From Candidatus Poseidoniaceae archaeon (lineage in GTDB: Archaea; Thermoplasmatota; Poseidoniia; Poseidoniales; Poseidoniaceae), in NCBI GenBank assembly GCA_949372875.1, contig CASIAW010000001.1:124001-188000 (forward strand): DNA of 64,000 nucleotides, read 5' to 3'. The notes under the pieces were generated by a model that searched no databases, was not told the DNA's origin, and worked only from the letters and a program-made list of their open reading frames with translations. The position numbers were made by a program, and so were the translations under genes. Positions 1-64,000 of this stretch are shown here, piece after piece; position 1 is the stretch's first letter, and each line of letters begins with the position of its first letter.

Positions 1-28
1 CGCGGAATGACGTTAGGAGACTATCTGG

Positions 29-607
29 ATGACATCCGGTGAGAACATGCCACCAATTTCAGTACATGCCATTTGGCTGGCTCAAGACGATCCCAAAAAA
101 AACACGGCCGTTCTTGCTTCGAAACGAGGCGACATGCGTCTTCACAAAAAAATCCAAACTGTCCCAAAGAGGGGGATAATCCTTGAACCACTTTGTGGAA
201 AGGTATTCGGTCCCGAGGACCATAACATACTCCTCAATGGTGGCTCACTGGTAGGTCTTGATTGTAGCTGGGCACACATCGAAGAAAGTGTCGAACAAGT
301 TATGAAAAAGACAAGGCTCAAACCGCGAATGCTCCCCCTCCTTCTGGCAGCAAACCCGGTGAATTGGGGCAAGCCTGGCCGTCTTTCGACTGCTGAAGCG
401 CTCGCTACAGTTCTCTATTTGATTGGAGAACAGGATCAAGCAAGACAAGTATTGGGTGCATTTCGATGGGGCGAGAGATTCTTTGAACTCAATCAAGAAC
501 CACTGGATGCATACGCTCAAGCAACCAGCAGTCAAGAATTAGTCGAACTCCAATTCGAATTCTTTGACATCGAACGGCCGAATGATTCCGAAGAGACTTC
601 AAGTTGA
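29..607 (+). CDS. tsr3: Tsr3-type rRNA aminocarboxypropyltransferase
   Basis: The 192-residue product looks like the Tsr3/DUF367 family, which moves the 3-amino-3-carboxypropyl group of S-adenosylmethionine onto a modified uridine of small-subunit rRNA late in ribosome assembly. Family hallmarks seen are the Asp-Cys-Ser-Trp segment near residue 77, the Leu-Ala-Ala-Asn-Pro-x-Asn-Trp-Gly-Lys stretch near residue 107, followed by Leu-Ser-Thr-Ala-Glu-Ala. Length is normal for archaeal members. The ATG at 29 has AGGAGA eight bases upstream; a second ATG at 47 is possible. The 3' end overlaps the next ORF, so the two are probably co-transcribed. Family assignment is firm; the exact modified rRNA position is not visible here. 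Confidence 0.88.
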   Translation: MTSGENMPPISVHAIWLAQDDPKKNTAVLASKRGDMRLHKKIQTVPKRGIILEPLCGKVFGPEDHNILLNGGSLVGLDCSWAHIEESVEQVMKKTRLKPRMLPLLLAANPVNWGKPGRLSTAEALATVLYLIGEQDQARQVLGAFRWGERFFELNQEPLDAYAQATSSQELVELQFEFFDIERPNDSEETSS

Positions 608-1388
608 GGCTTTATCGCTCATCATGGAGCGAAGTCGCCGAGTTGGTATTCACCGATATTCCAATGGGATTCCAGCAGTAGATTCAGATTCACTTGCGTC
701 AGAGACCTTACTTCACTTATATTCTGGCGGGGTTAAGATTGCCAGTTTGCTGGGAACCCCTACCGACCTTGCTGAATTATTCATTGGCCACGCCTTGGCT
801 GAGGGTTACGGACTTCATAGTGATGGAAAGGTTTCAATTGAAAGGAGCGACTCAGGTTCGCTGTTGTTGGATTTAGATAAAATTCTCACACCAAACCCAT
901 CCGCTGAACGCATCATTACCTCTTCATGCGGCGCATGCAATGCAGATGGATTAGAAGAACTCATTTCTCAATTACCTGCATTCAGTGGAGCGCACCCGAG
1001 ATTTACTCATGCTCTCCTGAATGATGCATTTCAATCAATGAAAACTCAGCAAATAGGTTTCATAGAAACGGGAGGGATGCACGCTGCCGCAATGTGGACT
1101 CATGAGAGTGGTCTTCAACATATTGCAGAAGACATAGGGCGCCATAATGCTGTAGACAAATGCATTGGGATGAGTATACTTTCAGGGCAACGGCTCGAAT
1201 CATCCATGCTCCTTCTGTCTGGTCGCTGCGGATGGGACCTTGTGGCAAAAGCGGCTCGTTCAGGCATCGGGACAATTGTTTGTATTGGGGCTTGTTCAAC
1301 TCTAGCAGCGGATACTGCACGCAGTTTGAACATGCGCATATTTTCATTTATGAAACCAAAGAGTTGCGTTGGAATTGGCCATCTATGA
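564..1388 (+). CDS. fdhD: FdhD-type sulfurtransferase for molybdenum enzymes
   Basis: FdhD passes sulfur from a cysteine desulfurase to the molybdenum cofactor of formate-dehydrogenase-like enzymes. The product keeps the family's Thr-Pro-x-Asp-Leu-Ala-Glu-Leu segment (residues 65-72), the Ser-Cys-Gly-Ala-Cys motif (Cys122, Cys125) that carries the sulfur, the Thr-Gly-Gly-Met-His-Ala-Ala segment and the Glu-Asp-Ile-Gly-Arg-His-Asn-Ala-Val-Asp-Lys signature. The ORF overlaps tsr3 by 44 bases; starts at 582 or 624 (beginning Met-Glu-Arg-Ser) would remove the overlap and are equally plausible, since none has a strong Shine-Dalgarno sequence. It lies directly before the molybdopterin oxidoreductase at 1446, its likely client. 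Confidence 0.9.
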   Translation: MTSNGRMIPKRLQVEALSLIMERSRRVGIHRYSNGIPAVDSDSLASETLLHLYSGGVKIASLLGTPTDLAELFIGHALAEGYGLHSDGKVSIERSDSGSLLLDLDKILTPNPSAERIITSSCGACNADGLEELISQLPAFSGAHPRFTHALLNDAFQSMKTQQIGFIETGGMHAAAMWTHESGLQHIAEDIGRHNAVDKCIGMSILSGQRLESSMLLLSGRCGWDLVAKAARSGIGTIVCIGACSTLAADTARSLNMRIFSFMKPKSCVGIGHL

Positions 1389-1445
1389 GCGACTCTATAC
1401 AACAACCCTTGAGAACCCCCCCCGTCACGTAACGCTGGTGAGCGT

Positions 1446-3743
1446 ATGAGGGATGAGGTGAGAGCAGATACCCCACTTGACAAACTACCACTTAAGTTGA
1501 AGAAGAGAAAAAAGATGGCAGCAGGCATTCCGGCTGTCACTTCTTCCATGAAACACGGCATCAAAAACATGGGTTTGACTCGAACCTTCAAAACGCTGAC
1601 AATGGTGAACCAAAAGGATGGATTTGATTGCCCTGGTTGTGCTTGGCCAGACCCAACACATAGAACCCAGTTTGAGTTTTGTGAAAATGGCGCAAAGGCT
1701 GTAGCAGACGAGGCGACTAAGAGTCGAGTTACACCCGAATTTTTCTCTCAATACAGTGTCCAGGAACTTGCAGAGAAAAGCGATTATTGGCTCAACAAGC
1801 GGGGACGGCTCACTCAGCCAATGTTTCTCGAGAAAGGAAGTTCCCATTATACACCCATCTCATGGGATGATGCCTTCACTCATATCGCCTCGAAAATTAA
1901 TTCGATGGAGAACCCGGACCGCTCGGTATTCTATACTTCAGGCCGCACCAGTAACGAAGCAGCATTTCTCTATCAAGCAATGGTTCGTAGCATTGGTACA
2001 AACAATTTACCAGACTGTTCAAACATGTGCCATGAATCGAGTGGAAAAGGCTTAGGGTCAACTATTGGCATTGGCAAAGGTACTGTCCATCTTGAAGACT
2101 TTGACCATGCCAACGTCATCATGGTCGTTGGGCAGAATCCAGGTACAAATCATCCACGAATGCTTACCGCTCTGCGTGACGCCAAACAAAAGGGAGCTAC
2201 GATTATTCATATCAATCCCTTACCAGAGGCAGGTCTTGAAAGATTTAAACATCCTCAAGATTACATGACACTTGATTTCTCTTCGACACAATTAGCCGAT
2301 TTCCATATTCCAGTACGCATAGGTGGTGATGCAGCATTAATGAAAGGCTTCATTAAAGTTCATTCCGAGAATGGTGGGCTCGATCATGAGTTCATTCAAA
2401 ACCAAACAATAGGATTTGATTCTATGGTTAAAAAGGCACAATCCATTGATTGGGGTATACTTGAATCGGATTCGGGTATAGACCGCCAAGTAATGATTGA
2501 AGTGGGTAAAGTCCTTTCAAAATCAAAAGCAACCATTGCATGCTGGGCAATGGGCCTCACTCAGCAACCAAATGGTGTCTCTGTTATTCAAGAAGTTGTC
2601 AATCTCCTTCTCATGGGTGGACACATCGGGCGACCTGGTGCTGGCTTGTGCCCTGTCCGCGGCCATTCAAACGTACAAGGTGATCGAACTGTTGGAATAT
2701 GGGAGGCACCCCCTCTATCATTCCTTGAAAACATGGAAAAGGGGTTACAAATTTCTATCCCAAAGACGCATGGGTATGATGTTGTGAATGCAATTAAAGC
2801 CATGAACGATGGTAAAGTCGATGTTTTCTTCTGCATGGGAGGGAATTTCATTTCAGCCACACCAGACACTCATGCAACCGCTAAAGGTTTGCGAAAAATC
2901 GGCCTAACAGTTCAAGTTTCGACCAAATTAAATCGTTCACATTTAGTTACGGGTGAGCAAGCGATTATCCTTCCATGCCTTGGACGCACTGAAGAGGACG
3001 TGCAAGAGGGTGGCATTCAATTTGTAACAGTTGAAAATTCAATGGGTGTTGTCCACCAATCCAGGGGTGGGCTACAACCAGCTTCCATTCACTTACGCAG
3101 TGAGCCGTGGATTGTATCTCACCTCGCAACACATTTGTTTGATGATTCACCACTCGACTGGGCTGGAATGGCCGGTAACTACGATCTTATTCGAGACTTG
3201 ATGGAAAAATCACTAACTGGATTTGAAAAATACAACCAACGCGTAAGAAATGAGAATGGATTCTTATTACCAAACCCACCGCGTGATTCAAGGTCATTTG
3301 ACACCCCAACCGGTAAAGCTCACTTTACCACACATGAACTACCGGATGTTTCCGTTCCTGATGACCGATATGTGATGATGACAATTCGTTCACACGACCA
3401 GTATAATACGACCATTTACGATGTTCATGACCGATATCGCGGAATTAGTGGCAACAGGAGGGTCGTATTGATGAACGCATTAGATATGGTTGAGAGAGGT
3501 TGGAAAAGCAGACACCCTGTATCCATTACCAGTCACTTCCATGGTGAAGAACGACATTCGAGCGGATGGGTTGTCATTGCATACGAAATACCCCGTCAAA
3601 ATATTGCTACGTATTTCCCTGAGGCGAATTCTTTGGTACCACTTAATTCAACTGCTGCATTGTCGAATACCCCCACCTCAAAATGGATTGAAGTGTCTCT
3701 TGAGTCTGAATCATCATTCTCAAAGGGAGATGAAGAAGAATGA
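1446..3743 (+). CDS. YdeP/FdhF-like molybdopterin oxidoreductase
   Basis: A 765-residue molybdopterin oxidoreductase of the YdeP-type formate-dehydrogenase-alpha-like group. Seen: a Cys62-Pro-Gly-Cys65-Ala-Trp-Pro-Asp-Pro motif with a third cysteine at 79 before Glu-Asn-Gly-Ala-Lys-Ala, typical of YdeP; a Ser-Asn-Met-Cys-His-Glu-Ser-Ser-Gly active-site region; cofactor-binding segments such as Gly-Gln-Asn-Pro-Gly-Thr-Asn-His-Pro-Arg and Arg-Gly-His-Ser-Asn-Val-Gln-Gly-Asp; and a C-terminal molybdopterin dinucleotide-binding domain with Arg-Ser-His-Asp-Gln-Tyr. No selenocysteine codon is needed. The substrate of this group is poorly known; formate is inference from fdhD upstream and hut genes downstream. 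The start has GGTGAG close upstream. It overlaps the transporter gene by four bases. Confidence 0.85.
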   Translation: MRDEVRADTPLDKLPLKLKKRKKMAAGIPAVTSSMKHGIKNMGLTRTFKTLTMVNQKDGFDCPGCAWPDPTHRTQFEFCENGAKAVADEATKSRVTPEFFSQYSVQELAEKSDYWLNKRGRLTQPMFLEKGSSHYTPISWDDAFTHIASKINSMENPDRSVFYTSGRTSNEAAFLYQAMVRSIGTNNLPDCSNMCHESSGKGLGSTIGIGKGTVHLEDFDHANVIMVVGQNPGTNHPRMLTALRDAKQKGATIIHINPLPEAGLERFKHPQDYMTLDFSSTQLADFHIPVRIGGDAALMKGFIKVHSENGGLDHEFIQNQTIGFDSMVKKAQSIDWGILESDSGIDRQVMIEVGKVLSKSKATIACWAMGLTQQPNGVSVIQEVVNLLLMGGHIGRPGAGLCPVRGHSNVQGDRTVGIWEAPPLSFLENMEKGLQISIPKTHGYDVVNAIKAMNDGKVDVFFCMGGNFISATPDTHATAKGLRKIGLTVQVSTKLNRSHLVTGEQAIILPCLGRTEEDVQEGGIQFVTVENSMGVVHQSRGGLQPASIHLRSEPWIVSHLATHLFDDSPLDWAGMAGNYDLIRDLMEKSLTGFEKYNQRVRNENGFLLPNPPRDSRSFDTPTGKAHFTTHELPDVSVPDDRYVMMTIRSHDQYNTTIYDVHDRYRGISGNRRVVLMNALDMVERGWKSRHPVSITSHFHGEERHSSGWVVIAYEIPRQNIATYFPEANSLVPLNSTAALSNTPTSKWIEVSLESESSFSKGDEEE

Positions 3744-5002
3744 CCAAGATAGGATATTGGGAACTCATCACATCCAATTCGAAGTTTCGACGGTTGTGGT
3801 TGGCATCCGTCATTTCAATGCTTGGTGAGTGGTTCAATACCATTGCACTCTTTCTCCTCATTTTCAAATACACAGATTCCGAATTCCTCCTCGGAATATT
3901 GTTCACAGTTCGAATGCTCTGCTTTGCTTTGCTTCAACCAATCAGTGGCTTACTTGCAGATCGATTGAATCGCAAACACATCATGCTTTGGTCAAATCTC
4001 CTTCAAGTGTTTTTAGCCCTTGGTTTTCTTGCCGTAGATGGACCAGAAGACATACCTTGGATGCTTGGTCTTTCAGGCCTCATGATGCTCCTACACGGCG
4101 CATATGTTACCGCAGAAAGGGCAGCATTGCCGAACATTGTGTCGAAAGAGGATTTACCGACTGCCAATGCCTTAGATGCTGCATCGTGGTCAACTGCATT
4201 GTGCCTCGGCGCTATGCTCGGCGGAATTGTAGTCGAGTTGTATGGGACGAATGCCGCATTCATCATCGATGCTTTCACATTTCTCCTTGGAGCCATACTG
4301 CTAATACCGCTCACTATCCCTCAGACAATTGATAACGACCTGCGAGGGCCTTTGCTTTCAACCGCATATGCAAATATCAAAAAGGGCTGGATACGCATAT
4401 CAAAAGAGGCACGTCTCCTTCGAATCGTATTTGCTAAGGCCTCTTGGAACATTGCAGGTGGCGGACTTGCAGGGGTGTTTTTGGTCGTAGCAGGGTCAAA
4501 TGTTGATGGATTTGGTATTGCTCTTGGATTCGGGTTGTTCTTCTTTGCGAGAGGAATTGGCACCGGTACTGGTCCAATCTTAGCACGTAAATTCCTCACA
4601 GACCAAGAAAAATGGCCGACTCTAATTGGGGTGCTTGTCATGATTTCCGGATTCTTTTACTTTTTCGTTGGCCTAACTCTTGGAATGAATGTATGGTTGA
4701 CGGTATTTTTTGTCATGCTAGCCCATTCGGCAAGTGGTGCCAATTGGGTGTTGTCGACCATATTGACTCAAATGTGGGTTGAGGATGAAATCCGCGGAAG
4801 AGTTTTTTCAATGGACATGCTCATTATGTCTCTGGCTTTTTCAGCATCAAGTGCAAGTGCAGGATACCTTCTTGAAATGGATTATTTCACACTCCAGCAT
4901 GGGTTCCAAATATTCGCTTTACTTATGATTGCATCCGGTTTTATATTCACATTGTGGAAACCTGGGGATCGTTCAGAGAAGCGTAATGAGACTCTCAATT
5001 GA
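3740..5002 (+). CDS. MFS transporter, drug/siderophore exporter type
   Basis: A 420-residue integral membrane protein with about 10-12 hydrophobic segments. The loop after the second segment reads Gly-Leu-Leu-Ala-Asp-Arg-Leu-Asn-Arg-Lys, the classic major facilitator loop 2-3 motif. The arrangement resembles the EntS/MFS_3 group, whose members mostly export small molecules. The start ATG overlaps the oxidoreductase stop (ATGA), and hutU follows at once, so it belongs to the same transcription unit. By context it might move histidine, urocanate or formate, but nothing in the sequence fixes the substrate or direction. Confidence 0.8.
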   Translation: MTKIGYWELITSNSKFRRLWLASVISMLGEWFNTIALFLLIFKYTDSEFLLGILFTVRMLCFALLQPISGLLADRLNRKHIMLWSNLLQVFLALGFLAVDGPEDIPWMLGLSGLMMLLHGAYVTAERAALPNIVSKEDLPTANALDAASWSTALCLGAMLGGIVVELYGTNAAFIIDAFTFLLGAILLIPLTIPQTIDNDLRGPLLSTAYANIKKGWIRISKEARLLRIVFAKASWNIAGGGLAGVFLVVAGSNVDGFGIALGFGLFFFARGIGTGTGPILARKFLTDQEKWPTLIGVLVMISGFFYFFVGLTLGMNVWLTVFFVMLAHSASGANWVLSTILTQMWVEDEIRGRVFSMDMLIMSLAFSASSASAGYLLEMDYFTLQHGFQIFALLMIASGFIFTLWKPGDRSEKRNETLN

Positions 5003-5049
5003 GGTCGTTCGATAAGAATACTCAAGGGCATTGCCTACAAGGAACAAAC

Positions 5050-7086
5050 ATGTCGGGCGACTCATCTCTATCCCTCAAGTCCATCGGCGAGGGTATTCCT
5101 GAGATTATTCCCTCTATGCCTCCATGGGACGACAGCGTTGACCATGCCCCACCACGTCGGCAAATACTCAACAAACGTGAAAAACAATTAGCGCTCAAAA
5201 ACGCACTCAGATATTTCCCCGAACATCAACATGCATCACTTGCTGGAGAATTCCTCGAGGAATTGAATTCTTTTGGTCGAATCATTATGTGGCGGTTTCG
5301 CCCCACTGACTATGAAATGAAGGCCCACTCAATAGGAGCATATCCCGCCCGTTCGCTACAAGCCGCATCAATTATGTTGATGATACAAAACAACCTCGAT
5401 CCTGCTGTTGCCCAGTTTCCTCACGAACTCATCACCTATGGAGGCAATGGCTCTGTTTTCCAAAATTGGGCTCAATACCGTTTAGTAATGTCCTACCTCA
5501 CACAAATGACAGACACTCAAACACTCGTCATGTATTCAGGCCATCCCCTGGGCTTGTTCCCCTCGTCACAGGACTCTCCTCGTGTCATCGTCACCAATGG
5601 AATGATGATACCGAATGCATCAACGCAAGACAATTATGAACGCATGAATGCTCTTGGCGTGACGCAATATGGGCAGATGACTGCTGGTTCATACATGTAT
5701 ATTGGCCCTCAAGGAATCGTTCATGGCACCACGATTACTCTACTGAACGCCGCTCGCGCACATCTCGGACTCAAAGGTGATGAAGGTCTTGGAGGAGTTA
5801 CGTTCGTTACTTCAGGCCTCGGTGGCATGTCAGGTGCACAGGCAAAGGCAGCAGTAATTGCAGGTGCTTCATGCATTGTTGCTGAATCCAATGCCCATGC
5901 AGCTCGAAAACGTCATCAACAAGGTTGGCTCTCAACGGTCACAGATGATATTGATGATGCTATTGACCAAATGATTGATGCTGCCAAATCCAAGACCGGC
6001 CACTCGATTGGTTTTATCGGCAATATCGTTGAACTTTGGGAGCGCTTGGTCGTGAGAAATATTTCAGTCGACTTAGGAAGTGACCAGACCAGTTTGCACA
6101 ATCCATTCCAAGGCGGTTATTTCCCTGTGGGTCACACGTATGATAATGCAGCAAAGATGCTATCAGACGAGCCGGAAAAGTTTGCAGAAGAGGTTCGTTC
6201 CACACTCCGCAGACATGCTGCCGCAATCAATACCATGTCTGATAATGGAATGTACTTTTGGGATTATGGTAATGCGTTTTTACTGGAAGCTGGGCGAGCC
6301 GGAGCAGATGTAATGTCTCCCGATGGTGGATTTCGTTATCCAAGTTATGTCGAAGATATCATGGGGCCTATGTGCTTTGATTATGGCTTCGGACCATACA
6401 GGTGGGTATGCTGCTCAGGAGATTCAAAGGACCTGCAAATAACGGATGAAATTGCATGCGAAGTGTTGGAATCCATGCTTCCTGAATCACCAGTTGAGAT
6501 TCAACAACAAATGCTCGACAACATCCACTGGATCCGTGGCGCAGGAGCCAACAAAATGGTTGTAGGAAGCCAGGCTAGAATTCTTTATGCGGATGATGAG
6601 GGGCGGCGTAAAATTGCATCTGCAATGAATGCAGCAATCGCAAGTGGTCGTATCTCTGCACCTGTTGTTCTTGGACGGGACCATCATGATGTTTCAGGCA
6701 CTGACAGCCCTTACCGAGAAACGGCGAATATTCGCGATGGTTCAATACACACTGCCGATATGGCAGTTCACAATTTTGTTGGTGACGCGTTCCGTGGTGC
6801 TACTTGGGTAAGTCTCCACAATGGTGGTGGCGTTGGTTGGGGTGAAGTGATGAACGGCGGTTTCGGGTTGCTTCTCGACGGAACTGATGAATGTGAAGCC
6901 AAGCTTCAAAAGATGCTCCATTGGGATGTCAACAACGGTGTAGCACGTAGGGCTTGGGCAAGGAACAGTGGTGCTGAATTTGCCATTAAACGAGCCATGG
7001 CGTCTGAGCCTTTACTACAAGTGACTCTACCAAACCACATGGATGAACAACTGCTTAACAGTCTCTTCAAGGAGGACTCTGTATGA
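5050..7086 (+). CDS. hutU: Urocanate hydratase, long (UROC1-like) form
   Basis: Urocanase adds water to urocanate to give imidazolone propionate, step two of histidine degradation, using tightly bound NAD. Almost the whole chain matches the family: Tyr-Gly-Gly-Asn-Gly, Met-Tyr-Ser-Gly-His-Pro-Leu-Gly-Leu-Phe-Pro-Ser-Ser, Tyr-Gly-Gln-Met-Thr-Ala-Gly-Ser, the Thr-Ser-Gly-Leu-Gly-Gly-Met-Ser-Gly-Ala-Gln NAD loop, Asp-Leu-Gly-Ser-Asp-Gln-Thr-Ser and Asp-His-His-Asp-Val-Ser-Gly-Thr-Asp. At 678 residues it has the length and N-terminal domain of animal UROC1 rather than the roughly 557-residue bacterial form. The ATG at 5050 has AAGGA six bases upstream; the frame is open from a TTG at 4999 that overlaps the transporter stop. 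hutH follows with a four-base overlap. Confidence 0.95.
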   Translation: MSGDSSLSLKSIGEGIPEIIPSMPPWDDSVDHAPPRRQILNKREKQLALKNALRYFPEHQHASLAGEFLEELNSFGRIIMWRFRPTDYEMKAHSIGAYPARSLQAASIMLMIQNNLDPAVAQFPHELITYGGNGSVFQNWAQYRLVMSYLTQMTDTQTLVMYSGHPLGLFPSSQDSPRVIVTNGMMIPNASTQDNYERMNALGVTQYGQMTAGSYMYIGPQGIVHGTTITLLNAARAHLGLKGDEGLGGVTFVTSGLGGMSGAQAKAAVIAGASCIVAESNAHAARKRHQQGWLSTVTDDIDDAIDQMIDAAKSKTGHSIGFIGNIVELWERLVVRNISVDLGSDQTSLHNPFQGGYFPVGHTYDNAAKMLSDEPEKFAEEVRSTLRRHAAAINTMSDNGMYFWDYGNAFLLEAGRAGADVMSPDGGFRYPSYVEDIMGPMCFDYGFGPYRWVCCSGDSKDLQITDEIACEVLESMLPESPVEIQQQMLDNIHWIRGAGANKMVVGSQARILYADDEGRRKIASAMNAAIASGRISAPVVLGRDHHDVSGTDSPYRETANIRDGSIHTADMAVHNFVGDAFRGATWVSLHNGGGVGWGEVMNGGFGLLLDGTDECEAKLQKMLHWDVNNGVARRAWARNSGAEFAIKRAMASEPLLQVTLPNHMDEQLLNSLFKEDSV

Positions 7087-8630
7087 CGACTATTTCTCTT
7101 GACGGACACACCCTTACCTCTGCTGAAGTTCATCGAATCGCATTCGGAAATGCAGAAGTGGCGCTTTCATCTGACGCACATCCGCGAGTTGAAGCGGCAC
7201 GTTCGGTTGTTGAGCGTATCCTAGCCAACGATGAGACAGTATATGGCATTAATACCGGCTTTGGAGCACTTGTCCACGAAAGAATCTCATCCGAAGACTT
7301 GGCACAATTGCAAACAAACCTTGTCCGCTCTCACGCAACAGCGATTGGAGAACTCATGTCGAAGGAATCCGTGCGTGCAATGATGACGGTTCGAATAAAT
7401 TCACTCGCAAAAGGTAATTCGGGAGTCCATCCGGATGTTTTGAAACAACTTGTTAACTTTCTTAACTTCGACATCGTCCCCGCCATCCCTCGTATCGGTA
7501 GCCTCGGTGCAAGTGGAGACCTCGCACCCCTTTCACACATGGCATTGAGCCTCATTGGTGAAGGACATGTGCTTTGCCCGGACGGGAGTGTTGAGCCAAC
7601 CGCCAACCAATTGTCAAAGCACGGACTCATCCCACTCGAACTACGTGCAAAAGACGGTTTATCTCTGATTAATGGCACAAGTCAAATGTGCAGTTTTTTG
7701 GTTTTAGCGGAACAAAGATTAGCAAATCTAATGATGTATGCAGACCTTGGATTATGCACATCAATTGAAGCACGAAAAGCAAGCGTCAAACCTTCCGACC
7801 CTCGTGTTCACGATGCAAGACCTCATCCCGGTCAACTTCTTGTCTCACAAAGAATACGCCAAATACTCGACAACTCCCCAATCATGTCCTCTCATTCTGA
7901 ATGCGACCAAGTCCAGGATGCTTACTCATTTCGATGTGCCCCGCAAGTTCACGGAGCAATACATGAACGCTTGACAGCATTGCAAAATACCTTGAGAATT
8001 GAACTGAACAGTGCGACTGACAATCCACTTATTTTCCCAGACCTGGCAAACCCAGGGTCACATGAAGTCATTTCACAGGGTAATTTCCATGGAGAAGTAT
8101 TGGCATTGGCTGCAGATTCAATGGTTTCAGCAATGTTTGAATTGGCTTCCATTTCAGAAAGAAGAATCGACCAGATGCTGGATCCTGCTCGCAGTAAATT
8201 ACCTGCGTTCTTGGCAAGAGACTCTGGCCTTGAATCCGGATTAATGATAGTCCAATATGTTGCAGGTGCATCCCTTTCCGAACTCCATGGGCACGCAGCA
8301 CCTCGGACCACATTCTCAACATCCACTTCGGCAGGACAAGAAGACCACGTGAGTATGGGTGCTACGGCTTGTTGGAATTTGTTACAAGCAACAAACCGGC
8401 TCTCTGAAGTTCTTGCGTGTGAGATTGTAGTGGCGTGCGAAGCGCTTGAATTTAATGAGACTCAACCGTCTCCATTTATTGTTGCATTGAAACAAAGAGT
8501 GAGGACTATTGTTGCCCCCTTGGAAGGTGACAGAAGCACAAGTTCAGACATCATCTCCGTAGCAAAAGAATTGCTTGAGAGTAAATGGTTGGCACGAATA
8601 GAAGCAGAAGAAGGCAGACTGCCACGCTAG
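7083..8630 (+). CDS. hutH: Histidine ammonia-lyase
   Basis: HutH removes ammonia from histidine to make urocanate, the entry step of the pathway. The 515-residue chain has the Gly-Ser-Leu-Gly-Ala143-Ser144-Gly145-Asp-Leu-Ala-Pro-Leu segment whose Ala-Ser-Gly cyclizes into the MIO electrophile, plus Tyr-Gly-Ile-Asn-Thr-Gly-Phe-Gly (residues 54-61), Leu-Ile-Asn-Gly-Thr and Ser-Ala-Thr-Asp-Asn-Pro-Leu, all typical of the aromatic amino acid lyase family. Length is normal. The start overlaps the hutU stop (ATGA), which suggests translational coupling. The 3' end overlaps the convergent DUF835-like gene by four bases. Confidence 0.96.
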   Translation: MTTISLDGHTLTSAEVHRIAFGNAEVALSSDAHPRVEAARSVVERILANDETVYGINTGFGALVHERISSEDLAQLQTNLVRSHATAIGELMSKESVRAMMTVRINSLAKGNSGVHPDVLKQLVNFLNFDIVPAIPRIGSLGASGDLAPLSHMALSLIGEGHVLCPDGSVEPTANQLSKHGLIPLELRAKDGLSLINGTSQMCSFLVLAEQRLANLMMYADLGLCTSIEARKASVKPSDPRVHDARPHPGQLLVSQRIRQILDNSPIMSSHSECDQVQDAYSFRCAPQVHGAIHERLTALQNTLRIELNSATDNPLIFPDLANPGSHEVISQGNFHGEVLALAADSMVSAMFELASISERRIDQMLDPARSKLPAFLARDSGLESGLMIVQYVAGASLSELHGHAAPRTTFSTSTSAGQEDHVSMGATACWNLLQATNRLSEVLACEIVVACEALEFNETQPSPFIVALKQRVRTIVAPLEGDRSTSSDIISVAKELLESKWLARIEAEEGRLPR

Positions 8631-9538
8631 TTCTCAAAAAATTGGCGTTCTAACTCGTCAAGTCCAGTGAGTTGCCGAATGCGGAACCTTGCAGTTGCTT
8701 CTTCAGTTGAAGATAGTTCGTCTATGAAATTATTGACGTGACGCTCCAATTCAACAGCTCGTCTAACTTTCTCTTCGACTCTTGAATATAACGCATAGGA
8801 CTCTTCTTCACTCATACGGAGTGCCGGTTCGACTTCAGAAACATCAAGCCCCATCCGTCGCCATTGGAGGATTCGTTTTCTGAGAAGGGATTCTGTGAAA
8901 CCTACAGGCGGCAAACGAGTCAACATCACTAGATGCGGAGTTCCGTCTTCTTGAATTTCAAACGATACTGTACCTTCACCGGTACTGGTGTCTTCTGAAA
9001 ATACTGAATCACTGCCTGCAACCTCTTCTTCCTCCATTTTTGGCTGAGATAGGTCGATAGATGCTGCTTCTCTACGTAGCCGTGCTAGCCAAAGTGATTC
9101 AAAAGCAAGAGCGCGTATTGGCATGACAATGGTCCAGGAAGTCCTGTGAACCGACTCCCTGAGTTTTCGTACAAATGAGAGTGTTGCATCTTCTCCATCC
9201 TTTGTGACAAGCCATTCAAGCCCTTCTAAAACCACAATACCATTATGATTTGACAAGTGATGAAGAATTATTGAAAAGAGAGTTTCTATGTCCGGTTGTA
9301 TAGCGCCATCCGTGACCCTTTCCGAGAGCCAGTATGCTTCAATAGCATTAATGTCGACATGTTCGAGCAATCTGCGGTGAGGTAGTCGAGAAAAAAGAAG
9401 AATGTGTTGTTCTGTAGATTGACTTTCTTTATCGACCCATGCTAAAGTCTCATCATCAGAAACAAATTCCGTTGTATAGATTTGCCCTTTTTTTATGATT
9501 CCACCCCCCATAGCTTCGGCCTCATAATGGGTGTTCAT
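8627..9538 (-). CDS. DUF835-like archaeal protein
   Basis: A 303-residue soluble protein. Residues about 20-165 resemble the archaeal DUF835 fold: a Leu-Phe-Ser-Arg-Leu-Pro segment, then Val-Val-Leu-Glu-Gly-Leu-Glu-Trp-Leu-Val before Phe-Val-Arg-Lys-Leu-Arg-Glu, as in domains attached to archaeal signalling proteins. The second half (residues 165-205) is acidic and probably disordered, and the C-terminus is a charged, predicted coiled-coil region. Function is unknown. It is divergent from the EF-hand protein gene with 58 bases between their starts. An internal ATG at 9511 has GAGG eight bases upstream and could be the true start. Confidence 0.6.
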   Translation of the reverse strand: MNTHYEAEAMGGGIIKKGQIYTTEFVSDDETLAWVDKESQSTEQHILLFSRLPHRRLLEHVDINAIEAYWLSERVTDGAIQPDIETLFSIILHHLSNHNGIVVLEGLEWLVTKDGEDATLSFVRKLRESVHRTSWTIVMPIRALAFESLWLARLRREAASIDLSQPKMEEEEVAGSDSVFSEDTSTGEGTVSFEIQEDGTPHLVMLTRLPPVGFTESLLRKRILQWRRMGLDVSEVEPALRMSEEESYALYSRVEEKVRRAVELERHVNNFIDELSSTEEATARFRIRQLTGLDELERQFFEN

Positions 9539-9596
9539 CGTTCAAAGTCTATGAATCATTATATCCGACGATGCGGTGGGGAGAGTAGGTGTGGAA

Positions 9597-11480
9597 ATGT
9601 CTGATGATACGAATGAAGAAATTGCAATGGCCGAATGTGGCTCTTGTAGAGCGATTGTACCATTAAATTCAGAAAGTTGCCCCGAATGTGGCATTTCTTT
9701 TTCTGGGGTATCGGATGATGCTCTCGGTGAATGTGGTGCTTGCCATGGGCTCGTTCCGCTCGACTCAACCAAATGCCCACATTGCGGAACTATTTTTGTT
9801 GCTGATGACGTTGTTGATGTCTTGAGAAAGTGGCTTAATGAAACAGGTATTTCAATTCCCACTCTCTTCCAAAAATTTGACAAGGATGGAGACGGAAGAA
9901 TTGATTCTTCAGAATTGAAATCCGGATTGTTAAGTCTGAATTTAGCAGACTTGCCCCCTTCCCAAGTAGAGCGGTTGATTGAAACCATTGACGAAGATGG
10001 TGATGGTCAAATTGACTTATCTGAATTGCATGAAACTATTACCGGCGAACATATTTCTGAAGAATCCAAACCTGCAGTTGTCGAGGAGGTCACTGAAGAC
10101 GAGGCAGCTGAGGATTCGAACGAGAGTGAAGAGGAATCAGAAGAAGATTCTGACGCCCCGGCAGATGACACTCATCAAGACGATATTGAGGGCGATGAAG
10201 AAATTTCCTCGGATGAAGATGAAGAACTTGAAGGCCAAGATATTGGCTCTGAAGAAGAACACGATGAATCTGAAGATGATGATTCGGAAATCGAAGATAT
10301 CGATGACGTTATCGACGATCTTGATGAGGATTTGGAAGATGACTTTGAAGAAGACCTTGAAGAAGGCTTTGAACCTGTATCCATATTACAACTGATTTCT
10401 GATGCAATGGACCAAACTGGAGATTCTCCAAACAAGTTCTTTAATTCTCTCGATAAAGATGGAAATGGAAATGTATCGGTTGATGAATTTATGTCTGCCA
10501 TTGAGGACCTCATTGAGGAAGATGTTTCATCCAAAGATATTGAATCGTTCCTTGCCAACACTGACGATGACAATGATGGTTCGATAGATATTATTGAATT
10601 TGTAGCTGCACTTGAGTCCCTTGATGATGCTGATGATGCAGTCGACGAAGACACCCTCCTCAGCCCTAAGAAAGACAAGCCATTCCCAACCGACCTACAA
10701 CGCCAAATGATGGGTAAGCGTTGGAATGACATTGTTTGGCCGCTCATACATTTGGGAATAGGACTCTTTATCGCGGCGTGGATTTTTAACGGCTTGGGCG
10801 TAATTGTCGATGGCAGTGGCGGAAATGTAGCTCTCGAATCCGTAAATGGGATGCACCAACTGGACAATGGAATAACGGTGTATGATGGTGATATTTATCC
10901 GTGTGATAAAGATGTTCAAATTGGCGAGTGTAGCAATTCTCTCACGCCATTTTCAGGAGAATCATCCTCCATGCCTGCTGGCTTTTATTGGGATGGTATC
11001 CTCATGATACTGCTTGGTACAGTCGCCCTACTTGGTTCACTCGCAATGCATTTCGCTGTTGTCCCTGGCTGGAGAGCGCGTTCAAAAGCAATGAAAGAAG
11101 TCGAAGATGATGTTGAAGAAGCACGTTCTGATGATTCAGAGGGTGATGAAGATGATCATCTTGATACTTCTGAAGAGGAGTATGATGATGAATCTGAAGA
11201 CGATGGTGTCGAAGCAGAATCCGCTGACGAAGACGAAGACGAAGACGATGATGAGTCAGAAGGTGAGGATAATTACGAAGATTCTGAAGAAGACGATGAT
11301 GACGATGATGAAGGTGATGATGAAATTGACATTGGATCGCACATTGGCATGACCTTAGATGACGAAGAAGTGTTCGGAGTTATTGTTGAGTTTGATGATG
11401 AAGAGGAAACAGTCACTATCAAAGAAGACGGCTCTGGCGACCTCGTCACTGGATACCAAGAAGACATGTTCTTGGAGTGA
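9597..11480 (+). CDS. Zinc-ribbon, EF-hand, highly acidic membrane protein
   Basis: A 627-residue mosaic protein of unknown function. In order: two zinc-ribbon units (Cys-x-x-Cys pairs at roughly residues 14-32 and 46-63), two EF-hand loops of the DxDGDGxID type (near 95 and 132), a long Asp/Glu/Ser-rich stretch (150-260), two more EF-hand loops (near 285 and 320), a membrane segment near 385-405, a short extracytoplasmic region with two cysteines, a second membrane segment near 460-480, another very acidic stretch, and a C-terminal beta-rich module of about 55 residues. Four intact calcium loops suggest Ca-dependent behaviour. The ATG at 9597 has AGGTG upstream; the frame is open from a GTG at 9576. 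A zinc-ribbon protein follows four bases after. Confidence 0.75.
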   Translation: MSDDTNEEIAMAECGSCRAIVPLNSESCPECGISFSGVSDDALGECGACHGLVPLDSTKCPHCGTIFVADDVVDVLRKWLNETGISIPTLFQKFDKDGDGRIDSSELKSGLLSLNLADLPPSQVERLIETIDEDGDGQIDLSELHETITGEHISEESKPAVVEEVTEDEAAEDSNESEEESEEDSDAPADDTHQDDIEGDEEISSDEDEELEGQDIGSEEEHDESEDDDSEIEDIDDVIDDLDEDLEDDFEEDLEEGFEPVSILQLISDAMDQTGDSPNKFFNSLDKDGNGNVSVDEFMSAIEDLIEEDVSSKDIESFLANTDDDNDGSIDIIEFVAALESLDDADDAVDEDTLLSPKKDKPFPTDLQRQMMGKRWNDIVWPLIHLGIGLFIAAWIFNGLGVIVDGSGGNVALESVNGMHQLDNGITVYDGDIYPCDKDVQIGECSNSLTPFSGESSSMPAGFYWDGILMILLGTVALLGSLAMHFAVVPGWRARSKAMKEVEDDVEEARSDDSEGDEDDHLDTSEEEYDDESEDDGVEAESADEDEDEDDDESEGEDNYEDSEEDDDDDDEGDDEIDIGSHIGMTLDDEEVFGVIVEFDDEEETVTIKEDGSGDLVTGYQEDMFLE

Positions 11481-11484
11481 AATT

Positions 11485-11850
11485 ATGACATCTGTTGACC
11501 CATTGGGTAAACTGAAGAGTATGTCATCATGCCCTGTTTGCGGTTGTATCGAAGTATCCGGAAGTGTCCGATGCTCTGAGTGCGGAACCTTTCATTCAGG
11601 AATTCATCTTGAAGAACGCGCAGCCCCCCCTCCGACTCAAAAAATAGAGCGTGAAGTAATCGATCCATCGATTTATTCGTTATCAGACCAACATGCTATA
11701 CCTGAGGAAGATTTTGAAGAAAGTGAAGAAATTTCAACCTGGTCCGGCGGTTCAACCGATTTCACGATGAATGATGAAGATGAATTGCCAATCCAAAAAA
11801 CGGATTCCAAAAAATTGAAATTACCCGAGCCTGAAGATTTATCAGACTGA
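11485..11850 (+). CDS. Small zinc-ribbon protein
   Basis: A 121-residue protein with one zinc ribbon (Cys-Pro-Val-Cys-Gly-Cys then Cys-Ser-Glu-Cys-Gly, residues about 17-36) followed by an acidic, probably disordered tail. The ATG at 11485 has GGAG seven bases upstream and sits four bases after the stop of the EF-hand protein, so the two are very likely one operon. The ribbon resembles those at the N-terminus of its neighbour. I do not recognise a named family; a role as partner of the EF-hand protein is inference. Confidence 0.65.
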   Translation: MTSVDPLGKLKSMSSCPVCGCIEVSGSVRCSECGTFHSGIHLEERAAPPPTQKIEREVIDPSIYSLSDQHAIPEEDFEESEEISTWSGGSTDFTMNDEDELPIQKTDSKKLKLPEPEDLSD

Positions 11851-11936
11851 TTTACCGCTTTGTCGCATATGTAAAGGCTTTAAATTAATTGTCTTTTAAA
11901 TCGAAAGTAATGATAAATCATAATTTGAGTATTCAC

Positions 11937-12012
11937 TGGTGGGCTCGGAGAGAATTGAACTCTCGATCTTCGCCATGTCAAGGCGACGTCATAACCCCTA
12001 GACCACGAGCCC
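11937..12012 (-). tRNA. tRNA-Val (anticodon GAC), CCA encoded
   Basis: Read on the minus strand this folds as a full cloverleaf: a seven-pair acceptor stem GGGCTCG/CGAGCCC, a D arm, an anticodon arm TCGCC-TTGACAT-GGCGA with anticodon GAC, and a T arm GAGAG-TTCAATT-CTCTC. Anticodon GAC reads valine codons GUC and GUU. The discriminator base is A and the 3' CCA is encoded (complement of 11937-11939). No intron is present. Confidence 0.95.
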
Positions 12013-12038
12013 TAGGTATCTTGCCCACTGAAACGGTG

Positions 12039-12045
12039 TATTAAA
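12039..12045 (-). promoter_or_regulatory. Probable TATA box for tRNA-Val
   Basis: On the minus strand the sequence reads TTTAATA, centred about 30 bases before the tRNA 5' end, the normal archaeal TATA-to-start distance. Assigned by position and composition only. Confidence 0.45.
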
Positions 12046-12069
12046 TCACATCGGTGTGAGCAAGTCAAT

Positions 12070-12222
12070 TCAACTGACGATCTTCGATATCTTTCCTGAA
12101 CAACCAGCTTGTGAACAGCCGCCTGCCATTCGCGTTCTACCGTTTTTCATTTTTATGAGCTGACCACTTTTTATCGGCCCATAGGTTTTGCACTTGAGAC
12201 AAAATCCTTCAACTACATCCAT
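12070..12222 (-). CDS. DUF5679-like 50-residue zinc protein
   Basis: Translation of the minus strand gives 50 residues: Phe-Cys-Leu-Lys-Cys at residues 7-11, a central Met-Lys-Asn-Gly-Arg segment, and Gly-Gly-Cys-Ser-Gln-Ala-Gly-Cys-Ser-Gly-Lys near residues 34-44. This matches the layout of DUF5679-type mini zinc proteins (Cys-x-x-Cys, Lys-Asn-Gly-Arg, a second cysteine pair), here with Cys-x4-Cys in the second knuckle. It lies just upstream of the tRNA gene on the same strand. No clear Shine-Dalgarno sequence is seen, so it may be leaderless. Function is unknown. Confidence 0.65.
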   Translation of the reverse strand: MDVVEGFCLKCKTYGPIKSGQLIKMKNGRTRMAGGCSQAGCSGKISKIVS

Positions 12223-12328
12223 GTCAATCGTTTAGTCCAATCCGTTATTTGACTTAGATTCTTCGCACTCTTTCATGTTCGAATCTTGAACACGAAGATT
12301 AGGCCATTATGTACCAAAACCCCCCTAC

Positions 12329-12349
12329 TTTGCGTGGAAAAAACGCAAA
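12329..12349. repeat. Intergenic hairpin
   Basis: A perfect inverted repeat, TTTGCGT and ACGCAAA with a seven-base A-rich loop, sits in the 266-base stretch between the convergent end of the dimeric-barrel gene (12489) and the start of the small zinc gene (12222). It could end leftward transcription of the 12489-14162 genes. I see no supported gene in this stretch. Confidence 0.4.
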
Positions 12350-12488
12350 TATTGCCTGTCAATCGAACTAAAAAACGGAAAAGGCAACACTGAGCGGCAT
12401 AAGGGAGGTAGTCGTATGGACTGTAATCTAGACTTTTTGAGTCTATGTCGTATAACATACATTATGCGACACTATAGGGCGTGGTATT

Positions 12489-12833
12489 TTACTCCGATTT
12501 ACCCTGTGACGGGATTTCAAGAGAAGAAAGTGGAAGTTCAAACATTCCAACGAGTGGAGGTCCCCCAATTACGCCTTCGAGACCCCCATCCTTCGTATCC
12601 AATCGATCAGCAATATGTTGCGATATCCGCTTCCATGATTTCTTATCTTCGAATACGGATTGAACAAGGAACAATCCTTGCGAGTCTGTAGAAAGTCCAA
12701 TCCAAGCTGCGATGCATCCATCCTGTCGACGTTTGAATTCTTGACGAACTTCGAGCATTCTCTTGAATCGCGCTTCTTTACCAGGAGCGCCAGAACATAC
12801 CACTGTTTCAACCAACACATTAATGAGTTCCAT
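12489..12833 (-). CDS. Antibiotic-biosynthesis-monooxygenase-like small protein
   Basis: A 114-residue protein whose pattern (Glu-Val-Arg-Gln-Glu-Phe, Gly-Cys-Ile-Ala-Ala-Trp-Ile-Gly, Gly-Leu-Phe-Leu-Val-Gln-Ser-Val-Phe, Trp-Lys-Arg-Ile) fits a dimeric alpha-beta barrel like the ABM superfamily. Such proteins include small cofactor-free monooxygenases and heme-degrading enzymes, but many have no known reaction. The start has GGAG eight bases upstream. It lies 60 bases downstream of hutI on the same strand and may be co-transcribed. The family call is tentative and function is not known. Confidence 0.6.
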   Translation of the reverse strand: MELINVLVETVVCSGAPGKEARFKRMLEVRQEFKRRQDGCIAAWIGLSTDSQGLFLVQSVFEDKKSWKRISQHIADRLDTKDGGLEGVIGGPPLVGMFELPLSSLEIPSQGKSE

Positions 12834-12893
12834 TTTAATATCTCCAAATCTACTGTTAAATTAATTACTTTTTCATGGACGATAGATAGTAAA

Positions 12894-14162
12894 TCAATGA
12901 TGGATGAGTTTCCCAGATATGCACGTTGAAGAGAAGGGAGTGTGTGAAGGCTGCAAGCACCATGCTTCCCAATACTCACTATCAAGGATATTGAAATTGG
13001 CAATTGAGCCAACCTCCAATCTCCCATGGACTTTACCGGTAGGGTGAGGGGTGGTTTCCGACGGATTGCGTGTAGCGGCAACAAGTGCTGCCAGTGGATG
13101 GACTGAGCATCTTTGCGCCAAAAGTGAACCCATGAAAGGCATGCTGATTGTTTTACAGTTTGGATTGAAATCTGTTGCCACACTCCACGTAATTTCTTTT
13201 TCAATCACATCATTGAAATCAGGCCACCCTGTTCCAATCGCGTATGGCGTCCCTGGCAAAAACCCAGTATTCACATTGACTGATTCCATATTTTGACGAG
13301 TGTCTCCACTCGTGTGGAATGCGTGGTCTGCTGTATCGACTCGGAGTTCGGCAGCGAGTTCTCCGCCTCCACCATCCACAAATTCGTCTATATGCATTCG
13401 TAAATTTAGCCCACCATCTCGGGATGATTTGAGAATATCCTCGGACTGTTCAACACTAAACCATCCAGGTTCACAAAAGACATCTGCTGAACGTACGAGT
13501 CCTTGTTCCAAAACTTGGGGCAATTGTTCTGAGAGAATTTGTTCCGTGTACTGATCTGAACTCATACCCGATGGTATGTCATGAGCACCGAGCCATGTCA
13601 AGTCCAAGGAAGGTAAGTGGTCCATCGATTGGAGTTCTGATGCAATTTGAATTAACCTCAATTCGGAATCTGTTGTCAAACCGTAGCCACTTTTCGCTTC
13701 CATGTGTGTGGTTCCGCTGCGAAGGGCTGCTCGCATACGCATGTATCCAAGTTGCAATAATTCTTCACCAGATGCCATGGCTGTAGCTCGAACAGTATCC
13801 TGTATACCTCCACCCATATCCGAAATATCACGGTATGATTTCCCCTCGCGCCTCCACGATAGTTCTCGAGAACGATCACCTGCCCAAAGAAGGTGAGTGT
13901 GGCTGTCGACGAATCCCGGGATTATTGCTTTGCCATTGAGTTGGATTATCTTCAACTCGTGGTTCGAATGGTCTGAGGTGGAACCATATTCTGATTTCAA
14001 TTCCTCAGAGGGAGAAATTGAGGCAATGGTATCACGCTCTACGACAATACCCATTCCCGGAGGCATTACGAGCTTCGACGAATCAAGCATTTGCTGCCCT
14101 TGAAGTGGACCTTCTCCCGAGAGGTGCGCGATGGGGCCAGCATCAAGATAGACGGTGCGCAT
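12894..14162 (-). CDS. hutI: Imidazolonepropionase
   Basis: HutI hydrolyses imidazolone propionate to formimino-glutamate, step three of histidine degradation. The 422-residue amidohydrolase has the metal-binding Asp-Ser-His88-Thr-His90 motif, Trp-Ala-Gly-Asp-Arg just after it, Lys-Ser-Gly-Tyr-Gly-Leu, His-Ile-Asp-Glu-Phe, Ala-Asp-His-Ala and Ala-Thr-Asp-Phe-Asn-Pro-Asn, all diagnostic for the enzyme. The ATG at 14162 has GAGGTG upstream; the ORF stays open to 14261 but that would overlap kae1 on the other strand. It is separated by about 4 kb from hutU and hutH and is divergent from kae1. No HutG or HutF gene for the next step is in the window. Confidence 0.95.
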   Translation of the reverse strand: MRTVYLDAGPIAHLSGEGPLQGQQMLDSSKLVMPPGMGIVVERDTIASISPSEELKSEYGSTSDHSNHELKIIQLNGKAIIPGFVDSHTHLLWAGDRSRELSWRREGKSYRDISDMGGGIQDTVRATAMASGEELLQLGYMRMRAALRSGTTHMEAKSGYGLTTDSELRLIQIASELQSMDHLPSLDLTWLGAHDIPSGMSSDQYTEQILSEQLPQVLEQGLVRSADVFCEPGWFSVEQSEDILKSSRDGGLNLRMHIDEFVDGGGGELAAELRVDTADHAFHTSGDTRQNMESVNVNTGFLPGTPYAIGTGWPDFNDVIEKEITWSVATDFNPNCKTISMPFMGSLLAQRCSVHPLAALVAATRNPSETTPHPTGKVHGRLEVGSIANFNILDSEYWEAWCLQPSHTPFSSTCISGKLIHH

Positions 14163-14220
14163 GTCCACCTCTGTATGCTGAGGGTTGAAGAACAATGGCT
14201 CTCTCGCATGTATGATTGCG

Positions 14221-15234
14221 ATGAGTCTATGGACACTCGGTATTGAATCGACAGCACACACATTGTCGTTTGGTCTTGTTGATTCGAATGGAACCCCCTA
14301 TCCGGCTTTTTCAGATACAGTACGCCCCGACAAGGGGGGCATTCACCCCCGTGAAGCAGCTGACCACCACAAAGATATTGCTAATTCTCTCTTTACCTCA
14401 CTTCTTGAAAAATACGAGTTATCCCCTCATGACATCTCCGCAGTATCCTACTCTCAAGGCCCAGGTCTTGGACCTTGCCTTCGTGTTGGTGCGGCCATTG
14501 CACGTGGCATTTCAAGTCGGTTAGATGTCCCGCTTATTGGAGTCAATCATTGTGTAGCACACATTGAAATCGGGCGACAACAATGTGGCTGCAGTGATCC
14601 TGTTCTCCTCTATGTCTCCGGTGGCAATACTCAAGTGATTGCTCACCATGAAGGTCGATACAGAGTCCTGGGCGAAACACTTGACATAGGAATTGGAAAC
14701 ATGTTGGATAAATTTGCACGAGCACAAGGCATACCATTCCCGGGAGGTCCCGTCATTGAAAAGTTAGCAGCGGAATGGCTGGAGACTCAACATAATCCCT
14801 CACTGGAAGGTCTTGAATTACCATTTGCAGTTCGCGGCATGGACCTCGCCTTTTCCGGAGTCATGACTGCAGCACAAAGGCTAATTGACAACGGCGCCGA
14901 CTTAGGCTCAGTATGTTGGTCTTTGCAAGAACATGCATTTGCCGCATGTGTAGAAATTGCTGAACGGGCACTTTCGCACACAGGTAAAAAAGAACTTCTT
15001 CTCGGAGGAGGAGTCGCATGCAATACACGACTTCGAACAATGTGTGAACAAATGGCAGAGGAGCGCGAATCAACATCGCATGCTCCACCACGAATGTATT
15101 GCATCGATAACGGAACAATGATTGCTTTACTCGGATTTATTGAACTTCAAGAAGGCCGGACTACCTCCTATCCTGAAAGTGGAATTGACCAATACCTACG
15201 CACGGACCAAACTCAGGTGACATGGGCCGTTTAG
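14221..15234 (+). CDS. tsaD: tRNA t6A synthase Kae1/TsaD
   Basis: Kae1 transfers threonylcarbamoyl to A37 of ANN-decoding tRNAs within the KEOPS complex. The 337-residue ASKHA protein begins Leu-Gly-Ile-Glu-Ser-Thr-Ala-His-Thr, contains the metal-binding His110-x3-His114 motif, the nucleotide loop Tyr-Val-Ser-Gly-Gly-Asn-Thr-Gln, and Leu-Gly-Gly-Gly-Val-Ala-Cys-Asn. It ends after the Kae1 domain, so the Bud32 kinase is not fused here, unlike in several euryarchaea. The start at 14221 gives the usual short N-terminus; ATG 14212 and TTG 14185 are in frame. It is divergent from hutI with a gap of under 60 bases, so promoters must be compact. Confidence 0.94.
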   Translation: MSLWTLGIESTAHTLSFGLVDSNGTPYPAFSDTVRPDKGGIHPREAADHHKDIANSLFTSLLEKYELSPHDISAVSYSQGPGLGPCLRVGAAIARGISSRLDVPLIGVNHCVAHIEIGRQQCGCSDPVLLYVSGGNTQVIAHHEGRYRVLGETLDIGIGNMLDKFARAQGIPFPGGPVIEKLAAEWLETQHNPSLEGLELPFAVRGMDLAFSGVMTAAQRLIDNGADLGSVCWSLQEHAFAACVEIAERALSHTGKKELLLGGGVACNTRLRTMCEQMAEERESTSHAPPRMYCIDNGTMIALLGFIELQEGRTTSYPESGIDQYLRTDQTQVTWAV

Positions 15235-15283
15235 TCCTTCACATAACGCTAATTGTTTTTAAGGAGTCAATGGCGAGAAGTGT

Positions 15284-16180
15284 TTGGGGGAACTGAACAT
15301 TAGCGGCGAACGGCGTAAAAAAGATGAACCATTCAACCCGTTTGCCCGTGACGCTAGTGCACAGCGGAACAAGCGGATGAGTGAACGCTCACAGAGTCAA
15401 CGCCGCAATGCTCCCGCTACTCGTCCTACTCCTCGGCCACAGCAAGACAATCAAAATGCTCACAATGAACTTGCCAAAAAGCGTCAAGAGGCTTTGAATC
15501 GTTTAGGCAATCAAGATTCCAAACCTAAATCTGCAGCGGTCCAGCCTGTGGCTGAAAAAGTATCAGAGCCAACCTTTACGAATTCAGTTGAACAACAAGA
15601 AGTGGTAGCACCAAAGGTTTCTCGTGAGGACAGAATGGCAGAACTACGCCGTAAATCAGAGGAGTCTAGAAAAAATGCTAAGGCTCAGCGCAACGATGCT
15701 GTTGAAGTCAAGCCAGAGGTTCAAAAAGTGGAAAGTGAACCCGTAATCGAATTCATTTCCGCTGAACCATCTCAAACCCCTCTCTCGGATACACCGGAGA
15801 CTACAGGGGCAAAGGCTGAGAAGTCACGGAACGATGTTTTCAAAACTATTCAAACTGAGGTCGCAAAACCCTCATCCGATCGTCGACGCAAAAGACGCCG
15901 TGGCGATAAGAAAGGTGGCGGACGTCAGAAACAAGAGAAAAAACTCAACCGGCAAAAATATCTCGAATACAAATATGCAGCTCGTGATCTCTTGGATGAC
16001 GATGCAATAGGCGAGGAAAACCGCTCAAATGTATTAGGTCAGGTATGGGCCAAAGGTGAACGAATGGGTGTTACAGACGCTCTAGAATTCATCGAACTCA
16101 AGGTAGAAGAAGAAATTCTACCTCGCGAAGTCGCTGATAAACTAAGAGATTTAGTTTCTCGAATGACAACAAGAAGGTGA
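15284..16180 (+). CDS. Basic, low-complexity protein with conserved-looking C-terminus
   Basis: About 298 residues, mostly charged and probably disordered: Arg/Gln/Pro-rich to residue 60, coiled-coil-like Lys/Arg/Glu stretches to 150, an acidic section, an Arg/Lys/Gly-rich nucleic-acid-binding-like patch (about 200-220), and a compact helical C-terminal domain of about 75 residues. No family recognised. The annotated TTG start is weak. A better start, ATG at 15270 with AAGGAG four bases upstream, encodes Met-Ala-Arg-Ser-Val-Trp-Gly but shifts out of frame at the GGGGG run (15286-15290); one extra G would join it to this ORF. The stop is four bases before the FKBP gene. Confidence 0.6.
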   Translation: MGELNISGERRKKDEPFNPFARDASAQRNKRMSERSQSQRRNAPATRPTPRPQQDNQNAHNELAKKRQEALNRLGNQDSKPKSAAVQPVAEKVSEPTFTNSVEQQEVVAPKVSREDRMAELRRKSEESRKNAKAQRNDAVEVKPEVQKVESEPVIEFISAEPSQTPLSDTPETTGAKAEKSRNDVFKTIQTEVAKPSSDRRRKRRRGDKKGGGRQKQEKKLNRQKYLEYKYAARDLLDDDAIGEENRSNVLGQVWAKGERMGVTDALEFIELKVEEEILPREVADKLRDLVSRMTTRR

Positions 16181-16184
16181 TATT

Positions 16185-16691
16185 ATGACAGAATTAACAG
16201 TAAGCGGAAACATGGTTGCAAGTGTTCATTATACAGGTACACTCCCCGATAATGGCGAAATATTTGACAGTAGTGAAGGTAGAGAACCGCTTTCATTCCT
16301 CGTAGGACACCAACAAATGATTCCTGGATTTGAAGAAGAAATAATGGGCGCTGCAGTTGGTGAGAAGAGAGAATTTACACTCACTTCTGAACGAGCGTAT
16401 GGAGAACGTGATGAAGCAGCAGTATTGCAAATCCCTCGGGAACAATTCGCTCAACTCGAGGCAGAAGCTGCACTTGAACCAGGAATGCAACTCGTTGCAC
16501 AGATGCCACATGGACCATCACCGTTTACAATTACTGAAGTGAGTGACGAAACAATTACCGCTGATTTTAATCACACCCTCGCAGGAAAAGCACTCACCTT
16601 TAATGTGGAGATCGTTGAACTTCGAGCAGCTTCAGATGATGAAGTTTCCCACGGGCATGCGCACGGTCCAGACGGACATCAAGACCACTGA
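16185..16691 (+). CDS. SlyD-type FKBP peptidyl-prolyl isomerase
   Basis: A 168-residue FKBP of the SlyD/FKBP16 type that speeds proline isomerization and acts as a chaperone. Seen: Val-His-Tyr-Thr-Gly-Thr-Leu near residue 14, Gly-Glu-Ile-Phe-Asp-Ser, Gln-Met-Ile-Pro-Gly-Phe-Glu, Ala-Tyr-Gly, an insert-in-flap segment from about 75 to 125, and the closing Asn-Val-Glu-Ile-Val. The tail after residue 150 is His-rich (six histidines), as in metal-binding SlyD proteins that handle nickel. It lies four bases after the charged unknown gene, with an RBS-like GGTG upstream. Cytoplasmic by lack of signal peptide. Confidence 0.92.
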   Translation: MTELTVSGNMVASVHYTGTLPDNGEIFDSSEGREPLSFLVGHQQMIPGFEEEIMGAAVGEKREFTLTSERAYGERDEAAVLQIPREQFAQLEAEAALEPGMQLVAQMPHGPSPFTITEVSDETITADFNHTLAGKALTFNVEIVELRAASDDEVSHGHAHGPDGHQDH

Positions 16692-16726
16692 TACGTGGGA
16701 GTGTTGATGAAGCCCCATACGGTGGG

Positions 16727-18334
16727 ATGTCTATGGTCGGTCAGCGTAAAGAAGACTGGAAGACTCTCAGTGGCTTAGATTTGGATTTGCAGAGCACCCC
16801 GGAGAGTCTCAATGAACTCGGTGCAGAGTCGGCAGATATTGGCGTGGCCGGTACTCCGCCATACACTCGCGGAATACACTCAACGATGTATAGGTCCAGA
16901 TTATGGACAATGCGACAATATGCTGGCTTCTCGAGTGCGAAAGCGACAAATGAACGATTTAAATTACTTCTTGAACGCGGTCAAAAAGGGCTTTCTGTCG
17001 CATTCGATTTACCAACTCAACTCGGCCTGGATGCGGATGATGATATGTCACTGGGAGAGGTTGGAAAAGTGGGCGTTTCTATATCTACCGTTGATGACAT
17101 GCGACAACTCCTTGAAGGAATTCCGCTGGATAAAGTTAGTACATCGATGACAATTAATGCCCCTGCCATGGTTTTGCTCGCAATGTATATCGCAGTTGCT
17201 GAAGAACAGGGAGTTGATTCCCACGAGGTTCTCGGGACAATTCAAAACGATATCCTAAAGGAATACATTGCTCGGGGGACATATGTATTTCCTCCTGAGC
17301 AAAGCATGCGCCTCATCACGGACACATTCGAATTTTGTGCTCTGCATGTCCCCAAATGGAATACAATCTCGATATCTGGATATCACATACGTGAGGCGGG
17401 TTCGACTGCTGTTCAAGAAGTTGCATTCACGTTAGCAAATGCCCTTGCTTATGTCGAGGCGGCAATAGACAAGGGGCTTGATATTGATTCCTTTGCACCA
17501 CGATTATCTTTTTTCTTTAATTGCCATAATGACTTTTTTGAAGAAGCAGCGAAGTTTAGGGCTGCTCGATCTCTTTGGTATGAATTGGTGACCGAGCGAT
17601 ACTCTCCTAAAAATCCAAAATCATCTATGCTCCGATTCCATACACAAGTGGCAGGAGTAAGCCTAACTGCTCAACAGCCATTGAACAACATCGCACGAGT
17701 AACAATTCAGGCACTTGCTGCAGTTTGCGGAGGGACACAAAGCCTCCACACGAACTCCTATGACGAAGCACTCGGACTTCCTACAGAAAAGTCTGCAACT
17801 GTTGCTTTACGAACGCAGCAAATCATTGCTGAAGAAAGTGGTGCTGCAGATGTGGTCGACCCGCTAGGTGGATCCTATCACGTTGAAGCACTGACCAAAA
17901 GAATCCACGACCTTGCGCATGAGCAAATTTTGAAAATCGAATCACTCGGAGGTTCAATGAAAGCAATTGAACAGGGTTGGCAACAACGTGAAATTCACAA
18001 TGCTGCGTATCAACATCTCAATGATGTTGAATCAGAGAAAAGAAAAATCGTCGGCGTGAATCATGGGCTCATGGAGGACGACACAGTCACTGAAGCACTC
18101 AAACTTGACCCATCTGTCGGCAACGAACAGTGCTTACGCCTTGCTGAATTGAGAAGCAAACGTGATGATGCTTTAGTTGAAGAGTGTCTGGAATCCATAC
18201 GTAAAGCAGCTGCTGGTTCTGATAATCTCTTCCCTCTCGTTCTCAAAGCCGTAAAAAGCGATTGTACACTCGGAGAAATAATATCTTCCATGAAGGACGT
18301 ATTTGGTACTTGGATGGCTCCAAGTGGATTTTGA
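16727..18334 (+). CDS. Methylmalonyl-CoA mutase, large (catalytic) subunit
   Basis: The 535-residue protein is the substrate-binding barrel of B12-dependent methylmalonyl-CoA mutase, which interconverts methylmalonyl-CoA and succinyl-CoA. Hallmarks: Thr-Pro-Pro-Tyr-Thr-Arg-Gly near residue 43, Arg-x-Trp-Thr-Met-Arg-Gln-Tyr-Ala-Gly-Phe, Gly-Leu-Ser-Val-Ala-Phe-Asp-Leu-Pro-Thr-Gln, Ser-Ile-Ser-Gly-Tyr-His-Ile-Arg-Glu-Ala-Gly and Asn-Ser-Tyr-Asp-Glu-Ala-Leu. The cobalamin-binding domain is absent, so a separate small subunit must be encoded elsewhere, the usual archaeal split. The epimerase gene follows ten bases later, so the pair serves propionyl-CoA metabolism. Confidence 0.95.
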   Translation: MSMVGQRKEDWKTLSGLDLDLQSTPESLNELGAESADIGVAGTPPYTRGIHSTMYRSRLWTMRQYAGFSSAKATNERFKLLLERGQKGLSVAFDLPTQLGLDADDDMSLGEVGKVGVSISTVDDMRQLLEGIPLDKVSTSMTINAPAMVLLAMYIAVAEEQGVDSHEVLGTIQNDILKEYIARGTYVFPPEQSMRLITDTFEFCALHVPKWNTISISGYHIREAGSTAVQEVAFTLANALAYVEAAIDKGLDIDSFAPRLSFFFNCHNDFFEEAAKFRAARSLWYELVTERYSPKNPKSSMLRFHTQVAGVSLTAQQPLNNIARVTIQALAAVCGGTQSLHTNSYDEALGLPTEKSATVALRTQQIIAEESGAADVVDPLGGSYHVEALTKRIHDLAHEQILKIESLGGSMKAIEQGWQQREIHNAAYQHLNDVESEKRKIVGVNHGLMEDDTVTEALKLDPSVGNEQCLRLAELRSKRDDALVEECLESIRKAAAGSDNLFPLVLKAVKSDCTLGEIISSMKDVFGTWMAPSGF

Positions 18335-18343
18335 GGTGAGTAT

Positions 18344-18772
18344 ATGACTTTTGGACCGATACACGTAGACCATATTGGAATTGCAGTTAACGGGCTAGAA
18401 GAAGGTAGTTCTTTCTGGCGCCTGCTTGGGCTGATTGAAAATCCTGATGACGAATTGGTTGAAGACCAAGGCGTTACAACTCGATTCTTTTCCACTTCCA
18501 ACAAAACCGATACCGACCATCCTACGCTCATTGAATTGTTAGAACCTACATCTGAAGACACTCCAATAGGGAGATTTATTTCCAAAAAAGGGACAGGGAT
18601 ACAACAATTGTGTTTTCGAGTTGGGGACTTAAACGGACTTATACAGCACCTGATTGAAAATAATATACATATGATAGACCAAGTTCCAAGGAAAGGGTCT
18701 GGTGGAAAGATGATTGCATTTGTGCACCCCAAATCTACTGGTGGTGTATTGGTTGAACTCACGCAAGCGTAA
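18344..18772 (+). CDS. mce: Methylmalonyl-CoA epimerase
   Basis: A 142-residue vicinal-oxygen-chelate protein that switches the (R) and (S) forms of methylmalonyl-CoA. It starts with the family's Val-Asp-His-Ile-Gly-Ile-Ala-Val (metal His near residue 10), contains Thr-Leu-Ile-Glu-Leu-Leu-Glu-Pro (metal Glu), Gly-Ile-Gln-Gln-Leu-Cys-Phe-Arg-Val, and ends Gly-Gly-Val-Leu-Val-Glu-Leu. The second metal His, normally Gly-x-x-His-His, is replaced by Gln-Gln in the Gly-Ile-Gln-Gln stretch, which is unusual and could alter metal binding. It directly follows the mutase with a GAGGTGAG ribosome site. Confidence 0.9.
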   Translation: MTFGPIHVDHIGIAVNGLEEGSSFWRLLGLIENPDDELVEDQGVTTRFFSTSNKTDTDHPTLIELLEPTSEDTPIGRFISKKGTGIQQLCFRVGDLNGLIQHLIENNIHMIDQVPRKGSGGKMIAFVHPKSTGGVLVELTQA

Positions 18773-18829
18773 ATCAGCCATTGAGTCAAAGGGTAAGCAT
18801 CATATCATTCCATCTCTACAATTCAACTG

Positions 18830-19135
18830 ATGCGAACCTGTGTCGATAACCTCATCGCACTCCCTCATATAGATGGTCCGCGAATTCGCAGCGAAGTAGA
18901 ATTTCTTTCTAGTCGTCTGGAAGTGTTAAAGATGAAACGTCAAATTTCCAATGATGCTTTCCTCGATGCTGGGGCAATACAAGGTGCATTCAACATGATT
19001 GGAGATTTGGTGGAAATGGGTGTCTCGCAAATGGAAATTTTCTCGCAAATAAAGCAGCAATTGATTCGGGCTTGTAATATAGAAATTAAGCACCCTGGAC
19101 TTAACAACGCTATTGAAAACGGACGTCGCATGTGA
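18830..19135 (+). CDS. Hypothetical helical protein
   Basis: A 101-residue, mostly helical, soluble protein with no recognised family. It has no cysteine-rich motif beyond two single cysteines, no membrane segment and no signal peptide. The ATG at 18830 lacks a clear Shine-Dalgarno sequence. Its stop overlaps the upstream end of the ABC ATPase frame, so it may be the first gene of the exporter operon. Confidence 0.5.
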   Translation: MRTCVDNLIALPHIDGPRIRSEVEFLSSRLEVLKMKRQISNDAFLDAGAIQGAFNMIGDLVEMGVSQMEIFSQIKQQLIRACNIEIKHPGLNNAIENGRRM

Positions 19136-19143
19136 GGGTTTGG

Positions 19144-19977
19144 ATGAAAAAATCACTTCTCTCAATACGTGACGTCACGAAGCATTTTGCTGAAGTCGAG
19201 GCTTTACAGGGGATAAGCCTCGAAATTTATTCGGGAGAAATTGTAGGGTTAGTCGGTAGTAATGGTGCTGGAAAAACGACTCTCTTACGGCTAATGGCTG
19301 GAGTCTACAAACCATCTTCTGGGTCTGTCTTACTGAGTAACGGTGAATCTGTAACCACAATGCGTCAAGAACTCGGTGTTGTTCCTGAATCTACTGGTCT
19401 CTATTCAAGATTGACAGCATGGGAAAACATTCGCTATCATAGCAGAATGCATGGAGTGTCGGACGAAATTTCATGGGCGAGAACCGAAAAATTCGCTGAG
19501 CATTTGGACATGAAAGAAAGTTTAGGCCGGCACACGAAAGGTTTCTCACGTGGTATGCGGCAAAAGACAGCATTGCTTCGAGCACTTGCACATGGGCCAA
19601 ACATTCTCTTGCTTGACGAGCCAACTGCTGGCCTTGACATTACAAGTGCACGAACAGTTCGAGCCCTTGTCCGACAGTTACGCGATGAAGGTGGGACTGT
19701 CATCTATTCTACGCACCAGTTGGCTGAAGCTCAGCAAGTATGCGACAGAATTGTCATTATTCACAATGGAGAAATACGCGCAGATGGCCCTCCTAAGAAA
19801 CTCTTAGAGGATACCAATACACATTCTCTGGAAGAGGCATACGTTTCACTTACACTTGATCAGGCCCGAACTCGAAAAGAAGATAATGACAAAGAGAGTG
19901 CATTTACTGGTTGGTGGCGACGATTATTCACGCCTAAAACTCCAACGACAACACGTGAGGTGATGGAAAGTGAGTGA
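19144..19977 (+). CDS. ABC exporter ATP-binding protein (NatA/CcmA type)
   Basis: A 277-residue ATPase of the ABC-2 exporter class. Walker A Gly-Ser-Asn-Gly-Ala-Gly-Lys-Thr-Thr at residues 38-46, the signature variant Phe-Ser-Arg-Gly-Met-Arg-Gln near 137, Walker B Leu-Leu-Leu-Asp-Glu-Pro-Thr-Ala-Gly near 158 and the switch His in Ser-Thr-His-Gln are all present, so it should be active. The ATG at 19144 has GAGGG five bases upstream; a GTG at 19132 is also in frame. It overlaps the permease gene by eight bases. By similarity to NatAB-type systems it exports ions or small molecules, but the substrate is not evident. Confidence 0.92.
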   Translation: MKKSLLSIRDVTKHFAEVEALQGISLEIYSGEIVGLVGSNGAGKTTLLRLMAGVYKPSSGSVLLSNGESVTTMRQELGVVPESTGLYSRLTAWENIRYHSRMHGVSDEISWARTEKFAEHLDMKESLGRHTKGFSRGMRQKTALLRALAHGPNILLLDEPTAGLDITSARTVRALVRQLRDEGGTVIYSTHQLAEAQQVCDRIVIIHNGEIRADGPPKKLLEDTNTHSLEEAYVSLTLDQARTRKEDNDKESAFTGWWRRLFTPKTPTTTREVMESE

Positions 19978-21190
19978 TGGCAGTTTTCGAAGGGTTCGCT
20001 CGATTGCCAAGAAAGAAGTCGTCGAATTTACGCGAGATTGGAGGACAATTATTGCCATTATTGTCATTCCACTGCTTATGTTCCCGCTCTTGTTCATATT
20101 ATTCCCAATACTCTTAGAATCAGAAGCTGCCGAGTTGGATGCTATGGAATTGACAATCGTTATACAAACAGATGGTCTGCCTACCAACCTCGCTGAAAAT
20201 ATTACTCTAAGCGGGATAAACTACACGCTTGAAACTTTACCGAATACGACCAGCCTCTCAACACCAGGTCCTGACCTTGAACGTGTTCGAAACAGTTCCG
20301 CAGATGCAGTGCTAAGATTTGAATCAAATGAAGATGTATGGGGCTATGCCATACTTCACCTCTCCACTTCTGAACGTTCCAATGAAGCAAGGTATCGGGT
20401 ACTAAATGTTCTTGCAGAATGGGAGGATTCAGAGGTTCGAGAACGTATAGAGCTTGGCGGCTTAGATGTCAATGAAACGCTCGATCCTTTACGATGGGAT
20501 GGTGAAATATCGTCGGGTGATGTTGCGACTACTGGCGAGCAATCCGGAATGATTCTATCTTTGTTCATACCTCTCGTTCTAGCCATCTGGACGTATTCCA
20601 GTGCGATTCAACCATCGATTGATATGACTGCTGGTGAACGTGAACGGGGTACTCTGGAAGCACTGCTTTGCTTACCATGCACCAGGATGGAATTATTATT
20701 TGGCAAGTGGCTTGCTGTAGCGACTATTACTGGAGTGGGCGTTTTACTGCAGATATTCGGGCTCTTGTTTGCAATAGGCTATCTAGCATCATCGAGCTTT
20801 ATCGGAGTGCCCCAACTTTCCATTGTATCTGTGCTACTCATCGTCTTATCGATTATGTTGTTTGCAATCATGGTCGTGGCATTTGAATTAGCACTTGCTA
20901 TGCGTTCACACAGTGTCAAAGAAGCAGGCTCAATATTAGCGCCTGCTCTGATGCTCATCTTATTCCCTGCACTGTTCACCCAAGTGATAAATCTCGACGG
21001 AATTGAAGGGTTCTGGTTTGCAATTCCGGTTGTCAATATTTTGTTAGCATTACGTGAATTGTTGATGAATCGAGTGATTACCGAGCACGTTATCATTTGG
21101 GCGGTTTCCTCAATTATTTATGCCACATTAGCAGCCTACTATGCATCTCGACAATTCAGCCGAGAAGATATTGTAACATCACTGTCTTAA
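19970..21190 (+). CDS. ABC-2 type permease (NatB-like)
   Basis: A 406-residue membrane partner of the preceding ATPase. One membrane segment at about residues 25-48 is followed by a large outside domain (50-185) with Asn-x-Ser/Thr sites, then five or six membrane segments to residue 400, the standard ABC-2/NatB layout. The Gly-Glu-Arg-Glu-Arg-Gly-Thr-Leu-Glu motif near residue 224 matches the coupling segment of this family. It starts at a GTG overlapping the ATPase end by eight bases. The convergent aminotransferase gene overlaps its stop by four bases. Confidence 0.88.
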   Translation: MSDGSFRRVRSIAKKEVVEFTRDWRTIIAIIVIPLLMFPLLFILFPILLESEAAELDAMELTIVIQTDGLPTNLAENITLSGINYTLETLPNTTSLSTPGPDLERVRNSSADAVLRFESNEDVWGYAILHLSTSERSNEARYRVLNVLAEWEDSEVRERIELGGLDVNETLDPLRWDGEISSGDVATTGEQSGMILSLFIPLVLAIWTYSSAIQPSIDMTAGERERGTLEALLCLPCTRMELLFGKWLAVATITGVGVLLQIFGLLFAIGYLASSSFIGVPQLSIVSVLLIVLSIMLFAIMVVAFELALAMRSHSVKEAGSILAPALMLILFPALFTQVINLDGIEGFWFAIPVVNILLALRELLMNRVITEHVIIWAVSSIIYATLAAYYASRQFSREDIVTSLS

Positions 21191-22686
21191 TGTTGCGAGA
21201 ATTGGTGGAATGATGCCCGGACTACGTCTATGATGAGGTCTATTTCTTCAGATGTAATCCCGAAGTGAGGAGTGAAGCGGAGAGCATTCGTGCCTCCATG
21301 AATCACACCGAGTCCATGCTTGCGGCACCACGTTTCAACAGCATCGAAACCGACCACTGGGAATTGGGACGGTTCAAGTTCAGCGCTCAATAGCAATCCG
21401 GTGCCTTGCACTTGTGTAATAATTCCAGGCATTTCGATGGCAAGAGCCTTCAGTTTGTCTACAAACTCAATTCCTCTTGAGCGAATGTTTTCTCGCAATT
21501 CAGGTGTGATAAGATCGAGAACTGCACATGCTGTTTCCAACGCTCGAGGATTTGTGGTCATTGTATTACCGTAAATACCAACTACATAATTTTCAGATGC
21601 CCTGTCGTTTAGACCCAAAACTGAAAGCGGGAATTGACCAGCATTCAATGCCTTGGACCATGTTTCCAGATCGGGGCATTCTGCGTCTTGGAATCCATCA
21701 TAATCAATAATCGAAAGGCAACCTTGGCCGCGGATACCTGCTTGGATGGAATCAACCAATAGCATAGATCCATGTTCGAGGGTTAGCCGGCGAGCGGCAT
21801 CATAGAATGAGCGTTCAACACACGAACCTGGGTTACCTTCACCCTGTACGGGTTCGATAGCCATAAGTTCGATGAATTGATTATTTTGTTCAGCTTTTGC
21901 GAAAGCCGCTTCGAGAGAAGAGACGTCATTTGCGGGAACCAAAATCAAGTTTTCACGGTCGCGGAATGTAGCCAAATTCTTGTCATAAGATGATTTACAG
22001 GAATGAGATATTTGCGCAGGACGGTCTGTTCGTCCATGGAAGGCTTTCTCAACAGCCATGAGCATGATTTCTTTTCCTTCATGCTTGCCTCCGGGGCCGG
22101 TCATTTTGCGAGCATTTACATCTGCAATTCTTAGACTAACGGTGACTGATTCTGAACCGCTGTTCATACAGATAAAACGAGTGAATGGGCAGGAACCACG
22201 GGTATATCCAAGTGCTTTTTGAAGACGAGTTGCAAGGCGTTTGTGACTGTATGAAGGCGTCATGACGTTCGCCATAACCCAATTGCCAGACATTGCTGAG
22301 ATGACATCAGCAGGTCCATGTCCGCTACCGAGCATCCCATACCCCCCGTTGTCGTGAAGGACTGCACCGTGTGTCGTTACGATCCATGGTCCACGTGCAG
22401 TAAGTGCAACGTATGGGTTAACAGTAGCTGGAGCGTAAAAATTAATGTAATCTGATTGAAGAATCTTGACAAGTTCGGATTCAGATAATGACAACATTTC
22501 ATTACCAAATTCTTCAAGCAATGTTTCACGACGAAGAACTGCTTCATCGAGTGCGGAGGAGAGATGTGAGTCAAATTCCAGGAATTTTTGAATTACTGCA
22601 TCAGGGAGCCCTACCGTATCTCGATGACCTGAATGGTCTCGCAGACTTTGAAGATTGGCAAAAGCATTCGCAGCAACAGGAGTCAT
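21187..22686 (-). CDS. Class III PLP aminotransferase, specificity unknown
   Basis: A 499-residue fold-type I aminotransferase. Asn-Ser-Gly-Ser-Glu-Ser binds the PLP phosphate (about 175-180), Ala-Phe-His-Gly-Arg-Thr follows near 215, Glu-Pro-Val-Gln-Gly-Glu-Gly near 278, Asp312-Ser-Ile-Gln315 holds the pyridine ring, and Lys345 in Ser-Lys-Ala-Leu-Asn-Ala-Gly is the Schiff-base lysine. The usual Asp-Glu-x-Gln is Asp-Ser-Ile-Gln and the usual Gly-Gly-Gly-x-Pro is Asn-Ala-Gly-Gln-Phe-Pro, so it is an outlying member. An 80-residue N-terminal extension precedes the core. Omega-amino acids such as ornithine, lysine or 4-aminobutyrate are typical substrates but none can be picked. No Shine-Dalgarno sequence seen. 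Confidence 0.85.
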   Translation of the reverse strand: MTPVAANAFANLQSLRDHSGHRDTVGLPDAVIQKFLEFDSHLSSALDEAVLRRETLLEEFGNEMLSLSESELVKILQSDYINFYAPATVNPYVALTARGPWIVTTHGAVLHDNGGYGMLGSGHGPADVISAMSGNWVMANVMTPSYSHKRLATRLQKALGYTRGSCPFTRFICMNSGSESVTVSLRIADVNARKMTGPGGKHEGKEIMLMAVEKAFHGRTDRPAQISHSCKSSYDKNLATFRDRENLILVPANDVSSLEAAFAKAEQNNQFIELMAIEPVQGEGNPGSCVERSFYDAARRLTLEHGSMLLVDSIQAGIRGQGCLSIIDYDGFQDAECPDLETWSKALNAGQFPLSVLGLNDRASENYVVGIYGNTMTTNPRALETACAVLDLITPELRENIRSRGIEFVDKLKALAIEMPGIITQVQGTGLLLSAELEPSQFPVVGFDAVETWCRKHGLGVIHGGTNALRFTPHFGITSEEIDLIIDVVRASFHQFSQH

Positions 22687-22769
22687 CGACTATACGTTGT
22701 TGAAGGGGTTCTTTGAACGTTCGCTTTCGTTCTGCTGATTTTTGGCTAGAATTATAGCCACATTTCTAA

Positions 22770-22802
22770 AGTATAATACTAGAGTATTACTCAAGTAATA
22801 CT
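22770..22802. promoter_or_regulatory. Palindromic operator-like cluster upstream of RHH gene
   Basis: Two adjacent palindromes: AGTAT-A-ATACT (22770-22780) and AGTATTACT-CA-AGTAATACT (22783-22802), sharing the same half-site. They lie 28-60 bases before the start of the ribbon-helix-helix gene and overlap the A/T-rich promoter zone. RHH proteins usually bind such short tandem half-sites and repress themselves, so autoregulation of the folE-que operon is a reasonable inference. Confidence 0.55.
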
Positions 22803-22829
22803 TATATGTGTTTGCCAGGACCGTCAAAC

Positions 22830-22994
22830 ATGCCGAAAATTTCTCTTGACATGCCTGCAGAGTTGGTCGATGACCTTCGCAAGCATGTTGGTGATGAGCA
22901 CAAATTTGTCAGCCTTGCTGATGCAGTGCGTACCGCCTGTAGGAAACTCTTAGACCAGTTGGATGAAATTGACGCAAGGCATGGGAGACAGTGA
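22830..22994 (+). CDS. Ribbon-helix-helix (CopG-like) regulator
   Basis: A 54-residue protein with a beta strand Lys-Ile-Ser-Leu-Asp-Met-Pro, then Glu-Leu-Val-Asp-Asp-Leu-Arg-Lys-His-Val, a turn, and a second helix Leu-Ala-Asp-Ala-Val-Arg-Thr-Ala-Cys-Arg-Lys-Leu-Leu: the shape of a CopG/MetJ-type DNA-binding dimer. The ATG at 22830 gives the normal N-terminus; the ATG at 22806 would add eight residues. It overlaps the folE frame by four bases, so it is the first gene of the preQ0 operon and may control it through the palindromes just upstream. Confidence 0.7.
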   Translation: MPKISLDMPAELVDDLRKHVGDEHKFVSLADAVRTACRKLLDQLDEIDARHGRQ

Positions 22995-23569
22995 TTGAAA
23001 TGGTTACAAAGAATGATGCAGAAAATGCAGTAAAAACATTGCTTGAATATTTAGAAGGCGATGCGCAGCGTGAAGGTTTAATGAAAACCCCTCAGAGAGT
23101 CATTGAATCATGGGATGAAATATTCTCCGGTTACAAAGCAGACCCAGAAGAATTGCTGCAGTCAACTTTCAATGGCGAAGGATATGACGGGATAGTTCTC
23201 CTTCGGGATATTGAATTTCATTCGACATGCGAACATCACTTACAGCCATTCAGTGGAAGAGCACACATCGCATACATACCTGTAGACAGAATCGTCGGCA
23301 TTAGTAAACTCGCTCGGATTGTGGATGCACATGCGCACCGTCTGCAGAACCAAGAACGAATTACAAAAGGTATCGCAGATGATCTGGAAACTCATTTGAA
23401 CCCCTTGGGAGCTGCCGTAATCATAGAAGCATCTCACGGATGTATGCGTTGCAGAGGCGTAAGGAAACAAAATTCAGTGATGACTACTTCAGCAATGCGC
23501 GGTGTATTTTTCGACAAGGCCGAACCTCGCCAAGAACTCATGCAACTGATTCAAGCACGTCCACTTTGA
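22991..23569 (+). CDS. folE: GTP cyclohydrolase I
   Basis: FolE opens GTP to dihydroneopterin triphosphate, the first step to preQ0 and pterins. The 192-residue chain has the zinc ligands Cys80, His83 (Ser-Thr-Cys-Glu-His-His) and Cys151 (Ser-His-Gly-Cys-Met-Arg-Cys-Arg-Gly), Tyr-Ile-Pro-Val-Asp-Arg-Ile-Val-Gly-Ile-Ser-Lys-Leu-Ala-Arg, and Gln-Asn-Gln-Glu-Arg. It is the bacterial/eukaryotic type I enzyme, not the archaeal MptA (GCYH-IB). A GTG start overlaps the RHH stop; ATG 23000 is the alternative. Followed at once by queE, queC and queD, which points to archaeosine synthesis. Confidence 0.95.
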   Translation: MIEMVTKNDAENAVKTLLEYLEGDAQREGLMKTPQRVIESWDEIFSGYKADPEELLQSTFNGEGYDGIVLLRDIEFHSTCEHHLQPFSGRAHIAYIPVDRIVGISKLARIVDAHAHRLQNQERITKGIADDLETHLNPLGAAVIIEASHGCMRCRGVRKQNSVMTTSAMRGVFFDKAEPRQELMQLIQARPL

Positions 23570-23579
23570 GGAATGTTTC

Positions 23580-24239
23580 ATGAGTTCTAATTCGACTGAA
23601 ATGTCAATCGACCGCTCTGAAGACTCCTCAACAGATCTTGAGGCCGTCTACAAGATTGTCGAAATATTTCATTCCGTTCAAGGTGAGGGAGCCCATGCGG
23701 GAATACCTCACGTTTTCATAAGATTTGGTAAATGTAACCTCCAATGTGAATGGTGTGATACGGATTTCGAAACATTCGAAGAAATGACGGCTGCTACAAT
23801 TCTTGCAGAGGTCATGAAGTATCCATCAAAGAGAATAATTTTTACGGGTGGCGAACCAATGCTCAATGATTTGTGGCCTCTCCATCGGTTGTTCAAGTCT
23901 CGTGGATACAATCTCTCTTGCGAATCAAATGGTACAATTGAGATTCCTGCAGACCTCCTCGACTGGATATGCATTTCTCCTAAGGACCAAATGTATCCGC
24001 AAGTGAAAATACGTCAACGCGTTGGTGATGAGTTAAAGTGCGTCTATCTCGGTCAGAAGCTGGAACTCTACGAGGAACTGATGAGTGGGTTTACACACCA
24101 CTTCTTACAACCATGCTACATGGACCAAGAATCTGTTGAGTGGAATGGGAAAAATTTTGCTCTTACCGAAACAGTTGTGAAAGAAAACCCCCCGTGGAGA
24201 TTAAGCCTTCAAACGCATAAATGGATGGGTGTTGACTAA
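23580..24239 (+). CDS. queE: 7-carboxy-7-deazaguanine synthase, radical SAM
   Basis: QueE converts 6-carboxytetrahydropterin to 7-carboxy-7-deazaguanine. The 219-residue protein has Ser-Val-Gln-Gly-Glu-Gly, the radical SAM cluster motif Cys-Asn-Leu-Gln-Cys-Glu-Trp-Cys-Asp-Thr (Cys-x3-Cys-x2-Cys), and Phe-Thr-Gly-Gly-Glu-Pro-Met-Leu. Length is normal. The first 20 residues before the barrel are polar and variable, so a later start is conceivable; the ATG at 23580 has TGAGGA upstream. It overlaps queC by one base. Confidence 0.94.
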   Translation: MSSNSTEMSIDRSEDSSTDLEAVYKIVEIFHSVQGEGAHAGIPHVFIRFGKCNLQCEWCDTDFETFEEMTAATILAEVMKYPSKRIIFTGGEPMLNDLWPLHRLFKSRGYNLSCESNGTIEIPADLLDWICISPKDQMYPQVKIRQRVGDELKCVYLGQKLELYEELMSGFTHHFLQPCYMDQESVEWNGKNFALTETVVKENPPWRLSLQTHKWMGVD

Positions 24240-25390
24240 TGAAAAGGGCAGTGATGGCACTCTCGGGGGGCATGGATTCAACATCTTTACTCATGCGGCT
24301 TTTAGCAGATGGTTACCGTGTCGACTGCCTCTCATTTCGTTACGGGCAAAAACACAGCATAGAACTTGAACGCGCCCAACTGAACATTGAATACTTGAAC
24401 TCAAAGGAAATCCTTGTAGAACACAAAATTATCGACTTAACAAGCGCTATGGGGGTTTTTGAAAGTTCACTTCTCGAAGGTGGCAATGAAATTCCGGAAG
24501 GACATTATGAGTCCGAACAGATGAAATCGACTGTTGTACCGAATAGAAATGCCATTTTCGCATCGATACTCTATGGTTATGCATTGTCTGTTTCTTCGAG
24601 AGAAGGGTGTCATGTCGAACTCGCACTTGGCGTACATTCAGGTGATCATGAAATTTATCCTGATTGCCGTCCCGAATTTTATAATGCAATTGAACACGCT
24701 TTTTCGATTGGAAATTGGGAGAGTGAAAAGATTTCATTTAAACTCCCCTATTTGGAGGGGGATAAAGTGACCATCCTGAAAGATGCCCTTCAAGCAATTG
24801 ACGAACTTGGGCTCAACTTTGATTTGATTTTTGCAAATACCAACACATCCTATAATCCGGACAAAGATGGTCGTAGTTCAGGAGCCAGTGGAGCAGATAT
24901 TGAGCGCATTCTCGCCTTCAACCAATTGGGGCTCTCAGACCCTGTTGAATACCAAACGTCCTGGGATGATGTGTTGGAAAAGGCTCTCAAAATTGAAAAA
25001 CAACACAAGGATGATGAATACAAACAACGCCTCACAGATGAGCAATATTATGTTACTCGTCAAAGCGGAACTGAACGAGCTTTCACGGGTATTTATTGGG
25101 ACGAAAAGAACAATGGAAACTATTACTGCATCTGTTGCAATCACTTGCTCTTCACCTCAGAGATGAAATTTGATTCTGGTTGCGGCTGGCCATCGTTCCA
25201 TACAGAGCATCCTCGTGCAGGAATCCGGCATATCGTTGATAACAGTCATGGCATGCACAGAATCGAGGTGCAATGCAGTAAATGTGAGGCTCACTTAGGA
25301 CACATCTTTGAAGATGGACCTCGGGCCTTCGGTGGACAGAGATATTGTATCAATTCAGCATCATTAGATTTCAAGGAGGGTGACGAATGA
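24239..25390 (+). CDS. queC: QueC-MsrB fusion: preQ0 synthase plus methionine-R-sulfoxide reductase
   Basis: A 383-residue fusion. Residues 1-245 are QueC, which makes preQ0 from 7-carboxy-7-deazaguanine with ATP and ammonia: PP-loop Ser9-Gly-Gly-Met-Asp-Ser14, Tyr-Gly-Gln-Lys-His, Val-Pro-Asn-Arg-Asn and Gly-x-His-Ser-Gly-Asp. The four zinc cysteines normally in the Ser-Cys-Tyr and Cys-Gly-x-Cys-x-x-Cys region are missing; Ser204, Ser213/214, Ser217 and Ala219/Asp220 lie there instead. Residues 258-380 are a complete MsrB: Cys297/Cys300 and Cys346/Cys349 as zinc pairs, Gly-Cys-Gly-Trp-Pro-Ser-Phe, His-Leu-Gly-His-Ile-Phe, and catalytic Cys370 in Arg-Tyr-Cys-Ile-Asn-Ser. There is no stop or start between the halves. 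It overlaps queD by four bases. Confidence 0.9.
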   Translation: MKRAVMALSGGMDSTSLLMRLLADGYRVDCLSFRYGQKHSIELERAQLNIEYLNSKEILVEHKIIDLTSAMGVFESSLLEGGNEIPEGHYESEQMKSTVVPNRNAIFASILYGYALSVSSREGCHVELALGVHSGDHEIYPDCRPEFYNAIEHAFSIGNWESEKISFKLPYLEGDKVTILKDALQAIDELGLNFDLIFANTNTSYNPDKDGRSSGASGADIERILAFNQLGLSDPVEYQTSWDDVLEKALKIEKQHKDDEYKQRLTDEQYYVTRQSGTERAFTGIYWDEKNNGNYYCICCNHLLFTSEMKFDSGCGWPSFHTEHPRAGIRHIVDNSHGMHRIEVQCSKCEAHLGHIFEDGPRAFGGQRYCINSASLDFKEGDE

Positions 25391-25836
25391 CAACCAGAAT
25401 ACGAAGATATGTTGAGACTGACACCGGTCACAGAGTCCCTAACCACAAAAGTAAATGCCGTCACATGCACGGTCACCGATATAGGTTTGAAGCCGAAATT
25501 GAAGGCGATACCGTTCAAGAAACTGGGGTAAGTGAAGAGGGGATGTTGATGGATTTCTCCGATGTAAGTGAAATTCTTATGACATACGTTCACGATGTTG
25601 TCGATCATGCATTTGTCGTTTATGAAGGGGATGAACTGGCGCGTGAAGCATGTGAATTGATGGGAGATGGACATCGAACAGTCGTTGTTCCTTTCATTCC
25701 AACAGCAGAAAATCTTGCAAAGTGGGCTTTTGAGCAAGTAGAGCCCCACATTACAACAGCATATGGGAATCGGCTTAAACTCGTTGCCATGCATGTTCGC
25801 GAGACGCCAAAGAGCATTGCTTCATGGATACCCTGA
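25387..25836 (+). CDS. queD: 6-carboxytetrahydropterin synthase
   Basis: QueD turns dihydroneopterin triphosphate into 6-carboxytetrahydropterin for preQ0 synthesis. The 149-residue tunnelling-fold protein has the zinc histidines His15 (Thr-Gly-His-Arg) and His28/His30 in His-Met-His-Gly-His-Arg-Tyr, the nearby Cys24 that takes part in catalysis, Met-Asp-Phe-Ser-Asp, and Pro-Thr-Ala-Glu-Asn-Leu-Ala-Lys-Trp near the end, followed by Val-Arg-Glu-Thr. The ATGA overlap with the QueC-MsrB gene shows it is the last gene of the operon. It converges on the methyltransferase gene, ending on the adjacent base. Confidence 0.95.
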   Translation: MTTRIRRYVETDTGHRVPNHKSKCRHMHGHRYRFEAEIEGDTVQETGVSEEGMLMDFSDVSEILMTYVHDVVDHAFVVYEGDELAREACELMGDGHRTVVVPFIPTAENLAKWAFEQVEPHITTAYGNRLKLVAMHVRETPKSIASWIP

Positions 25837-26682
25837 TTATTCCTCTTCAGAAGTGGTCATTTTTCGTCTGCGTTGACTTTTCCATTCCTGATTTCCTTCA
25901 ACATATTGGAGTGCTGTTGTAGCATCCAAGATGCCACCGATAAGGCGTGTAGCTTCATCTTCAGTCGGCATTGAACGCATTATACCACGTCTTAAGTTGT
26001 GGGAGAAACTCTGTTTTCTTTCTTCATTACCTGGCAAAGCTTGCCCCATCTCAACAATTCCTTTCTTCAAAATGCTCTTGAGTGTAGGGTTCATGCTCCG
26101 TTCAAGAGGAACAATGTCGGGAAGACCAGGGTCATTACCCTGATTTGAAAGAACTGTTGAACGATGGAGTTCGTAGACACAGGTATTGACAGCATGTGAA
26201 AGATTTGCTATTGGGTATCCCTCCCACGTTGGTAAGGTGACAAGAAAGTCACACATTCCAAGTGCTTCGGTTGAAAGACCTTTACCTTCTTCTCCGAATA
26301 CTAGTGCAACAGATTCAGAGAACTTTTCGAGTCGCTCACCAAATTCCCATGGGTAGATGAAATGTCGAAACGTAGTTTTCGCCCCTATTTCCCGCTTCCC
26401 AGATGTTCCAACAGTTAGGCTGCAATCAACTGTAGCCGCCTCAAGTGTATCGTAAACACTGCAATTATCGAGTATTCGCCCCGAATGCTTGGCTCTGTTA
26501 CGTGCCTCAATATCATCCGGTGAACATGTTGGTTGAACAAGACGTAAGGAATCAAAACCATAATTCAGCATACTCCTGCATACCGCTCCAAGGTTTCCCG
26601 GATGTGATGCACCAACGAGGATGATGTGCAATGAGTATCCTCTTTTAGGCAGGGGGACGAATTGTCGATCACCCACAATCAT
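25837..26682 (-). CDS. TrmJ-like SPOUT RNA 2'-O-methyltransferase
   Basis: A 281-residue SPOUT-class protein. Seen: Val-Gly-Ala-Ser-His-Pro-Gly-Asn-Leu-Gly-Ala-Val-Cys-Arg-Ser-Met near the start, Leu-Arg-Leu-Val-Gln-Pro, Leu-Val-Phe-Gly-Glu-Glu-Gly-Lys-Gly-Leu and Asn-Leu-Ser-His-Ala-Val-Asn, the three TrmH/TrmJ motifs that form the SAM-binding knot. TrmJ methylates the ribose of tRNA position 32 in bacteria and some archaea, so that is the likely job. The ATG at 26682 overlaps the upstream stop (ATGA) with GAGGAG directly before it; ATG 26730 is also in frame. It is the last gene of the ribosomal-protein operon. Confidence 0.85.
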   Translation of the reverse strand: MIVGDRQFVPLPKRGYSLHIILVGASHPGNLGAVCRSMLNYGFDSLRLVQPTCSPDDIEARNRAKHSGRILDNCSVYDTLEAATVDCSLTVGTSGKREIGAKTTFRHFIYPWEFGERLEKFSESVALVFGEEGKGLSTEALGMCDFLVTLPTWEGYPIANLSHAVNTCVYELHRSTVLSNQGNDPGLPDIVPLERSMNPTLKSILKKGIVEMGQALPGNEERKQSFSHNLRRGIMRSMPTEDEATRLIGGILDATTALQYVEGNQEWKSQRRRKMTTSEEE

Positions 26683-26912
26683 TCCTCCTCTGGATTCGAT
26701 TGGGTCGGATAATCGTGTTCGATAATCCAACGTGGATTACATGGTTGGTAAAGAAAGAATAGAAAGCCACCTTCTTCTCTGTCCTGCATAACTAATGAAC
26801 GCTTTCGGAGACCGAATTTGTTACGTAGGTGGAGAATGAGGGATTCAAGTTCATCTTTCGATTCACTGTGAATAGAAACGGGGGTGCGGTCCCAATTGAC
26901 ACGCACTGGCAT
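26679..26912 (-). CDS. Hypothetical protein in ribosomal operon
   Basis: A 77-residue soluble protein with an amphipathic first half, a hydrophobic beta-like Gly-Gly-Phe-Leu-Phe-Phe-Leu-Tyr segment and an acidic tail. No family recognised. GAGG lies seven bases before the ATG, the gene sits 13 bases after eS17 and overlaps the methyltransferase gene by four bases, so it is probably translated as part of the ribosomal operon. Confidence 0.6.
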   Translation of the reverse strand: MPVRVNWDRTPVSIHSESKDELESLILHLRNKFGLRKRSLVMQDREEGGFLFFLYQPCNPRWIIEHDYPTQSNPEEE

Positions 26913-26925
26913 TTCATCGCCTCAT

Positions 26926-27117
26926 TCAGTCGACTCTGCGTTGGCGGTATGTTGTGACATAGCCGGCAATCCAGTTGCGGAGTTTTTTCGATTCAACATC
27001 AGTAAGTTGTTGAACCATTTTCTTGTTGTGATCGAAATCATCAGTGAATTTCTCACCGTGATCTTCAACAAGATGAATAGCGCGTATTTTGATAAAACTT
27101 GGTCGGATATTTCCCAT
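26926..27117 (-). CDS. rps17e: Ribosomal protein eS17
   Basis: A 63-residue small-subunit protein matching archaeal eS17 throughout: Met-Gly-Asn-Ile-Arg-Pro-Ser-Phe, Phe-Asp-His-Asn-Lys-Lys-Met-Val, Leu-Thr-Asp-Val-Glu-Ser-Lys, and Arg-Asn-Trp-Ile-Ala-Gly-Tyr. The ATG at 27117 has GAGGAG eight bases upstream, which decides it over a GTG at 27126 that overlaps the eL31 stop. It lies between eL31 and an unknown small gene in a leftward operon. Confidence 0.94.
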
Positions 27118-27122
27118 ATTAT

Positions 27123-27398
27123 TCACTCCTCAAACAATTTGACTTCGATTGGAATATCAGGTTCATCGTGGCGAGTAACCTGCAAGCGTATCTTGCGAGG
27201 AGGGTTCTCAATTCCACGAGCCCAGATATGTTCATTGACACTTGGGTCAATCCAAACTTCTTCATCTTCGCGAACTTTCAAGTGATGAATCACGTGTTCA
27301 CGGATGATTTGGATTGCACGAGGTGCACGCTTGTAGCGGGTAATGCTCCACGCTTTGCGTAGAGGGACAGTTAATTCAGATTCATTTGCACGTACCAT
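27123..27398 (-). CDS. rpl31e: Ribosomal protein eL31
   Basis: A 91-residue large-subunit protein near the tunnel exit. It has Leu-Thr-Val-Pro-Leu-Arg, Arg-Ala-Pro-Arg-Ala-Ile near residue 27, Arg-Glu-His-Val-Ile-His-His-Leu-Lys, Val-Trp-Ile-Asp, Asn-Glu-His-Ile-Trp-Ala-Arg-Gly-Ile and Pro-Pro-Arg-Lys-Ile-Arg, all eL31 features. The ATG at 27398 has GAGGTG six bases upstream; a GTG at 27407 is in frame. It follows eL39 as in many archaeal genomes. Confidence 0.95.
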
Positions 27399-27408
27399 AT
27401 CATTCACC

Positions 27409-27564
27409 TCATCGTTGGAGCTTACTACGGCGCCAGTGGTGTCGCTTAGGGTGCGACACAGTGTTTCGGTCGGTCTTTAGCATGACCCAAACGGGGACAC
27501 GCCGATTCTGCTTCCCCACTTTCATGAGGCGTATTTTCTTAGCTGCTGGTTTATTTCTTGACAT
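27409..27564 (-). CDS. rpl39e: Ribosomal protein eL39
   Basis: Direct translation gives 51 very basic residues starting [10 protein letters not shown], then Gln-Asn-Arg-Arg-Val-Pro-Val-Trp-Val, and His-Pro-Lys-Arg-His-His-Trp-Arg-Arg, the unmistakable eL39 pattern. This small protein lines the peptide exit tunnel. GGTG lies eight bases before the ATG. It sits between PDCD5 and eL31, the usual archaeal order. Confidence 0.95.
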
Positions 27565-27578
27565 GTTCGAGCACCTTC

Positions 27579-27938
27579 TCAGATTCTTCGGATGGACGCA
27601 CTACGGCGGCTCTTCGATTGGGATAGGAGCAATTGCTTCAATTGCTCATCATTCATCATTGCATTTAGTTTACCTTCTGCATTGAGTTTGACGATGGTTT
27701 GCTTGATGGTTTGTGCTCGCTCTGGAGTGGCAAGTGAAATTGCAGAAAGACGGGAGCGAGCGTCTGGAGTGAGAAGATTCTTCATAGCAGCATCAAGGTT
27801 TTGTGAAACTATGTGTGCTTCTTGTGCCTTTACTTCAGCATCTGCTTGATGAGCAGCCTGTTGTTCGAGTTGCTGTTGGAGAGCCATGCGGCGTTGTTCA
27901 CGAAGTTGGTTTAACTCATTGTCTTGAGTTGAAGCCAT
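27579..27938 (-). CDS. PDCD5-family DNA-binding protein
   Basis: A 119-residue helical protein of the PDCD5/TFAR19 family: a Gln/Leu/Arg-rich N-terminal helix, then Leu-Thr-Pro-Asp-Ala-Arg-Ser-Arg-Leu, Pro-Glu-Arg-Ala-Gln near residue 78 and a basic end. Archaeal members are compact nucleic-acid-binding proteins found beside eS19. The ATG at 27938 has GAGGTG six bases upstream, so the in-frame ATG at 27965, inside the eS19 end, is unlikely. Exact role in archaea is unsettled. Confidence 0.9.
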
Positions 27939-27961
27939 ACTTGTCACCTCATTCACGCCCT

Positions 27962-28456
27962 TCAATACTTGGAAAGTCCCGGATATTGTTCTTCAGCAAG
28001 TGGGCGGCATTCATGAGCGACGCTGTCGATCATCTTGTGGCCTGCAGCAGTTATGATGCGTCCTTTGAAGAGTTGTAATTGGTCTCCGTTTTCGTCTTCT
28101 ACGACTCTGCCTGGGACTTTTTCAACCAAACCTGTTTCTTCGAGTTGCTGAAGAGAGGTGCGGATGATGTGTCGAGAAGCAACACCAGGAGTGTTTGGGC
28201 CGACTCCGTTATCCTTGCGTCCACCAAAGGCTTGCGCCAAATGTGTTACGCCGACTGGGCCTTCTCGAGCAAGTTTACGAAGAATAGCGGCGGAGCGAAG
28301 GAACCACCAGTTCTCTTGAGAAGGTGGGCGTTCACGATCGACACCAGTCTTAACGAATTCAGCCCATTTAGGGGTGGATACGCTTTGAGTTTCTTCGAGA
28401 CGAGCAGCAAGAGCTGGGTTAAAGATTTCAGCGGGTATATCGTATAGAGTCGTCAT
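27962..28456 (-). CDS. rps19e: Ribosomal protein eS19
   Basis: A 164-residue small-subunit protein with Thr-Pro-Lys-Trp-Ala-Glu-Phe-Val-Lys-Thr-Gly near residue 28, Trp-Trp-Phe-Leu-Arg-Ser-Ala-Ala-Ile-Leu-Arg-Lys, Gly-Pro-Val-Gly-Val, Phe-Gly-Gly-Arg-Lys, and Gly-Arg-Ile-Ile-Thr-Ala-Ala-Gly near the end, all eS19 features including its winged-helix core. It is the first gene of the leftward operon eS19-PDCD5-eL39-eL31-eS17-unknown-TrmJ-like. The divergent gap of 135 bases to the next gene should hold its promoter. Confidence 0.95.
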   Translation of the reverse strand: MTTLYDIPAEIFNPALAARLEETQSVSTPKWAEFVKTGVDRERPPSQENWWFLRSAAILRKLAREGPVGVTHLAQAFGGRKDNGVGPNTPGVASRHIIRTSLQQLEETGLVEKVPGRVVEDENGDQLQLFKGRIITAAGHKMIDSVAHECRPLAEEQYPGLSKY

Positions 28457-28491
28457 GATAAGACACCGAGCAATTTGCCGACCGAACTCCC

Positions 28492-28499
28492 CTATATGA
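28492..28499 (-). promoter_or_regulatory. Possible TATA box of ribosomal operon
   Basis: The minus strand reads TCATATAG about 36-43 bases before the eS19 start codon, a distance that would place the transcript start roughly 10-15 bases before the ATG. It is the only TATA-like string in this A/T-poor gap. Weak evidence. Confidence 0.3.
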
Positions 28500-28591
28500 A
28501 GAGAACGGGTGAAACGACCGCTCCGAAACGACTCACTCTCATTCAGTTAATCGAAAAATGTGTATAACAAGGGTTCAAGAAAGAGGCGCTC

Positions 28592-29422
28592 ATGGGAGTG
28601 TTGATGAAGAAGGCTTTAGCCCAAAATCCAAACCTTCTCCGAACCCTCATGGGCTTGTCCGTTACATTGATTCTTTTGCTTTCATATGCGGTTTATGGGG
28701 CTACGGTGTCCCCTTCGTATTACCTCTACGCAACAGATTCAGAAGAAACAGAACACGAAATTGGCGAACCGACTCGTATCTACCAAGAGTCTTCCAACAC
28801 AACCACATGGGCTTGGAGTATTCCAGCGAATGGCTCCAATTTAACATGGGTTCATCTCTCGGCAGTTGACTTGTCGGCAGAATCTACAGTGAAGCTCATC
28901 AATTCGGCCGGCTTGTATAGCCATCGTCTCCTCGGCATAGAATCCGACCAAGCATTCAGTTGCGCTGAACAATGCCAAAAAAACACGACACACCAAGTGG
29001 ATTCATCTGACGGCGGTGACGTCACGATTCACGCTCTTACATCCTATGACCCTGCTCGAAGAAATAACGGCACAGTCTATGGTTCTGACATCGCTGAAGC
29101 CACCTTGAAGGCTCGTGAGTTAATCGAATACGAGCACAGCCCATCCGCTATACGCGTCGAGATTGTCGAAAAGGGCGAGAGGTTGACAACTCCTGAGATA
29201 TTCTTGGTCACTGTCAATGAGGAGTTCGACACGATAAATGTCTTTTCAGTCGATGCAGCAACGGAATTCATGTGGGCCTTGGCTGCTGTAGTTGGATGCT
29301 TTTCGATGGTCCTCATACCCTCCTTCACGGTTTACTTTGCAGCGAAGGCAAAAGAGAAGAAAGATCAAGTTAAACTGCAAGAATCTGAAGAACAGGTAAA
29401 AGCATCCTTGGATGATTCATGA
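28592..29422 (+). CDS. Membrane-anchored protein, unknown
   Basis: A 276-residue protein with a membrane segment at about residues 18-38, an outside domain to about 225 holding several Asn-x-Ser/Thr sequons and a Cys-x3-Cys pair (Cys123-Ala-Glu-Gln-Cys127), a second membrane segment at about 228-252, and a charged Lys/Glu/Gln coiled-coil tail. No family recognised. Both the ATG at 28592 and the one at 28604 have purine-rich sites upstream. Its end overlaps the open frame of the large surface protein, so they may be one operon. Confidence 0.6.
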   Translation: MGVLMKKALAQNPNLLRTLMGLSVTLILLLSYAVYGATVSPSYYLYATDSEETEHEIGEPTRIYQESSNTTTWAWSIPANGSNLTWVHLSAVDLSAESTVKLINSAGLYSHRLLGIESDQAFSCAEQCQKNTTHQVDSSDGGDVTIHALTSYDPARRNNGTVYGSDIAEATLKARELIEYEHSPSAIRVEIVEKGERLTTPEIFLVTVNEEFDTINVFSVDAATEFMWALAAVVGCFSMVLIPSFTVYFAAKAKEKKDQVKLQESEEQVKASLDDS

Positions 29423-29459
29423 CGGAATCTTTTTCCCAATTGCCTCATATATATTGAAG

Positions 29460-32400
29460 ATGTGTGGTGCTTTGAGCGCCATGCAGAAGATAGTAGCATA
29501 TCTCCTTTTATGTCTGTTCGTCGGGAGTGTTTTCTCTTCTTCAAGCATGAATCAAATGGCAGACGTTTCTCAAATGAATGCATCGGCCCGTGCCACAGGC
29601 GTTGATGTAACCGTCACTGATATTTCGTTTTCCTATACGACTGCAGGTGATGAAGAAAAGTATCGAATGTTCTCCTCAAACTACCCTGTCCTTGGGTTCA
29701 ACAGGCCTGCAGAACTCTATATCGTAGACGCCGTCGTCGATGTGCCGATTCAAATAGAAGTGATGGTCGAAAACTTAGGTAGTTCATCTTCAGGTGTCAT
29801 CGATGTCAATTTCAAAGTCCTACACAATGAGTATCAATTGTTTGAAATGGTTAACGAAACAATACAGATGAATGCACTGAATGGTGGCAACTCTGATTCA
29901 ATCACGAACATTTTCACGCCAACATACGCGGGTAATCATACTCTTCTTGTTCGCTCAACCTCGACAATTCTCGATGACAATACTCAGAACGACGAGAATA
30001 TTGGTACGATGACTGTTGCAAGCAGTTACTTCAATTGTGATAATTTAGCAGGTTGGACTACAGGAACTCAATGGGGGATTAGTACCGATACAGCACTCTC
30101 AATGGGGAGTAGTTGCCACGTAGGTAACGGCCAATCTTCCACCTACACAAATAATCTCATTACTTCACTTGTTACGCCTGTCATGGACATGTCAGATGCA
30201 GTCTCGAACCCAACAAGGACTAATGGATTAGGGTTTTATTACACCGGAAGCGTCATTGCAGGTGATGTATTGAAAATAGAGGTGCTGTCTCCAATGGGTG
30301 CATGGTATCAACTTGGAAGTATAAGCAATTCAATCGACCAAAACTTTGTCGATGGTCAAGACTACCAAACATTTTCTGTAACACATGCAGGTGCTACATC
30401 GCCGCTTATTCCAACACCAGCAGAATATTTCCATAGTCAGACACAGTTTCGATTTTTGTTTGAAAGTGATGGTTCAGCCACAGATATAGGATATTATCTC
30501 GATGAACTTGTGTTTGTTTACGACCAAAAAGTTCGGCCGGGTGAATACGCACTTTCTTCAAACGGAATTTCAACCATTGGTTCTGTTCCGGGTCAATGGG
30601 GTTCAGTACGTGTTGAAATCACGAATGATGGAAATATTTCAGACTCTGTGATTCCGGAGATTAGTGGAATTCCCGAGGGGTGGAATACCTATTTTGCGAA
30701 ACCGAATGGGGTTTCTATCAACCCCGATTCTGGAGTGTTCCTCGCACCAGGTGAATCGAAATTTATCGACATCAAGATTCAACCGGATGAGAATGCAACT
30801 ACTGGAATGTATCAAATGACATTCAAAGGTGTGTCGAGCCAATATGCAAATGTAAACACGACAGTTGCAATGCAATTTCAAGTAATTCCGGACAGAGAGC
30901 CATTCATCGAAAAACTCGAGGTTGCCCCTTCTTGCTCACCCGGGTATTCATGCCCGTTTTCGGTTAAAGTCGAAAACTTGGGTGATGCGACTGATGTATT
31001 TGAACTCTCAATTGATACCACTGCGTTGCCTAACAATTGGAATGTCAACTTTGCATGGACTCAGGATACAAATATTCTTGTCCGTCCAGACACACCAGTT
31101 TTCGTCGATTTCACGATGACGATACCTGCAGATGCAGTCCCTGACTCCATGTTTGGTTTCGCGTTCACAGCCCTTTCTCAAAATAACTCGATTCGTAGTT
31201 ACACTGAAACAATTGACATATCTGCATCCATGGTAAGTGATGCGTCAATTGATCTTTCCGAATATCAAAAAGAAAAAGAATTGATAGTTGATGCAGGTCA
31301 GACTTATTCTGTAGAATTTACCGTATGGAATAATGCAAGCCGACAAGACATCTTCATGGTTGAATTGCAATATGACTCAATGAGCCAGTGGATAATTGAA
31401 GAGCCGGGAATTGGCAATGCGGTCATCAATGCAAACTCATTCACATCCTTCAGTATCGACATCACTGCACCTCAAACAGGGCAAGCAGGGGATGTATCGC
31501 CAAAAATTACTCCTCTCATAACTTCGACGAGAAGTGGGATGGAATTCCAGGCAATGCCATTTGAGGGATTGACAATAAGTACGGTAAGTGACCTTGAATT
31601 AACACTTCTCGAATCACCACAAAAATTGACACCGGGAGTTCCAACACGACTCGTATTGGAGTTGGAAAATAACGGTAATGGGCCCGTATCTGCAACTCTT
31701 TCGAGTCAATATTTACCTGACTCATGGGATTGGTGGATGAATGTTGATGATTCAAACCATAGCGGGCCAATATCATTGTCGGCAACCTATGACAACGAAG
31801 ATGTCCGAGTCGTTGATGTATGGATTCTCTTGCCAAGTGTCGAAAAGGCTGGCGAGATACATACTATTGATTTTTCAATTTCAAACAGTGATGGGTTAGA
31901 GGACTTGAATCCATCCGATAACATCGTTTCATTTGACACTATTACCGCCTCAGTACGAATACCTTCAATACATTCTGGTGTGAGTGAAACAACAGCAAGT
32001 GTTGGCGGGACATCCTCAGTGAATGCAACCGTTAAGAATATTGGAAACGCTGTTGACGATAATTTCGTCATACTTGCATCTGTCTCCACCTCACCCCCAC
32101 ATAATGGCGTTATTGCATTCTTGAGCATAGGCGCTACAGGCGCATCACGTCCGTTAGATGAACTCAACATATTTCGGATGATTGCAGGTCAAGAAATGGA
32201 AGTGGTCGTCGATCTCCTCATTCCAGATGACATACCTTTGAACACGAGAATTGTCGTTACATTTCACGTAATTGCCGGAGAAGATGGTGAAAAGCGACCG
32301 TATGAATTGACGCATGAAACATTGATTCTGGTGGATAAGCAACGCGTGATGGATGCTGAAATGAGTTCACAGTCTGGGCAAATATTCCAAACCGGAATAC

Positions 32401-33017
32401 CTGCACCGTTTTGGATTAATGTCACCTCTTCATCAACACAACCTGAGCTATATCTTATTCTCATCGATAAGCCGGATGATTGGCAAGCAGTATGCCAGGG
32501 GGTACTGGTGAATCAGAGTGGTCAAACCTTACAACATGGCGCCGGTCATCAAACTGCAAAATATACCGATATGATGTGTGAACTCCACCGCCTTGGAGGC
32601 GTGACAGAAGGAGTAGTCACTGTTACAATAGAGTCTGATGACGGCATAATCACATGGTCCGAGACTCGTAGTTTCACATTTAGCGTTAATGAAGCAGATG
32701 GAATGCAGATGAAAACTGAAATGATTGCATCCTTTGCTGCAGGAATACTGTTCTTAGCCATACTCATGACATTGATGTTGAGAAAACGAAGAAACGAGGA
32801 GTTTGTCGAGGAGGATGCGATGCCTTCGGATGATCATTCAACAGTTCCAAATGGTCCGCCTGTTTCAAATAAGATTCAAACAGCATCAAAAGAAATCGTT
32901 ACGGCTGTTATTCAACAACCACGAATACCTGCAATACCGGAAGATGGTCTGCCAGCGGGTTGGACAATGGAGCAATGGCAATACTACGGCCAGCAATATA
33001 TTGATAGGAAACAGTAA
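29460..33017 (+). CDS. Large surface protein with repeated beta-sandwich domains
   Basis: About 1185 residues. An N-terminal signal peptide (hydrophobic run Ile-Val-Ala-Tyr-Leu-Leu-Leu-Cys-Leu-Phe) leads to a long outside region built of CARDB/NEW3-like beta-sandwich units, recognised by repeated Val-Glu-Asn-Leu-Gly, Leu-Glu-Asn-Asn-Gly, Val-Lys-Asn-Ile-Gly segments, each followed by Pro-x-x-Trp. A membrane helix lies near residue 1100, then a short cytoplasmic tail ending in Gly-Leu-Pro-Ala-Gly-Trp-Thr-Met-Glu-Gln-Trp-Gln-Tyr-Tyr-Gly. Role as adhesin, S-layer-like or envelope protein is inference. Starts at 29412 and 29481 are also in frame. A two-helix membrane protein gene follows. Confidence 0.7.
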   Translation: MCGALSAMQKIVAYLLLCLFVGSVFSSSSMNQMADVSQMNASARATGVDVTVTDISFSYTTAGDEEKYRMFSSNYPVLGFNRPAELYIVDAVVDVPIQIEVMVENLGSSSSGVIDVNFKVLHNEYQLFEMVNETIQMNALNGGNSDSITNIFTPTYAGNHTLLVRSTSTILDDNTQNDENIGTMTVASSYFNCDNLAGWTTGTQWGISTDTALSMGSSCHVGNGQSSTYTNNLITSLVTPVMDMSDAVSNPTRTNGLGFYYTGSVIAGDVLKIEVLSPMGAWYQLGSISNSIDQNFVDGQDYQTFSVTHAGATSPLIPTPAEYFHSQTQFRFLFESDGSATDIGYYLDELVFVYDQKVRPGEYALSSNGISTIGSVPGQWGSVRVEITNDGNISDSVIPEISGIPEGWNTYFAKPNGVSINPDSGVFLAPGESKFIDIKIQPDENATTGMYQMTFKGVSSQYANVNTTVAMQFQVIPDREPFIEKLEVAPSCSPGYSCPFSVKVENLGDATDVFELSIDTTALPNNWNVNFAWTQDTNILVRPDTPVFVDFTMTIPADAVPDSMFGFAFTALSQNNSIRSYTETIDISASMVSDASIDLSEYQKEKELIVDAGQTYSVEFTVWNNASRQDIFMVELQYDSMSQWIIEEPGIGNAVINANSFTSFSIDITAPQTGQAGDVSPKITPLITSTRSGMEFQAMPFEGLTISTVSDLELTLLESPQKLTPGVPTRLVLELENNGNGPVSATLSSQYLPDSWDWWMNVDDSNHSGPISLSATYDNEDVRVVDVWILLPSVEKAGEIHTIDFSISNSDGLEDLNPSDNIVSFDTITASVRIPSIHSGVSETTASVGGTSSVNATVKNIGNAVDDNFVILASVSTSPPHNGVIAFLSIGATGASRPLDELNIFRMIAGQEMEVVVDLLIPDDIPLNTRIVVTFHVIAGEDGEKRPYELTHETLILVDKQRVMDAEMSSQSGQIFQTGIPAPFWINVTSSSTQPELYLILIDKPDDWQAVCQGVLVNQSGQTLQHGAGHQTAKYTDMMCELHRLGGVTEGVVTVTIESDDGIITWSETRSFTFSVNEADGMQMKTEMIASFAAGILFLAILMTLMLRKRRNEEFVEEDAMPSDDHSTVPNGPPVSNKIQTASKEIVTAVIQQPRIPAIPEDGLPAGWTMEQWQYYGQQYIDRKQ

Positions 33018-33042
33018 GGTACCCTCTTGAAGAGGACAACTC

Positions 33043-33222
33043 ATGGAATCAGTTGCATACCCTGCTGCATGGTATTTGCTTTGGGTGGTCATTGCATTTT
33101 GTGGTATTGCAACATGGCTTCTAAGAAATTTTACTGAGCGTGTTGAAGTGACACGACTCGTAGCTTTTACTGGAGTTGCTGCAATGAGTGTCATGGTCGT
33201 ATGGACTTTTACTCAATTTTGA
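33043..33222 (+). CDS. 59-residue two-helix membrane protein
   Basis: Translation gives 59 residues with two membrane helices (about 8-27 and 38-57) joined by a short Arg/Glu-bearing loop. GAGG stands seven bases before the ATG, and the gene lies 25 bases after the large surface protein and nine bases before the PqqD-like start, which supports translation as part of this run. No family recognised. Confidence 0.6.
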   Translation: MESVAYPAAWYLLWVVIAFCGIATWLLRNFTERVEVTRLVAFTGVAAMSVMVVWTFTQF

Positions 33223-33231
33223 GGGTTGGAT

Positions 33232-33786
33232 ATGGATTTAGCAGATGGAGATAATCACCAATATTCGGGATTCTATCCGTGCAGATTGCCTGTATGGTGG
33301 GGGAGAGTCGGTGATATTGGACCACACTACCAAACAGATGGAGTCACGGGTAAAAGAGTTGTATTGAGAATCGAAAAAAGATTTACTCGGTTTGAACGCT
33401 TTTTAGCAAAAATATTACGAGCGCCGCGAGAAATCCGCCGACCATTAGACCAAATGAACAGCATGCTGTGGGAGTTGTGTGATGGCTCGCGTGACTTTCA
33501 ATCAATCTGTAGGGCGATGGATGAAGTTTTCAAAGAAAACATTGCCCCTGCAGTCGATCGAACAGCATCAGGAATTGACGCATTAAAGTCAAGAAACTTA
33601 ATGACCATACTTGAACATCCCTTTAACCAAAAATGGAACATTGGGCCTGGAAAAACTCCTGTAAATCAAACCCTCGACGATTTAACGAAGAAAATTGAAT
33701 ATGATGTTGAACCAAGAACTCATAATGAAAAGAACCTCATTGAAGCAATTCCGAAAGAGTCTCCACCGGGCGACCGATCCGAGTAG
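33232..33786 (+). CDS. PqqD-like peptide-binding protein
   Basis: A 184-residue protein whose middle (about residues 55-125) has the PqqD fold pattern: Leu-Arg-Ala-Pro-Arg-Glu-Ile-Arg-Arg-Pro-Leu-Asp, Asn-Ser-Met-Leu-Trp-Glu-Leu-Cys-Asp-Gly, Phe-Gln-Ser-Ile-Cys and Leu-Lys-Ser-Arg-Asn-Leu. PqqD-type (RRE) domains hold precursor peptides for modifying enzymes, but many archaeal ones occur in unknown contexts. The N-terminal 50 residues and a C-terminal polar tail are unassigned. The ATG at 33232 has GAGGG six bases upstream. It overlaps the convergent ArsC-like gene by 50 bases. Confidence 0.65.
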   Translation: MDLADGDNHQYSGFYPCRLPVWWGRVGDIGPHYQTDGVTGKRVVLRIEKRFTRFERFLAKILRAPREIRRPLDQMNSMLWELCDGSRDFQSICRAMDEVFKENIAPAVDRTASGIDALKSRNLMTILEHPFNQKWNIGPGKTPVNQTLDDLTKKIEYDVEPRTHNEKNLIEAIPKESPPGDRSE

Positions 33787-34087
33787 AAGTGCCAACGTCA
33801 AGCCAAGGACGCTCCATAAGATGGCCATGGTGCGATAAGAACCGAGAGACAGACTCAATACTGGTTTCATCAACTTCCGGAGATTCTAATTCTTTGAAGG
33901 CCTTGTCATTCCAACGTATGGCTTTAGAAATATCACCATCCAAACGGGAAAGAAGTGAGAATATTGTTTCGTAGTCAAGAGGAGATGCTCGATACAAATG
34001 TATTGCAACATCTGTATTTGCTTCGGTACAAAGAGCAACTGCTTGCCGGGATTTGGAACAGCGCGGATTATGATAGAGAATGGCCAT
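33737..34087 (-). CDS. ArsC/Spx-family thioredoxin-fold protein
   Basis: A 116-residue ArsC-family protein: His-Asn-Pro-Arg-Cys-Ser-Lys-Ser-Arg near the N-terminus with the catalytic cysteine (Cys10), Leu-Tyr-Arg-Ala-Ser-Pro-Leu, Ile-Arg-Trp-Asn-Asp-Lys-Ala, His-His-Gly-His-Leu-Met-Glu-Arg-Pro, and Ile-Gly-Arg-Pro. These are the motifs of glutaredoxin-coupled arsenate reductases and relatives such as YffB. The ATG at 34087 has GGGAGGGG upstream, which settles the start although the frame is open to 34300. Arsenate reduction is likely but not proven; no ars transporter is near. Confidence 0.88.
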   Translation of the reverse strand: MAILYHNPRCSKSRQAVALCTEANTDVAIHLYRASPLDYETIFSLLSRLDGDISKAIRWNDKAFKELESPEVDETSIESVSRFLSHHGHLMERPWLDVGTSTRIGRPVETLSELLQ

Positions 34088-34109
34088 GAATATCCCCTCC
34101 CTACACGTC

Positions 34110-34847
34110 TTAAAGCGGTTGCCAAACCAATCGGAAACCGATACCATCGCTACGGTGAGTGGCAAGGCCAGAACCCCTTGAAGAGCAACGTGTTGAATCA
34201 GACTCTGTAAACCATGATCCGCCTCTATGGACTTTACGTTGATGTGTAGAATCAATGTGGGGGCTTTGGCTGCTATCATGGGATTTGTAGTGTGGTTCAA
34301 AAGAGTCTTGGCACCATTCGGATACGAGCCCGTGGAGGTCTAAAAAGCCCCAAGGATTGGGTTTTTTCTGACCTACCTCTCGGGTACTTGCGCCTGCGTT
34401 ACCAGCATGCCAACCATAATCGTTCAAGTCACTATCACGATCGCCAAATGCCCATCGAGACGTTGTTTCAGCGCGTGAGAGATATTCCCATTCAGATTCA
34501 CTCGGGAGTCTCCACATCCCTTTCACACCAAGTCGCTCCACATTTTGGTCGCGTTCATTGAGCCGTGAAAGAAAACCATGTACATCATCCCAAGATACTT
34601 GCTCAACAGGTCGGAGACCTGCAGCCCAACCCTCAGTAAATGCGGAAGGGTTTGTTTCCATCAATGCCTGCCAATGGGCTTGAGTGACTGGGCGTTCACC
34701 ACAGAAAAAGGGGTCAGTGATATTGACTGTATGTGAGGGTTTTTCACTGCGAGTACCCGTTTCGTCACCCATGAGAAATATACCTGGCTCGACAAGAATA
34801 TATCTGCCACCAAATTCATCATCAAAGTAAGGGCGATTATCTGCCAT
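34110..34847 (-). CDS. FGE-sulfatase (SUMF1)-domain protein
   Basis: A 245-residue formylglycine-generating-enzyme-fold protein: Pro-Gly-Ile-Phe-Leu-Met-Gly near residue 23, Pro-Val-Thr-Gln-Ala-His-Trp, Pro-Val-Glu-Gln-Val-Ser-Trp-Asp-Asp, Arg-Leu-Pro-Ser-Glu-Ser-Glu-Trp-Glu, Asn-Pro-Trp-Gly-Phe-Leu-Asp-Leu-His-Gly, Arg-Gly-Gly-Ser-Trp, and a final Gly-Ile-Gly-Phe-Arg-Leu. The copper-binding cysteine pair of true FGE is absent after Gly-Gly-Ser-Trp, so it is probably not a sulfatase activator; other members add sulfur or hydroxyl groups or have lost activity. The ATG at 34847 follows the flavin reductase stop within about three bases. Confidence 0.85.
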   Translation of the reverse strand: MADNRPYFDDEFGGRYILVEPGIFLMGDETGTRSEKPSHTVNITDPFFCGERPVTQAHWQALMETNPSAFTEGWAAGLRPVEQVSWDDVHGFLSRLNERDQNVERLGVKGMWRLPSESEWEYLSRAETTSRWAFGDRDSDLNDYGWHAGNAGASTREVGQKKPNPWGFLDLHGLVSEWCQDSFEPHYKSHDSSQSPHIDSTHQRKVHRGGSWFTESDSTRCSSRGSGLATHRSDGIGFRLVWQPL

Positions 34848-34852
34848 TGATC

Positions 34853-35410
34853 TCACTCTGACTTTGTTGCAAACAGGCTTGTCGTCTCGATAACTGAATC
34901 GACTAATTGGTGAAGGCGATTTTGAATTGCTTCGTCAGCAAGATTTCCATCGCTGTCAAAAGCTTCTTTCACATGACCGACTGCCAGTTGTTCAGGTACG
35001 GGCCAAGCATGTAACCAGCGAAGCATTATGCGCATGTGATTCAAGGTATTCGAATTCGACATGCCTCCAAGAGTCGACATTAATCCGAATGGTTTACCAC
35101 CTATGTGTTTATCATAAAGCCAATCAAATGTATTCTTCATAACCCCCGACATGGTTCCATGATATTCTGGCGAACAGATAATGAAAGCATCACATGAAGA
35201 TGCAAGGGATTGAAACTCTTTGACGTTTTCATTCTCCCAACATCCATCCTCACCAACGAAAGGCAGGGGTTTTTCGGCACAATCCCAAAACATAATTTCG
35301 GCTCCTTTTGAGTGTGCATAAGAAAGGGCATGGTTCACCAGCATACCACTCTTCGAGGTTGAACGATATTCACCAGAGAGTCCGAGAATGCGGAGAGGTG
35401 TCTGAGTCAT
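34853..35410 (-). CDS. NAD(P)H-dependent FMN reductase-like flavoprotein
   Basis: A 185-residue flavodoxin-fold protein. Leu-Gly-Leu-Ser-Gly-Glu-Tyr-Arg-Ser-Thr-Ser near the N-terminus binds the FMN phosphate, and Ser-Pro-Glu-Tyr-His-Gly-Thr-Met-Ser-Gly-Val-Met-Lys-Asn-Thr-Phe-Asp-Trp is the classic second FMN motif of the NADPH-dependent FMN reductase family (azoreductase, chromate reductase and ArsH relatives). The ATG at 35410 gives a normal N-terminus; the frame runs open to 35536 but that would cross the divergent TPR gene. It is upstream of the FGE-like and ArsC-like genes in the same direction. The in vivo substrate is unknown. Confidence 0.88.
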   Translation of the reverse strand: MTQTPLRILGLSGEYRSTSKSGMLVNHALSYAHSKGAEIMFWDCAEKPLPFVGEDGCWENENVKEFQSLASSCDAFIICSPEYHGTMSGVMKNTFDWLYDKHIGGKPFGLMSTLGGMSNSNTLNHMRIMLRWLHAWPVPEQLAVGHVKEAFDSDGNLADEAIQNRLHQLVDSVIETTSLFATKSE

Positions 35411-35516
35411 GTCAGTGACTTTGGTCGGAGGCATTTGAATATAGTGCAGTTTTTTGGTAGTACAAAGAGAAGCAATGCTTATGCCACTCGTATGACCGCT
35501 ATGAATTGGTGACAGT

Positions 35517-38105
35517 ATGAACGGAACCAATGGCAATTCTCAAAACCCTTCAGATTCAAACGCTGTCTCGGATGCCGTAGCAGAATCCATGGCCGCAGCA
35601 CTCCGTTCGGCAGGTTTAGGGGATATGGTTGAACATGTCGAAGTAAAGCAAATGGGATATTCAGAAAATGTCTTGGAGCGAATAATTCAGCAACATTCAA
35701 TTTCCGACCGTGAAGGGTTCCTTACCTTTGCACATACGAATGATGAAGACGGAAACAACTACTTGCGAGAAGAGGAATTGCTGAATGCCGCGAAAGAATG
35801 GGTTGCTCGAATAAAGACTGAAGACGAGAAGAGAGAGAAAGAAAATTCAATCGAATTCCTCTTACAACTTGGTGAAGAATGTTCACGGAAGAATGACTCA
35901 AAAGGTGCATTGACCGCATTCAACAAAGCAATTGCTCTGGACCCTTCATGCGACATGGCCTGGTTTAACAGAGGTGTTTTACTCGAGGCTGAGCAAGATG
36001 CACGAGGTGCCCGGCAGGCATTCCAAATTTGTTTAGATATCAATCCAGATAATGCCCCTGCTACAGCGAACATAGCTACATTGCTTGAACGTATAGGTGA
36101 CGATGCTGCAGCTTACAAAATGGCGGTTCGCGCTCTTGAGTTCTTCCCTGGACACCCATTGTTACTCGACGTCAAAAACCGATGTGCAGAAAGTGGTGAA
36201 AATATCCCACTCGAATCCATGCCCATTCAATCGCCGCCACAAACATATGACGACAAGCACGTTGTGGAGGTCATGAAAGAAGTCGGTGTAACTGACAGAG
36301 ATGCTGTGCTAGCAGAAGCGAAGCATCATGATGATGACCAAAATGAGCACCTTGAATATCAAGAACTCAAGTCAGCTGCTGAGGTTGTTGCCGCAACGCA
36401 AGAGATTCAACAAGTCATACAGCAAGACGAAAAACCAGTAGTCAAAGAAATTATTCCTGTGGTAGACGAAATTATTCCAGAGGTAGAAGAAATTAAAGAA
36501 TTGCCAATAAATCTTGACCTTTTAGTCGAACAGGCAACACAAATGATTCGTTCAGGTGACGCTAAATCAGCGCTAGAATTACTAAGTCCACACCTCAAAA
36601 CAATAGGTGCTGAACACGCCGGTGCTTGGCGAATCGCTGGTGGAGCAATGGCGCGGTTAGAACTTGATGACCATGCGATTTCTGCACTTCAGCATGCTCA
36701 GTTACTGGACCCAAGTCAGGGGACTGGTTGGTTTAATCTTGGATCGATACATCAACGTAAAGGAAGTGATTCGGAAGCTGTTGATTGCTACATGAAAGCA
36801 ATGAATGTCCAAGCGGATTATCTCAAAGCAGCCCTCAAATGTAGTCAACTTTGCAATCAAATCGGTGATGTAGAGAATTATCTCCAGTCAACACGCAGGG
36901 TTCTTCAGATTGAACCAAATAATCCTTCAAAGCAAGAATTTATTCGAGTCTTGATTGAGCTTGCGGAGGGAGAAGCGCACGTATTAGAGTCAGTTCAGGG
37001 GTTGCCTCCAACACTACCTGAAGGCCCTCACCTGGCAAAAGAAGCCCTCGGGTATCTTGGCGAGGGTGAAACTGAATTCCATGCACGTGCCTATACGGCT
37101 GCTAAAGATGATGTCAAGGCAGTAACTATTTGGAAATCAATGATCAAAGTCGATGGTCAAAATCCGAACATCTGGAGAGGTCTAGCACGTTCACTCGAAG
37201 CTGCTGGCGATTTAGAAACCGCACAAAAATGTCATAGGAAAGCCGACCAACTCAGTGGAATTACTGCTGCTGAACCTACACAAGAGACTCCTGTGGAACC
37301 TGTAACAGCCCCAATAGTTCCAGCATCTCCTGCCATGGAACAAGTACAGATGCCGGTTGAACCCGCTCCGCTACCAGTCGAGCAAACTATGGTCCAGAGT
37401 GTCGAAACGGTAACTGATGTGCAAGAAGAACAAGCAGACTACTACATGAATGCACTTGGGTTGCAATCAAGTCCACAACCACAAACAGAACCGGTTCAAT
37501 CATCACAAGAGACAAACAATACATTACTTACTGACTCGGCAAAATTATTGGACAATCGTCCACCTCAAGAGATGAACCCGGTAGCAGCCCAACCGGTTGC
37601 ATCATCGTATGATTTGACACAAGCAGCACTACAAGCACAACAATTAGCATCCGCAACCATAGATACAGAGGTGGATTCAAGTTCTGTATCGAATCAAGAT
37701 GTCGCTTGGTATAACCAAGGTGTTGGATTGATTGAAGATGGTAAGTTCAGAGAAGCTTTGTCTTGCTTTGATCGTGCATTGCCCTCATTTTCGGGTGATG
37801 ATGAAATGCTTATCAGAATTTTAAACGGACGCGGTAATGCATACTACTATCTTGAAGACTATCCAAAATGTGTCGAGTCTTATCACCAGGCAATGCTCAT
37901 TCGCCCTGCAGAGGTTCGAGGAAATACCCTCTACAATATGGGTAGTGCGTATGCCGAAATGGAGCGATATCCAGATGCAATGAAGTGTTTTGAGCAAGCA
38001 ATCCCTAGAGGATTGGAGCCTGAAGAAGTCAAGCGAGCGAAGGAACAAATTCGACGATGTGGCATTCTTTTGAAAGAAGTTGAGCGGAAAAATAAGCGTC
38101 GATGA
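35517..38105 (+). CDS. TPR repeat protein with EF-hand-like segments
   Basis: An 862-residue soluble scaffold. After a Ser/Asn-rich start come an EF-hand-like loop (Asn-Asp-Glu-Asp-Gly-Asn-Asn-Tyr-Leu, near residue 75), TPR repeats at about 110-220, a second acidic EF-like stretch (Asp-Asp-Asp-Gln-Asn-Glu-His-Leu, near 265), TPRs at 340-470 and 510-580, a Pro/Gln/Thr-rich linker (580-720), and final TPRs at 730-855 with Trp-Tyr-Asn-Gln-Gly and Tyr-Asn-Met-Gly-Ser-Ala-Tyr. No signal peptide. TPRs bind partner proteins; the partner is unknown. The TPR assignment is firm, the EF-hand loops are partly degenerate. Confidence 0.85.
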   Translation: MNGTNGNSQNPSDSNAVSDAVAESMAAALRSAGLGDMVEHVEVKQMGYSENVLERIIQQHSISDREGFLTFAHTNDEDGNNYLREEELLNAAKEWVARIKTEDEKREKENSIEFLLQLGEECSRKNDSKGALTAFNKAIALDPSCDMAWFNRGVLLEAEQDARGARQAFQICLDINPDNAPATANIATLLERIGDDAAAYKMAVRALEFFPGHPLLLDVKNRCAESGENIPLESMPIQSPPQTYDDKHVVEVMKEVGVTDRDAVLAEAKHHDDDQNEHLEYQELKSAAEVVAATQEIQQVIQQDEKPVVKEIIPVVDEIIPEVEEIKELPINLDLLVEQATQMIRSGDAKSALELLSPHLKTIGAEHAGAWRIAGGAMARLELDDHAISALQHAQLLDPSQGTGWFNLGSIHQRKGSDSEAVDCYMKAMNVQADYLKAALKCSQLCNQIGDVENYLQSTRRVLQIEPNNPSKQEFIRVLIELAEGEAHVLESVQGLPPTLPEGPHLAKEALGYLGEGETEFHARAYTAAKDDVKAVTIWKSMIKVDGQNPNIWRGLARSLEAAGDLETAQKCHRKADQLSGITAAEPTQETPVEPVTAPIVPASPAMEQVQMPVEPAPLPVEQTMVQSVETVTDVQEEQADYYMNALGLQSSPQPQTEPVQSSQETNNTLLTDSAKLLDNRPPQEMNPVAAQPVASSYDLTQAALQAQQLASATIDTEVDSSSVSNQDVAWYNQGVGLIEDGKFREALSCFDRALPSFSGDDEMLIRILNGRGNAYYYLEDYPKCVESYHQAMLIRPAEVRGNTLYNMGSAYAEMERYPDAMKCFEQAIPRGLEPEEVKRAKEQIRRCGILLKEVERKNKRR

Positions 38106-38166
38106 AACGGCACTCAAACCGACAGTCAAAGGACAGGTTCATAGACAAGTGCCCTGTCTTCAATAC

Positions 38167-38547
38167 ATGGACTGCGGAACCTGCGAAACTTCTGGCCCTG
38201 TGCAAGTCATGACTCCTGAAGTCGTCAATGTCAATTTAACTATCTCTAATAAGGCACAGGAGATGTTAGGGGATGCCTTTGGCGATGACCGCTCAATGGC
38301 TCTTTTAGTCGGTGTATTGTCCGGCGGATGCTCTGGATACATGTATGACCTACAGATTGTTGAAGAAACAGATCAAAACTGCCAAGAAGTCAATATTGAT
38401 GGATTCCGAGTATTGGTCCCCAATGCTTCGAGTCATTTACTTGATGGAATTGAAATCGACTATGTCGATCGCCTAATGGGTGGTGGATTTAGAATTAACA
38501 ATCCAAATGCTGAATCCTCGTGTGGATGCGGCGAATCGTTCTCTTGA
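38167..38547 (+). CDS. A-type Fe-S carrier (IscA/ErpA family)
   Basis: About 126 residues. The core shows Leu-Thr-Ile-Ser-Asn-Lys-Ala, Gly-Gly-Cys-Ser-Gly-Tyr-Met-Tyr, Leu-Leu-Asp-Gly-Ile-Glu-Ile-Asp-Tyr-Val, Gly-Phe-Arg-Ile-Asn-Asn-Pro-Asn-Ala, and Ser-Cys-Gly-Cys-Gly-Glu-Ser-Phe, with all three conserved cluster-binding cysteines. It carries iron-sulfur clusters to target enzymes. The short N-terminal stretch Asp-Cys-Gly-Thr-Cys before the domain is unusual. Starts at 38209 (just before the domain) and TTG 38080 are also possible; none has a clear ribosome site. It precedes the ygfZ-like gene by nine bases. Confidence 0.9.
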   Translation: MDCGTCETSGPVQVMTPEVVNVNLTISNKAQEMLGDAFGDDRSMALLVGVLSGGCSGYMYDLQIVEETDQNCQEVNIDGFRVLVPNASSHLLDGIEIDYVDRLMGGGFRINNPNAESSCGCGESFS

Positions 38548-38556
38548 GGCTCAACT

Positions 38557-39267
38557 ATGCCTCGAGTGGCTTATGCTGATGCGGCACTTACTGTTTGGCA
38601 AGGAACTGATGCATTGCAGTTTATTGACGGCCTTTCGACGAATAAAGTTGTAGATTTGGCACAAGGTGAAATCTGTCGAACCGTATTTACAACAAGTCAA
38701 GCGAAAATTATCGATATAGTGACGGTCTTTCACATGGGTGAATTTCTCGCAGTATTGTCACACAAATCCAAACTTGAGAACTTACTACTACACGTCACAC
38801 CTCGAATACTCAATCAAGATGTATCTATTTCTGATGTAACATCCCGGAATGTGTTTGGAATTGAATATGGACGTCAAAATGAAAATATTGGTATTTTTCA
38901 ATCAATTGATGGAATCACATACGGGCACATCACGAGCAGCCTCTCTTTTCTCGTAGCTTCAATCAATGTAAAGTGCGATTTTGACGAGGTGGAAAAAGCA
39001 TTCCATCAATGGAGAATAGAAAACCTTGTACCTTGGAATGGCTACGAACTCACTGAAAAAAATCACCCACTTGCTTCAGGAGTGAATGAACTCGTGCACC
39101 CTCAGAAAGGATGCTATATCGGTCAAGAAGTGCTGGCAAGGATGATTTCACGTGGAAGACAAGGCAAGATGCTTGTTCGGATTAAAAACGATGACGTCGA
39201 GGAAAAGTTCATCACCACACGAGGAGAAACTACTTCGCTGGCTATCGTTCGCGTTCGGAATCAGTAA
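38557..39267 (+). CDS. ygfZ: YgfZ/IBA57-like folate-binding protein
   Basis: A 236-residue GcvT-fold protein. The signature Lys-Gly-Cys-Tyr-Ile-Gly-Gln-Glu (about residues 188-195) is diagnostic of YgfZ/IBA57, which uses tetrahydrofolate to help assemble or repair 4Fe-4S clusters. N-terminal Phe-Ile-Asp-Gly-Leu-Ser-Thr-Asn-Lys-Val also fits. It is short (about 236 versus 325 residues in E. coli), ending soon after the signature, as in many archaeal forms. It directly follows the IscA-like gene, matching the known ISCA-IBA57 partnership in mitochondria. It overlaps the convergent mdh gene by seven bases. Confidence 0.9.
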   Translation: MPRVAYADAALTVWQGTDALQFIDGLSTNKVVDLAQGEICRTVFTTSQAKIIDIVTVFHMGEFLAVLSHKSKLENLLLHVTPRILNQDVSISDVTSRNVFGIEYGRQNENIGIFQSIDGITYGHITSSLSFLVASINVKCDFDEVEKAFHQWRIENLVPWNGYELTEKNHPLASGVNELVHPQKGCYIGQEVLARMISRGRQGKMLVRIKNDDVEEKFITTRGETTSLAIVRVRNQ

Positions 39268-40199
39268 CCAAGTAAATCCTTTAATTGAGATTTATAGAAA
39301 TGACCTGAGCCCTGGAGCGAAGCAAGTTCCTCATCTGAGAGTTCAAGTTCGAGGATACGTTCGATTCCAGATGCACCGAGGATGACTGGGACACCGATGT
39401 AGACATCGTCCAGCCCGTATTGACCGGTAAGGTACGCAGATGCTGGAATCAATCGCTTTCGATCATTCAAAATTGCTTCAGCCATAACTGCAGCTGCTGA
39501 ACCTGGCGCATAGAAGGCAGAACCTCTTTCTAGAAGTTTTACGATTTCTCCGCCACCAGAGGCAGTTCTCTTGCAAATTTCATCAATGGTCTTTTCGTCG
39601 AGCAGATGAGTAATAGAAATACCACCTACTGTGGTAAATCGTGGCAATGGGACCATTGTATCACCGTGACCTCCCAATACCATAGCCTGAACATCTTCCT
39701 CTGAACATCCTACTGCCTTGGCGACAAAGTGCGTCATACGGGCACTGTCCAAAACACCGGCTTGTCCACAAACGCGATTTGATGGGAATCCTGTTACTTT
39801 TTGCATATGGTACGTCATCAAATCCAGTGGGTTAGTCACCATAACGATCGTCGAGTCAGGTGCATGTTCCCGAATTCCTTCGCCGACTTGTTTGACAATT
39901 CCGGCATTTTTAGCAATCAAATCTTCACGAGTCATACCAGGTTGGCGTGGAAATCCTGATGTCACAACAACAACACTCGCACCAGCAATGTCGTTGTAAT
40001 CTGCAGTTCCAGTAATTGAACCGTCATAATTGAGGACTTGGCCATTCTGTGACATGTCGAGTGCCTTGCCCTTCGCAAACCCTTCATAGATGTCCAAGAG
40101 GACAATATCAGCAATTTTCATTTGAGCAAGGACAAATGCACATGTTGCTCCCACATTTCCGGCTCCGATAACGGCGATTTTTCTTCGTTGACTGGACAT
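39261..40199 (-). CDS. mdh: Malate dehydrogenase (LDH-like type)
   Basis: A 312-residue NAD-dependent malate dehydrogenase of the citric acid cycle. Gly12-Ala-Gly-Asn-Val-Gly17 binds the dinucleotide, Asp36 selects NAD over NADP, Arg85 in Gly-Phe-Pro-Arg-Gln-Pro-Gly-Met marks malate rather than lactate specificity, and Gly-Gly-His-Gly-Asp-Thr-Met-Val-Pro carries the catalytic histidine. GAGG lies eight bases before the ATG. It is divergent from the transhydrogenase operon across a 199-base gap. Confidence 0.96.
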   Translation of the reverse strand: MSSQRRKIAVIGAGNVGATCAFVLAQMKIADIVLLDIYEGFAKGKALDMSQNGQVLNYDGSITGTADYNDIAGASVVVVTSGFPRQPGMTREDLIAKNAGIVKQVGEGIREHAPDSTIVMVTNPLDLMTYHMQKVTGFPSNRVCGQAGVLDSARMTHFVAKAVGCSEEDVQAMVLGGHGDTMVPLPRFTTVGGISITHLLDEKTIDEICKRTASGGGEIVKLLERGSAFYAPGSAAAVMAEAILNDRKRLIPASAYLTGQYGLDDVYIGVPVILGASGIERILELELSDEELASLQGSGHFYKSQLKDLLGY

Positions 40200-40279
40200 A
40201 ATATATTCCTCAGTATTTGTCCCAGAACTCGACCGTCAATAAGCAACATGGTTGTTTTTTAAGGCCGCTGAATAGAAAA

Positions 40280-40296
40280 ATCGAATCACATTCGAT
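40280..40296. promoter_or_regulatory. Palindrome between mdh and pntAA
   Basis: ATCGAAT-CAC-ATTCGAT is a perfect inverted repeat with seven-base arms, lying 81 bases from the mdh start and about 103 bases before pntAA in their shared 199-base gap. Size and position fit a regulator binding site able to act on both redox genes. A second weaker repeat, AACAAC/GTTGTT, follows at 40350-40369. No regulator gene is adjacent. Confidence 0.4.
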
Positions 40297-40398
40297 ACTG
40301 TCAACTGACAAGTTCAAAGCGTTTCATCTAAGAACCTCCTTACTGTGGCAACAACATCCCCAAGTTGTTTTTGACTCGATGGGGTTGGAGAAAGTTGT

Positions 40399-41562
40399 AT
40401 GAAACTTGGAGTACCTATGGAACCTGATGGCGAAACACGAGTGGCAATTGCCCCTTCGAGTATGAAAAAATTACTCAAAGCAGGCTTCGAAGTTCTAGTT
40501 GAAACAAGTGCTGGTAAGGCCTCGAATAACTTGGATGTTGATTATGAAGCAGCAGGTGCAAAACTTGTATCTCGCAAAGAGGTTTTGGAATGTGAAACAA
40601 TTATTTCGATTCGATTCCCGGGTGTCGATGGTATTACGAAGGGTTCACGAGTTGCTTGTGTAGCTGACCCATTCAGAAACCCACATCATGTTCAAGCATG
40701 TATTGATGCAGGAATCACTCTTCTTTCGATGGATATGATTCCTCGCAGACTCTCTCGTGCCCAGTCAATGGACGTGAACTCGAGTCAAGACAACCTCGCA
40801 GGATACAAGGCAGTTCTCCTTGGCGCTGCACATGTTCCAAAGGGCATTCCAATGATGACAACATCTGCCGGAACTGTCCGACCTGCAAAGGTCGTGATTA
40901 TGGGAAGCGGTGTAGCTGGGTTGCAAGCAATTGCTACAGCAAAGAGACTTGGAGCAGTCGTTTATGCATCCGATGTCCGAAAATCTGCCGCTGAACAAAT
41001 TGAATCCGTTGGTGGTAGATTTATCGAAGTTGAAGGAATGGATGACTTTGAAGATGAAGCAGGATACGCAAAACCTCTCACTCCAGAATTTATTCAAAAA
41101 GTCAATGATACCGTCTGTGGAGTGGCTGCAGATGCGGATATCATCGTGACAACGGCGCGTATATTCGGCCGCCCTGCTCCAATTACTGTCCCCTCAAGCG
41201 CAGTGAAGAACTTCAAACCTGGAGCGGTCGTTGTGGATATGAATGCAGATGTTGGAGGAAACTGTGAAGATACCAAAGCAGGAGATGTCATCACAACTGA
41301 CAATGGCGTCATCATTGTAGGGACTTCAAACCTTCCAGGCACCCTTGCCACTACTGCAAGCATGCTTTATTCAAACAACTTAACGACATTTATCACATCG
41401 CTCGTTCAAGACGGTGAAATCGTCATTAATGATGAAGATGATATCCTTGTCGGAGCACCAGAAGGCTCTGATTTCTACGTCAACGGTATGGGAGGAGTTC
41501 TCCTTTGCCACGAGGGTGCCTTGCATCCAAAACAAACTCGCCTCGGAGGTGTACTCGAATGA
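40399..41562 (+). CDS. pntAA: NAD(P) transhydrogenase, NAD-binding subunit
   Basis: A 387-residue soluble NAD(H)-binding subunit (domain I) of proton-translocating transhydrogenase, which drives NADPH formation with the proton gradient. It begins Gly-Val-Pro-Met-Glu-Pro-Asp-Gly-Glu-Thr-Arg-Val-Ala, has Met-Gly-Ser-Gly-Val-Ala-Gly-Leu-Gln-Ala for the dinucleotide, Ala-Ser-Asp-Val-Arg near 195, and Arg-Pro-Ala-Pro-Ile near 258. GGAG lies eight bases before the ATG. The ATGA overlap with pntAB and the split alpha chain match the three-subunit form of some bacteria and archaea. Confidence 0.96.
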   Translation: MKLGVPMEPDGETRVAIAPSSMKKLLKAGFEVLVETSAGKASNNLDVDYEAAGAKLVSRKEVLECETIISIRFPGVDGITKGSRVACVADPFRNPHHVQACIDAGITLLSMDMIPRRLSRAQSMDVNSSQDNLAGYKAVLLGAAHVPKGIPMMTTSAGTVRPAKVVIMGSGVAGLQAIATAKRLGAVVYASDVRKSAAEQIESVGGRFIEVEGMDDFEDEAGYAKPLTPEFIQKVNDTVCGVAADADIIVTTARIFGRPAPITVPSSAVKNFKPGAVVVDMNADVGGNCEDTKAGDVITTDNGVIIVGTSNLPGTLATTASMLYSNNLTTFITSLVQDGEIVINDEDDILVGAPEGSDFYVNGMGGVLLCHEGALHPKQTRLGGVLE

Positions 41563-41870
41563 CTCCAGAACTTTTAATCGGAAATATTACGCTCTTTATC
41601 CTCGCAATATTCCTTGGATTTGAATTAATCACGAAAGTTCCTGCTACCTTGCATACTCCCCTTATGAGCGGTGCAAACGCGATATCTGGTATCAGTATCA
41701 TCGGTGCTCTACTCGGCGCTAACGTTGCATATGCAGGTGGAGATACTGCTGTATCTGGGATACTGGCTTTTGTCGCAGTTGTGCTCGCAATGATCAACGT
41801 TGTAGGTGGATTTGCAGTCACGAATCGTATGCTGAACATGATTGCTGGAAAGAAGCGCGGAGGTGCTTGA
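41559..41870 (+). CDS. pntAB: NAD(P) transhydrogenase, small membrane subunit
   Basis: A 103-residue membrane protein with three or four helices and the family stretch Phe-Glu-Leu-Ile-Thr-Lys-Val-Pro-x-x-Leu-His-Thr-Pro-Leu-Met-Ser-Gly-Ala-Asn, then Val-Asn-Val-x-Gly-Gly-Phe-like Asn-Val-Val-Gly-Gly-Phe and Thr-Asn-Arg-Met-Leu. It is the membrane end of the alpha chain, part of the proton channel. The start overlaps the pntAA stop (ATGA); an open frame from 41505 lies inside pntAA and is not used. Confidence 0.95.
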   Translation: MTPELLIGNITLFILAIFLGFELITKVPATLHTPLMSGANAISGISIIGALLGANVAYAGGDTAVSGILAFVAVVLAMINVVGGFAVTNRMLNMIAGKKRGGA

Positions 41871-41871
41871 G

Positions 41872-43290
41872 ATGGAAGATTGGGTCTCAATAGGCTATTT
41901 GATTTCAGCAGCTCTGTTCATCTTTGGACTCAAGAAATTGGGACACCCGAGAACTGCTCCATACGGCAACCAACTCGGTGCAATGGGAATGCTCGTAGCA
42001 GTGATCACAACTGTGGTCAGCATGCAACTTGCAGGTGGAGCCGAATGGATATTGATTGGTGCAGGGCTCGTCACCGGCTCACTCATTGGCTACTGGCTTG
42101 CTGTGAAGGTGGAAATGACGGGAATGCCAGAACTGGTCGCAATGTTCAACGGATTTGGCGGTGCCGCTTCAGCACTCGTTGCACTTTCAGAAATTTGGAA
42201 GTATCTTGAAGATTCTAGCACCGTCCCAGAAGGTCTCAAATTAACTGTTACCATGATTGCTGCTGGCCTTTCTGCTTTGGTCGGATGGATGACGCTCACA
42301 GGTTCAATGCTTGCTATGTATAAACTCAAGGGCGGTATTAGCGTCTTTGGAAAGTGGATCAAAACTCCCACATGGGGCCCAAGTTGGTTGAACGGAGTCA
42401 AAATATTACTCTTAGTGGCAGTTGGAGTATTGATTTACTACAGTATTTGCGAGCCTACAAACACTGATTACATGTGGGGAATCATCGGAATCTCGTGTTT
42501 GCTTGGAATCATTCTGGTCTTGCCTATTGGTGGCGCAGACATGCCGGTTGTTGTATCACTTCTCAACTCACTGTCGGGAATTGCAGCAGCATTTACCGGA
42601 TTCATTATTGGAAACTCAGTTCTCATTATCGCAGGTTCACTGGTCGGTGCATCCGGATTGATTCTCACGTTCATCATGTGTAAGGCAATGAACAGAACAC
42701 TCTTGGATGTCTTGTTCAAGTCTTTTGGTGGAAGTGGAGAGAAAGCTTCACTCACACGGACGAAAGTCGGCTCTGATGCGGATGAAGTGGCTATGATGAT
42801 TGATGGTGCTCAGAAAGTTATCATCGTCCCTGGATATGGAATGGCTGTATCTCAATGCCAACACCAAGTCAAAGAGTTTGCAGATTTGATTAAAGAGAAA
42901 TTCGACACTGAAGTCAAATATGCAATTCACCCAGTTGCCGGAAGAATGCCTGGTCACATGAACGTGTTACTCGCCGAAGCAAATGTCCCGTATGAACAAT
43001 TGATCGAGATGGATGAAATCAACAGTGAATTCCCAGATTGTGATGTTGCAGTAATTATCGGTGCTAATGACACAACAAACCCTGCTGCACGTAGTGGAGA
43101 AGGGCCATTGGCAGGAATGCCAATTATTGATGCTGATATGGCACGAACAGTTGTCATCATCAAGCGCTCACTCTCTGTTGGATATGCTGGCGTCGACAAT
43201 GACCTGTTTTACATGGACAAAACGATGATGCTCTTCGGTGATGGAAAGGCCATGATGTCACAACTCAATACCGCTATTAAGGAAATTTGA
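41872..43290 (+). CDS. pntB: NAD(P) transhydrogenase beta subunit
   Basis: A 472-residue subunit with about eight to nine N-terminal membrane helices (residues 5-275) and a C-terminal NADP(H)-binding domain III. Pro-Gly-Tyr-Gly-Met-Ala-Val-Ser-Gln-Cys-Gln, His-Pro-Val-Ala-Gly-Arg-Met-Pro-Gly-His-Met-Asn-Val-Leu-Leu-Ala-Glu, Gly-Ala-Asn-Asp-Thr-Thr-Asn-Pro-Ala, and Lys-Arg-Ser-Leu-Ser-Val-Gly-Tyr-Ala-Gly are conserved. The ATG at 41872 has GGAGGTG nine bases upstream. It is the third gene of the operon. Confidence 0.96.
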   Translation: MEDWVSIGYLISAALFIFGLKKLGHPRTAPYGNQLGAMGMLVAVITTVVSMQLAGGAEWILIGAGLVTGSLIGYWLAVKVEMTGMPELVAMFNGFGGAASALVALSEIWKYLEDSSTVPEGLKLTVTMIAAGLSALVGWMTLTGSMLAMYKLKGGISVFGKWIKTPTWGPSWLNGVKILLLVAVGVLIYYSICEPTNTDYMWGIIGISCLLGIILVLPIGGADMPVVVSLLNSLSGIAAAFTGFIIGNSVLIIAGSLVGASGLILTFIMCKAMNRTLLDVLFKSFGGSGEKASLTRTKVGSDADEVAMMIDGAQKVIIVPGYGMAVSQCQHQVKEFADLIKEKFDTEVKYAIHPVAGRMPGHMNVLLAEANVPYEQLIEMDEINSEFPDCDVAVIIGANDTTNPAARSGEGPLAGMPIIDADMARTVVIIKRSLSVGYAGVDNDLFYMDKTMMLFGDGKAMMSQLNTAIKEI

Positions 43291-43312
43291 TGGCTGTCTT
43301 ACGGGCGATTAT

Positions 43313-43331
43313 CATGCCCCATAGGGGCATG
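43313..43331 (+). terminator. Hairpin after pntB
   Basis: CATGCCCC-ATA-GGGGCATG is a perfect eight-base stem with a three-base loop, 23 bases after the pntB stop and 54 bases before the next gene. It could end the operon transcript or stabilise its 3' end. There is no T run after it, so a regulatory role for the downstream gene is also possible. Confidence 0.5.
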
Positions 43332-43384
43332 TGGAAAAGGAACGTTCAAAGGGCTGGGCATGGTGGAAACATTTGGGTGGAAGT

Positions 43385-44350
43385 ATGCTGTCACGCAATT
43401 CACGATTGTTAATCATCGGATTAATGGCTCTGCTCATGGTTGCGCCTGCATTTGCAATGCCAGGTGGCCCGCCTTGGAAGAATGGAGAAACTCTCGTCGT
43501 AGAGACCGGATGCAGTTGTCACGGTGATGGTGCACCATCAAACGATGTAGTCGTATCCATCTCCGGTGTTCCACGTGCTTACACAGTCGACGAATCCTAC
43601 AACTTCATAATTTCACTTCAACATAACTCAAACTCCGAAGGAGGGTACATGATTTGGGATTACAACATGGGTACATTATCACCCGGAGAAGGTTCACAAA
43701 TCGTAGAAGATGCTGGCAGTCCGACTGGCGGACTTTCACAATCAGCTGTAGGTAATGACTGGGAGATCACTTGGACTGCTCCAAGTTCTGATGTGGGTTC
43801 CATACCATTCCAACTTGTTGGAAATGCAGTCAACGGAAACGGTAATTTTGATGCGGGTGACACATGGAACATTCTTTCATTTTCCATTAGCCCGCCAGGA
43901 ACCGCAACAAACGACAACCCAGAGAACCTGACAATGAGGACAATTAGCGTTGGAGACTATGATGCACTGTTCGTGGCCGAAGAAGATCCAGAAGCGGTGG
44001 AGGCCGAACGTCAAGAAGAACTCGCCGACTTATTCTTCGATGAAGGTAATCTGTTCTACTTTGCAACACTCTCAATCATTATCGTTGCAGCAGTGATTCA
44101 AGGTGAATTCTATGAGCGCAAATTTGGCGGAGGGCCAGAGCACTTAGATCGCAGTTTAGCAATCCCGCAAGGTGTCCGGCGAAGTGCAGTTTCAGCAGCA
44201 ATGTTGATTCTCTTTGCTTGGGCAGTCGATGGCGGACAGCCATGGGAAGTCACCCTTACTCTCGGAATGTTGGCACTTTGGGCGATATTTGGCGTATACC
44301 GAACAATCGTTCAAGCACGTGCAGTTGCTCAACCCAAAGACATGGTTTGA
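43385..44350 (+). CDS. Exported choice-of-anchor-V-like protein with CSCH motif
   Basis: About 321 residues. A signal peptide (Leu-Leu-Ile-Ile-Gly-Leu-Met-Ala-Leu-Leu) ends near Ala-Phe-Ala. The mature part has Glu-Thr-Gly-Cys-Ser-Cys-His-Gly-Asp-Gly, resembling the CxxCH-containing start of choice-of-anchor V (Reeler-like) domains but with only one residue between the cysteines, then Ser-Gly-Val-Pro, and Trp-Thr-Ala-Pro-Ser-Ser near 165. After an acidic linker come three membrane helices (about 225-320). Heme or metal binding is possible, not shown. The ATG at 43385 has GGGTGG upstream; ATG 43331 is also in frame. The TatC fusion follows 35 bases later. Confidence 0.7.
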   Translation: MLSRNSRLLIIGLMALLMVAPAFAMPGGPPWKNGETLVVETGCSCHGDGAPSNDVVVSISGVPRAYTVDESYNFIISLQHNSNSEGGYMIWDYNMGTLSPGEGSQIVEDAGSPTGGLSQSAVGNDWEITWTAPSSDVGSIPFQLVGNAVNGNGNFDAGDTWNILSFSISPPGTATNDNPENLTMRTISVGDYDALFVAEEDPEAVEAERQEELADLFFDEGNLFYFATLSIIIVAAVIQGEFYERKFGGGPEHLDRSLAIPQGVRRSAVSAAMLILFAWAVDGGQPWEVTLTLGMLALWAIFGVYRTIVQARAVAQPKDMV

Positions 44351-44385
44351 GCATTGACTCACCTCCCGGGACCTGAGGCCATGAT

Positions 44386-45702
44386 ATGTCACTACAACTT
44401 GAACATGATTCATCGAGTCCTGTTCAAGAACATTTGAATGAATTAACGGCACGAGTGACCCTCATACTCTTCTTGGCGTCTTTGACGACAATTGCATGGC
44501 TCACTCAAGTTGATGCAATATTGGACCTCTTACTCGGGCACCTCAACCCGTGCGTGGATGACTGCCTCAACCTGTTTGACCCCGCTCGGTGGAGTGCCAT
44601 TCGTTGGATGACTGCGGCGATACTTGGAATCATTAGCGTCATGCCAATGGTTCTGTATCAGGTGTGGAAATTCTCTAAACCAGGATTGCTTCCTGCTGAA
44701 CGAAAATGGATGAAATACTGGTTCTTTACCGTAGCAGTGGGTATGCTCATCACCGTAGTCAGCACGATTGGTGTGCTTTTCCCCATGATGTTTGACACCG
44801 GTCACCAAACCCACGAATCAATGCAATTGGATGCTCGCTATGATGCTGTACAGATGTTATCGATTGTAATCGCAGTCATTTGGACAGAAATGATCGTCAC
44901 ATGTGCAATCTTAGCGATGATGCTTGCAGGGGTTTTCGGTATGCTCAATGAAGAAAGTGCTGATTGGTGGAGAACCAGAATCTATGGAATATCTCTACTC
45001 CTCCTGCTCGCATCATTACCTGAATTTGGGGGATTGGCAGTGTTCCTCGGAGCCATTTCAGTAGCCTTCATTGAACTGTGTTCTACCAAATGGCTACATG
45101 CACCTGTTCCACTGTTCATGGGTCACAGTTCGATTATGGATTCTGAAGGAGGTATTCGAAACGTCTTGTTGGTCGATTGTGCATGCAGCGGGGCGGCACT
45201 TCCAATCCCTCAACCTTTGAATTCTAAAATTCCTGTATTATCCGCATATTCCCTTTGTTCATCAAACTCTGAGCGCGATGCATTACTAGAGACGGCAATG
45301 CAACATCGATTAACTGACATCATCATCAGCGGATGTTCAAGTGAACCTCTGCCGAATTCATTCAAGTCCAATTGCCTCAAACTCGGATGTAATTTGAGAG
45401 GACTCGACCTGCTTCAAACTCAGTCGCACCGTACATTACCATCTCCGTTTAGCATTACAGAAATTGAATTAAAAATCGCGTCCCTGGTCGACCCATGGCC
45501 TTCTTCCAAGATACCTCAAAGAATATTTTCGATACTTGAGAACTCGAATGTGCGGGAACTGGTGATCGATACTCGGAGGATCAATGAATCATGGGGCATG
45601 CAAATGAAAACAGACCAAGTCTTGTTGACACTTGACGCTCAACATTCTTTACAATTGATGAAGGAAATTGAGCCGTTAGGGATAAAGACAACACTGTTGT
45701 AA
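44386..45702 (+). CDS. tatC: TatC translocase subunit with HdrA-like C-terminal domain
   Basis: A 438-residue protein. Residues 1-240 are TatC, the receptor of the twin-arginine export path: Gln-Glu-His-Leu-Asn-Glu-Leu at 14-20, Tyr-Gln-Val-Trp-Lys-Phe-Ser-Lys-Pro-Gly-Leu-Leu-Pro-Ala-Glu-Arg near 91-106, and six membrane helices. Residues 255-430 are an added soluble domain: Val-Asp-Cys265-Ala-Cys267, Leu-Cys291-Ser-Ser, Leu-Thr-Asp-Ile-Ile-Ile-Ser-Gly-Cys317-Ser, and Leu-Gly-Cys335-Asn-Leu. Cysteine spacing and strand order resemble the N-terminal region of heterodisulfide reductase subunit A. I recall no such fusion; the second assignment is inference. Its neighbours are exported proteins. 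Confidence 0.85.
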   Translation: MSLQLEHDSSSPVQEHLNELTARVTLILFLASLTTIAWLTQVDAILDLLLGHLNPCVDDCLNLFDPARWSAIRWMTAAILGIISVMPMVLYQVWKFSKPGLLPAERKWMKYWFFTVAVGMLITVVSTIGVLFPMMFDTGHQTHESMQLDARYDAVQMLSIVIAVIWTEMIVTCAILAMMLAGVFGMLNEESADWWRTRIYGISLLLLLASLPEFGGLAVFLGAISVAFIELCSTKWLHAPVPLFMGHSSIMDSEGGIRNVLLVDCACSGAALPIPQPLNSKIPVLSAYSLCSSNSERDALLETAMQHRLTDIIISGCSSEPLPNSFKSNCLKLGCNLRGLDLLQTQSHRTLPSPFSITEIELKIASLVDPWPSSKIPQRIFSILENSNVRELVIDTRRINESWGMQMKTDQVLLTLDAQHSLQLMKEIEPLGIKTTLL

Positions 45703-45750
45703 TCATCAACAAAGCCAAGCATTCAAACACTTCATGCCTCTCCTTCAAGC

Positions 45751-47853
45751 ATGCATCCGAGGTATGGCATCCCTGTCATGGTCATACTTTTACTCGCAAG
45801 TTCATGGAGTTTTACGAACAATGAAACACTTGAGGACTGGATGGCGGATAATTCCATTGTTATCGACATAGAAGAGGTAAGTATTCTCCCACTCCAAGAG
45901 AATGAAAGATGGTTGGTATTGATTGTTGATTTTGATGAACAGCCGTCGACAGAAGCGTGGGGTCCTCAACAAGCTCAAACGCTCTTAGACGATGTGGCTC
46001 AAAATTACATACACCAACTGTCTGGTTCATCAACTGAAATTCAGATAGATGTCAACACAAAAGTTACCCGGGCAAGTGGGCAACTGGCCGAATATGGAAG
46101 CGATACTGATGGTAATCGAGATACTGGAGCGGATGGAATGTTCCTCCCCATGTCGTTAGCTGAAGAAACCGTAAACGATCATAAAAATATTGTTGACTGG
46201 GATGAATACGATCTTGATAATGACGGATTAGTCGACCGCCTCCTCATATTACATACATCCAAAGGCCAAGAAGAAAACCCAGGACAAACTTCAAACATCT
46301 GGAGTCACTTCACCCAGTTTGATACATCTATTGACGTAGACCAAGACATGAAAGTTGGACATTACACTATGGCGAGCCTTCGAACCGGCTCAAGTGGCAT
46401 GGGGACAATTCTTCACGAAATGCTCCATCAAATGGGTGCTCTTGACCTTTATCCAGTTCACGACACAGAACAGTTGAATGATTGGAAAGGTGTTGGAGAT
46501 TGGGACATCATGGCAAGTGGAAATTGGAACGGTGGCGGCGTTTGGCCTGCACTCCCAACTGCTGCGAGTCTTGATCTGTTACAGGCCGGTCGTAGCCTCA
46601 CGATGGACCTCACTTGGCCTGCAAATGCGCAAGCGCCTTGTATTGGCCCCAGCGTTCAAATGATGGGAATGAGCGAAAATGGAACATCTCTCAAAATACC
46701 AATTAATGAGTTTGAGACCGTTTGGATTGAGTATCGCTCAAATTCTGGTTTCGATCAACACTTACCAGGTTCAGGAATTTTAGTGACCTACCAGGACAGA
46801 AGTGTTGGAAATGAAGATAAGAATGAACTCAATCGAGATTCAGACCAACCCTGGCTTACAGTCATTGAGGCTGATGGTCGAACAGATTTGCTCAACGGCG
46901 CTAATTCTGGTGAAGCATCAGATTTGTTTCTCAATAATTCATCCTTTGGTGCACAGGGAGTACAGATATTCACTCATGACGGCTTTCTCGTACCTTGGGT
47001 CGTAACTGTAGAAATAAACATCACAGTTCAAGTTCATTTCAGTGCGCCAAACTGTTCACCACAATTCCAACTTGATGTCCCAGACTTCGGAGGAGTGTAC
47101 CTGTTGACCGACGGGTTTCCACTTGTTGCATCAAGTCAAGAGCCTTGCGAATTAACGCACGACTTGACACTGTCCGATGGAAGAGAAGTTCTCCAACAAA
47201 GTTACTCGGTTAGCGGAGAGAACGTTGAAATTGAGTTACAGTATTCATCATATTCTACAGAAAATGCAATCTCATCGCTTGAAGGGTTCATACATTGCGG
47301 CAATGATTCACTCTATTTGAAAACTCAAATTCTAACACTGGGTAGAATTCCCTTAGAAGATACTTCGACCGGAACCATATCCGCATATGATGCTTCAACA
47401 ATTGAAGTGCCTATACAGACAACTGGAAACTCATCACAGTCTTTTACTGCTGAACTTGATGGACCTATAGCACGCATTGCAACCGTCTCAAATCAACTGG
47501 TCCTTGATGGAACAGACAAAGCAATATTGGAAATCAACCCGAATGGGCTATTGGAAGACAGGATGTCGGTCAAAGGTGAACTTGTTCTCATTTCTCAAAG
47601 TGGCCATCGTTGGAGTATCAATCTTGAATACACTGCTGTCGACGGTGAGAGAAATACATTGGAAGAATTGCGGACACCGGGCATTCTGCTTGGATGCGCT
47701 GGAATAGTTTGCGCATTCTGGGTCCTGATTGGTATGTTTGAACGAAAAGTCAAGACGAATCAGCCAACTTCACAAACCCCCCACATCGAGATCACGAGAA
47801 GTCAAACTGATTCTGAACAAACAGATGCATGGGGTCGTTCATTCGACGAATGA
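45751..47853 (+). CDS. Membrane-anchored M6-like metalloprotease
   Basis: A 700-residue exported protein. A signal sequence (Val-Met-Val-Ile-Leu-Leu-Leu-Ala-Ser) is followed by a catalytic domain with His222-Glu-Met-Leu-His226-Gln-Met-Gly-Ala-Leu-Asp232-Leu-Tyr, the HExxHxxGxxD zinc motif of the M6 (immune inhibitor A) family, and Asp-Trp-Asp-Ile-Met-Ala-Ser-Gly, the met-turn. Beta-rich regions fill 330-640 and one membrane helix lies near 660-682, with a cytoplasmic tail. It probably degrades proteins outside the cell and stays anchored. It follows tatC by 48 bases. Confidence 0.88.
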   Translation: MHPRYGIPVMVILLLASSWSFTNNETLEDWMADNSIVIDIEEVSILPLQENERWLVLIVDFDEQPSTEAWGPQQAQTLLDDVAQNYIHQLSGSSTEIQIDVNTKVTRASGQLAEYGSDTDGNRDTGADGMFLPMSLAEETVNDHKNIVDWDEYDLDNDGLVDRLLILHTSKGQEENPGQTSNIWSHFTQFDTSIDVDQDMKVGHYTMASLRTGSSGMGTILHEMLHQMGALDLYPVHDTEQLNDWKGVGDWDIMASGNWNGGGVWPALPTAASLDLLQAGRSLTMDLTWPANAQAPCIGPSVQMMGMSENGTSLKIPINEFETVWIEYRSNSGFDQHLPGSGILVTYQDRSVGNEDKNELNRDSDQPWLTVIEADGRTDLLNGANSGEASDLFLNNSSFGAQGVQIFTHDGFLVPWVVTVEINITVQVHFSAPNCSPQFQLDVPDFGGVYLLTDGFPLVASSQEPCELTHDLTLSDGREVLQQSYSVSGENVEIELQYSSYSTENAISSLEGFIHCGNDSLYLKTQILTLGRIPLEDTSTGTISAYDASTIEVPIQTTGNSSQSFTAELDGPIARIATVSNQLVLDGTDKAILEINPNGLLEDRMSVKGELVLISQSGHRWSINLEYTAVDGERNTLEELRTPGILLGCAGIVCAFWVLIGMFERKVKTNQPTSQTPHIEITRSQTDSEQTDAWGRSFDE

Positions 47854-47859
47854 ACTGAA

Positions 47860-48972
47860 TTATGTTCTCCCAGGTAACCATCGCTGCATTTGCAAGTAGT
47901 GCCAAACATTTTTGCAATGAAGGGCACACAGCCATGTTTTGTTTACACCCTCTGAGAGCCGAATTGCAAGGCATGCTGCCTCCCAAGTCTCGGGTGCATA
48001 TTCTACGGGTTGAACGAGCCATGGAGCATGTGCATCACCAACAGGGGTAGCATAGACTCTCCAACGACTTCCAAATTTGAATCCCGGCCTCAATAATACA
48101 CCCCGGGACATCAAATCATCATATAGCTCGAGATGTGAAGGAACTGGCATAGCATTGAGTAAAGCATCAAACCACTCACCTTCTTCTTCACGTAAGTGGC
48201 GGCCTGAAAGATGCTCAACACCAATCGAATCCCATAGCCATTCTGTAACACCGGGAATGTACCAACCTGAATCGCGAGCGATACGCCGAGACCATAGTTC
48301 TGTGAGTTCTTGCCGTTGTTCGGAGGAAAAAGAATCCCACAGTTGTTGTTCACCATGTGGTTGTGCTAGGCCGAGTAAATACATCGTGACATCCATTTCC
48401 TCATCGATGACAAAAAACTCTGCAGCCATACCTTTTGAATTGACTGCGTTTGTCCATTCATGCATTTCCATCCAATCTATTTCATCTGTTGTCCAAGCCC
48501 ACCGGACGTGAGCAACAGGCGTTTCTTTGGAAAATGTTTGCTCGCGATTCCAACGTAAAGCCCATGTTGAATCAAGAACTTCCAAACCCCATTTCAAAGG
48601 GATATTTTCGACTGGAATAAGAATTTCACCACCACTACGTGCGGTGTCGAAAACCACGCAACGAGCGATGACATCAGAATCTTGAGAGACCGAATCGCGA
48701 AACCAACTCTCGCTCGGTAATGGAACGTGCCTGTGCCAATGGCAAAACAAAATTTCCTCGGAAGTGAGGCGAATACTCTCATCGCTTTGCATCATTCCGA
48801 GTCCACTTTTTTGATACAAACGAGACGAGAGCGGGGGGTCGATAAACCAGTTCCCATTACGCATCGTTGGAGGGTGAAGTGCCTGGGCCGGGGGGAGATT
48901 GGAAGTCAATGGTGTCCCCAATGGACGGGTTGTACGTTGACGCGGTGTGAACTTACGGTTCTGCCTCGCCAT
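47860..48972 (-). CDS. endA: tRNA-intron splicing endonuclease
   Basis: A 370-residue homodimer-type archaeal splicing endonuclease that cuts introns from pre-tRNA at bulge-helix-bulge sites. The catalytic triad is visible near the C-terminus: Tyr307 in Arg-Val-Tyr, His315 in Asp-Ala-His-Ala-Pro-Trp-Leu-Val, and Lys345 in Ser-Glu-Gly-Val-Asn-Lys. Arg-Gly-Val-Leu-Leu-Arg-Pro-Gly-Phe-Lys-Phe-Gly precedes them. The N-terminal half would be the degenerate pseudo-repeat typical of alpha-2 enzymes. The only tRNA in the window has no intron. It is divergent from the wHTH-TerB gene. Confidence 0.92.
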   Translation of the reverse strand: MARQNRKFTPRQRTTRPLGTPLTSNLPPAQALHPPTMRNGNWFIDPPLSSRLYQKSGLGMMQSDESIRLTSEEILFCHWHRHVPLPSESWFRDSVSQDSDVIARCVVFDTARSGGEILIPVENIPLKWGLEVLDSTWALRWNREQTFSKETPVAHVRWAWTTDEIDWMEMHEWTNAVNSKGMAAEFFVIDEEMDVTMYLLGLAQPHGEQQLWDSFSSEQRQELTELWSRRIARDSGWYIPGVTEWLWDSIGVEHLSGRHLREEEGEWFDALLNAMPVPSHLELYDDLMSRGVLLRPGFKFGSRWRVYATPVGDAHAPWLVQPVEYAPETWEAACLAIRLSEGVNKTWLCALHCKNVWHYLQMQRWLPGRT

Positions 48973-49022
48973 GTTTAGCCGTCATCACCGCCTCATTTGA
49001 GTTTAGGGTAACCGATGCCCCT

Positions 49023-50018
49023 ATGTGCCTTCACTTCTTCGACGGTTTGGGGAGTAGCGTGGTTGACGGCTATCTTGGGTCCTTGACAACCGAGGAAAGA
49101 ATGTTGTTGCATTTATGCGACAATAATTTACCAGAGGGTGAATGGGAGGCCCCTGCTGCACTTACACAAGCAGGAATCTCTGCTGCAGTCCATGTTCAAA
49201 GAAAGCACGTTCCTCGAACACTCAAACGCTTAGAACAACGTGGAGACCTTGCGAAATCGAAACGCCACGTACCTGGCGGAAAGCAACGAAGACAAGTGTA
49301 TGGATTAACTTCAACTGGACGCGAAAAGGCAAGTAGTCTTCGTGAGAAAATTCTTTGTCAAATCGTATCCCGGAATGGTCAACAAATCATCTTATCCGAA
49401 TTACGTAAAGGCGGGCAAGCGACACTCGACCTACTGTCCCACATCGATGAGCGAATGAACTTCAATGACAATCCTGTTGTATCTCCAGTTTCGAATCCTG
49501 AAGGTATCGCATCATTAGATGCACAGGCTGGAGAGCACTTGGTGAGGAGATTATTTGCCCGTGCCTGGGAGGATGGTAAAATTACTCGCGACGAGCAGTA
49601 TTTGTTATCCGAAGTTGTTGATTTTCTCGGTATGCACCCAGAAAGGGTCCGCAGACTTTCAGACGAAGCCAGAAAGGAACAAAAGGCATCACCGCCCGAA
49701 GAAATATATCGCGACATGTTACGTCAAGCAATGGTCGATGGCGAATTGGTTGACGATGAAATAGCTCTCTTAGAAACCGTACGTATTGCGTATGGGTTTG
49801 ATAGATTAACCCATGAGAAATTGTTTGAAGAGGCCAAAGAATCACCTATCGTCTCTGAGAAATACGTTACCTACAAATCAACACTTGCTACAGCAATGAA
49901 TGACGGTGTCATCACAAATGACGAAGGGGCTATGCTTGTAACTCTCCGTGAGACACTTGGAATAACCGATGCCCAACATGCGAGTTTGCTAGCCGAATTG
50001 CGCGATAACATCAAGTGA
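49023..50018 (+). CDS. Winged-helix plus TerB-like tandem repeats
   Basis: A 331-residue protein. Residues about 20-110 form a winged helix with Arg-Thr-Leu-Lys-Arg-Leu-Glu-Gln-Arg-Gly-Asp-Leu and Gln-Val-Tyr-Gly-Leu-Thr-Ser-Thr-Gly-Arg. Residues 160-330 hold three TerB-like helical units, each with Ala-x-x-Asp-Gly-x-Ile/Leu (Trp-Glu-Asp-Gly-Lys-Ile, Met-Val-Asp-Gly-Glu-Leu, Met-Asn-Asp-Gly-Val-Ile) and a following Asp-Glu. TerB domains bind metals near membranes in tellurite and stress systems. It may link a metal or stress signal to DNA, but no target is apparent. The ATG at 49023 lacks a clear ribosome site. Confidence 0.7.
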   Translation: MCLHFFDGLGSSVVDGYLGSLTTEERMLLHLCDNNLPEGEWEAPAALTQAGISAAVHVQRKHVPRTLKRLEQRGDLAKSKRHVPGGKQRRQVYGLTSTGREKASSLREKILCQIVSRNGQQIILSELRKGGQATLDLLSHIDERMNFNDNPVVSPVSNPEGIASLDAQAGEHLVRRLFARAWEDGKITRDEQYLLSEVVDFLGMHPERVRRLSDEARKEQKASPPEEIYRDMLRQAMVDGELVDDEIALLETVRIAYGFDRLTHEKLFEEAKESPIVSEKYVTYKSTLATAMNDGVITNDEGAMLVTLRETLGITDAQHASLLAELRDNIK

Positions 50019-50051
50019 ATGGTGTCTTAGGAACGAATACGAGGGTTGAAC

Positions 50052-51113
50052 ATGGGAATGTCCGATGAAGAAGAAGCGGTTTACGAAGATTTGAACAATC
50101 TCAAAAACCAATTGAAGGCGGATAAAGAATGTAAAGTGGTTCTTATCGGCGACATCATGATGGATTGCTATATTCATGGTTATGCGAACAACCTCAATTC
50201 GAGGGCACCAGTACCTGTTCTTCGCGAAACGATGCGTGAGGAAGATGTCGGGGCAGCAGCACACGTTGGACGTGGCTTGAAATCAATGGGACTGCAAAGC
50301 CATCTGTTTGGTGTTGTAGGTGATGACCGTGCAGGTCTTAACATTCTCCAACTGCTGGACGAAGAAGATGTTTCAACGAGTGGGATTTCAATCATTGAAG
50401 GTCGAACTACAACTGTCAAGACTCGCCTGCTTGCAACTCGTGAGAGTTTAGTGAGTGATGAGCAACTTCTGTTACGTTGGGATGTAGAAGACGATGATCC
50501 TGTTGCCGAAGAGGCTTCTGTTTCACTGTATGATCTTGCTATTGAAGAGATATCTGATGCGGATGTGGTAATTCTGTCAGATTATGGACAAGGAGTTGTC
50601 AATGATGCAGGTGCTGAAAGGGCAATTAAAGCGGCAAAGAAGAATAATGTTCAAATTATTGCTGATCCAAAACTCACAGGACTGCATCGAACACATGGTG
50701 TGAATTGGATATTGTTTCAATCACAGGGACTTGAATTAATGCGAAGGAGACTTGGTGTATCGACGGGAAGTGAGGCTGCAATGAAATTGATTGAAACTCA
50801 CGGATGGAATCATCTCGTCGTGTTATCTGGGGAAGCCGGCGTAACGATTTATTCAAAAAATGAAGATGTTGTTCACGCACCTTGCACGCTTGATGATTTG
50901 CGACAAATGATTGGACTCATTGATGCTGCAGCAGTTGCAATCGCAGTTGCAATTTCAAAGAATCTTTCGGTACGAAATACTGCATTACTTGCTAATGCTG
51001 CCTGTGAATGTATCTTAGGTGCTCATCAAACAGAATCATTTGTTCTAAGTCGTGAGGATCTGATTGATCGTATCGGCGAGATGTCTTGGAACCTTCAGGT
51101 TTCAAAACGATGA
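50052..51113 (+). CDS. PfkB-family sugar kinase-like protein with altered GAGD motif
   Basis: A 353-residue ribokinase-fold protein nearest the RfaE/HldE kinase domain: Leu-Ile-Gly-Asp-Ile-Met-Met-Asp-Cys-Tyr, Arg-Ala-Pro-Val-Pro-Val-Leu, Gly-Leu-Lys-Ser-Met-Gly-Leu, Leu-Ser-Asp-Tyr-Gly-Gln-Gly and Ala-Asp-Pro-Lys are kept. The catalytic Gly-Ala-Gly-Asp anion hole appears as Gly-Leu-Ile-Asp: the Asp remains but the glycine is lost, and the first-motif Gly-Gly-Ala-Ala-Asn is Val-Gly-Ala-Ala-Ala-His. It may have changed substrate or lost activity. The ATG at 50052 has GAGGG six bases upstream; TTG 50046 is in frame. Archease follows nine bases later. Confidence 0.8.
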   Translation: MGMSDEEEAVYEDLNNLKNQLKADKECKVVLIGDIMMDCYIHGYANNLNSRAPVPVLRETMREEDVGAAAHVGRGLKSMGLQSHLFGVVGDDRAGLNILQLLDEEDVSTSGISIIEGRTTTVKTRLLATRESLVSDEQLLLRWDVEDDDPVAEEASVSLYDLAIEEISDADVVILSDYGQGVVNDAGAERAIKAAKKNNVQIIADPKLTGLHRTHGVNWILFQSQGLELMRRRLGVSTGSEAAMKLIETHGWNHLVVLSGEAGVTIYSKNEDVVHAPCTLDDLRQMIGLIDAAAVAIAVAISKNLSVRNTALLANAACECILGAHQTESFVLSREDLIDRIGEMSWNLQVSKR

Positions 51114-51122
51114 GGTGTTTTC

Positions 51123-51623
51123 ATGAGTGCTTGGCCAAGGCCAACTACCGCAGACATAGGGCTACGCGCATTTGCTTCAAATCAAGGACGACTCATTTCA
51201 GAAGCCACCTTGGGAATGCAAAACATACTTCTTTCCAATAAAGCTCAAAGAGAAATCAATACACACATTCGACATTCTGCTCAGTGGCAAATAAATGCCC
51301 CTGTTCAAAATGGCGAGAAACAATGGGACCTCTTACTTATTCAATGGCTGGAGGAGGTTCTCTACCGCTCTGAAATTCATCAGCAATGGCTTGTCGATTG
51401 TCAAATTTCGGTGCGTTGGGAGTCGGATGAAGTAACGCTATCGGGGCAGGTTTCATGGGTTGATTCGAATGAAATTGAACGTGAAGTAGAAATTAAGGCT
51501 GTGACGAGCCATGAACTTCAATTCACACAACTTGCGTCCAATGAAACTGTCAGGTCACAATGGGAGCAAGTTCCTGATTTTCAGGGACCCGGATGGTTTT
51601 GTGATGTCGTTTTCGATATTTGA
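51123..51623 (+). CDS. Archease
   Basis: A 166-residue archease, the small metal-binding cofactor that lets RNA ligase RtcB perform many turnovers in tRNA splicing and RNA repair. Thr-Thr-Ala-Asp-Ile-Gly-Leu near residue 8 carries the first conserved Asp, Asp-Leu-Leu-Leu-Ile-Gln-Trp-Leu-Glu-Glu-Val-Leu is the central helix, Glu-Ile-Lys-Ala-Val-Thr-Ser-His holds the metal site, and Cys-Asp-Val-Val-Phe-Asp-Ile ends the chain with the last conserved Asp. Its presence near endA suits tRNA splicing; rtcB is not in the window. Its 3' end overlaps a convergent membrane gene by 43 bases. Confidence 0.9.
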   Translation: MSAWPRPTTADIGLRAFASNQGRLISEATLGMQNILLSNKAQREINTHIRHSAQWQINAPVQNGEKQWDLLLIQWLEEVLYRSEIHQQWLVDCQISVRWESDEVTLSGQVSWVDSNEIEREVEIKAVTSHELQFTQLASNETVRSQWEQVPDFQGPGWFCDVVFDI

Positions 51624-51859
51624 GCAACAAGACCATCGGTCCTCAAACGTGTCCCAACAAGAAACCCGAGTGTGTTGACAACAATGTCCATGACTTTGTT
51701 TCCCCATTCCTCAACTGCGAACTCATATGGAAGAATAAGCTCAAGCAGTTCCCAACTGACGCTGAGTAAAAAGAAGATTTGCCAACTCTTAAGAAAATAT
51801 CGGCCTGCAGTGAGCCAAATAAGGAAATGAGAGACTGAATACATGTTCAAAAGAACCAT
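51581..51859 (-). CDS. VanZ-like small membrane protein
   Basis: A 92-residue protein with two or three hydrophobic helices. Ser-Trp-Glu-Leu-Leu-Glu near residue 35, then Glu-Trp-Gly-Asn-Lys-Val-Met-Asp-Ile and Asn-Thr-Leu-Gly-Phe-Leu-Val-Gly-Thr resemble the Trp-Glu-x-x-Glu and Asp-x-x-x-Asn-x-x-Gly pattern of VanZ/DUF2585-type membrane proteins, though short. GAGGT stands seven bases before the ATG, which supports a real gene despite its 43-base overlap with archease. Function unknown. Confidence 0.65.
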   Translation of the reverse strand: MVLLNMYSVSHFLIWLTAGRYFLKSWQIFFLLSVSWELLELILPYEFAVEEWGNKVMDIVVNTLGFLVGTRLRTDGLVAQISKTTSQNHPGP

Positions 51860-51894
51860 TGTGAGACCTCAAAGGTGGGAATTCCAAAGGTTGA

Positions 51895-52195
51895 CGTGCG
51901 CTCTCCTCGACTAAACCCACACACTTCCTCCATCCCGTTACCCCACAGCACCCATGGCTCCGAGTAGGGCTGCTCCGTTCCCGGCCTGACCTATTCCCCC
52001 GGCTATCCGATTCCTGTTTCCCTCCGGAAACAGTTCACAGGACCCGAGTCATGTGGGGGCGAGACATCAACGTCCGCATGCAGAAACCAAGGAGCCGCTT
52101 TCGCCGCCCAAAGGCGTTCAGCCCACCGTAAAGACGATTTGTGGTTCAGGGTACGCCTAGCTCCCCACCTATCCCGACAAGCCCTACAACTGACT
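51895..52195 (-). ncRNA. ffs: Signal recognition particle RNA (7S)
   Basis: The minus strand carries the SRP RNA. Helix 8 with the conserved GTCAGGCC...GGAGCAGC core binds SRP54 (complement of about 51967-51990). Helix 6, stem CTGTTTCC with a GGAG tetraloop and GGAAACAG (complement of 52014-52033), is the SRP19 site. Near the 5' end a GGTGGGGAGC/GTACCC stretch can form the archaeal helices 3 and 4. The RNA targets membrane and exported proteins. Ends are approximate, judged from where G/C-rich structure stops. It fills the gap between the VanZ-like gene and ccmE; antisense ORFs here are not genes. Confidence 0.88.
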
Positions 52196-52226
52196 GTATT
52201 TGAACAAAACCCATACTGGTTACGGC

Positions 52227-52622
52227 TCATTCATTCGACGCTTCTTCTTCTTCATACTTTGAAGGGCACGAAGTTTTAATGACATCTGCCTCGAAAATAT
52301 ACTCACCATCAAGATAGTAAAGCACCCCTTGAGCGTACACAGTACGATTATCTCCCAGACCATTAGAAACTGATGCATCGAAGTAATCGACCAGTAACGT
52401 AAACGAAGAACCATGAAGATAGAAGACGCTTTCATTGGTATCGATACTGCCATCTACAATTTCACCACGAATGGCAATTTCTCTTTCGAGATATGATGAA
52501 GGTTCAACCATGATTTCATCGACAGTACGTGTGGGCTCCGGTGCTTCAAGTAAGATAACGCCCAGTAAGGCGACAGTAATGACGGCACCAAGCAAAAGGA
52601 TTCGAGTGCGACGGGCAAACAT
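52227..52622 (-). CDS. ccmE: CcmE heme chaperone, Cys-type
   Basis: A 131-residue CcmE: one N-terminal membrane helix (about 7-25), a beta-barrel domain with Leu-Glu-Arg-Glu-Ile-Ala-Ile-Arg-Gly-Glu-Ile and Val-Leu-Tyr-Tyr-Leu-Asp-Gly-Glu-Tyr-Ile-Phe, and a C-terminal Cys119-Pro-Ser-Lys-Tyr123. Bacterial CcmE holds heme on His in His-x3-Tyr; archaeal and delta-proteobacterial forms use Cys-x3-Tyr, as here. It passes heme to apocytochrome c in maturation system I. The ATG at 52622 gives a normal N-terminus; the frame runs open to 52691 inside pyrD. No other ccm gene is in the window. Confidence 0.88.
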   Translation of the reverse strand: MFARRTRILLLGAVITVALLGVILLEAPEPTRTVDEIMVEPSSYLEREIAIRGEIVDGSIDTNESVFYLHGSSFTLLVDYFDASVSNGLGDNRTVYAQGVLYYLDGEYIFEADVIKTSCPSKYEEEEASNE

Positions 52623-52626
52623 ACGA

Positions 52627-53766
52627 TCACTGTGCCTCGTTGTCCCTTCGATGACTGAAGCCAACCGCCTCTTCAATGTTTGAGAAACCATGTTCTTTTA
52701 TTTTTTTATCAAGACCATTGACCACGGTTTTAGTGAGTGAGGCTCCTTCAAAAACAAATCCGCTGTAAGCTTGCAAGAGTGTTGCTCCAGCGCCAATTTT
52801 AGCCCAGGCATCATCTGCAGAGAGAATACCACCAACACCAACAATTGGCCATTGGCCATCAGTCATTGAGTAAATTTGGTGGATGACTTCTGTTGAGCGG
52901 TCAGATAGTGGGGCTCCACTCAATCCACCTGCCTCTGAAAAAACATCCAATTCGCTTTTTACAATATTTTCTGGTCGATTGATTGTTGTGTTCGTAGCAA
53001 CAATTCCATCACAGCCAGCACCACGAGCAGTCTCAACAATGGCCACTAATTGCTCATCGGTGACATCTGGAGCGATTTTTACCAAAAGTGGTTTAGGATT
53101 TGAATGTGTAGATTCAGATTGTCTCCGATTCACATCCTGGCATGCCTTAATGATTGATTCCAAGGCGTCATCATGCTGGAGTTCTCGAAGGTTGGGTGTG
53201 TTCGGGGAAGATACATTAATGACAAATACATTGCAATATTTCCACAACCGGTCCATGGTGTTAGCATAATCGCTTGGTGCTAAGTCGAGTGGAGTGGTTT
53301 TGGATTTTCCGAGATTCGCCCATAGCGGTATAGTTGGAGCACCAAAACGTTGGAAGTGCTGTTCTAATTTCCGGGCTACCTTAACAGATCCAGGATTATT
53401 GAAACCCATCCGATTGACAAGGGAGCGGGAAGTGTTCGCTCGAAACATTCGAGGTTTTGGATTACCCCCTTGTTCATGTTCCGTGACCCCTCCGATTTCA
53501 ATGAACGAAAGTCCAATGGATTCCCATCCACGTAGTGCTTCAGCACGCTTATCAAGGCCAGCAGCATTGCCAAACGGGTGTATATATTGTTGTCCAAAAC
53601 AGTCAACGGGAATTTTATTTCGGGGACGGTAAATCATCGAAAGTAGACTACGAGAAAGTGGATTCGAGGTCATGAGGCGTAACATCATCAACGCACGGCC
53701 ATGGGCTTTTTCAGAATCTTGAATACGTAACGCGGGACGTACAAAGACCCGGTATCCGATGCCCAT
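52627..53766 (-). CDS. pyrD: Dihydroorotate dehydrogenase, class 2
   Basis: A 379-residue enzyme oxidising dihydroorotate to orotate for pyrimidine synthesis. N-terminal helices (about 1-45) as in quinone-linked class 2 enzymes precede Asn-Ala-Ala-Gly-Leu-Asp-Lys, Glu-Ile-Gly-Gly-Val-Thr, Asn-Arg-Met-Gly-Phe-Asn-Asn, and Asn-Val-Ser-Ser-Pro-Asn-Thr-Pro-Asn-Leu-Arg with the catalytic serine, then Lys-Ile-Ala-Pro-Asp, Ala-Thr-Asn-Thr-Thr and Gly-Val-Gly-Gly-Ile. Serine rather than cysteine and the long N-terminus mark class 2, so electrons go to the membrane quinone pool. Its start overlaps the divergent gene at 53759. Confidence 0.95.
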   Translation of the reverse strand: MGIGYRVFVRPALRIQDSEKAHGRALMMLRLMTSNPLSRSLLSMIYRPRNKIPVDCFGQQYIHPFGNAAGLDKRAEALRGWESIGLSFIEIGGVTEHEQGGNPKPRMFRANTSRSLVNRMGFNNPGSVKVARKLEQHFQRFGAPTIPLWANLGKSKTTPLDLAPSDYANTMDRLWKYCNVFVINVSSPNTPNLRELQHDDALESIIKACQDVNRRQSESTHSNPKPLLVKIAPDVTDEQLVAIVETARGAGCDGIVATNTTINRPENIVKSELDVFSEAGGLSGAPLSDRSTEVIHQIYSMTDGQWPIVGVGGILSADDAWAKIGAGATLLQAYSGFVFEGASLTKTVVNGLDKKIKEHGFSNIEEAVGFSHRRDNEAQ

Positions 53767-54241
53767 GTCATGCCCTCGTAGCGGTATCCTTCAAGACTTC
53801 CGCCCTCTACGGTTGTTTGTGCACACAGATGACCCCCTCTGGCCAGTCGTTTTAGAAACGTCTCGGCAGATTCTGAGAAGAGAAGATCTCCACCTCCGCA
53901 TTCCTCAACAGTACAAGAATGACATGGAAGGGATATTGCTTGAAATCAGTGATTATCAGCCGGGAAGATTAGAATTTCCCACTTTTGAAACACTCCAATG
54001 TAACGATGTCTGTATTTTCGTAAAAGAAAAAGAGAACTTGAGAATGATAGCATATATCGGGACCAATGAACCAAATGAGAAAGTTCGTTGGATAAAAATG
54101 GATGTTGAACCTGGATGGAAGGAAGTGGTGATAGTTTGCAATGAACTGCACGTCGCAGGTTATCCTGGTTGCGTTGGGTGTGGTGGGCCGAACTCAGAGA
54201 TGCCCTGGGATGAAGAAAAATCACGTTCCGGTCTGCTTTGA
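53759..54241 (+). CDS. Hypothetical protein with C-terminal CxxC
   Basis: A 160-residue soluble protein of no recognised family. Leu-Phe-Val-His-Thr-Asp-Asp-Pro-Leu-Trp starts the folded part, a beta-rich middle follows, and the end has Gly-Tyr-Pro-Gly-Cys-Val-Gly-Cys-Gly-Gly-Pro. The frame is open for the whole length but the first eight bases overlap the divergent pyrD start, so a slightly later start is possible. It may be an electron-transfer or redox accessory, but that is a guess from the CxxC. Confidence 0.5.
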   Translation: MPMSCPRSGILQDFRPLRLFVHTDDPLWPVVLETSRQILRREDLHLRIPQQYKNDMEGILLEISDYQPGRLEFPTFETLQCNDVCIFVKEKENLRMIAYIGTNEPNEKVRWIKMDVEPGWKEVVIVCNELHVAGYPGCVGCGGPNSEMPWDEEKSRSGLL

Positions 54242-54272
54242 TTTGTCAGAGAATATTTTTTAATTCTTTTTA

Positions 54273-54289
54273 CAGATACAATGTATCTG
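54273..54289. promoter_or_regulatory. Palindrome upstream of the topoisomerase gene
   Basis: CAGATACA-A-TGTATCTG is a perfect inverted repeat with eight-base arms, 57 bases before the topoisomerase ATG and just after a T-rich stretch (TTTTTTAATTCTTTTTA). Position between likely TATA box and start codon suits an operator. It could also be the end of a short terminator for the upstream gene. Confidence 0.4.
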
Positions 54290-54345
54290 CCTCGCTATGA
54301 AGGTATGAGAGAGTTCAAGTAGCCTCGTCGGTCGCATGTAAAACC

Positions 54346-57093
54346 ATGAGCGTCGTCATTGTTGCCGAGAAACCAAGCGTCGCCAATGATATCGCTCAGG
54401 TTCTTGGTGCGTCCTCAAAAAAGGATACGCACTGGGAAGGGAATGGGATAATTGTCACATGGGCGATAGGACATTTATTGCAACTCAAGTATATGGATGA
54501 CTATGATGAAGCGTTCAAAGACTGGCGTAAAACGATTGACAGACTTCCTTACATACCTGATTCTTTTGAATACAAGCCAATCGGTGGAAGAGGCAAAAAA
54601 CAGCTCACAGCAATCACCAAACTCATCAAATCAAAGGATGTCAAGGAAATTGTCAATGCTTGTGACGCTGCGCGTGAAGGGGAATTAATTTTCAGAACGA
54701 TCGTGCAACATACAAAATCCAAAGTTAAAAATTCCCGAATGTGGCTTCAATCCATGACTAAGGACTCAATCCAGCAAGCTTGGGATGGTCGATTGGATGG
54801 CGATGAATATTCAGCTCTTCGAGACGCAGCATATTCTCGTTCCGAAGCCGACTGGATTATCGGCATGAATGGTTCGCGAATCGCCAATTCATTCTTACCA
54901 CGCAAGAAAAATGAACGAGTAGCTATTTCTCTTGGCCGTGTTCAAACAGCCACACTTGCCATGATTGTCGAACATGAATTGATTGTGTTGGGTCATAGCC
55001 CACTTCCGTTTTGGCAATTAGAAGCAGAGTTTGCGTCTGGTGATGCAAAATGGACAGGAAGATGGGAGCGCCAAAACCACGTTGATGACCCAGATCAACC
55101 AGATTACAAACCTCATCGCATCATTCAACAGGAAGAGCATGACAGATTAAAGAAAATATTAACTTCGGATAATACTGCAACAATCAAGCAATCGCAACGG
55201 GATTCTGTAGAGAAACCGCCATTGAACTTTGATTTGACGAGTCTTCAACGAGAGGCAAATAATCTCCTCAGTTGGTCCGCAAAAAAGACGCTAGGGGTAG
55301 CTCAAGATTTGTATGATTCTTTCAAACTCACGACATATCCACGTACAGACTCAAGGCACTTACCGGAAGATATGCACGAAGAAATTGCAAAAACAATACG
55401 ACAACTCGGTGCACAAGACGACTACAATGTTCACTCCTCACGAATTATTGATGACGGTATGAAAAATGCTGGTAGGAATTTTAACAATTCTAAAGTGAGC
55501 GACCACTTTGCGATTATACCTACTGGGAAAATACCCGAAGGGAATTTGAATGCAGACCATCAACGCCTCTATGACCTCATCGTTCGAACATTTTTGGCTT
55601 CATGGCATCCGGAAGCAGTTTGGGATGTTCAGAAGCGAACTGCTACTGTCGAAGGGGAACAATTCACCAAAGAAGCCCGTACAATCAAAGAAGAAGGTTG
55701 GAGGGCCGTGCGGCCAAAGAAGCAATCCTTACCAGAAAATTGGAATGTTTTGCCAAAAAACCCGTGCGATGGAACAATTGAATCCTACGAGTTCAAAGAA
55801 GAAAAATCAAAGCCAAAGGGTCGACTCAAGGAAGCAGGATTGCTTCGGCTAATGGAACATGCTGGAAAGCAAATTGATGATGAAGCATTTGCTGATGCAA
55901 TGAAAGATAAGGGCCTTGGGACTCCAGCAACTCGTGCAGATACAATAGAAAAACTCGTCGACAGGGGGTATATTCAGCGTTCACGAGGTGGAAGTATTAG
56001 TGCTACAGCCCACGGAATTCGAATCATCGATGTCTTAAGAAAAATCCCAGTTGAATGGATTACTTCACCTGAGATGACTGGAGAAATGGAATCTTCATTA
56101 CTTCGAGTTCAGCGTGGTGAAGAGCCACGTGAAAATTACATGAATGCAGTAATTGAACAAACGACAGTCATGGTTGAACGAATAAAAAATCACGACAGGA
56201 CAGAATTGTATGTCAATGAACCATCAATAGGTGAATGTTTAGTCTGTAAGGGTAAAATCATGGAAACCACACTGACCTACCAATGTGAAAAGAATGAAGG
56301 TCGGGACAAAGGCTGTTCTTTCGTATTTTGGAAAGATACCTCTGGAAGATGGTTTGACCAACCAACTGCTAAGCGACTTCTTGAAACACGTCAAATCGAT
56401 GATTTACACGGATTTTTCAACCGCTCTGGTGAACCCTACGTTGCAACAGTCAAGTTGACAGATGAAGGAAAGGTGGAATTTGTTGGTGGCGGTGAATCCT
56501 CATCAAATGCTTCCGATGAGGAAGTCTGTCCTTGCCCTGCTTGTGACCACGGCACTGTGCGCATTGGTCAGACAATGTATGCATGTGACCATGATGAATG
56601 TAAATTCCGCGGCGTTTCCAAAGAAATGTGCAAGCGGCCGATATCACCAGATGAGGCCAAATCAATACTCACGAATGGTAAATCAGAACTTCTTGAAGAC
56701 TTTATTTCAAAGAGAGGTCGTCCATTTAAAGCATATCTTGTTCGAGATAATAACCGAATCAAATTTGAATTCCCACCTCGAGAAGCAGCAGCAGATGCAA
56801 CAAGGTTCCCAATTACACCAGGTGTTGTAGCAATATGTCCGAACTCTAAAGTGAATATCGTCGAAACTGAGACACATTACCAACCAGAAGAAGGATCAAC
56901 AGGATGTTCGATACAAATCTTAAGAGAAATTTCGAAGAGAACAATTACAAGAGAAGAAGCGAAAACTTTGATTGAGAAAAGAGAAGTTGGTCCATTTGAT
57001 GATTTTATCTCGAAAAAGACAAATCGAGAATTCTCAGCATCACTCTATCTCAAAAAGAATGATTCAATTGGATATCGGTTTGCCAAGCGCTGA
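54346..57093 (+). CDS. Type IA DNA topoisomerase, TopB-like
   Basis: A 915-residue type IA topoisomerase of the bacterial topoisomerase III type. Val-Val-Ile-Val-Ala-Glu-Lys-Pro-Ser-Val-Ala at residues 3-13 starts the TOPRIM domain, Asn-Ala-Cys-Asp-Ala-Ala-Arg-Glu-Gly-Glu holds its acidic metal site, and Tyr331 in Thr-Tyr-Pro-Arg-Thr-Asp-Ser is the catalytic tyrosine. After about residue 630 come three repeated zinc-ribbon-like or degenerate TopC modules with Cys-x-x-Cys pairs (Cys-Leu-Val-Cys, Cys-Pro-Cys-Pro-Ala-Cys and a cysteine-poor third). It relaxes or decatenates DNA. The close TopB likeness suggests bacterial ancestry, which needs a tree to test. Confidence 0.92.
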   Translation: MSVVIVAEKPSVANDIAQVLGASSKKDTHWEGNGIIVTWAIGHLLQLKYMDDYDEAFKDWRKTIDRLPYIPDSFEYKPIGGRGKKQLTAITKLIKSKDVKEIVNACDAAREGELIFRTIVQHTKSKVKNSRMWLQSMTKDSIQQAWDGRLDGDEYSALRDAAYSRSEADWIIGMNGSRIANSFLPRKKNERVAISLGRVQTATLAMIVEHELIVLGHSPLPFWQLEAEFASGDAKWTGRWERQNHVDDPDQPDYKPHRIIQQEEHDRLKKILTSDNTATIKQSQRDSVEKPPLNFDLTSLQREANNLLSWSAKKTLGVAQDLYDSFKLTTYPRTDSRHLPEDMHEEIAKTIRQLGAQDDYNVHSSRIIDDGMKNAGRNFNNSKVSDHFAIIPTGKIPEGNLNADHQRLYDLIVRTFLASWHPEAVWDVQKRTATVEGEQFTKEARTIKEEGWRAVRPKKQSLPENWNVLPKNPCDGTIESYEFKEEKSKPKGRLKEAGLLRLMEHAGKQIDDEAFADAMKDKGLGTPATRADTIEKLVDRGYIQRSRGGSISATAHGIRIIDVLRKIPVEWITSPEMTGEMESSLLRVQRGEEPRENYMNAVIEQTTVMVERIKNHDRTELYVNEPSIGECLVCKGKIMETTLTYQCEKNEGRDKGCSFVFWKDTSGRWFDQPTAKRLLETRQIDDLHGFFNRSGEPYVATVKLTDEGKVEFVGGGESSSNASDEEVCPCPACDHGTVRIGQTMYACDHDECKFRGVSKEMCKRPISPDEAKSILTNGKSELLEDFISKRGRPFKAYLVRDNNRIKFEFPPREAAADATRFPITPGVVAICPNSKVNIVETETHYQPEEGSTGCSIQILREISKRTITREEAKTLIEKREVGPFDDFISKKTNREFSASLYLKKNDSIGYRFAKR

Positions 57094-57155
57094 TATCGTT
57101 AACTTTGAACACTTACAGAGCGAAGGTTGATGTTCAGCCGACCATTTCGACAGCC

Positions 57156-58370
57156 ATGAAGGGTTCAACTTGGGACATCGTCGTCGTCGGCGCCGGCCCT
57201 ACAGGAGGTCGAACCGCTACCCACTTAGCCTCACTCGGTCACAGTGTTTTGATGCTCGAAGAACATACAGAGATTGGCAGACCATTCCAATGTGCGGGCT
57301 TGGTAACACCCAAAGCACTGCATGAAGTAGGCCTTTTTGATTCGGTTCTTGAGGAAGTCGACGGTGCACGTATTCATGGACCATCAGGAACACTCGTACC
57401 CGTCGGAACGGATGGTAAATTACGAACCTATGTGGTATGCAGGAAAAAATTTGACCAAGGAGTCGTTCAACAGGCAATGGAGGCTGGAACCACGCTATGG
57501 CTGAATTCTCAACCAATCTCAGCAGAGATTCATGATGACCGAGTATCCCTCTCAGTCGAAAAGAACGGTGAAGTTATCGACATAAATTGCAAATTGTTGA
57601 TTGGATGTGATGGAGCACACAGTTGGACTCGTCGATATTTCAAAATGGGTCGCCCAAGAGAGATGATGATTGGCTTCCAAGCAGAAGTGCTGGGGTATGA
57701 AGGCAACAAGCGCTGGCTTGACATGTATAGTGGCTCCGAAATATCTCCTGGGTTTTTTGCTTGGGTGATTCCTTCAGGGTTTGGCAGCCACAGAATTGGT
57801 GTTTGGTCGACCCCAAAACGGTTGAATGGCCGAAGTGTTGAGCAATGCTATGAAGATCTACTCAATCATCCACTTTGGAAAAAACGTTTTGAAAATATCA
57901 AAGAAATTGCACGGTTTTGTGGGCCGATTCCGAGTGGAATGGTCAAAAAAACCGTATCCAACCGTGTCATGTTACTCGGAGATGCAGCTGGAATGGCAAA
58001 ACCGACAACTGGAGGGGGAATTGGACCAGGGTTTAATCAGATCAAAGGAATTCTACATCCACTCAGTAAAGCAATTACAAAGGATGACTTGTCGGAGAAA
58101 TCACTGAAAAAAATTACCTCAAAGCATTTCTTAGCCATGAAAAAAGACCAAGATAAAGCAAGGGCATTACGTAATCTTCTGGTAAGCGATGTAAGTGACG
58201 CCGAATTAGATACACATTTCACAAACTTTGCCCGTCCAGATGTTCTCGAATTAATTAATGAAATTGGAGATATAGAAAAACCAGTTCCACTCGGACTTGC
58301 CCTGCTAAAGAAAGTTCCAGCATTCCGCAGACTTGCGCTTAAAGCAGGCACTCGTCTCATGTTTCGATAG
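57156..58370 (+). CDS. Geranylgeranyl reductase family flavoprotein
   Basis: A 404-residue FAD enzyme of the geranylgeranyl reductase family, which in archaea saturates the isoprenoid chains of membrane lipids. Val-Val-Gly-Ala-Gly-Pro-Thr-Gly-Gly at the N-terminus binds FAD, Arg-Pro-Phe-Gln-Cys-Ala-Gly-Leu-Val follows as the Pro-x-x-x-Cys motif, and Leu-Leu-Gly-Asp-Ala-Ala-Gly with Gly-Gly-Gly-Ile-Gly-Pro closes the flavin site. Digeranylgeranylglycerophospholipid is the likely substrate. The ATG at 57156 is the sensible start; a TTG at 57105 is open but adds unrelated residues. Confidence 0.9.
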   Translation: MKGSTWDIVVVGAGPTGGRTATHLASLGHSVLMLEEHTEIGRPFQCAGLVTPKALHEVGLFDSVLEEVDGARIHGPSGTLVPVGTDGKLRTYVVCRKKFDQGVVQQAMEAGTTLWLNSQPISAEIHDDRVSLSVEKNGEVIDINCKLLIGCDGAHSWTRRYFKMGRPREMMIGFQAEVLGYEGNKRWLDMYSGSEISPGFFAWVIPSGFGSHRIGVWSTPKRLNGRSVEQCYEDLLNHPLWKKRFENIKEIARFCGPIPSGMVKKTVSNRVMLLGDAAGMAKPTTGGGIGPGFNQIKGILHPLSKAITKDDLSEKSLKKITSKHFLAMKKDQDKARALRNLLVSDVSDAELDTHFTNFARPDVLELINEIGDIEKPVPLGLALLKKVPAFRRLALKAGTRLMFR

Positions 58371-58504
58371 GACGTGGTTGTATCGCAAAGTTAGAACTCG
58401 AGCAAAGAATACGCTTCCCACCGTTTGAATCATATCGATTCATACCAGCAAAATTACCTGTTTCCACATCAAAAACTGTTCTTAAAACCGGAAAAAGAGA
58501 TGAG

Positions 58505-59527
58505 TTGATTGAAACATTATCTCTACACGAACCAAGTTTCAAGTTGGGAGGAGAAGACGACTGGCTTATTGAGCAGAGATACTTGCTCGATGGCAAGCCT
58601 CATGATGATTCACAGATAAAGAGAAACAAAAACAATCTTGAACGTAAAAAGCCACCCTTGGTCGTCAAGAAGCAACGACGGGGGTGGTATCTCACTCCAA
58701 ATCCTATCCATTCGGTAGTTCGAAATTATATATCGAAAACCGTTGTTGTTTTGCTTATAGCACTCGGATATCTCTTTATTGAACCACTGCTGAGTTCGTT
58801 CGGAATCCCTGGCATTGGAACAGGAACTATACGAATTGGCCTTCTTGATTACCCAGTTCTCGCAATAATCCTCGGTCCACTGCTTTTTTCTCCACTGGCA
58901 CTTCGAATCGGTGCTAATTTGGTTGATTTACAACAACAAAGAACCTTTCTAAAATCCTCACCAGAGAACCCAATTCTTGAAATCCTTCAAGGACCAGTTG
59001 CTGGAATGCCTTTACAATTGAAAGTCACTCTCCCCCAGGTTCGTGATGATTGGAAGGAGGCCGAAGTAACATGGAGGGTGGGAGTACTGTCTCCAGCACG
59101 AGAAGAAGTATTTCGTGCACTTAATCGAGCAGAATCAAAACAGCCACCACCTGGCTTAACAACGGAATTACCTCATCACTGGGAAATCGGGTTAGATGAT
59201 GGCACCGGCGGTGGCGAAGAAGCCCCAATGGAACATCATGAGGTAGAGGGTGGATTATTTTTACGACCAATGCGTGTTATGGAACGCGGTGGTAAGAGTC
59301 AGATTTCGAATGGAAAAATAATTCTTGAGCCACCGAAATCAAACTGGCCCGGAACGGTATCAACTCCATTGATTCGTATTCATTGGGAAATCATTGTTCG
59401 AATACAGCGGAAGAAGGGTGGCCCCTTGTTGTGGGCACTTCCTTTGCCTGTTGCTCACTCAAAGCACAACTCAACAATTGAACAACTCCCAATAAATGAT
59501 GGAAGAACTGAATCTGATTCAGTCTGA
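58505..59527 (+). CDS. Hypothetical membrane protein
   Basis: A 340-residue protein with two adjacent membrane helices (about residues 77-95 and 108-130) and a large soluble C-terminal region that includes Glu-Val-Thr-Trp-Arg-Val-Gly. No family recognised. The start is uncertain: TTG at 58505 is the first usual start codon, but the same frame is open back to 58343 and reads like coding sequence (Lys-Leu-Glu-Leu-Glu-Gln-Arg-Ile-Arg-Phe-Pro-Pro-Phe-Glu), without any ATG, GTG or TTG. The 3' end overlaps an alternative start of the lipoprotein gene. Confidence 0.65.
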   Translation: MIETLSLHEPSFKLGGEDDWLIEQRYLLDGKPHDDSQIKRNKNNLERKKPPLVVKKQRRGWYLTPNPIHSVVRNYISKTVVVLLIALGYLFIEPLLSSFGIPGIGTGTIRIGLLDYPVLAIILGPLLFSPLALRIGANLVDLQQQRTFLKSSPENPILEILQGPVAGMPLQLKVTLPQVRDDWKEAEVTWRVGVLSPAREEVFRALNRAESKQPPPGLTTELPHHWEIGLDDGTGGGEEAPMEHHEVEGGLFLRPMRVMERGGKSQISNGKIILEPPKSNWPGTVSTPLIRIHWEIIVRIQRKKGGPLLWALPLPVAHSKHNSTIEQLPINDGRTESDSV

Positions 59528-59570
59528 TTCATGCAACACATTCAAGTCTCGGCTGAGGCCTCATTTCTTC

Positions 59571-62500
59571 ATGCACAAGAGGTCTTTGTCAGCCATCATG
59601 CTCACAAGTTTGCTGGTTTTGTCTGGTTGCTTAGGGGTTTCAAATGAGGATGAAAAGGAGACTATCATCCAAGAGTTCGATCAAAACACCGTTCAATTAT
59701 CTGCATCCTGGGGGCTCACACCAGAGGTGCTTCCACTCGATGGGACCCCCGTTCAGTTGTCGGTATTGGTTGAGAGTGAAGGGGACAATTGGGTTCTCGA
59801 GCCGACAATAATTACCCCACAAATCTCACGGCTCACTGAATATATTTTAGAGCCAAACTCATTTGGATATCAGTTGTCTTTTATTCCAGAAAACCTCGGA
59901 AATTACACGATTCAACTAGCGTTCAAGACAACTGGGGATTCACAATTTCAAGAACCAATACAATCTGACCTTACACACACTGTTTCTATTGTAGCACCAA
60001 ATGAAGATGCTCCAATCTTAGTTGCACCGGTTCTACTCTCACTTGAGCAACAATCGGTTATATGGTTAGAAGGAACTGTCATCCATACTTCACTCTCCAC
60101 ATGTGTATTGCAAGCCTCCTTCCTCGAGGAAACGAGTGTGACTGCCAATTTTAACGATGATGGTTCATGGAAGATACTTCTCGATTTAAGTGAAAGTTCG
60201 GGCTCATTGGAGATTGTAAGTGTTGTCGAATGCGGAGAATTCAACAAAAAGACTGATATGGTGACTACTCAAATATTTATTGAAAATGCTGGAGATGATA
60301 CTGATGGTGATGGCATATTGGATGAAAATGATCAATGTCCAAGTGGATACGGAGCGACAGATGGATGGACATCGACAGTTGCCAGCGACCAAGATAATGA
60401 CGGATGCCATGACCTTCAAGAAGACCCAGATGACGATAATGACGGGGTCATTGATGATTTCGACCGATGCGGTACATCATTTGGTTGGGTAAGTACACCT
60501 GATGCCGACTACGATTCTGATGGTTGCCACGATGCGGATGAAGATGATGACGATGATAATGATGGAATCCCTGATAATGATGACGACTGTTCATACGGTT
60601 TCCTCAATTGGGCATCGAGCTCGTTCAGTGACTGGGATGCTGATGGATGTTCAGACTTGGATGAAGACGATGATGATGATAACGATGGACTCATCGACAT
60701 CCAAGATGCATGCCCTAAGGGCTTAATCAATTGGGTTCGGGACCAATTCTCGGATTATGATGGCGATGGATGTGGAGATGAACTTGAGGATGAAGATGAT
60801 GATAATGATGGCGTCGATGACGTTAACGCAACAGGCTCTCTACTCGATGAATGCCCGAGGACACCGCTCAATGCTACCGTTGTGAATGAAGTGGGATGCT
60901 CTGCAACACAGCGAGATACCGACAATGACGGGATCAATGATGCCACGGACCAGTGTGAAGGGACGCCGGAGGGACTAGCTGTGAATGCCCTGGGGTGTGC
61001 TGACATCGATAATGATGGCGTATTTGCAAACGTTGACATCTGTCCCGACTCTCCGGAAAGGTGGACTATTGATTCGCAAGGCTGTGCTGTCCTTCAACTA
61101 CCCGTTCCATGGACAAGTGGCTCTTCCGTAACAGGTCCAATGCAAGTTGTTCCTCAATTTTCAGTCCCAACATTAGATGGAACCTTCTATTTCCAACAAG
61201 AGTGGACTGGCCATGACGTCTACTACTTTTTGTTCAAATATACAGATTCAAGCGGTAATTCGAATGCTGGAACTTGGGGGCAAAGTCCCGGCCCTTTCAT
61301 TCGAGGATTACCTGATAATGTACACCTGTTTTTCGGCTCGTTTGATTCAACCTATCACACAGATATCGTAAATCGAAAAGCAGCAGTGCAGAATGCCTTG
61401 AATCCCAATGAAGAGTCAAAATGGGACGGCAGAATACACTACATAGACCAGAGAGCCAGTAGCATCTCGGGTGGTCTTGGACAGATGATTTCCAGTTTCA
61501 ATTCTCCAATGTATATGGGCATTGACAGATTTCAATTGGCTCGTGAAACTGGTTCGCTCTATGCCTGGACAAGTTCGAACAATGACCCGATGCACCTCAT
61601 TCACGAACCACACCAGTGGAATGCTGAGTTCCCCGTTGAAATTCGTAGACATGATTCAAGTGTTGAAGAAATTACGGCGCTCGACTTTTTCAGACACCCC
61701 GGTGGTTGGGGCGGCGGTTTTACGTCCACAACAACCGCACTCTTCCCAAGCAACCTAACGGATTATGATACGCTGGAAGTCTACCACGAACATGCCTGTG
61801 ATGAACGTTCGAACAGACATCAAAAAAGCGATGGATCTACGGGCGGTTGTCATGAGTGGGATTATGAAGCGAACTTACGAATATGTGATCGAGATAATGC
61901 CTCTTCATGTGGCACTGAATACATGCGTTGGATTACAACATATGGGCGAGAGGGGAAATGGTTGACAGATATTTCCCCATACTTATTCATGCTTGAAAAC
62001 AATGATAATCGCACTTTCAAATATAGGGGGGCGAACAAAGGTGACCTCACTGTTACTTTTTTGCTAAGTAATTGGAACAGTGGATTGAGAGGTCAAGATG
62101 CAGACTTCGCATTCACTGGAGGACAATTTGATGGAACCTATAATGACCTTTCCAAATATACTCGTGATCTTAATTTTACCGTTCCGCAGTGGGCTGACAA
62201 AGTTGAGATTGTAGCAACAATTACGGGACATGGATTTGGCCAAGATAATGCCAATTGTGCTGAATTTTGTGACCATCAGCATCACTACTCACTCAATGGA
62301 TTTACCACGTATGAATGGCACCCAATTGTCTCCTCAAGCGAAGGCTGTGAAAATGAAGTCCGCAATGGGGTAGTCGCCAATCAATTTGGCTCGTGGCCAT
62401 TTGGAAGAGCCGGATGGTGCGCTGGTCAAGATGTGAAGCAGTGGAAGTATGACATCACCAGTTGGAGCGATTTGAACGGAGGAGTTAACCACCTCACATA

Positions 62501-62609
62501 TAGAGGGCTCTTCAATGGCCAGGAGTATGTTCCATCAGATGGAATTGGAAACGGGCAGCGTAACATTCACGCTGAAATTTGGGTTGTATATTACAACGCT
62601 ACAACATAG
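59571..62609 (+). CDS. PNGase F-like lipoprotein with thrombospondin-3 repeats
   Basis: A 1012-residue exported lipoprotein. Signal Met-His-Lys-Arg-Ser-Leu then hydrophobic run to lipobox Leu-Ser-Gly-Cys20. Beta-sandwich regions fill about 40-235. Residues about 240-500 hold thrombospondin type 3 repeats, with many Asp-x-Asp-x-Asp-Gly loops and one Cys each (Asp-Asp-Asp-Asn-Asp-Gly). The last 400 residues match peptide-N-glycosidase F: Gly-Gly-Cys-His-Glu-Trp-Asp-Tyr, Thr-Gly-His-Gly-Phe, Cys-Ala-Glu-Phe-Cys, Asn-Gln-Phe-Gly-Ser-Trp-Pro-Phe-Gly-Arg-Ala-Gly-Trp-Cys. The enzyme releases glycans from asparagine, so it may deglycosylate external proteins. ATG 59496 is an alternative start. Confidence 0.88.
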   Translation: MHKRSLSAIMLTSLLVLSGCLGVSNEDEKETIIQEFDQNTVQLSASWGLTPEVLPLDGTPVQLSVLVESEGDNWVLEPTIITPQISRLTEYILEPNSFGYQLSFIPENLGNYTIQLAFKTTGDSQFQEPIQSDLTHTVSIVAPNEDAPILVAPVLLSLEQQSVIWLEGTVIHTSLSTCVLQASFLEETSVTANFNDDGSWKILLDLSESSGSLEIVSVVECGEFNKKTDMVTTQIFIENAGDDTDGDGILDENDQCPSGYGATDGWTSTVASDQDNDGCHDLQEDPDDDNDGVIDDFDRCGTSFGWVSTPDADYDSDGCHDADEDDDDDNDGIPDNDDDCSYGFLNWASSSFSDWDADGCSDLDEDDDDDNDGLIDIQDACPKGLINWVRDQFSDYDGDGCGDELEDEDDDNDGVDDVNATGSLLDECPRTPLNATVVNEVGCSATQRDTDNDGINDATDQCEGTPEGLAVNALGCADIDNDGVFANVDICPDSPERWTIDSQGCAVLQLPVPWTSGSSVTGPMQVVPQFSVPTLDGTFYFQQEWTGHDVYYFLFKYTDSSGNSNAGTWGQSPGPFIRGLPDNVHLFFGSFDSTYHTDIVNRKAAVQNALNPNEESKWDGRIHYIDQRASSISGGLGQMISSFNSPMYMGIDRFQLARETGSLYAWTSSNNDPMHLIHEPHQWNAEFPVEIRRHDSSVEEITALDFFRHPGGWGGGFTSTTTALFPSNLTDYDTLEVYHEHACDERSNRHQKSDGSTGGCHEWDYEANLRICDRDNASSCGTEYMRWITTYGREGKWLTDISPYLFMLENNDNRTFKYRGANKGDLTVTFLLSNWNSGLRGQDADFAFTGGQFDGTYNDLSKYTRDLNFTVPQWADKVEIVATITGHGFGQDNANCAEFCDHQHHYSLNGFTTYEWHPIVSSSEGCENEVRNGVVANQFGSWPFGRAGWCAGQDVKQWKYDITSWSDLNGGVNHLTYRGLFNGQEYVPSDGIGNGQRNIHAEIWVVYYNATT
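60295..61085 (+). repeat. Thrombospondin-3 repeat region within lipoprotein
   Basis: In-frame Asp-rich units, about seven or eight, each roughly 30-40 codons and rich in GAT/GAC/AAT. They are calcium-binding protein repeats, not DNA repeats such as CRISPR, because spacing varies and codon phase is kept. Confidence 0.8.
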
Positions 62610-62616
62610 GCAAGTC

Positions 62617-63801
62617 TCAGACTTGCATTGGCGGCGGAGATTTGAGCTCTTTTGCGGGTGTGCCCTTGAGTGGGGTTTCAAGGAATACATAGTTGCTATC
62701 ACGCCGTTGAGGGACGAAGCCAGCGCGTAAAATTACGTCTTGCAACTCTCGCTCTGATGCTTGAAACTTTGTTGTTCCAGATGCAGAAACGACATTCTCC
62801 TCCATCATGGTCGAGCCAACATCATTTGCACCACCAAAGAGGGCAAGTTGTGCCGTCTTAATCCCCATCGTAGGCCAAGAAGACTGAATACTTGGGACAC
62901 TATCAAGGAACAACCTTGATACTGCGACGTGGCGAAGATACTCCGTTGAACCTGAACCCAATTCCACTTTGTTTTGTCCTCGGTTACGCCGGCCGAAACT
63001 GTTGACTTCAAGTTGGACAGGCCATGCAATGAAAGATGTGAATCCTTTCGAATGTTGTTCAAGAGAACGGTCTTGTAGATCCCTAATTCGCCGCATGTGT
63101 TCGACGCGTTGTTCCAAAGACTCTCCAAATCCAATAACGTTGGTCGCACTTGTTGTGAGGCCAAGAGATTGAGCTTCTTCCATTACACGTAACCAGTTTA
63201 CTGGTGAACCCTTTTTTGGAGAAACGTCTTTTCGAACTTTCTCGACAAGCATTTCTGCTCCGCCTCCTGGTAAACCATGCATTCCTGCAGCCTTCAAACG
63301 TGTCAATACTTCAAGAGTGGATAGACCGCTCACTTCGGCAATTCCTTCAATTTCAATAGGACTGAAACAATCTATTGCAATTGTAGGATGACGAGTAGTT
63401 AATTCGCGAATCAAATTTTCATACCATTCAAATTCTAAATCAGGATTGACGCCCCCTTGCATCAAAATTCGAACACCTTCAATATCTTCAAGTTCTCGTA
63501 TGCGTTGAGAAATCTCGTCAGTTGTTTGAGTATAGGTCTCTTCATGGCCTGGTGGGCGGTAGAAGGAACAAAATTGACAATTAATTGTACAGACATTCGT
63601 GTAATTGATATTTCTATCGATGAGATATGTGACTTTCTCGGTCCCATGCATTGCATTGCGCCTTTGAAGAGCAGCACTCATCAATTGGTGGAGAGGAGCG
63701 TTTGTGTACAGTTCTACAGCCTCCTCCTCAGAGAGACGATACTCAAGGTAGTACGCAGATTGCCACGAGGCTTGTCGCTCGAGAATTAATTCCCATCCCA
63801 T
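62617..63801 (-). CDS. mqnC: Dehypoxanthine futalosine cyclase, radical SAM
   Basis: A 394-residue radical SAM enzyme of the MqnC/MqnE/CofH group. Cys71-Thr-Ile-Asn-Cys75-Gln-Phe-Cys78-Ser-Phe-Tyr-Arg-Pro-Pro-Gly is the cluster motif with the Tyr-Arg typical of MqnC; Gln-Gly-Gly-Val-Asn-Pro, Leu-Pro-Gly-Gly-Gly-Ala-Glu-Met, Trp-Leu-Arg-Val-Met and Gly-Ala-Asn-Asp-Val-Gly-Ser-Thr-Met-Met-Glu-Glu follow. MqnC closes a ring in the futalosine route to menaquinone. The Phe420-related CofH is the closest alternative. No other mqn gene is in the window. The quinone would serve class 2 PyrD. Confidence 0.8.
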   Translation of the reverse strand: MGWELILERQASWQSAYYLEYRLSEEEAVELYTNAPLHQLMSAALQRRNAMHGTEKVTYLIDRNINYTNVCTINCQFCSFYRPPGHEETYTQTTDEISQRIRELEDIEGVRILMQGGVNPDLEFEWYENLIRELTTRHPTIAIDCFSPIEIEGIAEVSGLSTLEVLTRLKAAGMHGLPGGGAEMLVEKVRKDVSPKKGSPVNWLRVMEEAQSLGLTTSATNVIGFGESLEQRVEHMRRIRDLQDRSLEQHSKGFTSFIAWPVQLEVNSFGRRNRGQNKVELGSGSTEYLRHVAVSRLFLDSVPSIQSSWPTMGIKTAQLALFGGANDVGSTMMEENVVSASGTTKFQASERELQDVILRAGFVPQRRDSNYVFLETPLKGTPAKELKSPPPMQV

Positions 63802-63810
63802 GTAATCACT

Positions 63811-64000
63811 TCAGAAAGATTTTCCAGTAATTGACTCTATCTCTTCAATTGTTTTCGGACACGCAGATGTAAGCACATCGGGTTCGCTCGAAGTAACGAG
63901 AACATCATCCTCAATTCGGATTCCCAAATTTGCATATCGTTCGGGACAGTCAACATCAGGCCGCCAAGCACCGAAATATAATCCAGGTTCCACTGTAAGA
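63811..64000 (-). CDS. M24 peptidase (Xaa-Pro type), C-terminal fragment
   Basis: The window's right edge cuts this gene; only about 62 C-terminal codons are seen. Glu-Pro-Gly-Leu-Tyr-Phe, then Gly-Ile-Arg-Ile-Glu-Asp-Asp-Val-Leu-Val-Thr and Val-Leu-Thr are the last metal-binding segments of M24 aminopeptidases (two Glu ligands). It is likely a prolidase or Xaa-Pro aminopeptidase. The remainder lies beyond base 64000. It is nine bases upstream of mqnC in the same direction. Confidence 0.85.
   Translation of the reverse strand, partial: LTVEPGLYFGAWRPDVDCPERYANLGIRIEDDVLVTSSEPDVLTSACPKTIEEIESITGKSF

Follow-up and report, generated by a model that had tools for sequence, protein, structure and literature searches.

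A TatC protein of Poseidoniales archaea with a conserved, HdrA-like four-cysteine tail

Results

The tatC2 locus and its neighborhood

The window, that is, the whole 64,000-nucleotide stretch of DNA analyzed here, belongs to a genome of 2.16 Mb in 13 contigs, whose host is taken to be an archaeon of the order Poseidoniales (Marine Group II). It contains an open reading frame, designated tatC2, in which a TatC domain is followed by a tail of 187 residues (Table 1). Residues 15 to 204 of the predicted protein match PF00902 at 73.6 bits (Pfam cut-off, 25.1), which bears out the claim of an earlier note on this DNA that the frame includes a full TatC. A profile of 34 TatC2 relatives aligns with residues 4 to 237 of Escherichia coli TatC. 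The protein scores below the equivalog cut-offs of two NCBIfam models (TIGR00945, 56.5 versus 132.7; TIGR01912, 31.4 versus 192.6) and is therefore a divergent TatC by these models. Thus, TatC2 resembles TatC proteins (PF00902) in passing the Pfam cut-off and in its twin-arginine-pocket residues but differs from them in its divergence and in its HdrA-N-like C-terminal tail. A search with the TatC2 protein gave a match in 55 of 59 related genomes.

TABLE 1 Features of the tatC2 locus in the window
Feature	Position	Strand	Evidence
Upstream neighbor, choice-of-anchor V domain membrane protein with CxCH	43331..44350	+	NF041895, 71.8 bits (cut-off, 42)
tatC2 open reading frame	44386-45702	+	ATG start, 438 aa, no internal stop
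TatC domain of TatC2 (residues 1-245)	44386..45120	+	PF00902 match and alignment with E. coli TatC
Twin-arginine pocket, F96 to E105 (F94 and E103 in E. coli)	44671..44700	+	F and E in 56/56 TatC2 loci
HdrA-N-like four-cysteine domain (about residues 259-338)	45160..45399	+	hhalign with HdrA-N
C265-x-C267	45178..45186	+	C265 in 47/47 and C267 in 46/47 tailed loci
C291	45256..45258	+	47/47 tailed loci
C317	45334..45336	+	47/47 tailed loci
Less conserved C-terminal stretch (residues 351-438)	45436..45699	+	Missing from short tails

We compared 56 TatC2 loci, including that of the window (two of them, L003 and L032, are apparently identical in sequence). A protein with a CxCH motif is encoded upstream of tatC2 at 55 of these loci, with the two cysteines and the histidine each present in 53 of the 55, and it represents a possible partner of Tat2. 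Near tatC2, pntB was found at 52 of the 56 loci and an M6-type peptidase gene at 51, several of the misses being contig ends. The gene order around tatC2 is unchanged where the tail has been lost. Three families are referred to below: f1 and f2, which belong to the order of the host, and f3, which belongs to the same class. At two f3 TatC loci, none of the CxCH neighbor, pntB, and the M6-type peptidase gene was found. The earlier note had also suggested checking for tatA nearby; the sole tatA match found in the window genome (G000:C1:505640) is not close to tatC2.

Two further features of the region were observed. An Fe-S biogenesis-type gene (PF01521) adjoins a GCV_T-domain gene at positions 38080 to 39267, about 5 kb upstream of the block of transhydrogenase and tatC2 genes. 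A tRNA intron endonuclease-domain gene (PF01974) lies at positions 47860 to 48972, past the M6 peptidase gene, and recurs there in many of the loci that extend so far.

Two TatC proteins, one of which keeps the signal-peptide pocket

According to PMC13323110, the signal peptide is bound by residues H12, E15, F94, Y100, and E103 of E. coli TatC. TatC2 of the window has H16, E19, F96, and E105 at these positions and a leucine at that of Y100. Across the 56 TatC2 sequences, the residues are kept in 55 (H), 49 (first E; D in 5), 56 (F), 8 (Y), and 56 (second E) cases.

A PF00902 search of the window genome identified a second TatC, TatC1 (G000:C1:397181-397831; locus L169, G000:C1:396400-398700), in which the tail profile gave no match. 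By PF00902, 31 of 34 Poseidoniales genomes had two TatC proteins, 2 had one, and a single genome had none. None of 12 TatC1 sequences (10 from Poseidoniales and 2 from f3) has H, E, F, or E at the aligned pocket positions, in a loop that is hard to align; a scan with a loop motif agreed with the alignment, the motif being absent from all 12. In 12 of 12 sequences of this class, TatC1 appears to be pocketless, which is unusual for a TatC. TatC1 and TatC2 form separate clades in a tree. Because TatC2 keeps the phenylalanine and glutamate of the pocket and TatC1 is without them, TatC2 is likely to be the signal-peptide receptor, and the tail would sit on that receptor. By a strict pattern, no twin-arginine signals were found within the window.

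Two f3 TatC proteins (L179 and L182) keep the loop motif and gave no match to the tail profile, a pattern consistent with the Poseidoniales line having gained the tail, with the tree position of both being unsure. At a locus of an f3 genome (L180; G061:C4:66700-69200), a short TatA-like frame, recognized by eye, lies beside TatC1 on the opposite strand.

Haloarchaea have two TatC proteins, TatCt and TatCo, of which TatCt is a tandem TatC. Two TatC paralogues likewise occur in single Poseidoniales genomes, but here one copy appears to be pocketless and the other carries a cysteine tail.

Conservation of the cysteine tail

The fusion sought after the earlier note was recovered: the tail is present in frame at 47 of the 56 TatC2 loci, absent from 8, and cut by a contig end at 1 (L029), so that it is more than a product of chance or of assembly. 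Six cysteines had been highlighted in the tail, and all of them are present in the window protein (Cys265, Cys267, Cys291, Cys317, Cys330, and Cys335); the first four are conserved, but the last two are not, Cys330 being kept in 20 and Cys335 in 31 of the 47 tailed loci. Cys267 is replaced by serine in one locus (L006). When 46 tails were aligned, a single glycine, Cys265, Cys291, and Cys317 proved invariant, with Cys267 next, and the four cysteines are still conserved where identity to the tail of the window protein drops to 16%. A lack of cysteine conservation among relatives, named in the earlier note as a finding that would refute its reading, is thereby excluded. The part that aligns with HdrA covers about residues 259 to 338, and the final stretch of about 85 residues is separate and missing in many relatives. 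The four-cysteine domain thus represents the common core, since short tails stop shortly past Cys317.

A quick tree of 54 TatC2 sequences (46 tailed and 8 untailed) requires at least five changes of tail state, a count that is blind to direction (gain or loss). As one homologous tail occurs in both f1 and f2, repeated loss is the simpler reading, and the tail would therefore be dispensable in some lineages. These changes, together with the variability of the C-terminal stretch, could also be expected of a decaying fusion remnant without metal and with little function. Such a remnant is highly unlikely, given that the cysteines are kept in two families and that dN/dS of the four-cysteine part lies between 0.056 and 0.255 in those 9 of 13 pairs that gave finite estimates (the other 4 pairs are saturated at synonymous sites). 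For the C-terminal stretch, dN/dS ranges from 0.104 to 0.288 (7 pairs with a finite value).

No free-standing tail gene was found at E ≤ 0.01 in 20 Poseidoniales genomes without a tail match, and no relative was found in viral contigs. Outside the phylum, the search consisted of a close-relative scan, and the same fusion may therefore also occur elsewhere. In the titles and abstract openings searched, which covered few subscription journals, we found no description of a TatC fusion with an HdrA-type tail.

Homology of the tail to the N-terminal domain of HdrA

The tail is very probably homologous to the N-terminal domain of HdrA (HdrA-N). The HdrA-N profile was built from 24 of 33 segments from genomes of the same phylum, and it matches five solved HdrA sequences (e.g., 5odc_A, residues 5 to 130). 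Because the segments were picked with a CxCGxN pattern, the fixed CxCG of the HdrA-N alignment is partly a matter of choice. In hhalign comparisons, the tail profile scored 31.1 against HdrA-N (P = 5.4e-5) and 33.1 when an alignment of whole HdrA, cut to its first 128 columns, was used instead, with all four tail cysteines paired in register with the four cysteines of HdrA-N. As controls, 200 column shuffles of the tail scored 10.9 on average (SD, 1.9; maximum, 17.9), nine other HdrA windows scored 18.8 or less (the top one overlaps the N-terminal domain), and the TatC part scored 12.7. With the cysteine columns masked, the score (19.6 to 21.3) stayed above those of the shuffles in an unchanged register, and the cysteines and the remaining residues thus both contribute to the match.

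The tail profile was also searched in six frames over 292 genomes of the phylum, of which 95 were matched at E ≤ 0.01 (61 Poseidoniales and 34 outside the order). Outside the order, the 20 best-scoring places (E, 6.3e-5 to 1.7e-3), which were located without the CxCGxN pattern, all lie inside HdrA-N domains (20/20). A likeness that had originally been noticed by eye was thus supported both by profile-profile comparison with controls and by a blind genome search. Relative to the N-terminal domain of HdrA (5odc chain A, about residues 5 to 130), the tail shares CxC, C, and C in register over about 78 columns but is without most of the NxREqCsWxH stretch of HdrA. It also comes after a TatC domain and is not followed by flavin or ferredoxin domains. 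A whole HdrA subunit was rejected as a description of the protein, which is without thioredoxin-reductase-like FAD or ferredoxin domains (Pfam and NCBIfam, E ≤ 1).

Searches against public models and structures gave little. Searched alone, the last 185 residues of the window protein matched no Pfam family at E ≤ 1, and nothing better than E = 0.07 was found for this tail in NCBIfam. Among the 46 tails, no HdrA family appeared in the Pfam matches, and the NCBIfam matches included HdrA2 in four tails (best value, 0.1) and hdrA_Methbact in one (4.4e-5). A short NCBIfam model, TrbK_RP4, matched 12 of the 46 tails (best value, 0.0066) and was taken for a chance match. Against PDB sequences, the tail profile gave 28 weak matches (best E, 0.39), none of them named HdrA at E ≤ 10. 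A structure predicted from four close sequences was of low confidence (pLDDT, 60.5 for the tail and 47.3 for the whole protein), and Foldseek searches with these poor tail models returned no match at E ≤ 0.001, with HdrA tying with unrelated folds.

The profiles of HdrA-N and of FlpD/MvhD, a [2Fe-2S] subunit (PF02662), resemble each other (score, 38.7), and FlpD is the other conceivable source of the tail. It matched 2 of the 46 tails (best E, 0.047), and the f1 tails alone separate the two sources poorly, since their scores with FlpD (23.8) and with HdrA-N (25.7) lie close. The f2 tails, in contrast, scored 35.6 with HdrA-N and 17.8 with FlpD; the whole tail profile scored 17.4 with FlpD, inside the shuffled range (maximum, 18.3), against 31.1 with HdrA-N; and none of the best 20 places outside the order lies in FlpD. 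PF02662 had no match on the window tail at E ≤ 1. The likeness to FlpD/MvhD is thus weak and found in single sequences, and we rejected this subunit as the source of the tail, a derivation from it instead of from HdrA-N being most improbable.

HdrA (HdrA2 model, E ≤ 1e-20) was detected in 76 of 145 genomes, with no Poseidoniales among the 76; a separate draw of equal size included 34 Poseidoniales. FlpD was sought in 77 genomes, 14 of them Poseidoniales, and was missing from these 14. Three other loci (L155, L156, and L164) include frames of 381 to 392 aa with HdrA-N and FlpD domains, which are too short for the usual flavin part of HdrA. HdrA-N thus appears to be used as a module elsewhere. 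Taken at the level of sequence, the tailed TatC2 is a real and conserved domain architecture, whose relation to HdrA is strongly supported.

Discussion

The C terminus of TatC lies in the cytoplasm, where signal peptides dock. The conservation of the tail cysteines suggests that they probably bind an iron-sulfur cluster, against which stands the serine that replaces one of the four in L006. The cluster would most likely be of the [4Fe-4S] type and would lie on the cytoplasmic side, close to where the signal peptide binds. Its presence or redox state might in turn change the interaction of TatC2 with signal peptides or with TatA, and export would then follow redox state or Fe-S supply. HdrA-N binds a [4Fe-4S] cluster of which one ligand is Cys197 of the other HdrA (PMC9012536), and an N-terminal iron-sulfur domain of HdrA is also named in PMC12054007. 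As the cluster of HdrA takes one ligand from a partner HdrA subunit, a specific possibility is that a ligand is given in trans by a neighboring Tat protein or by the cargo. The closest known relative of the tail domain holds an iron-sulfur cluster, and export may therefore be tied to redox state or iron-sulfur supply. That TatC2 has captured an HdrA N-terminal domain as its tail, and that the cluster of this domain links export to these conditions, has in our view a little less than an even chance of being correct.

A role of the tail as a sensor or gate, considered by itself, is possible, at slightly lower odds. We prefer it because the tail is on the pocket-bearing copy, is an addition that some lineages have shed while keeping the receptor intact, and is accompanied by no other recognized part. 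Against it stand this dispensability in some lineages and the finding of no clear association between the tail and large Rieske proteins (frames of at least 200 aa), which were found in 17 of the 25 genomes with a tail and in 9 of the 20 without one, where the latter are genomes without a tail-profile match and include G046, in which TatC2 was not found. The main rival is a docking or assembly domain in which the cysteines would hold Fe-S or zinc as a structural metal; it would sense nothing but would bind a partner, be it TatC1, TatA, the CxCH neighbor, or a cargo chaperone. In its favor, the HdrA cluster is shared by two subunits, which makes the domain an interface there (PMC9012536), and the CxCH protein is encoded upstream of tatC2 at 55 of the 56 loci. 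This neighbor persists, however, where the tail is lost, and the docking role seems rather unlikely.

HdrA transfers electrons according to PMC12054007 and PMC9012536, and pntB accompanies 52 of the 56 TatC2 loci, both of which would suit a tail acting as an electron relay, with the HdrA-type cluster taking electrons from a cytoplasmic donor to the cargo or the membrane. However, neither HdrA nor FlpD turned up in the sampled Poseidoniales, and no Fe-S or flavin domain other than the four-cysteine one was recognized in the protein, which makes such a relay improbable.

Returning to the sensor or gate, its fullest form casts TatC2 as an iron-sulfur receptor in which an HdrA-type cluster gates the export of folded proteins by redox state or Fe-S supply, with the pocketless TatC as its partner. 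We put this forward as tentative, the combination being less probable than either the redox link or the gate role taken singly.

The Tat machine exports folded proteins, many of which carry redox cofactors, and how it recognizes cargo that is ready is an open question, for which a receptor with an iron-sulfur-type domain would be a natural test case. The tail also indicates that the HdrA module occurs outside HdrA, in marine archaea whose sampled genomes gave no HdrA. In these archaea, roles may be split between two TatC proteins, one of which keeps the signal-peptide pocket.
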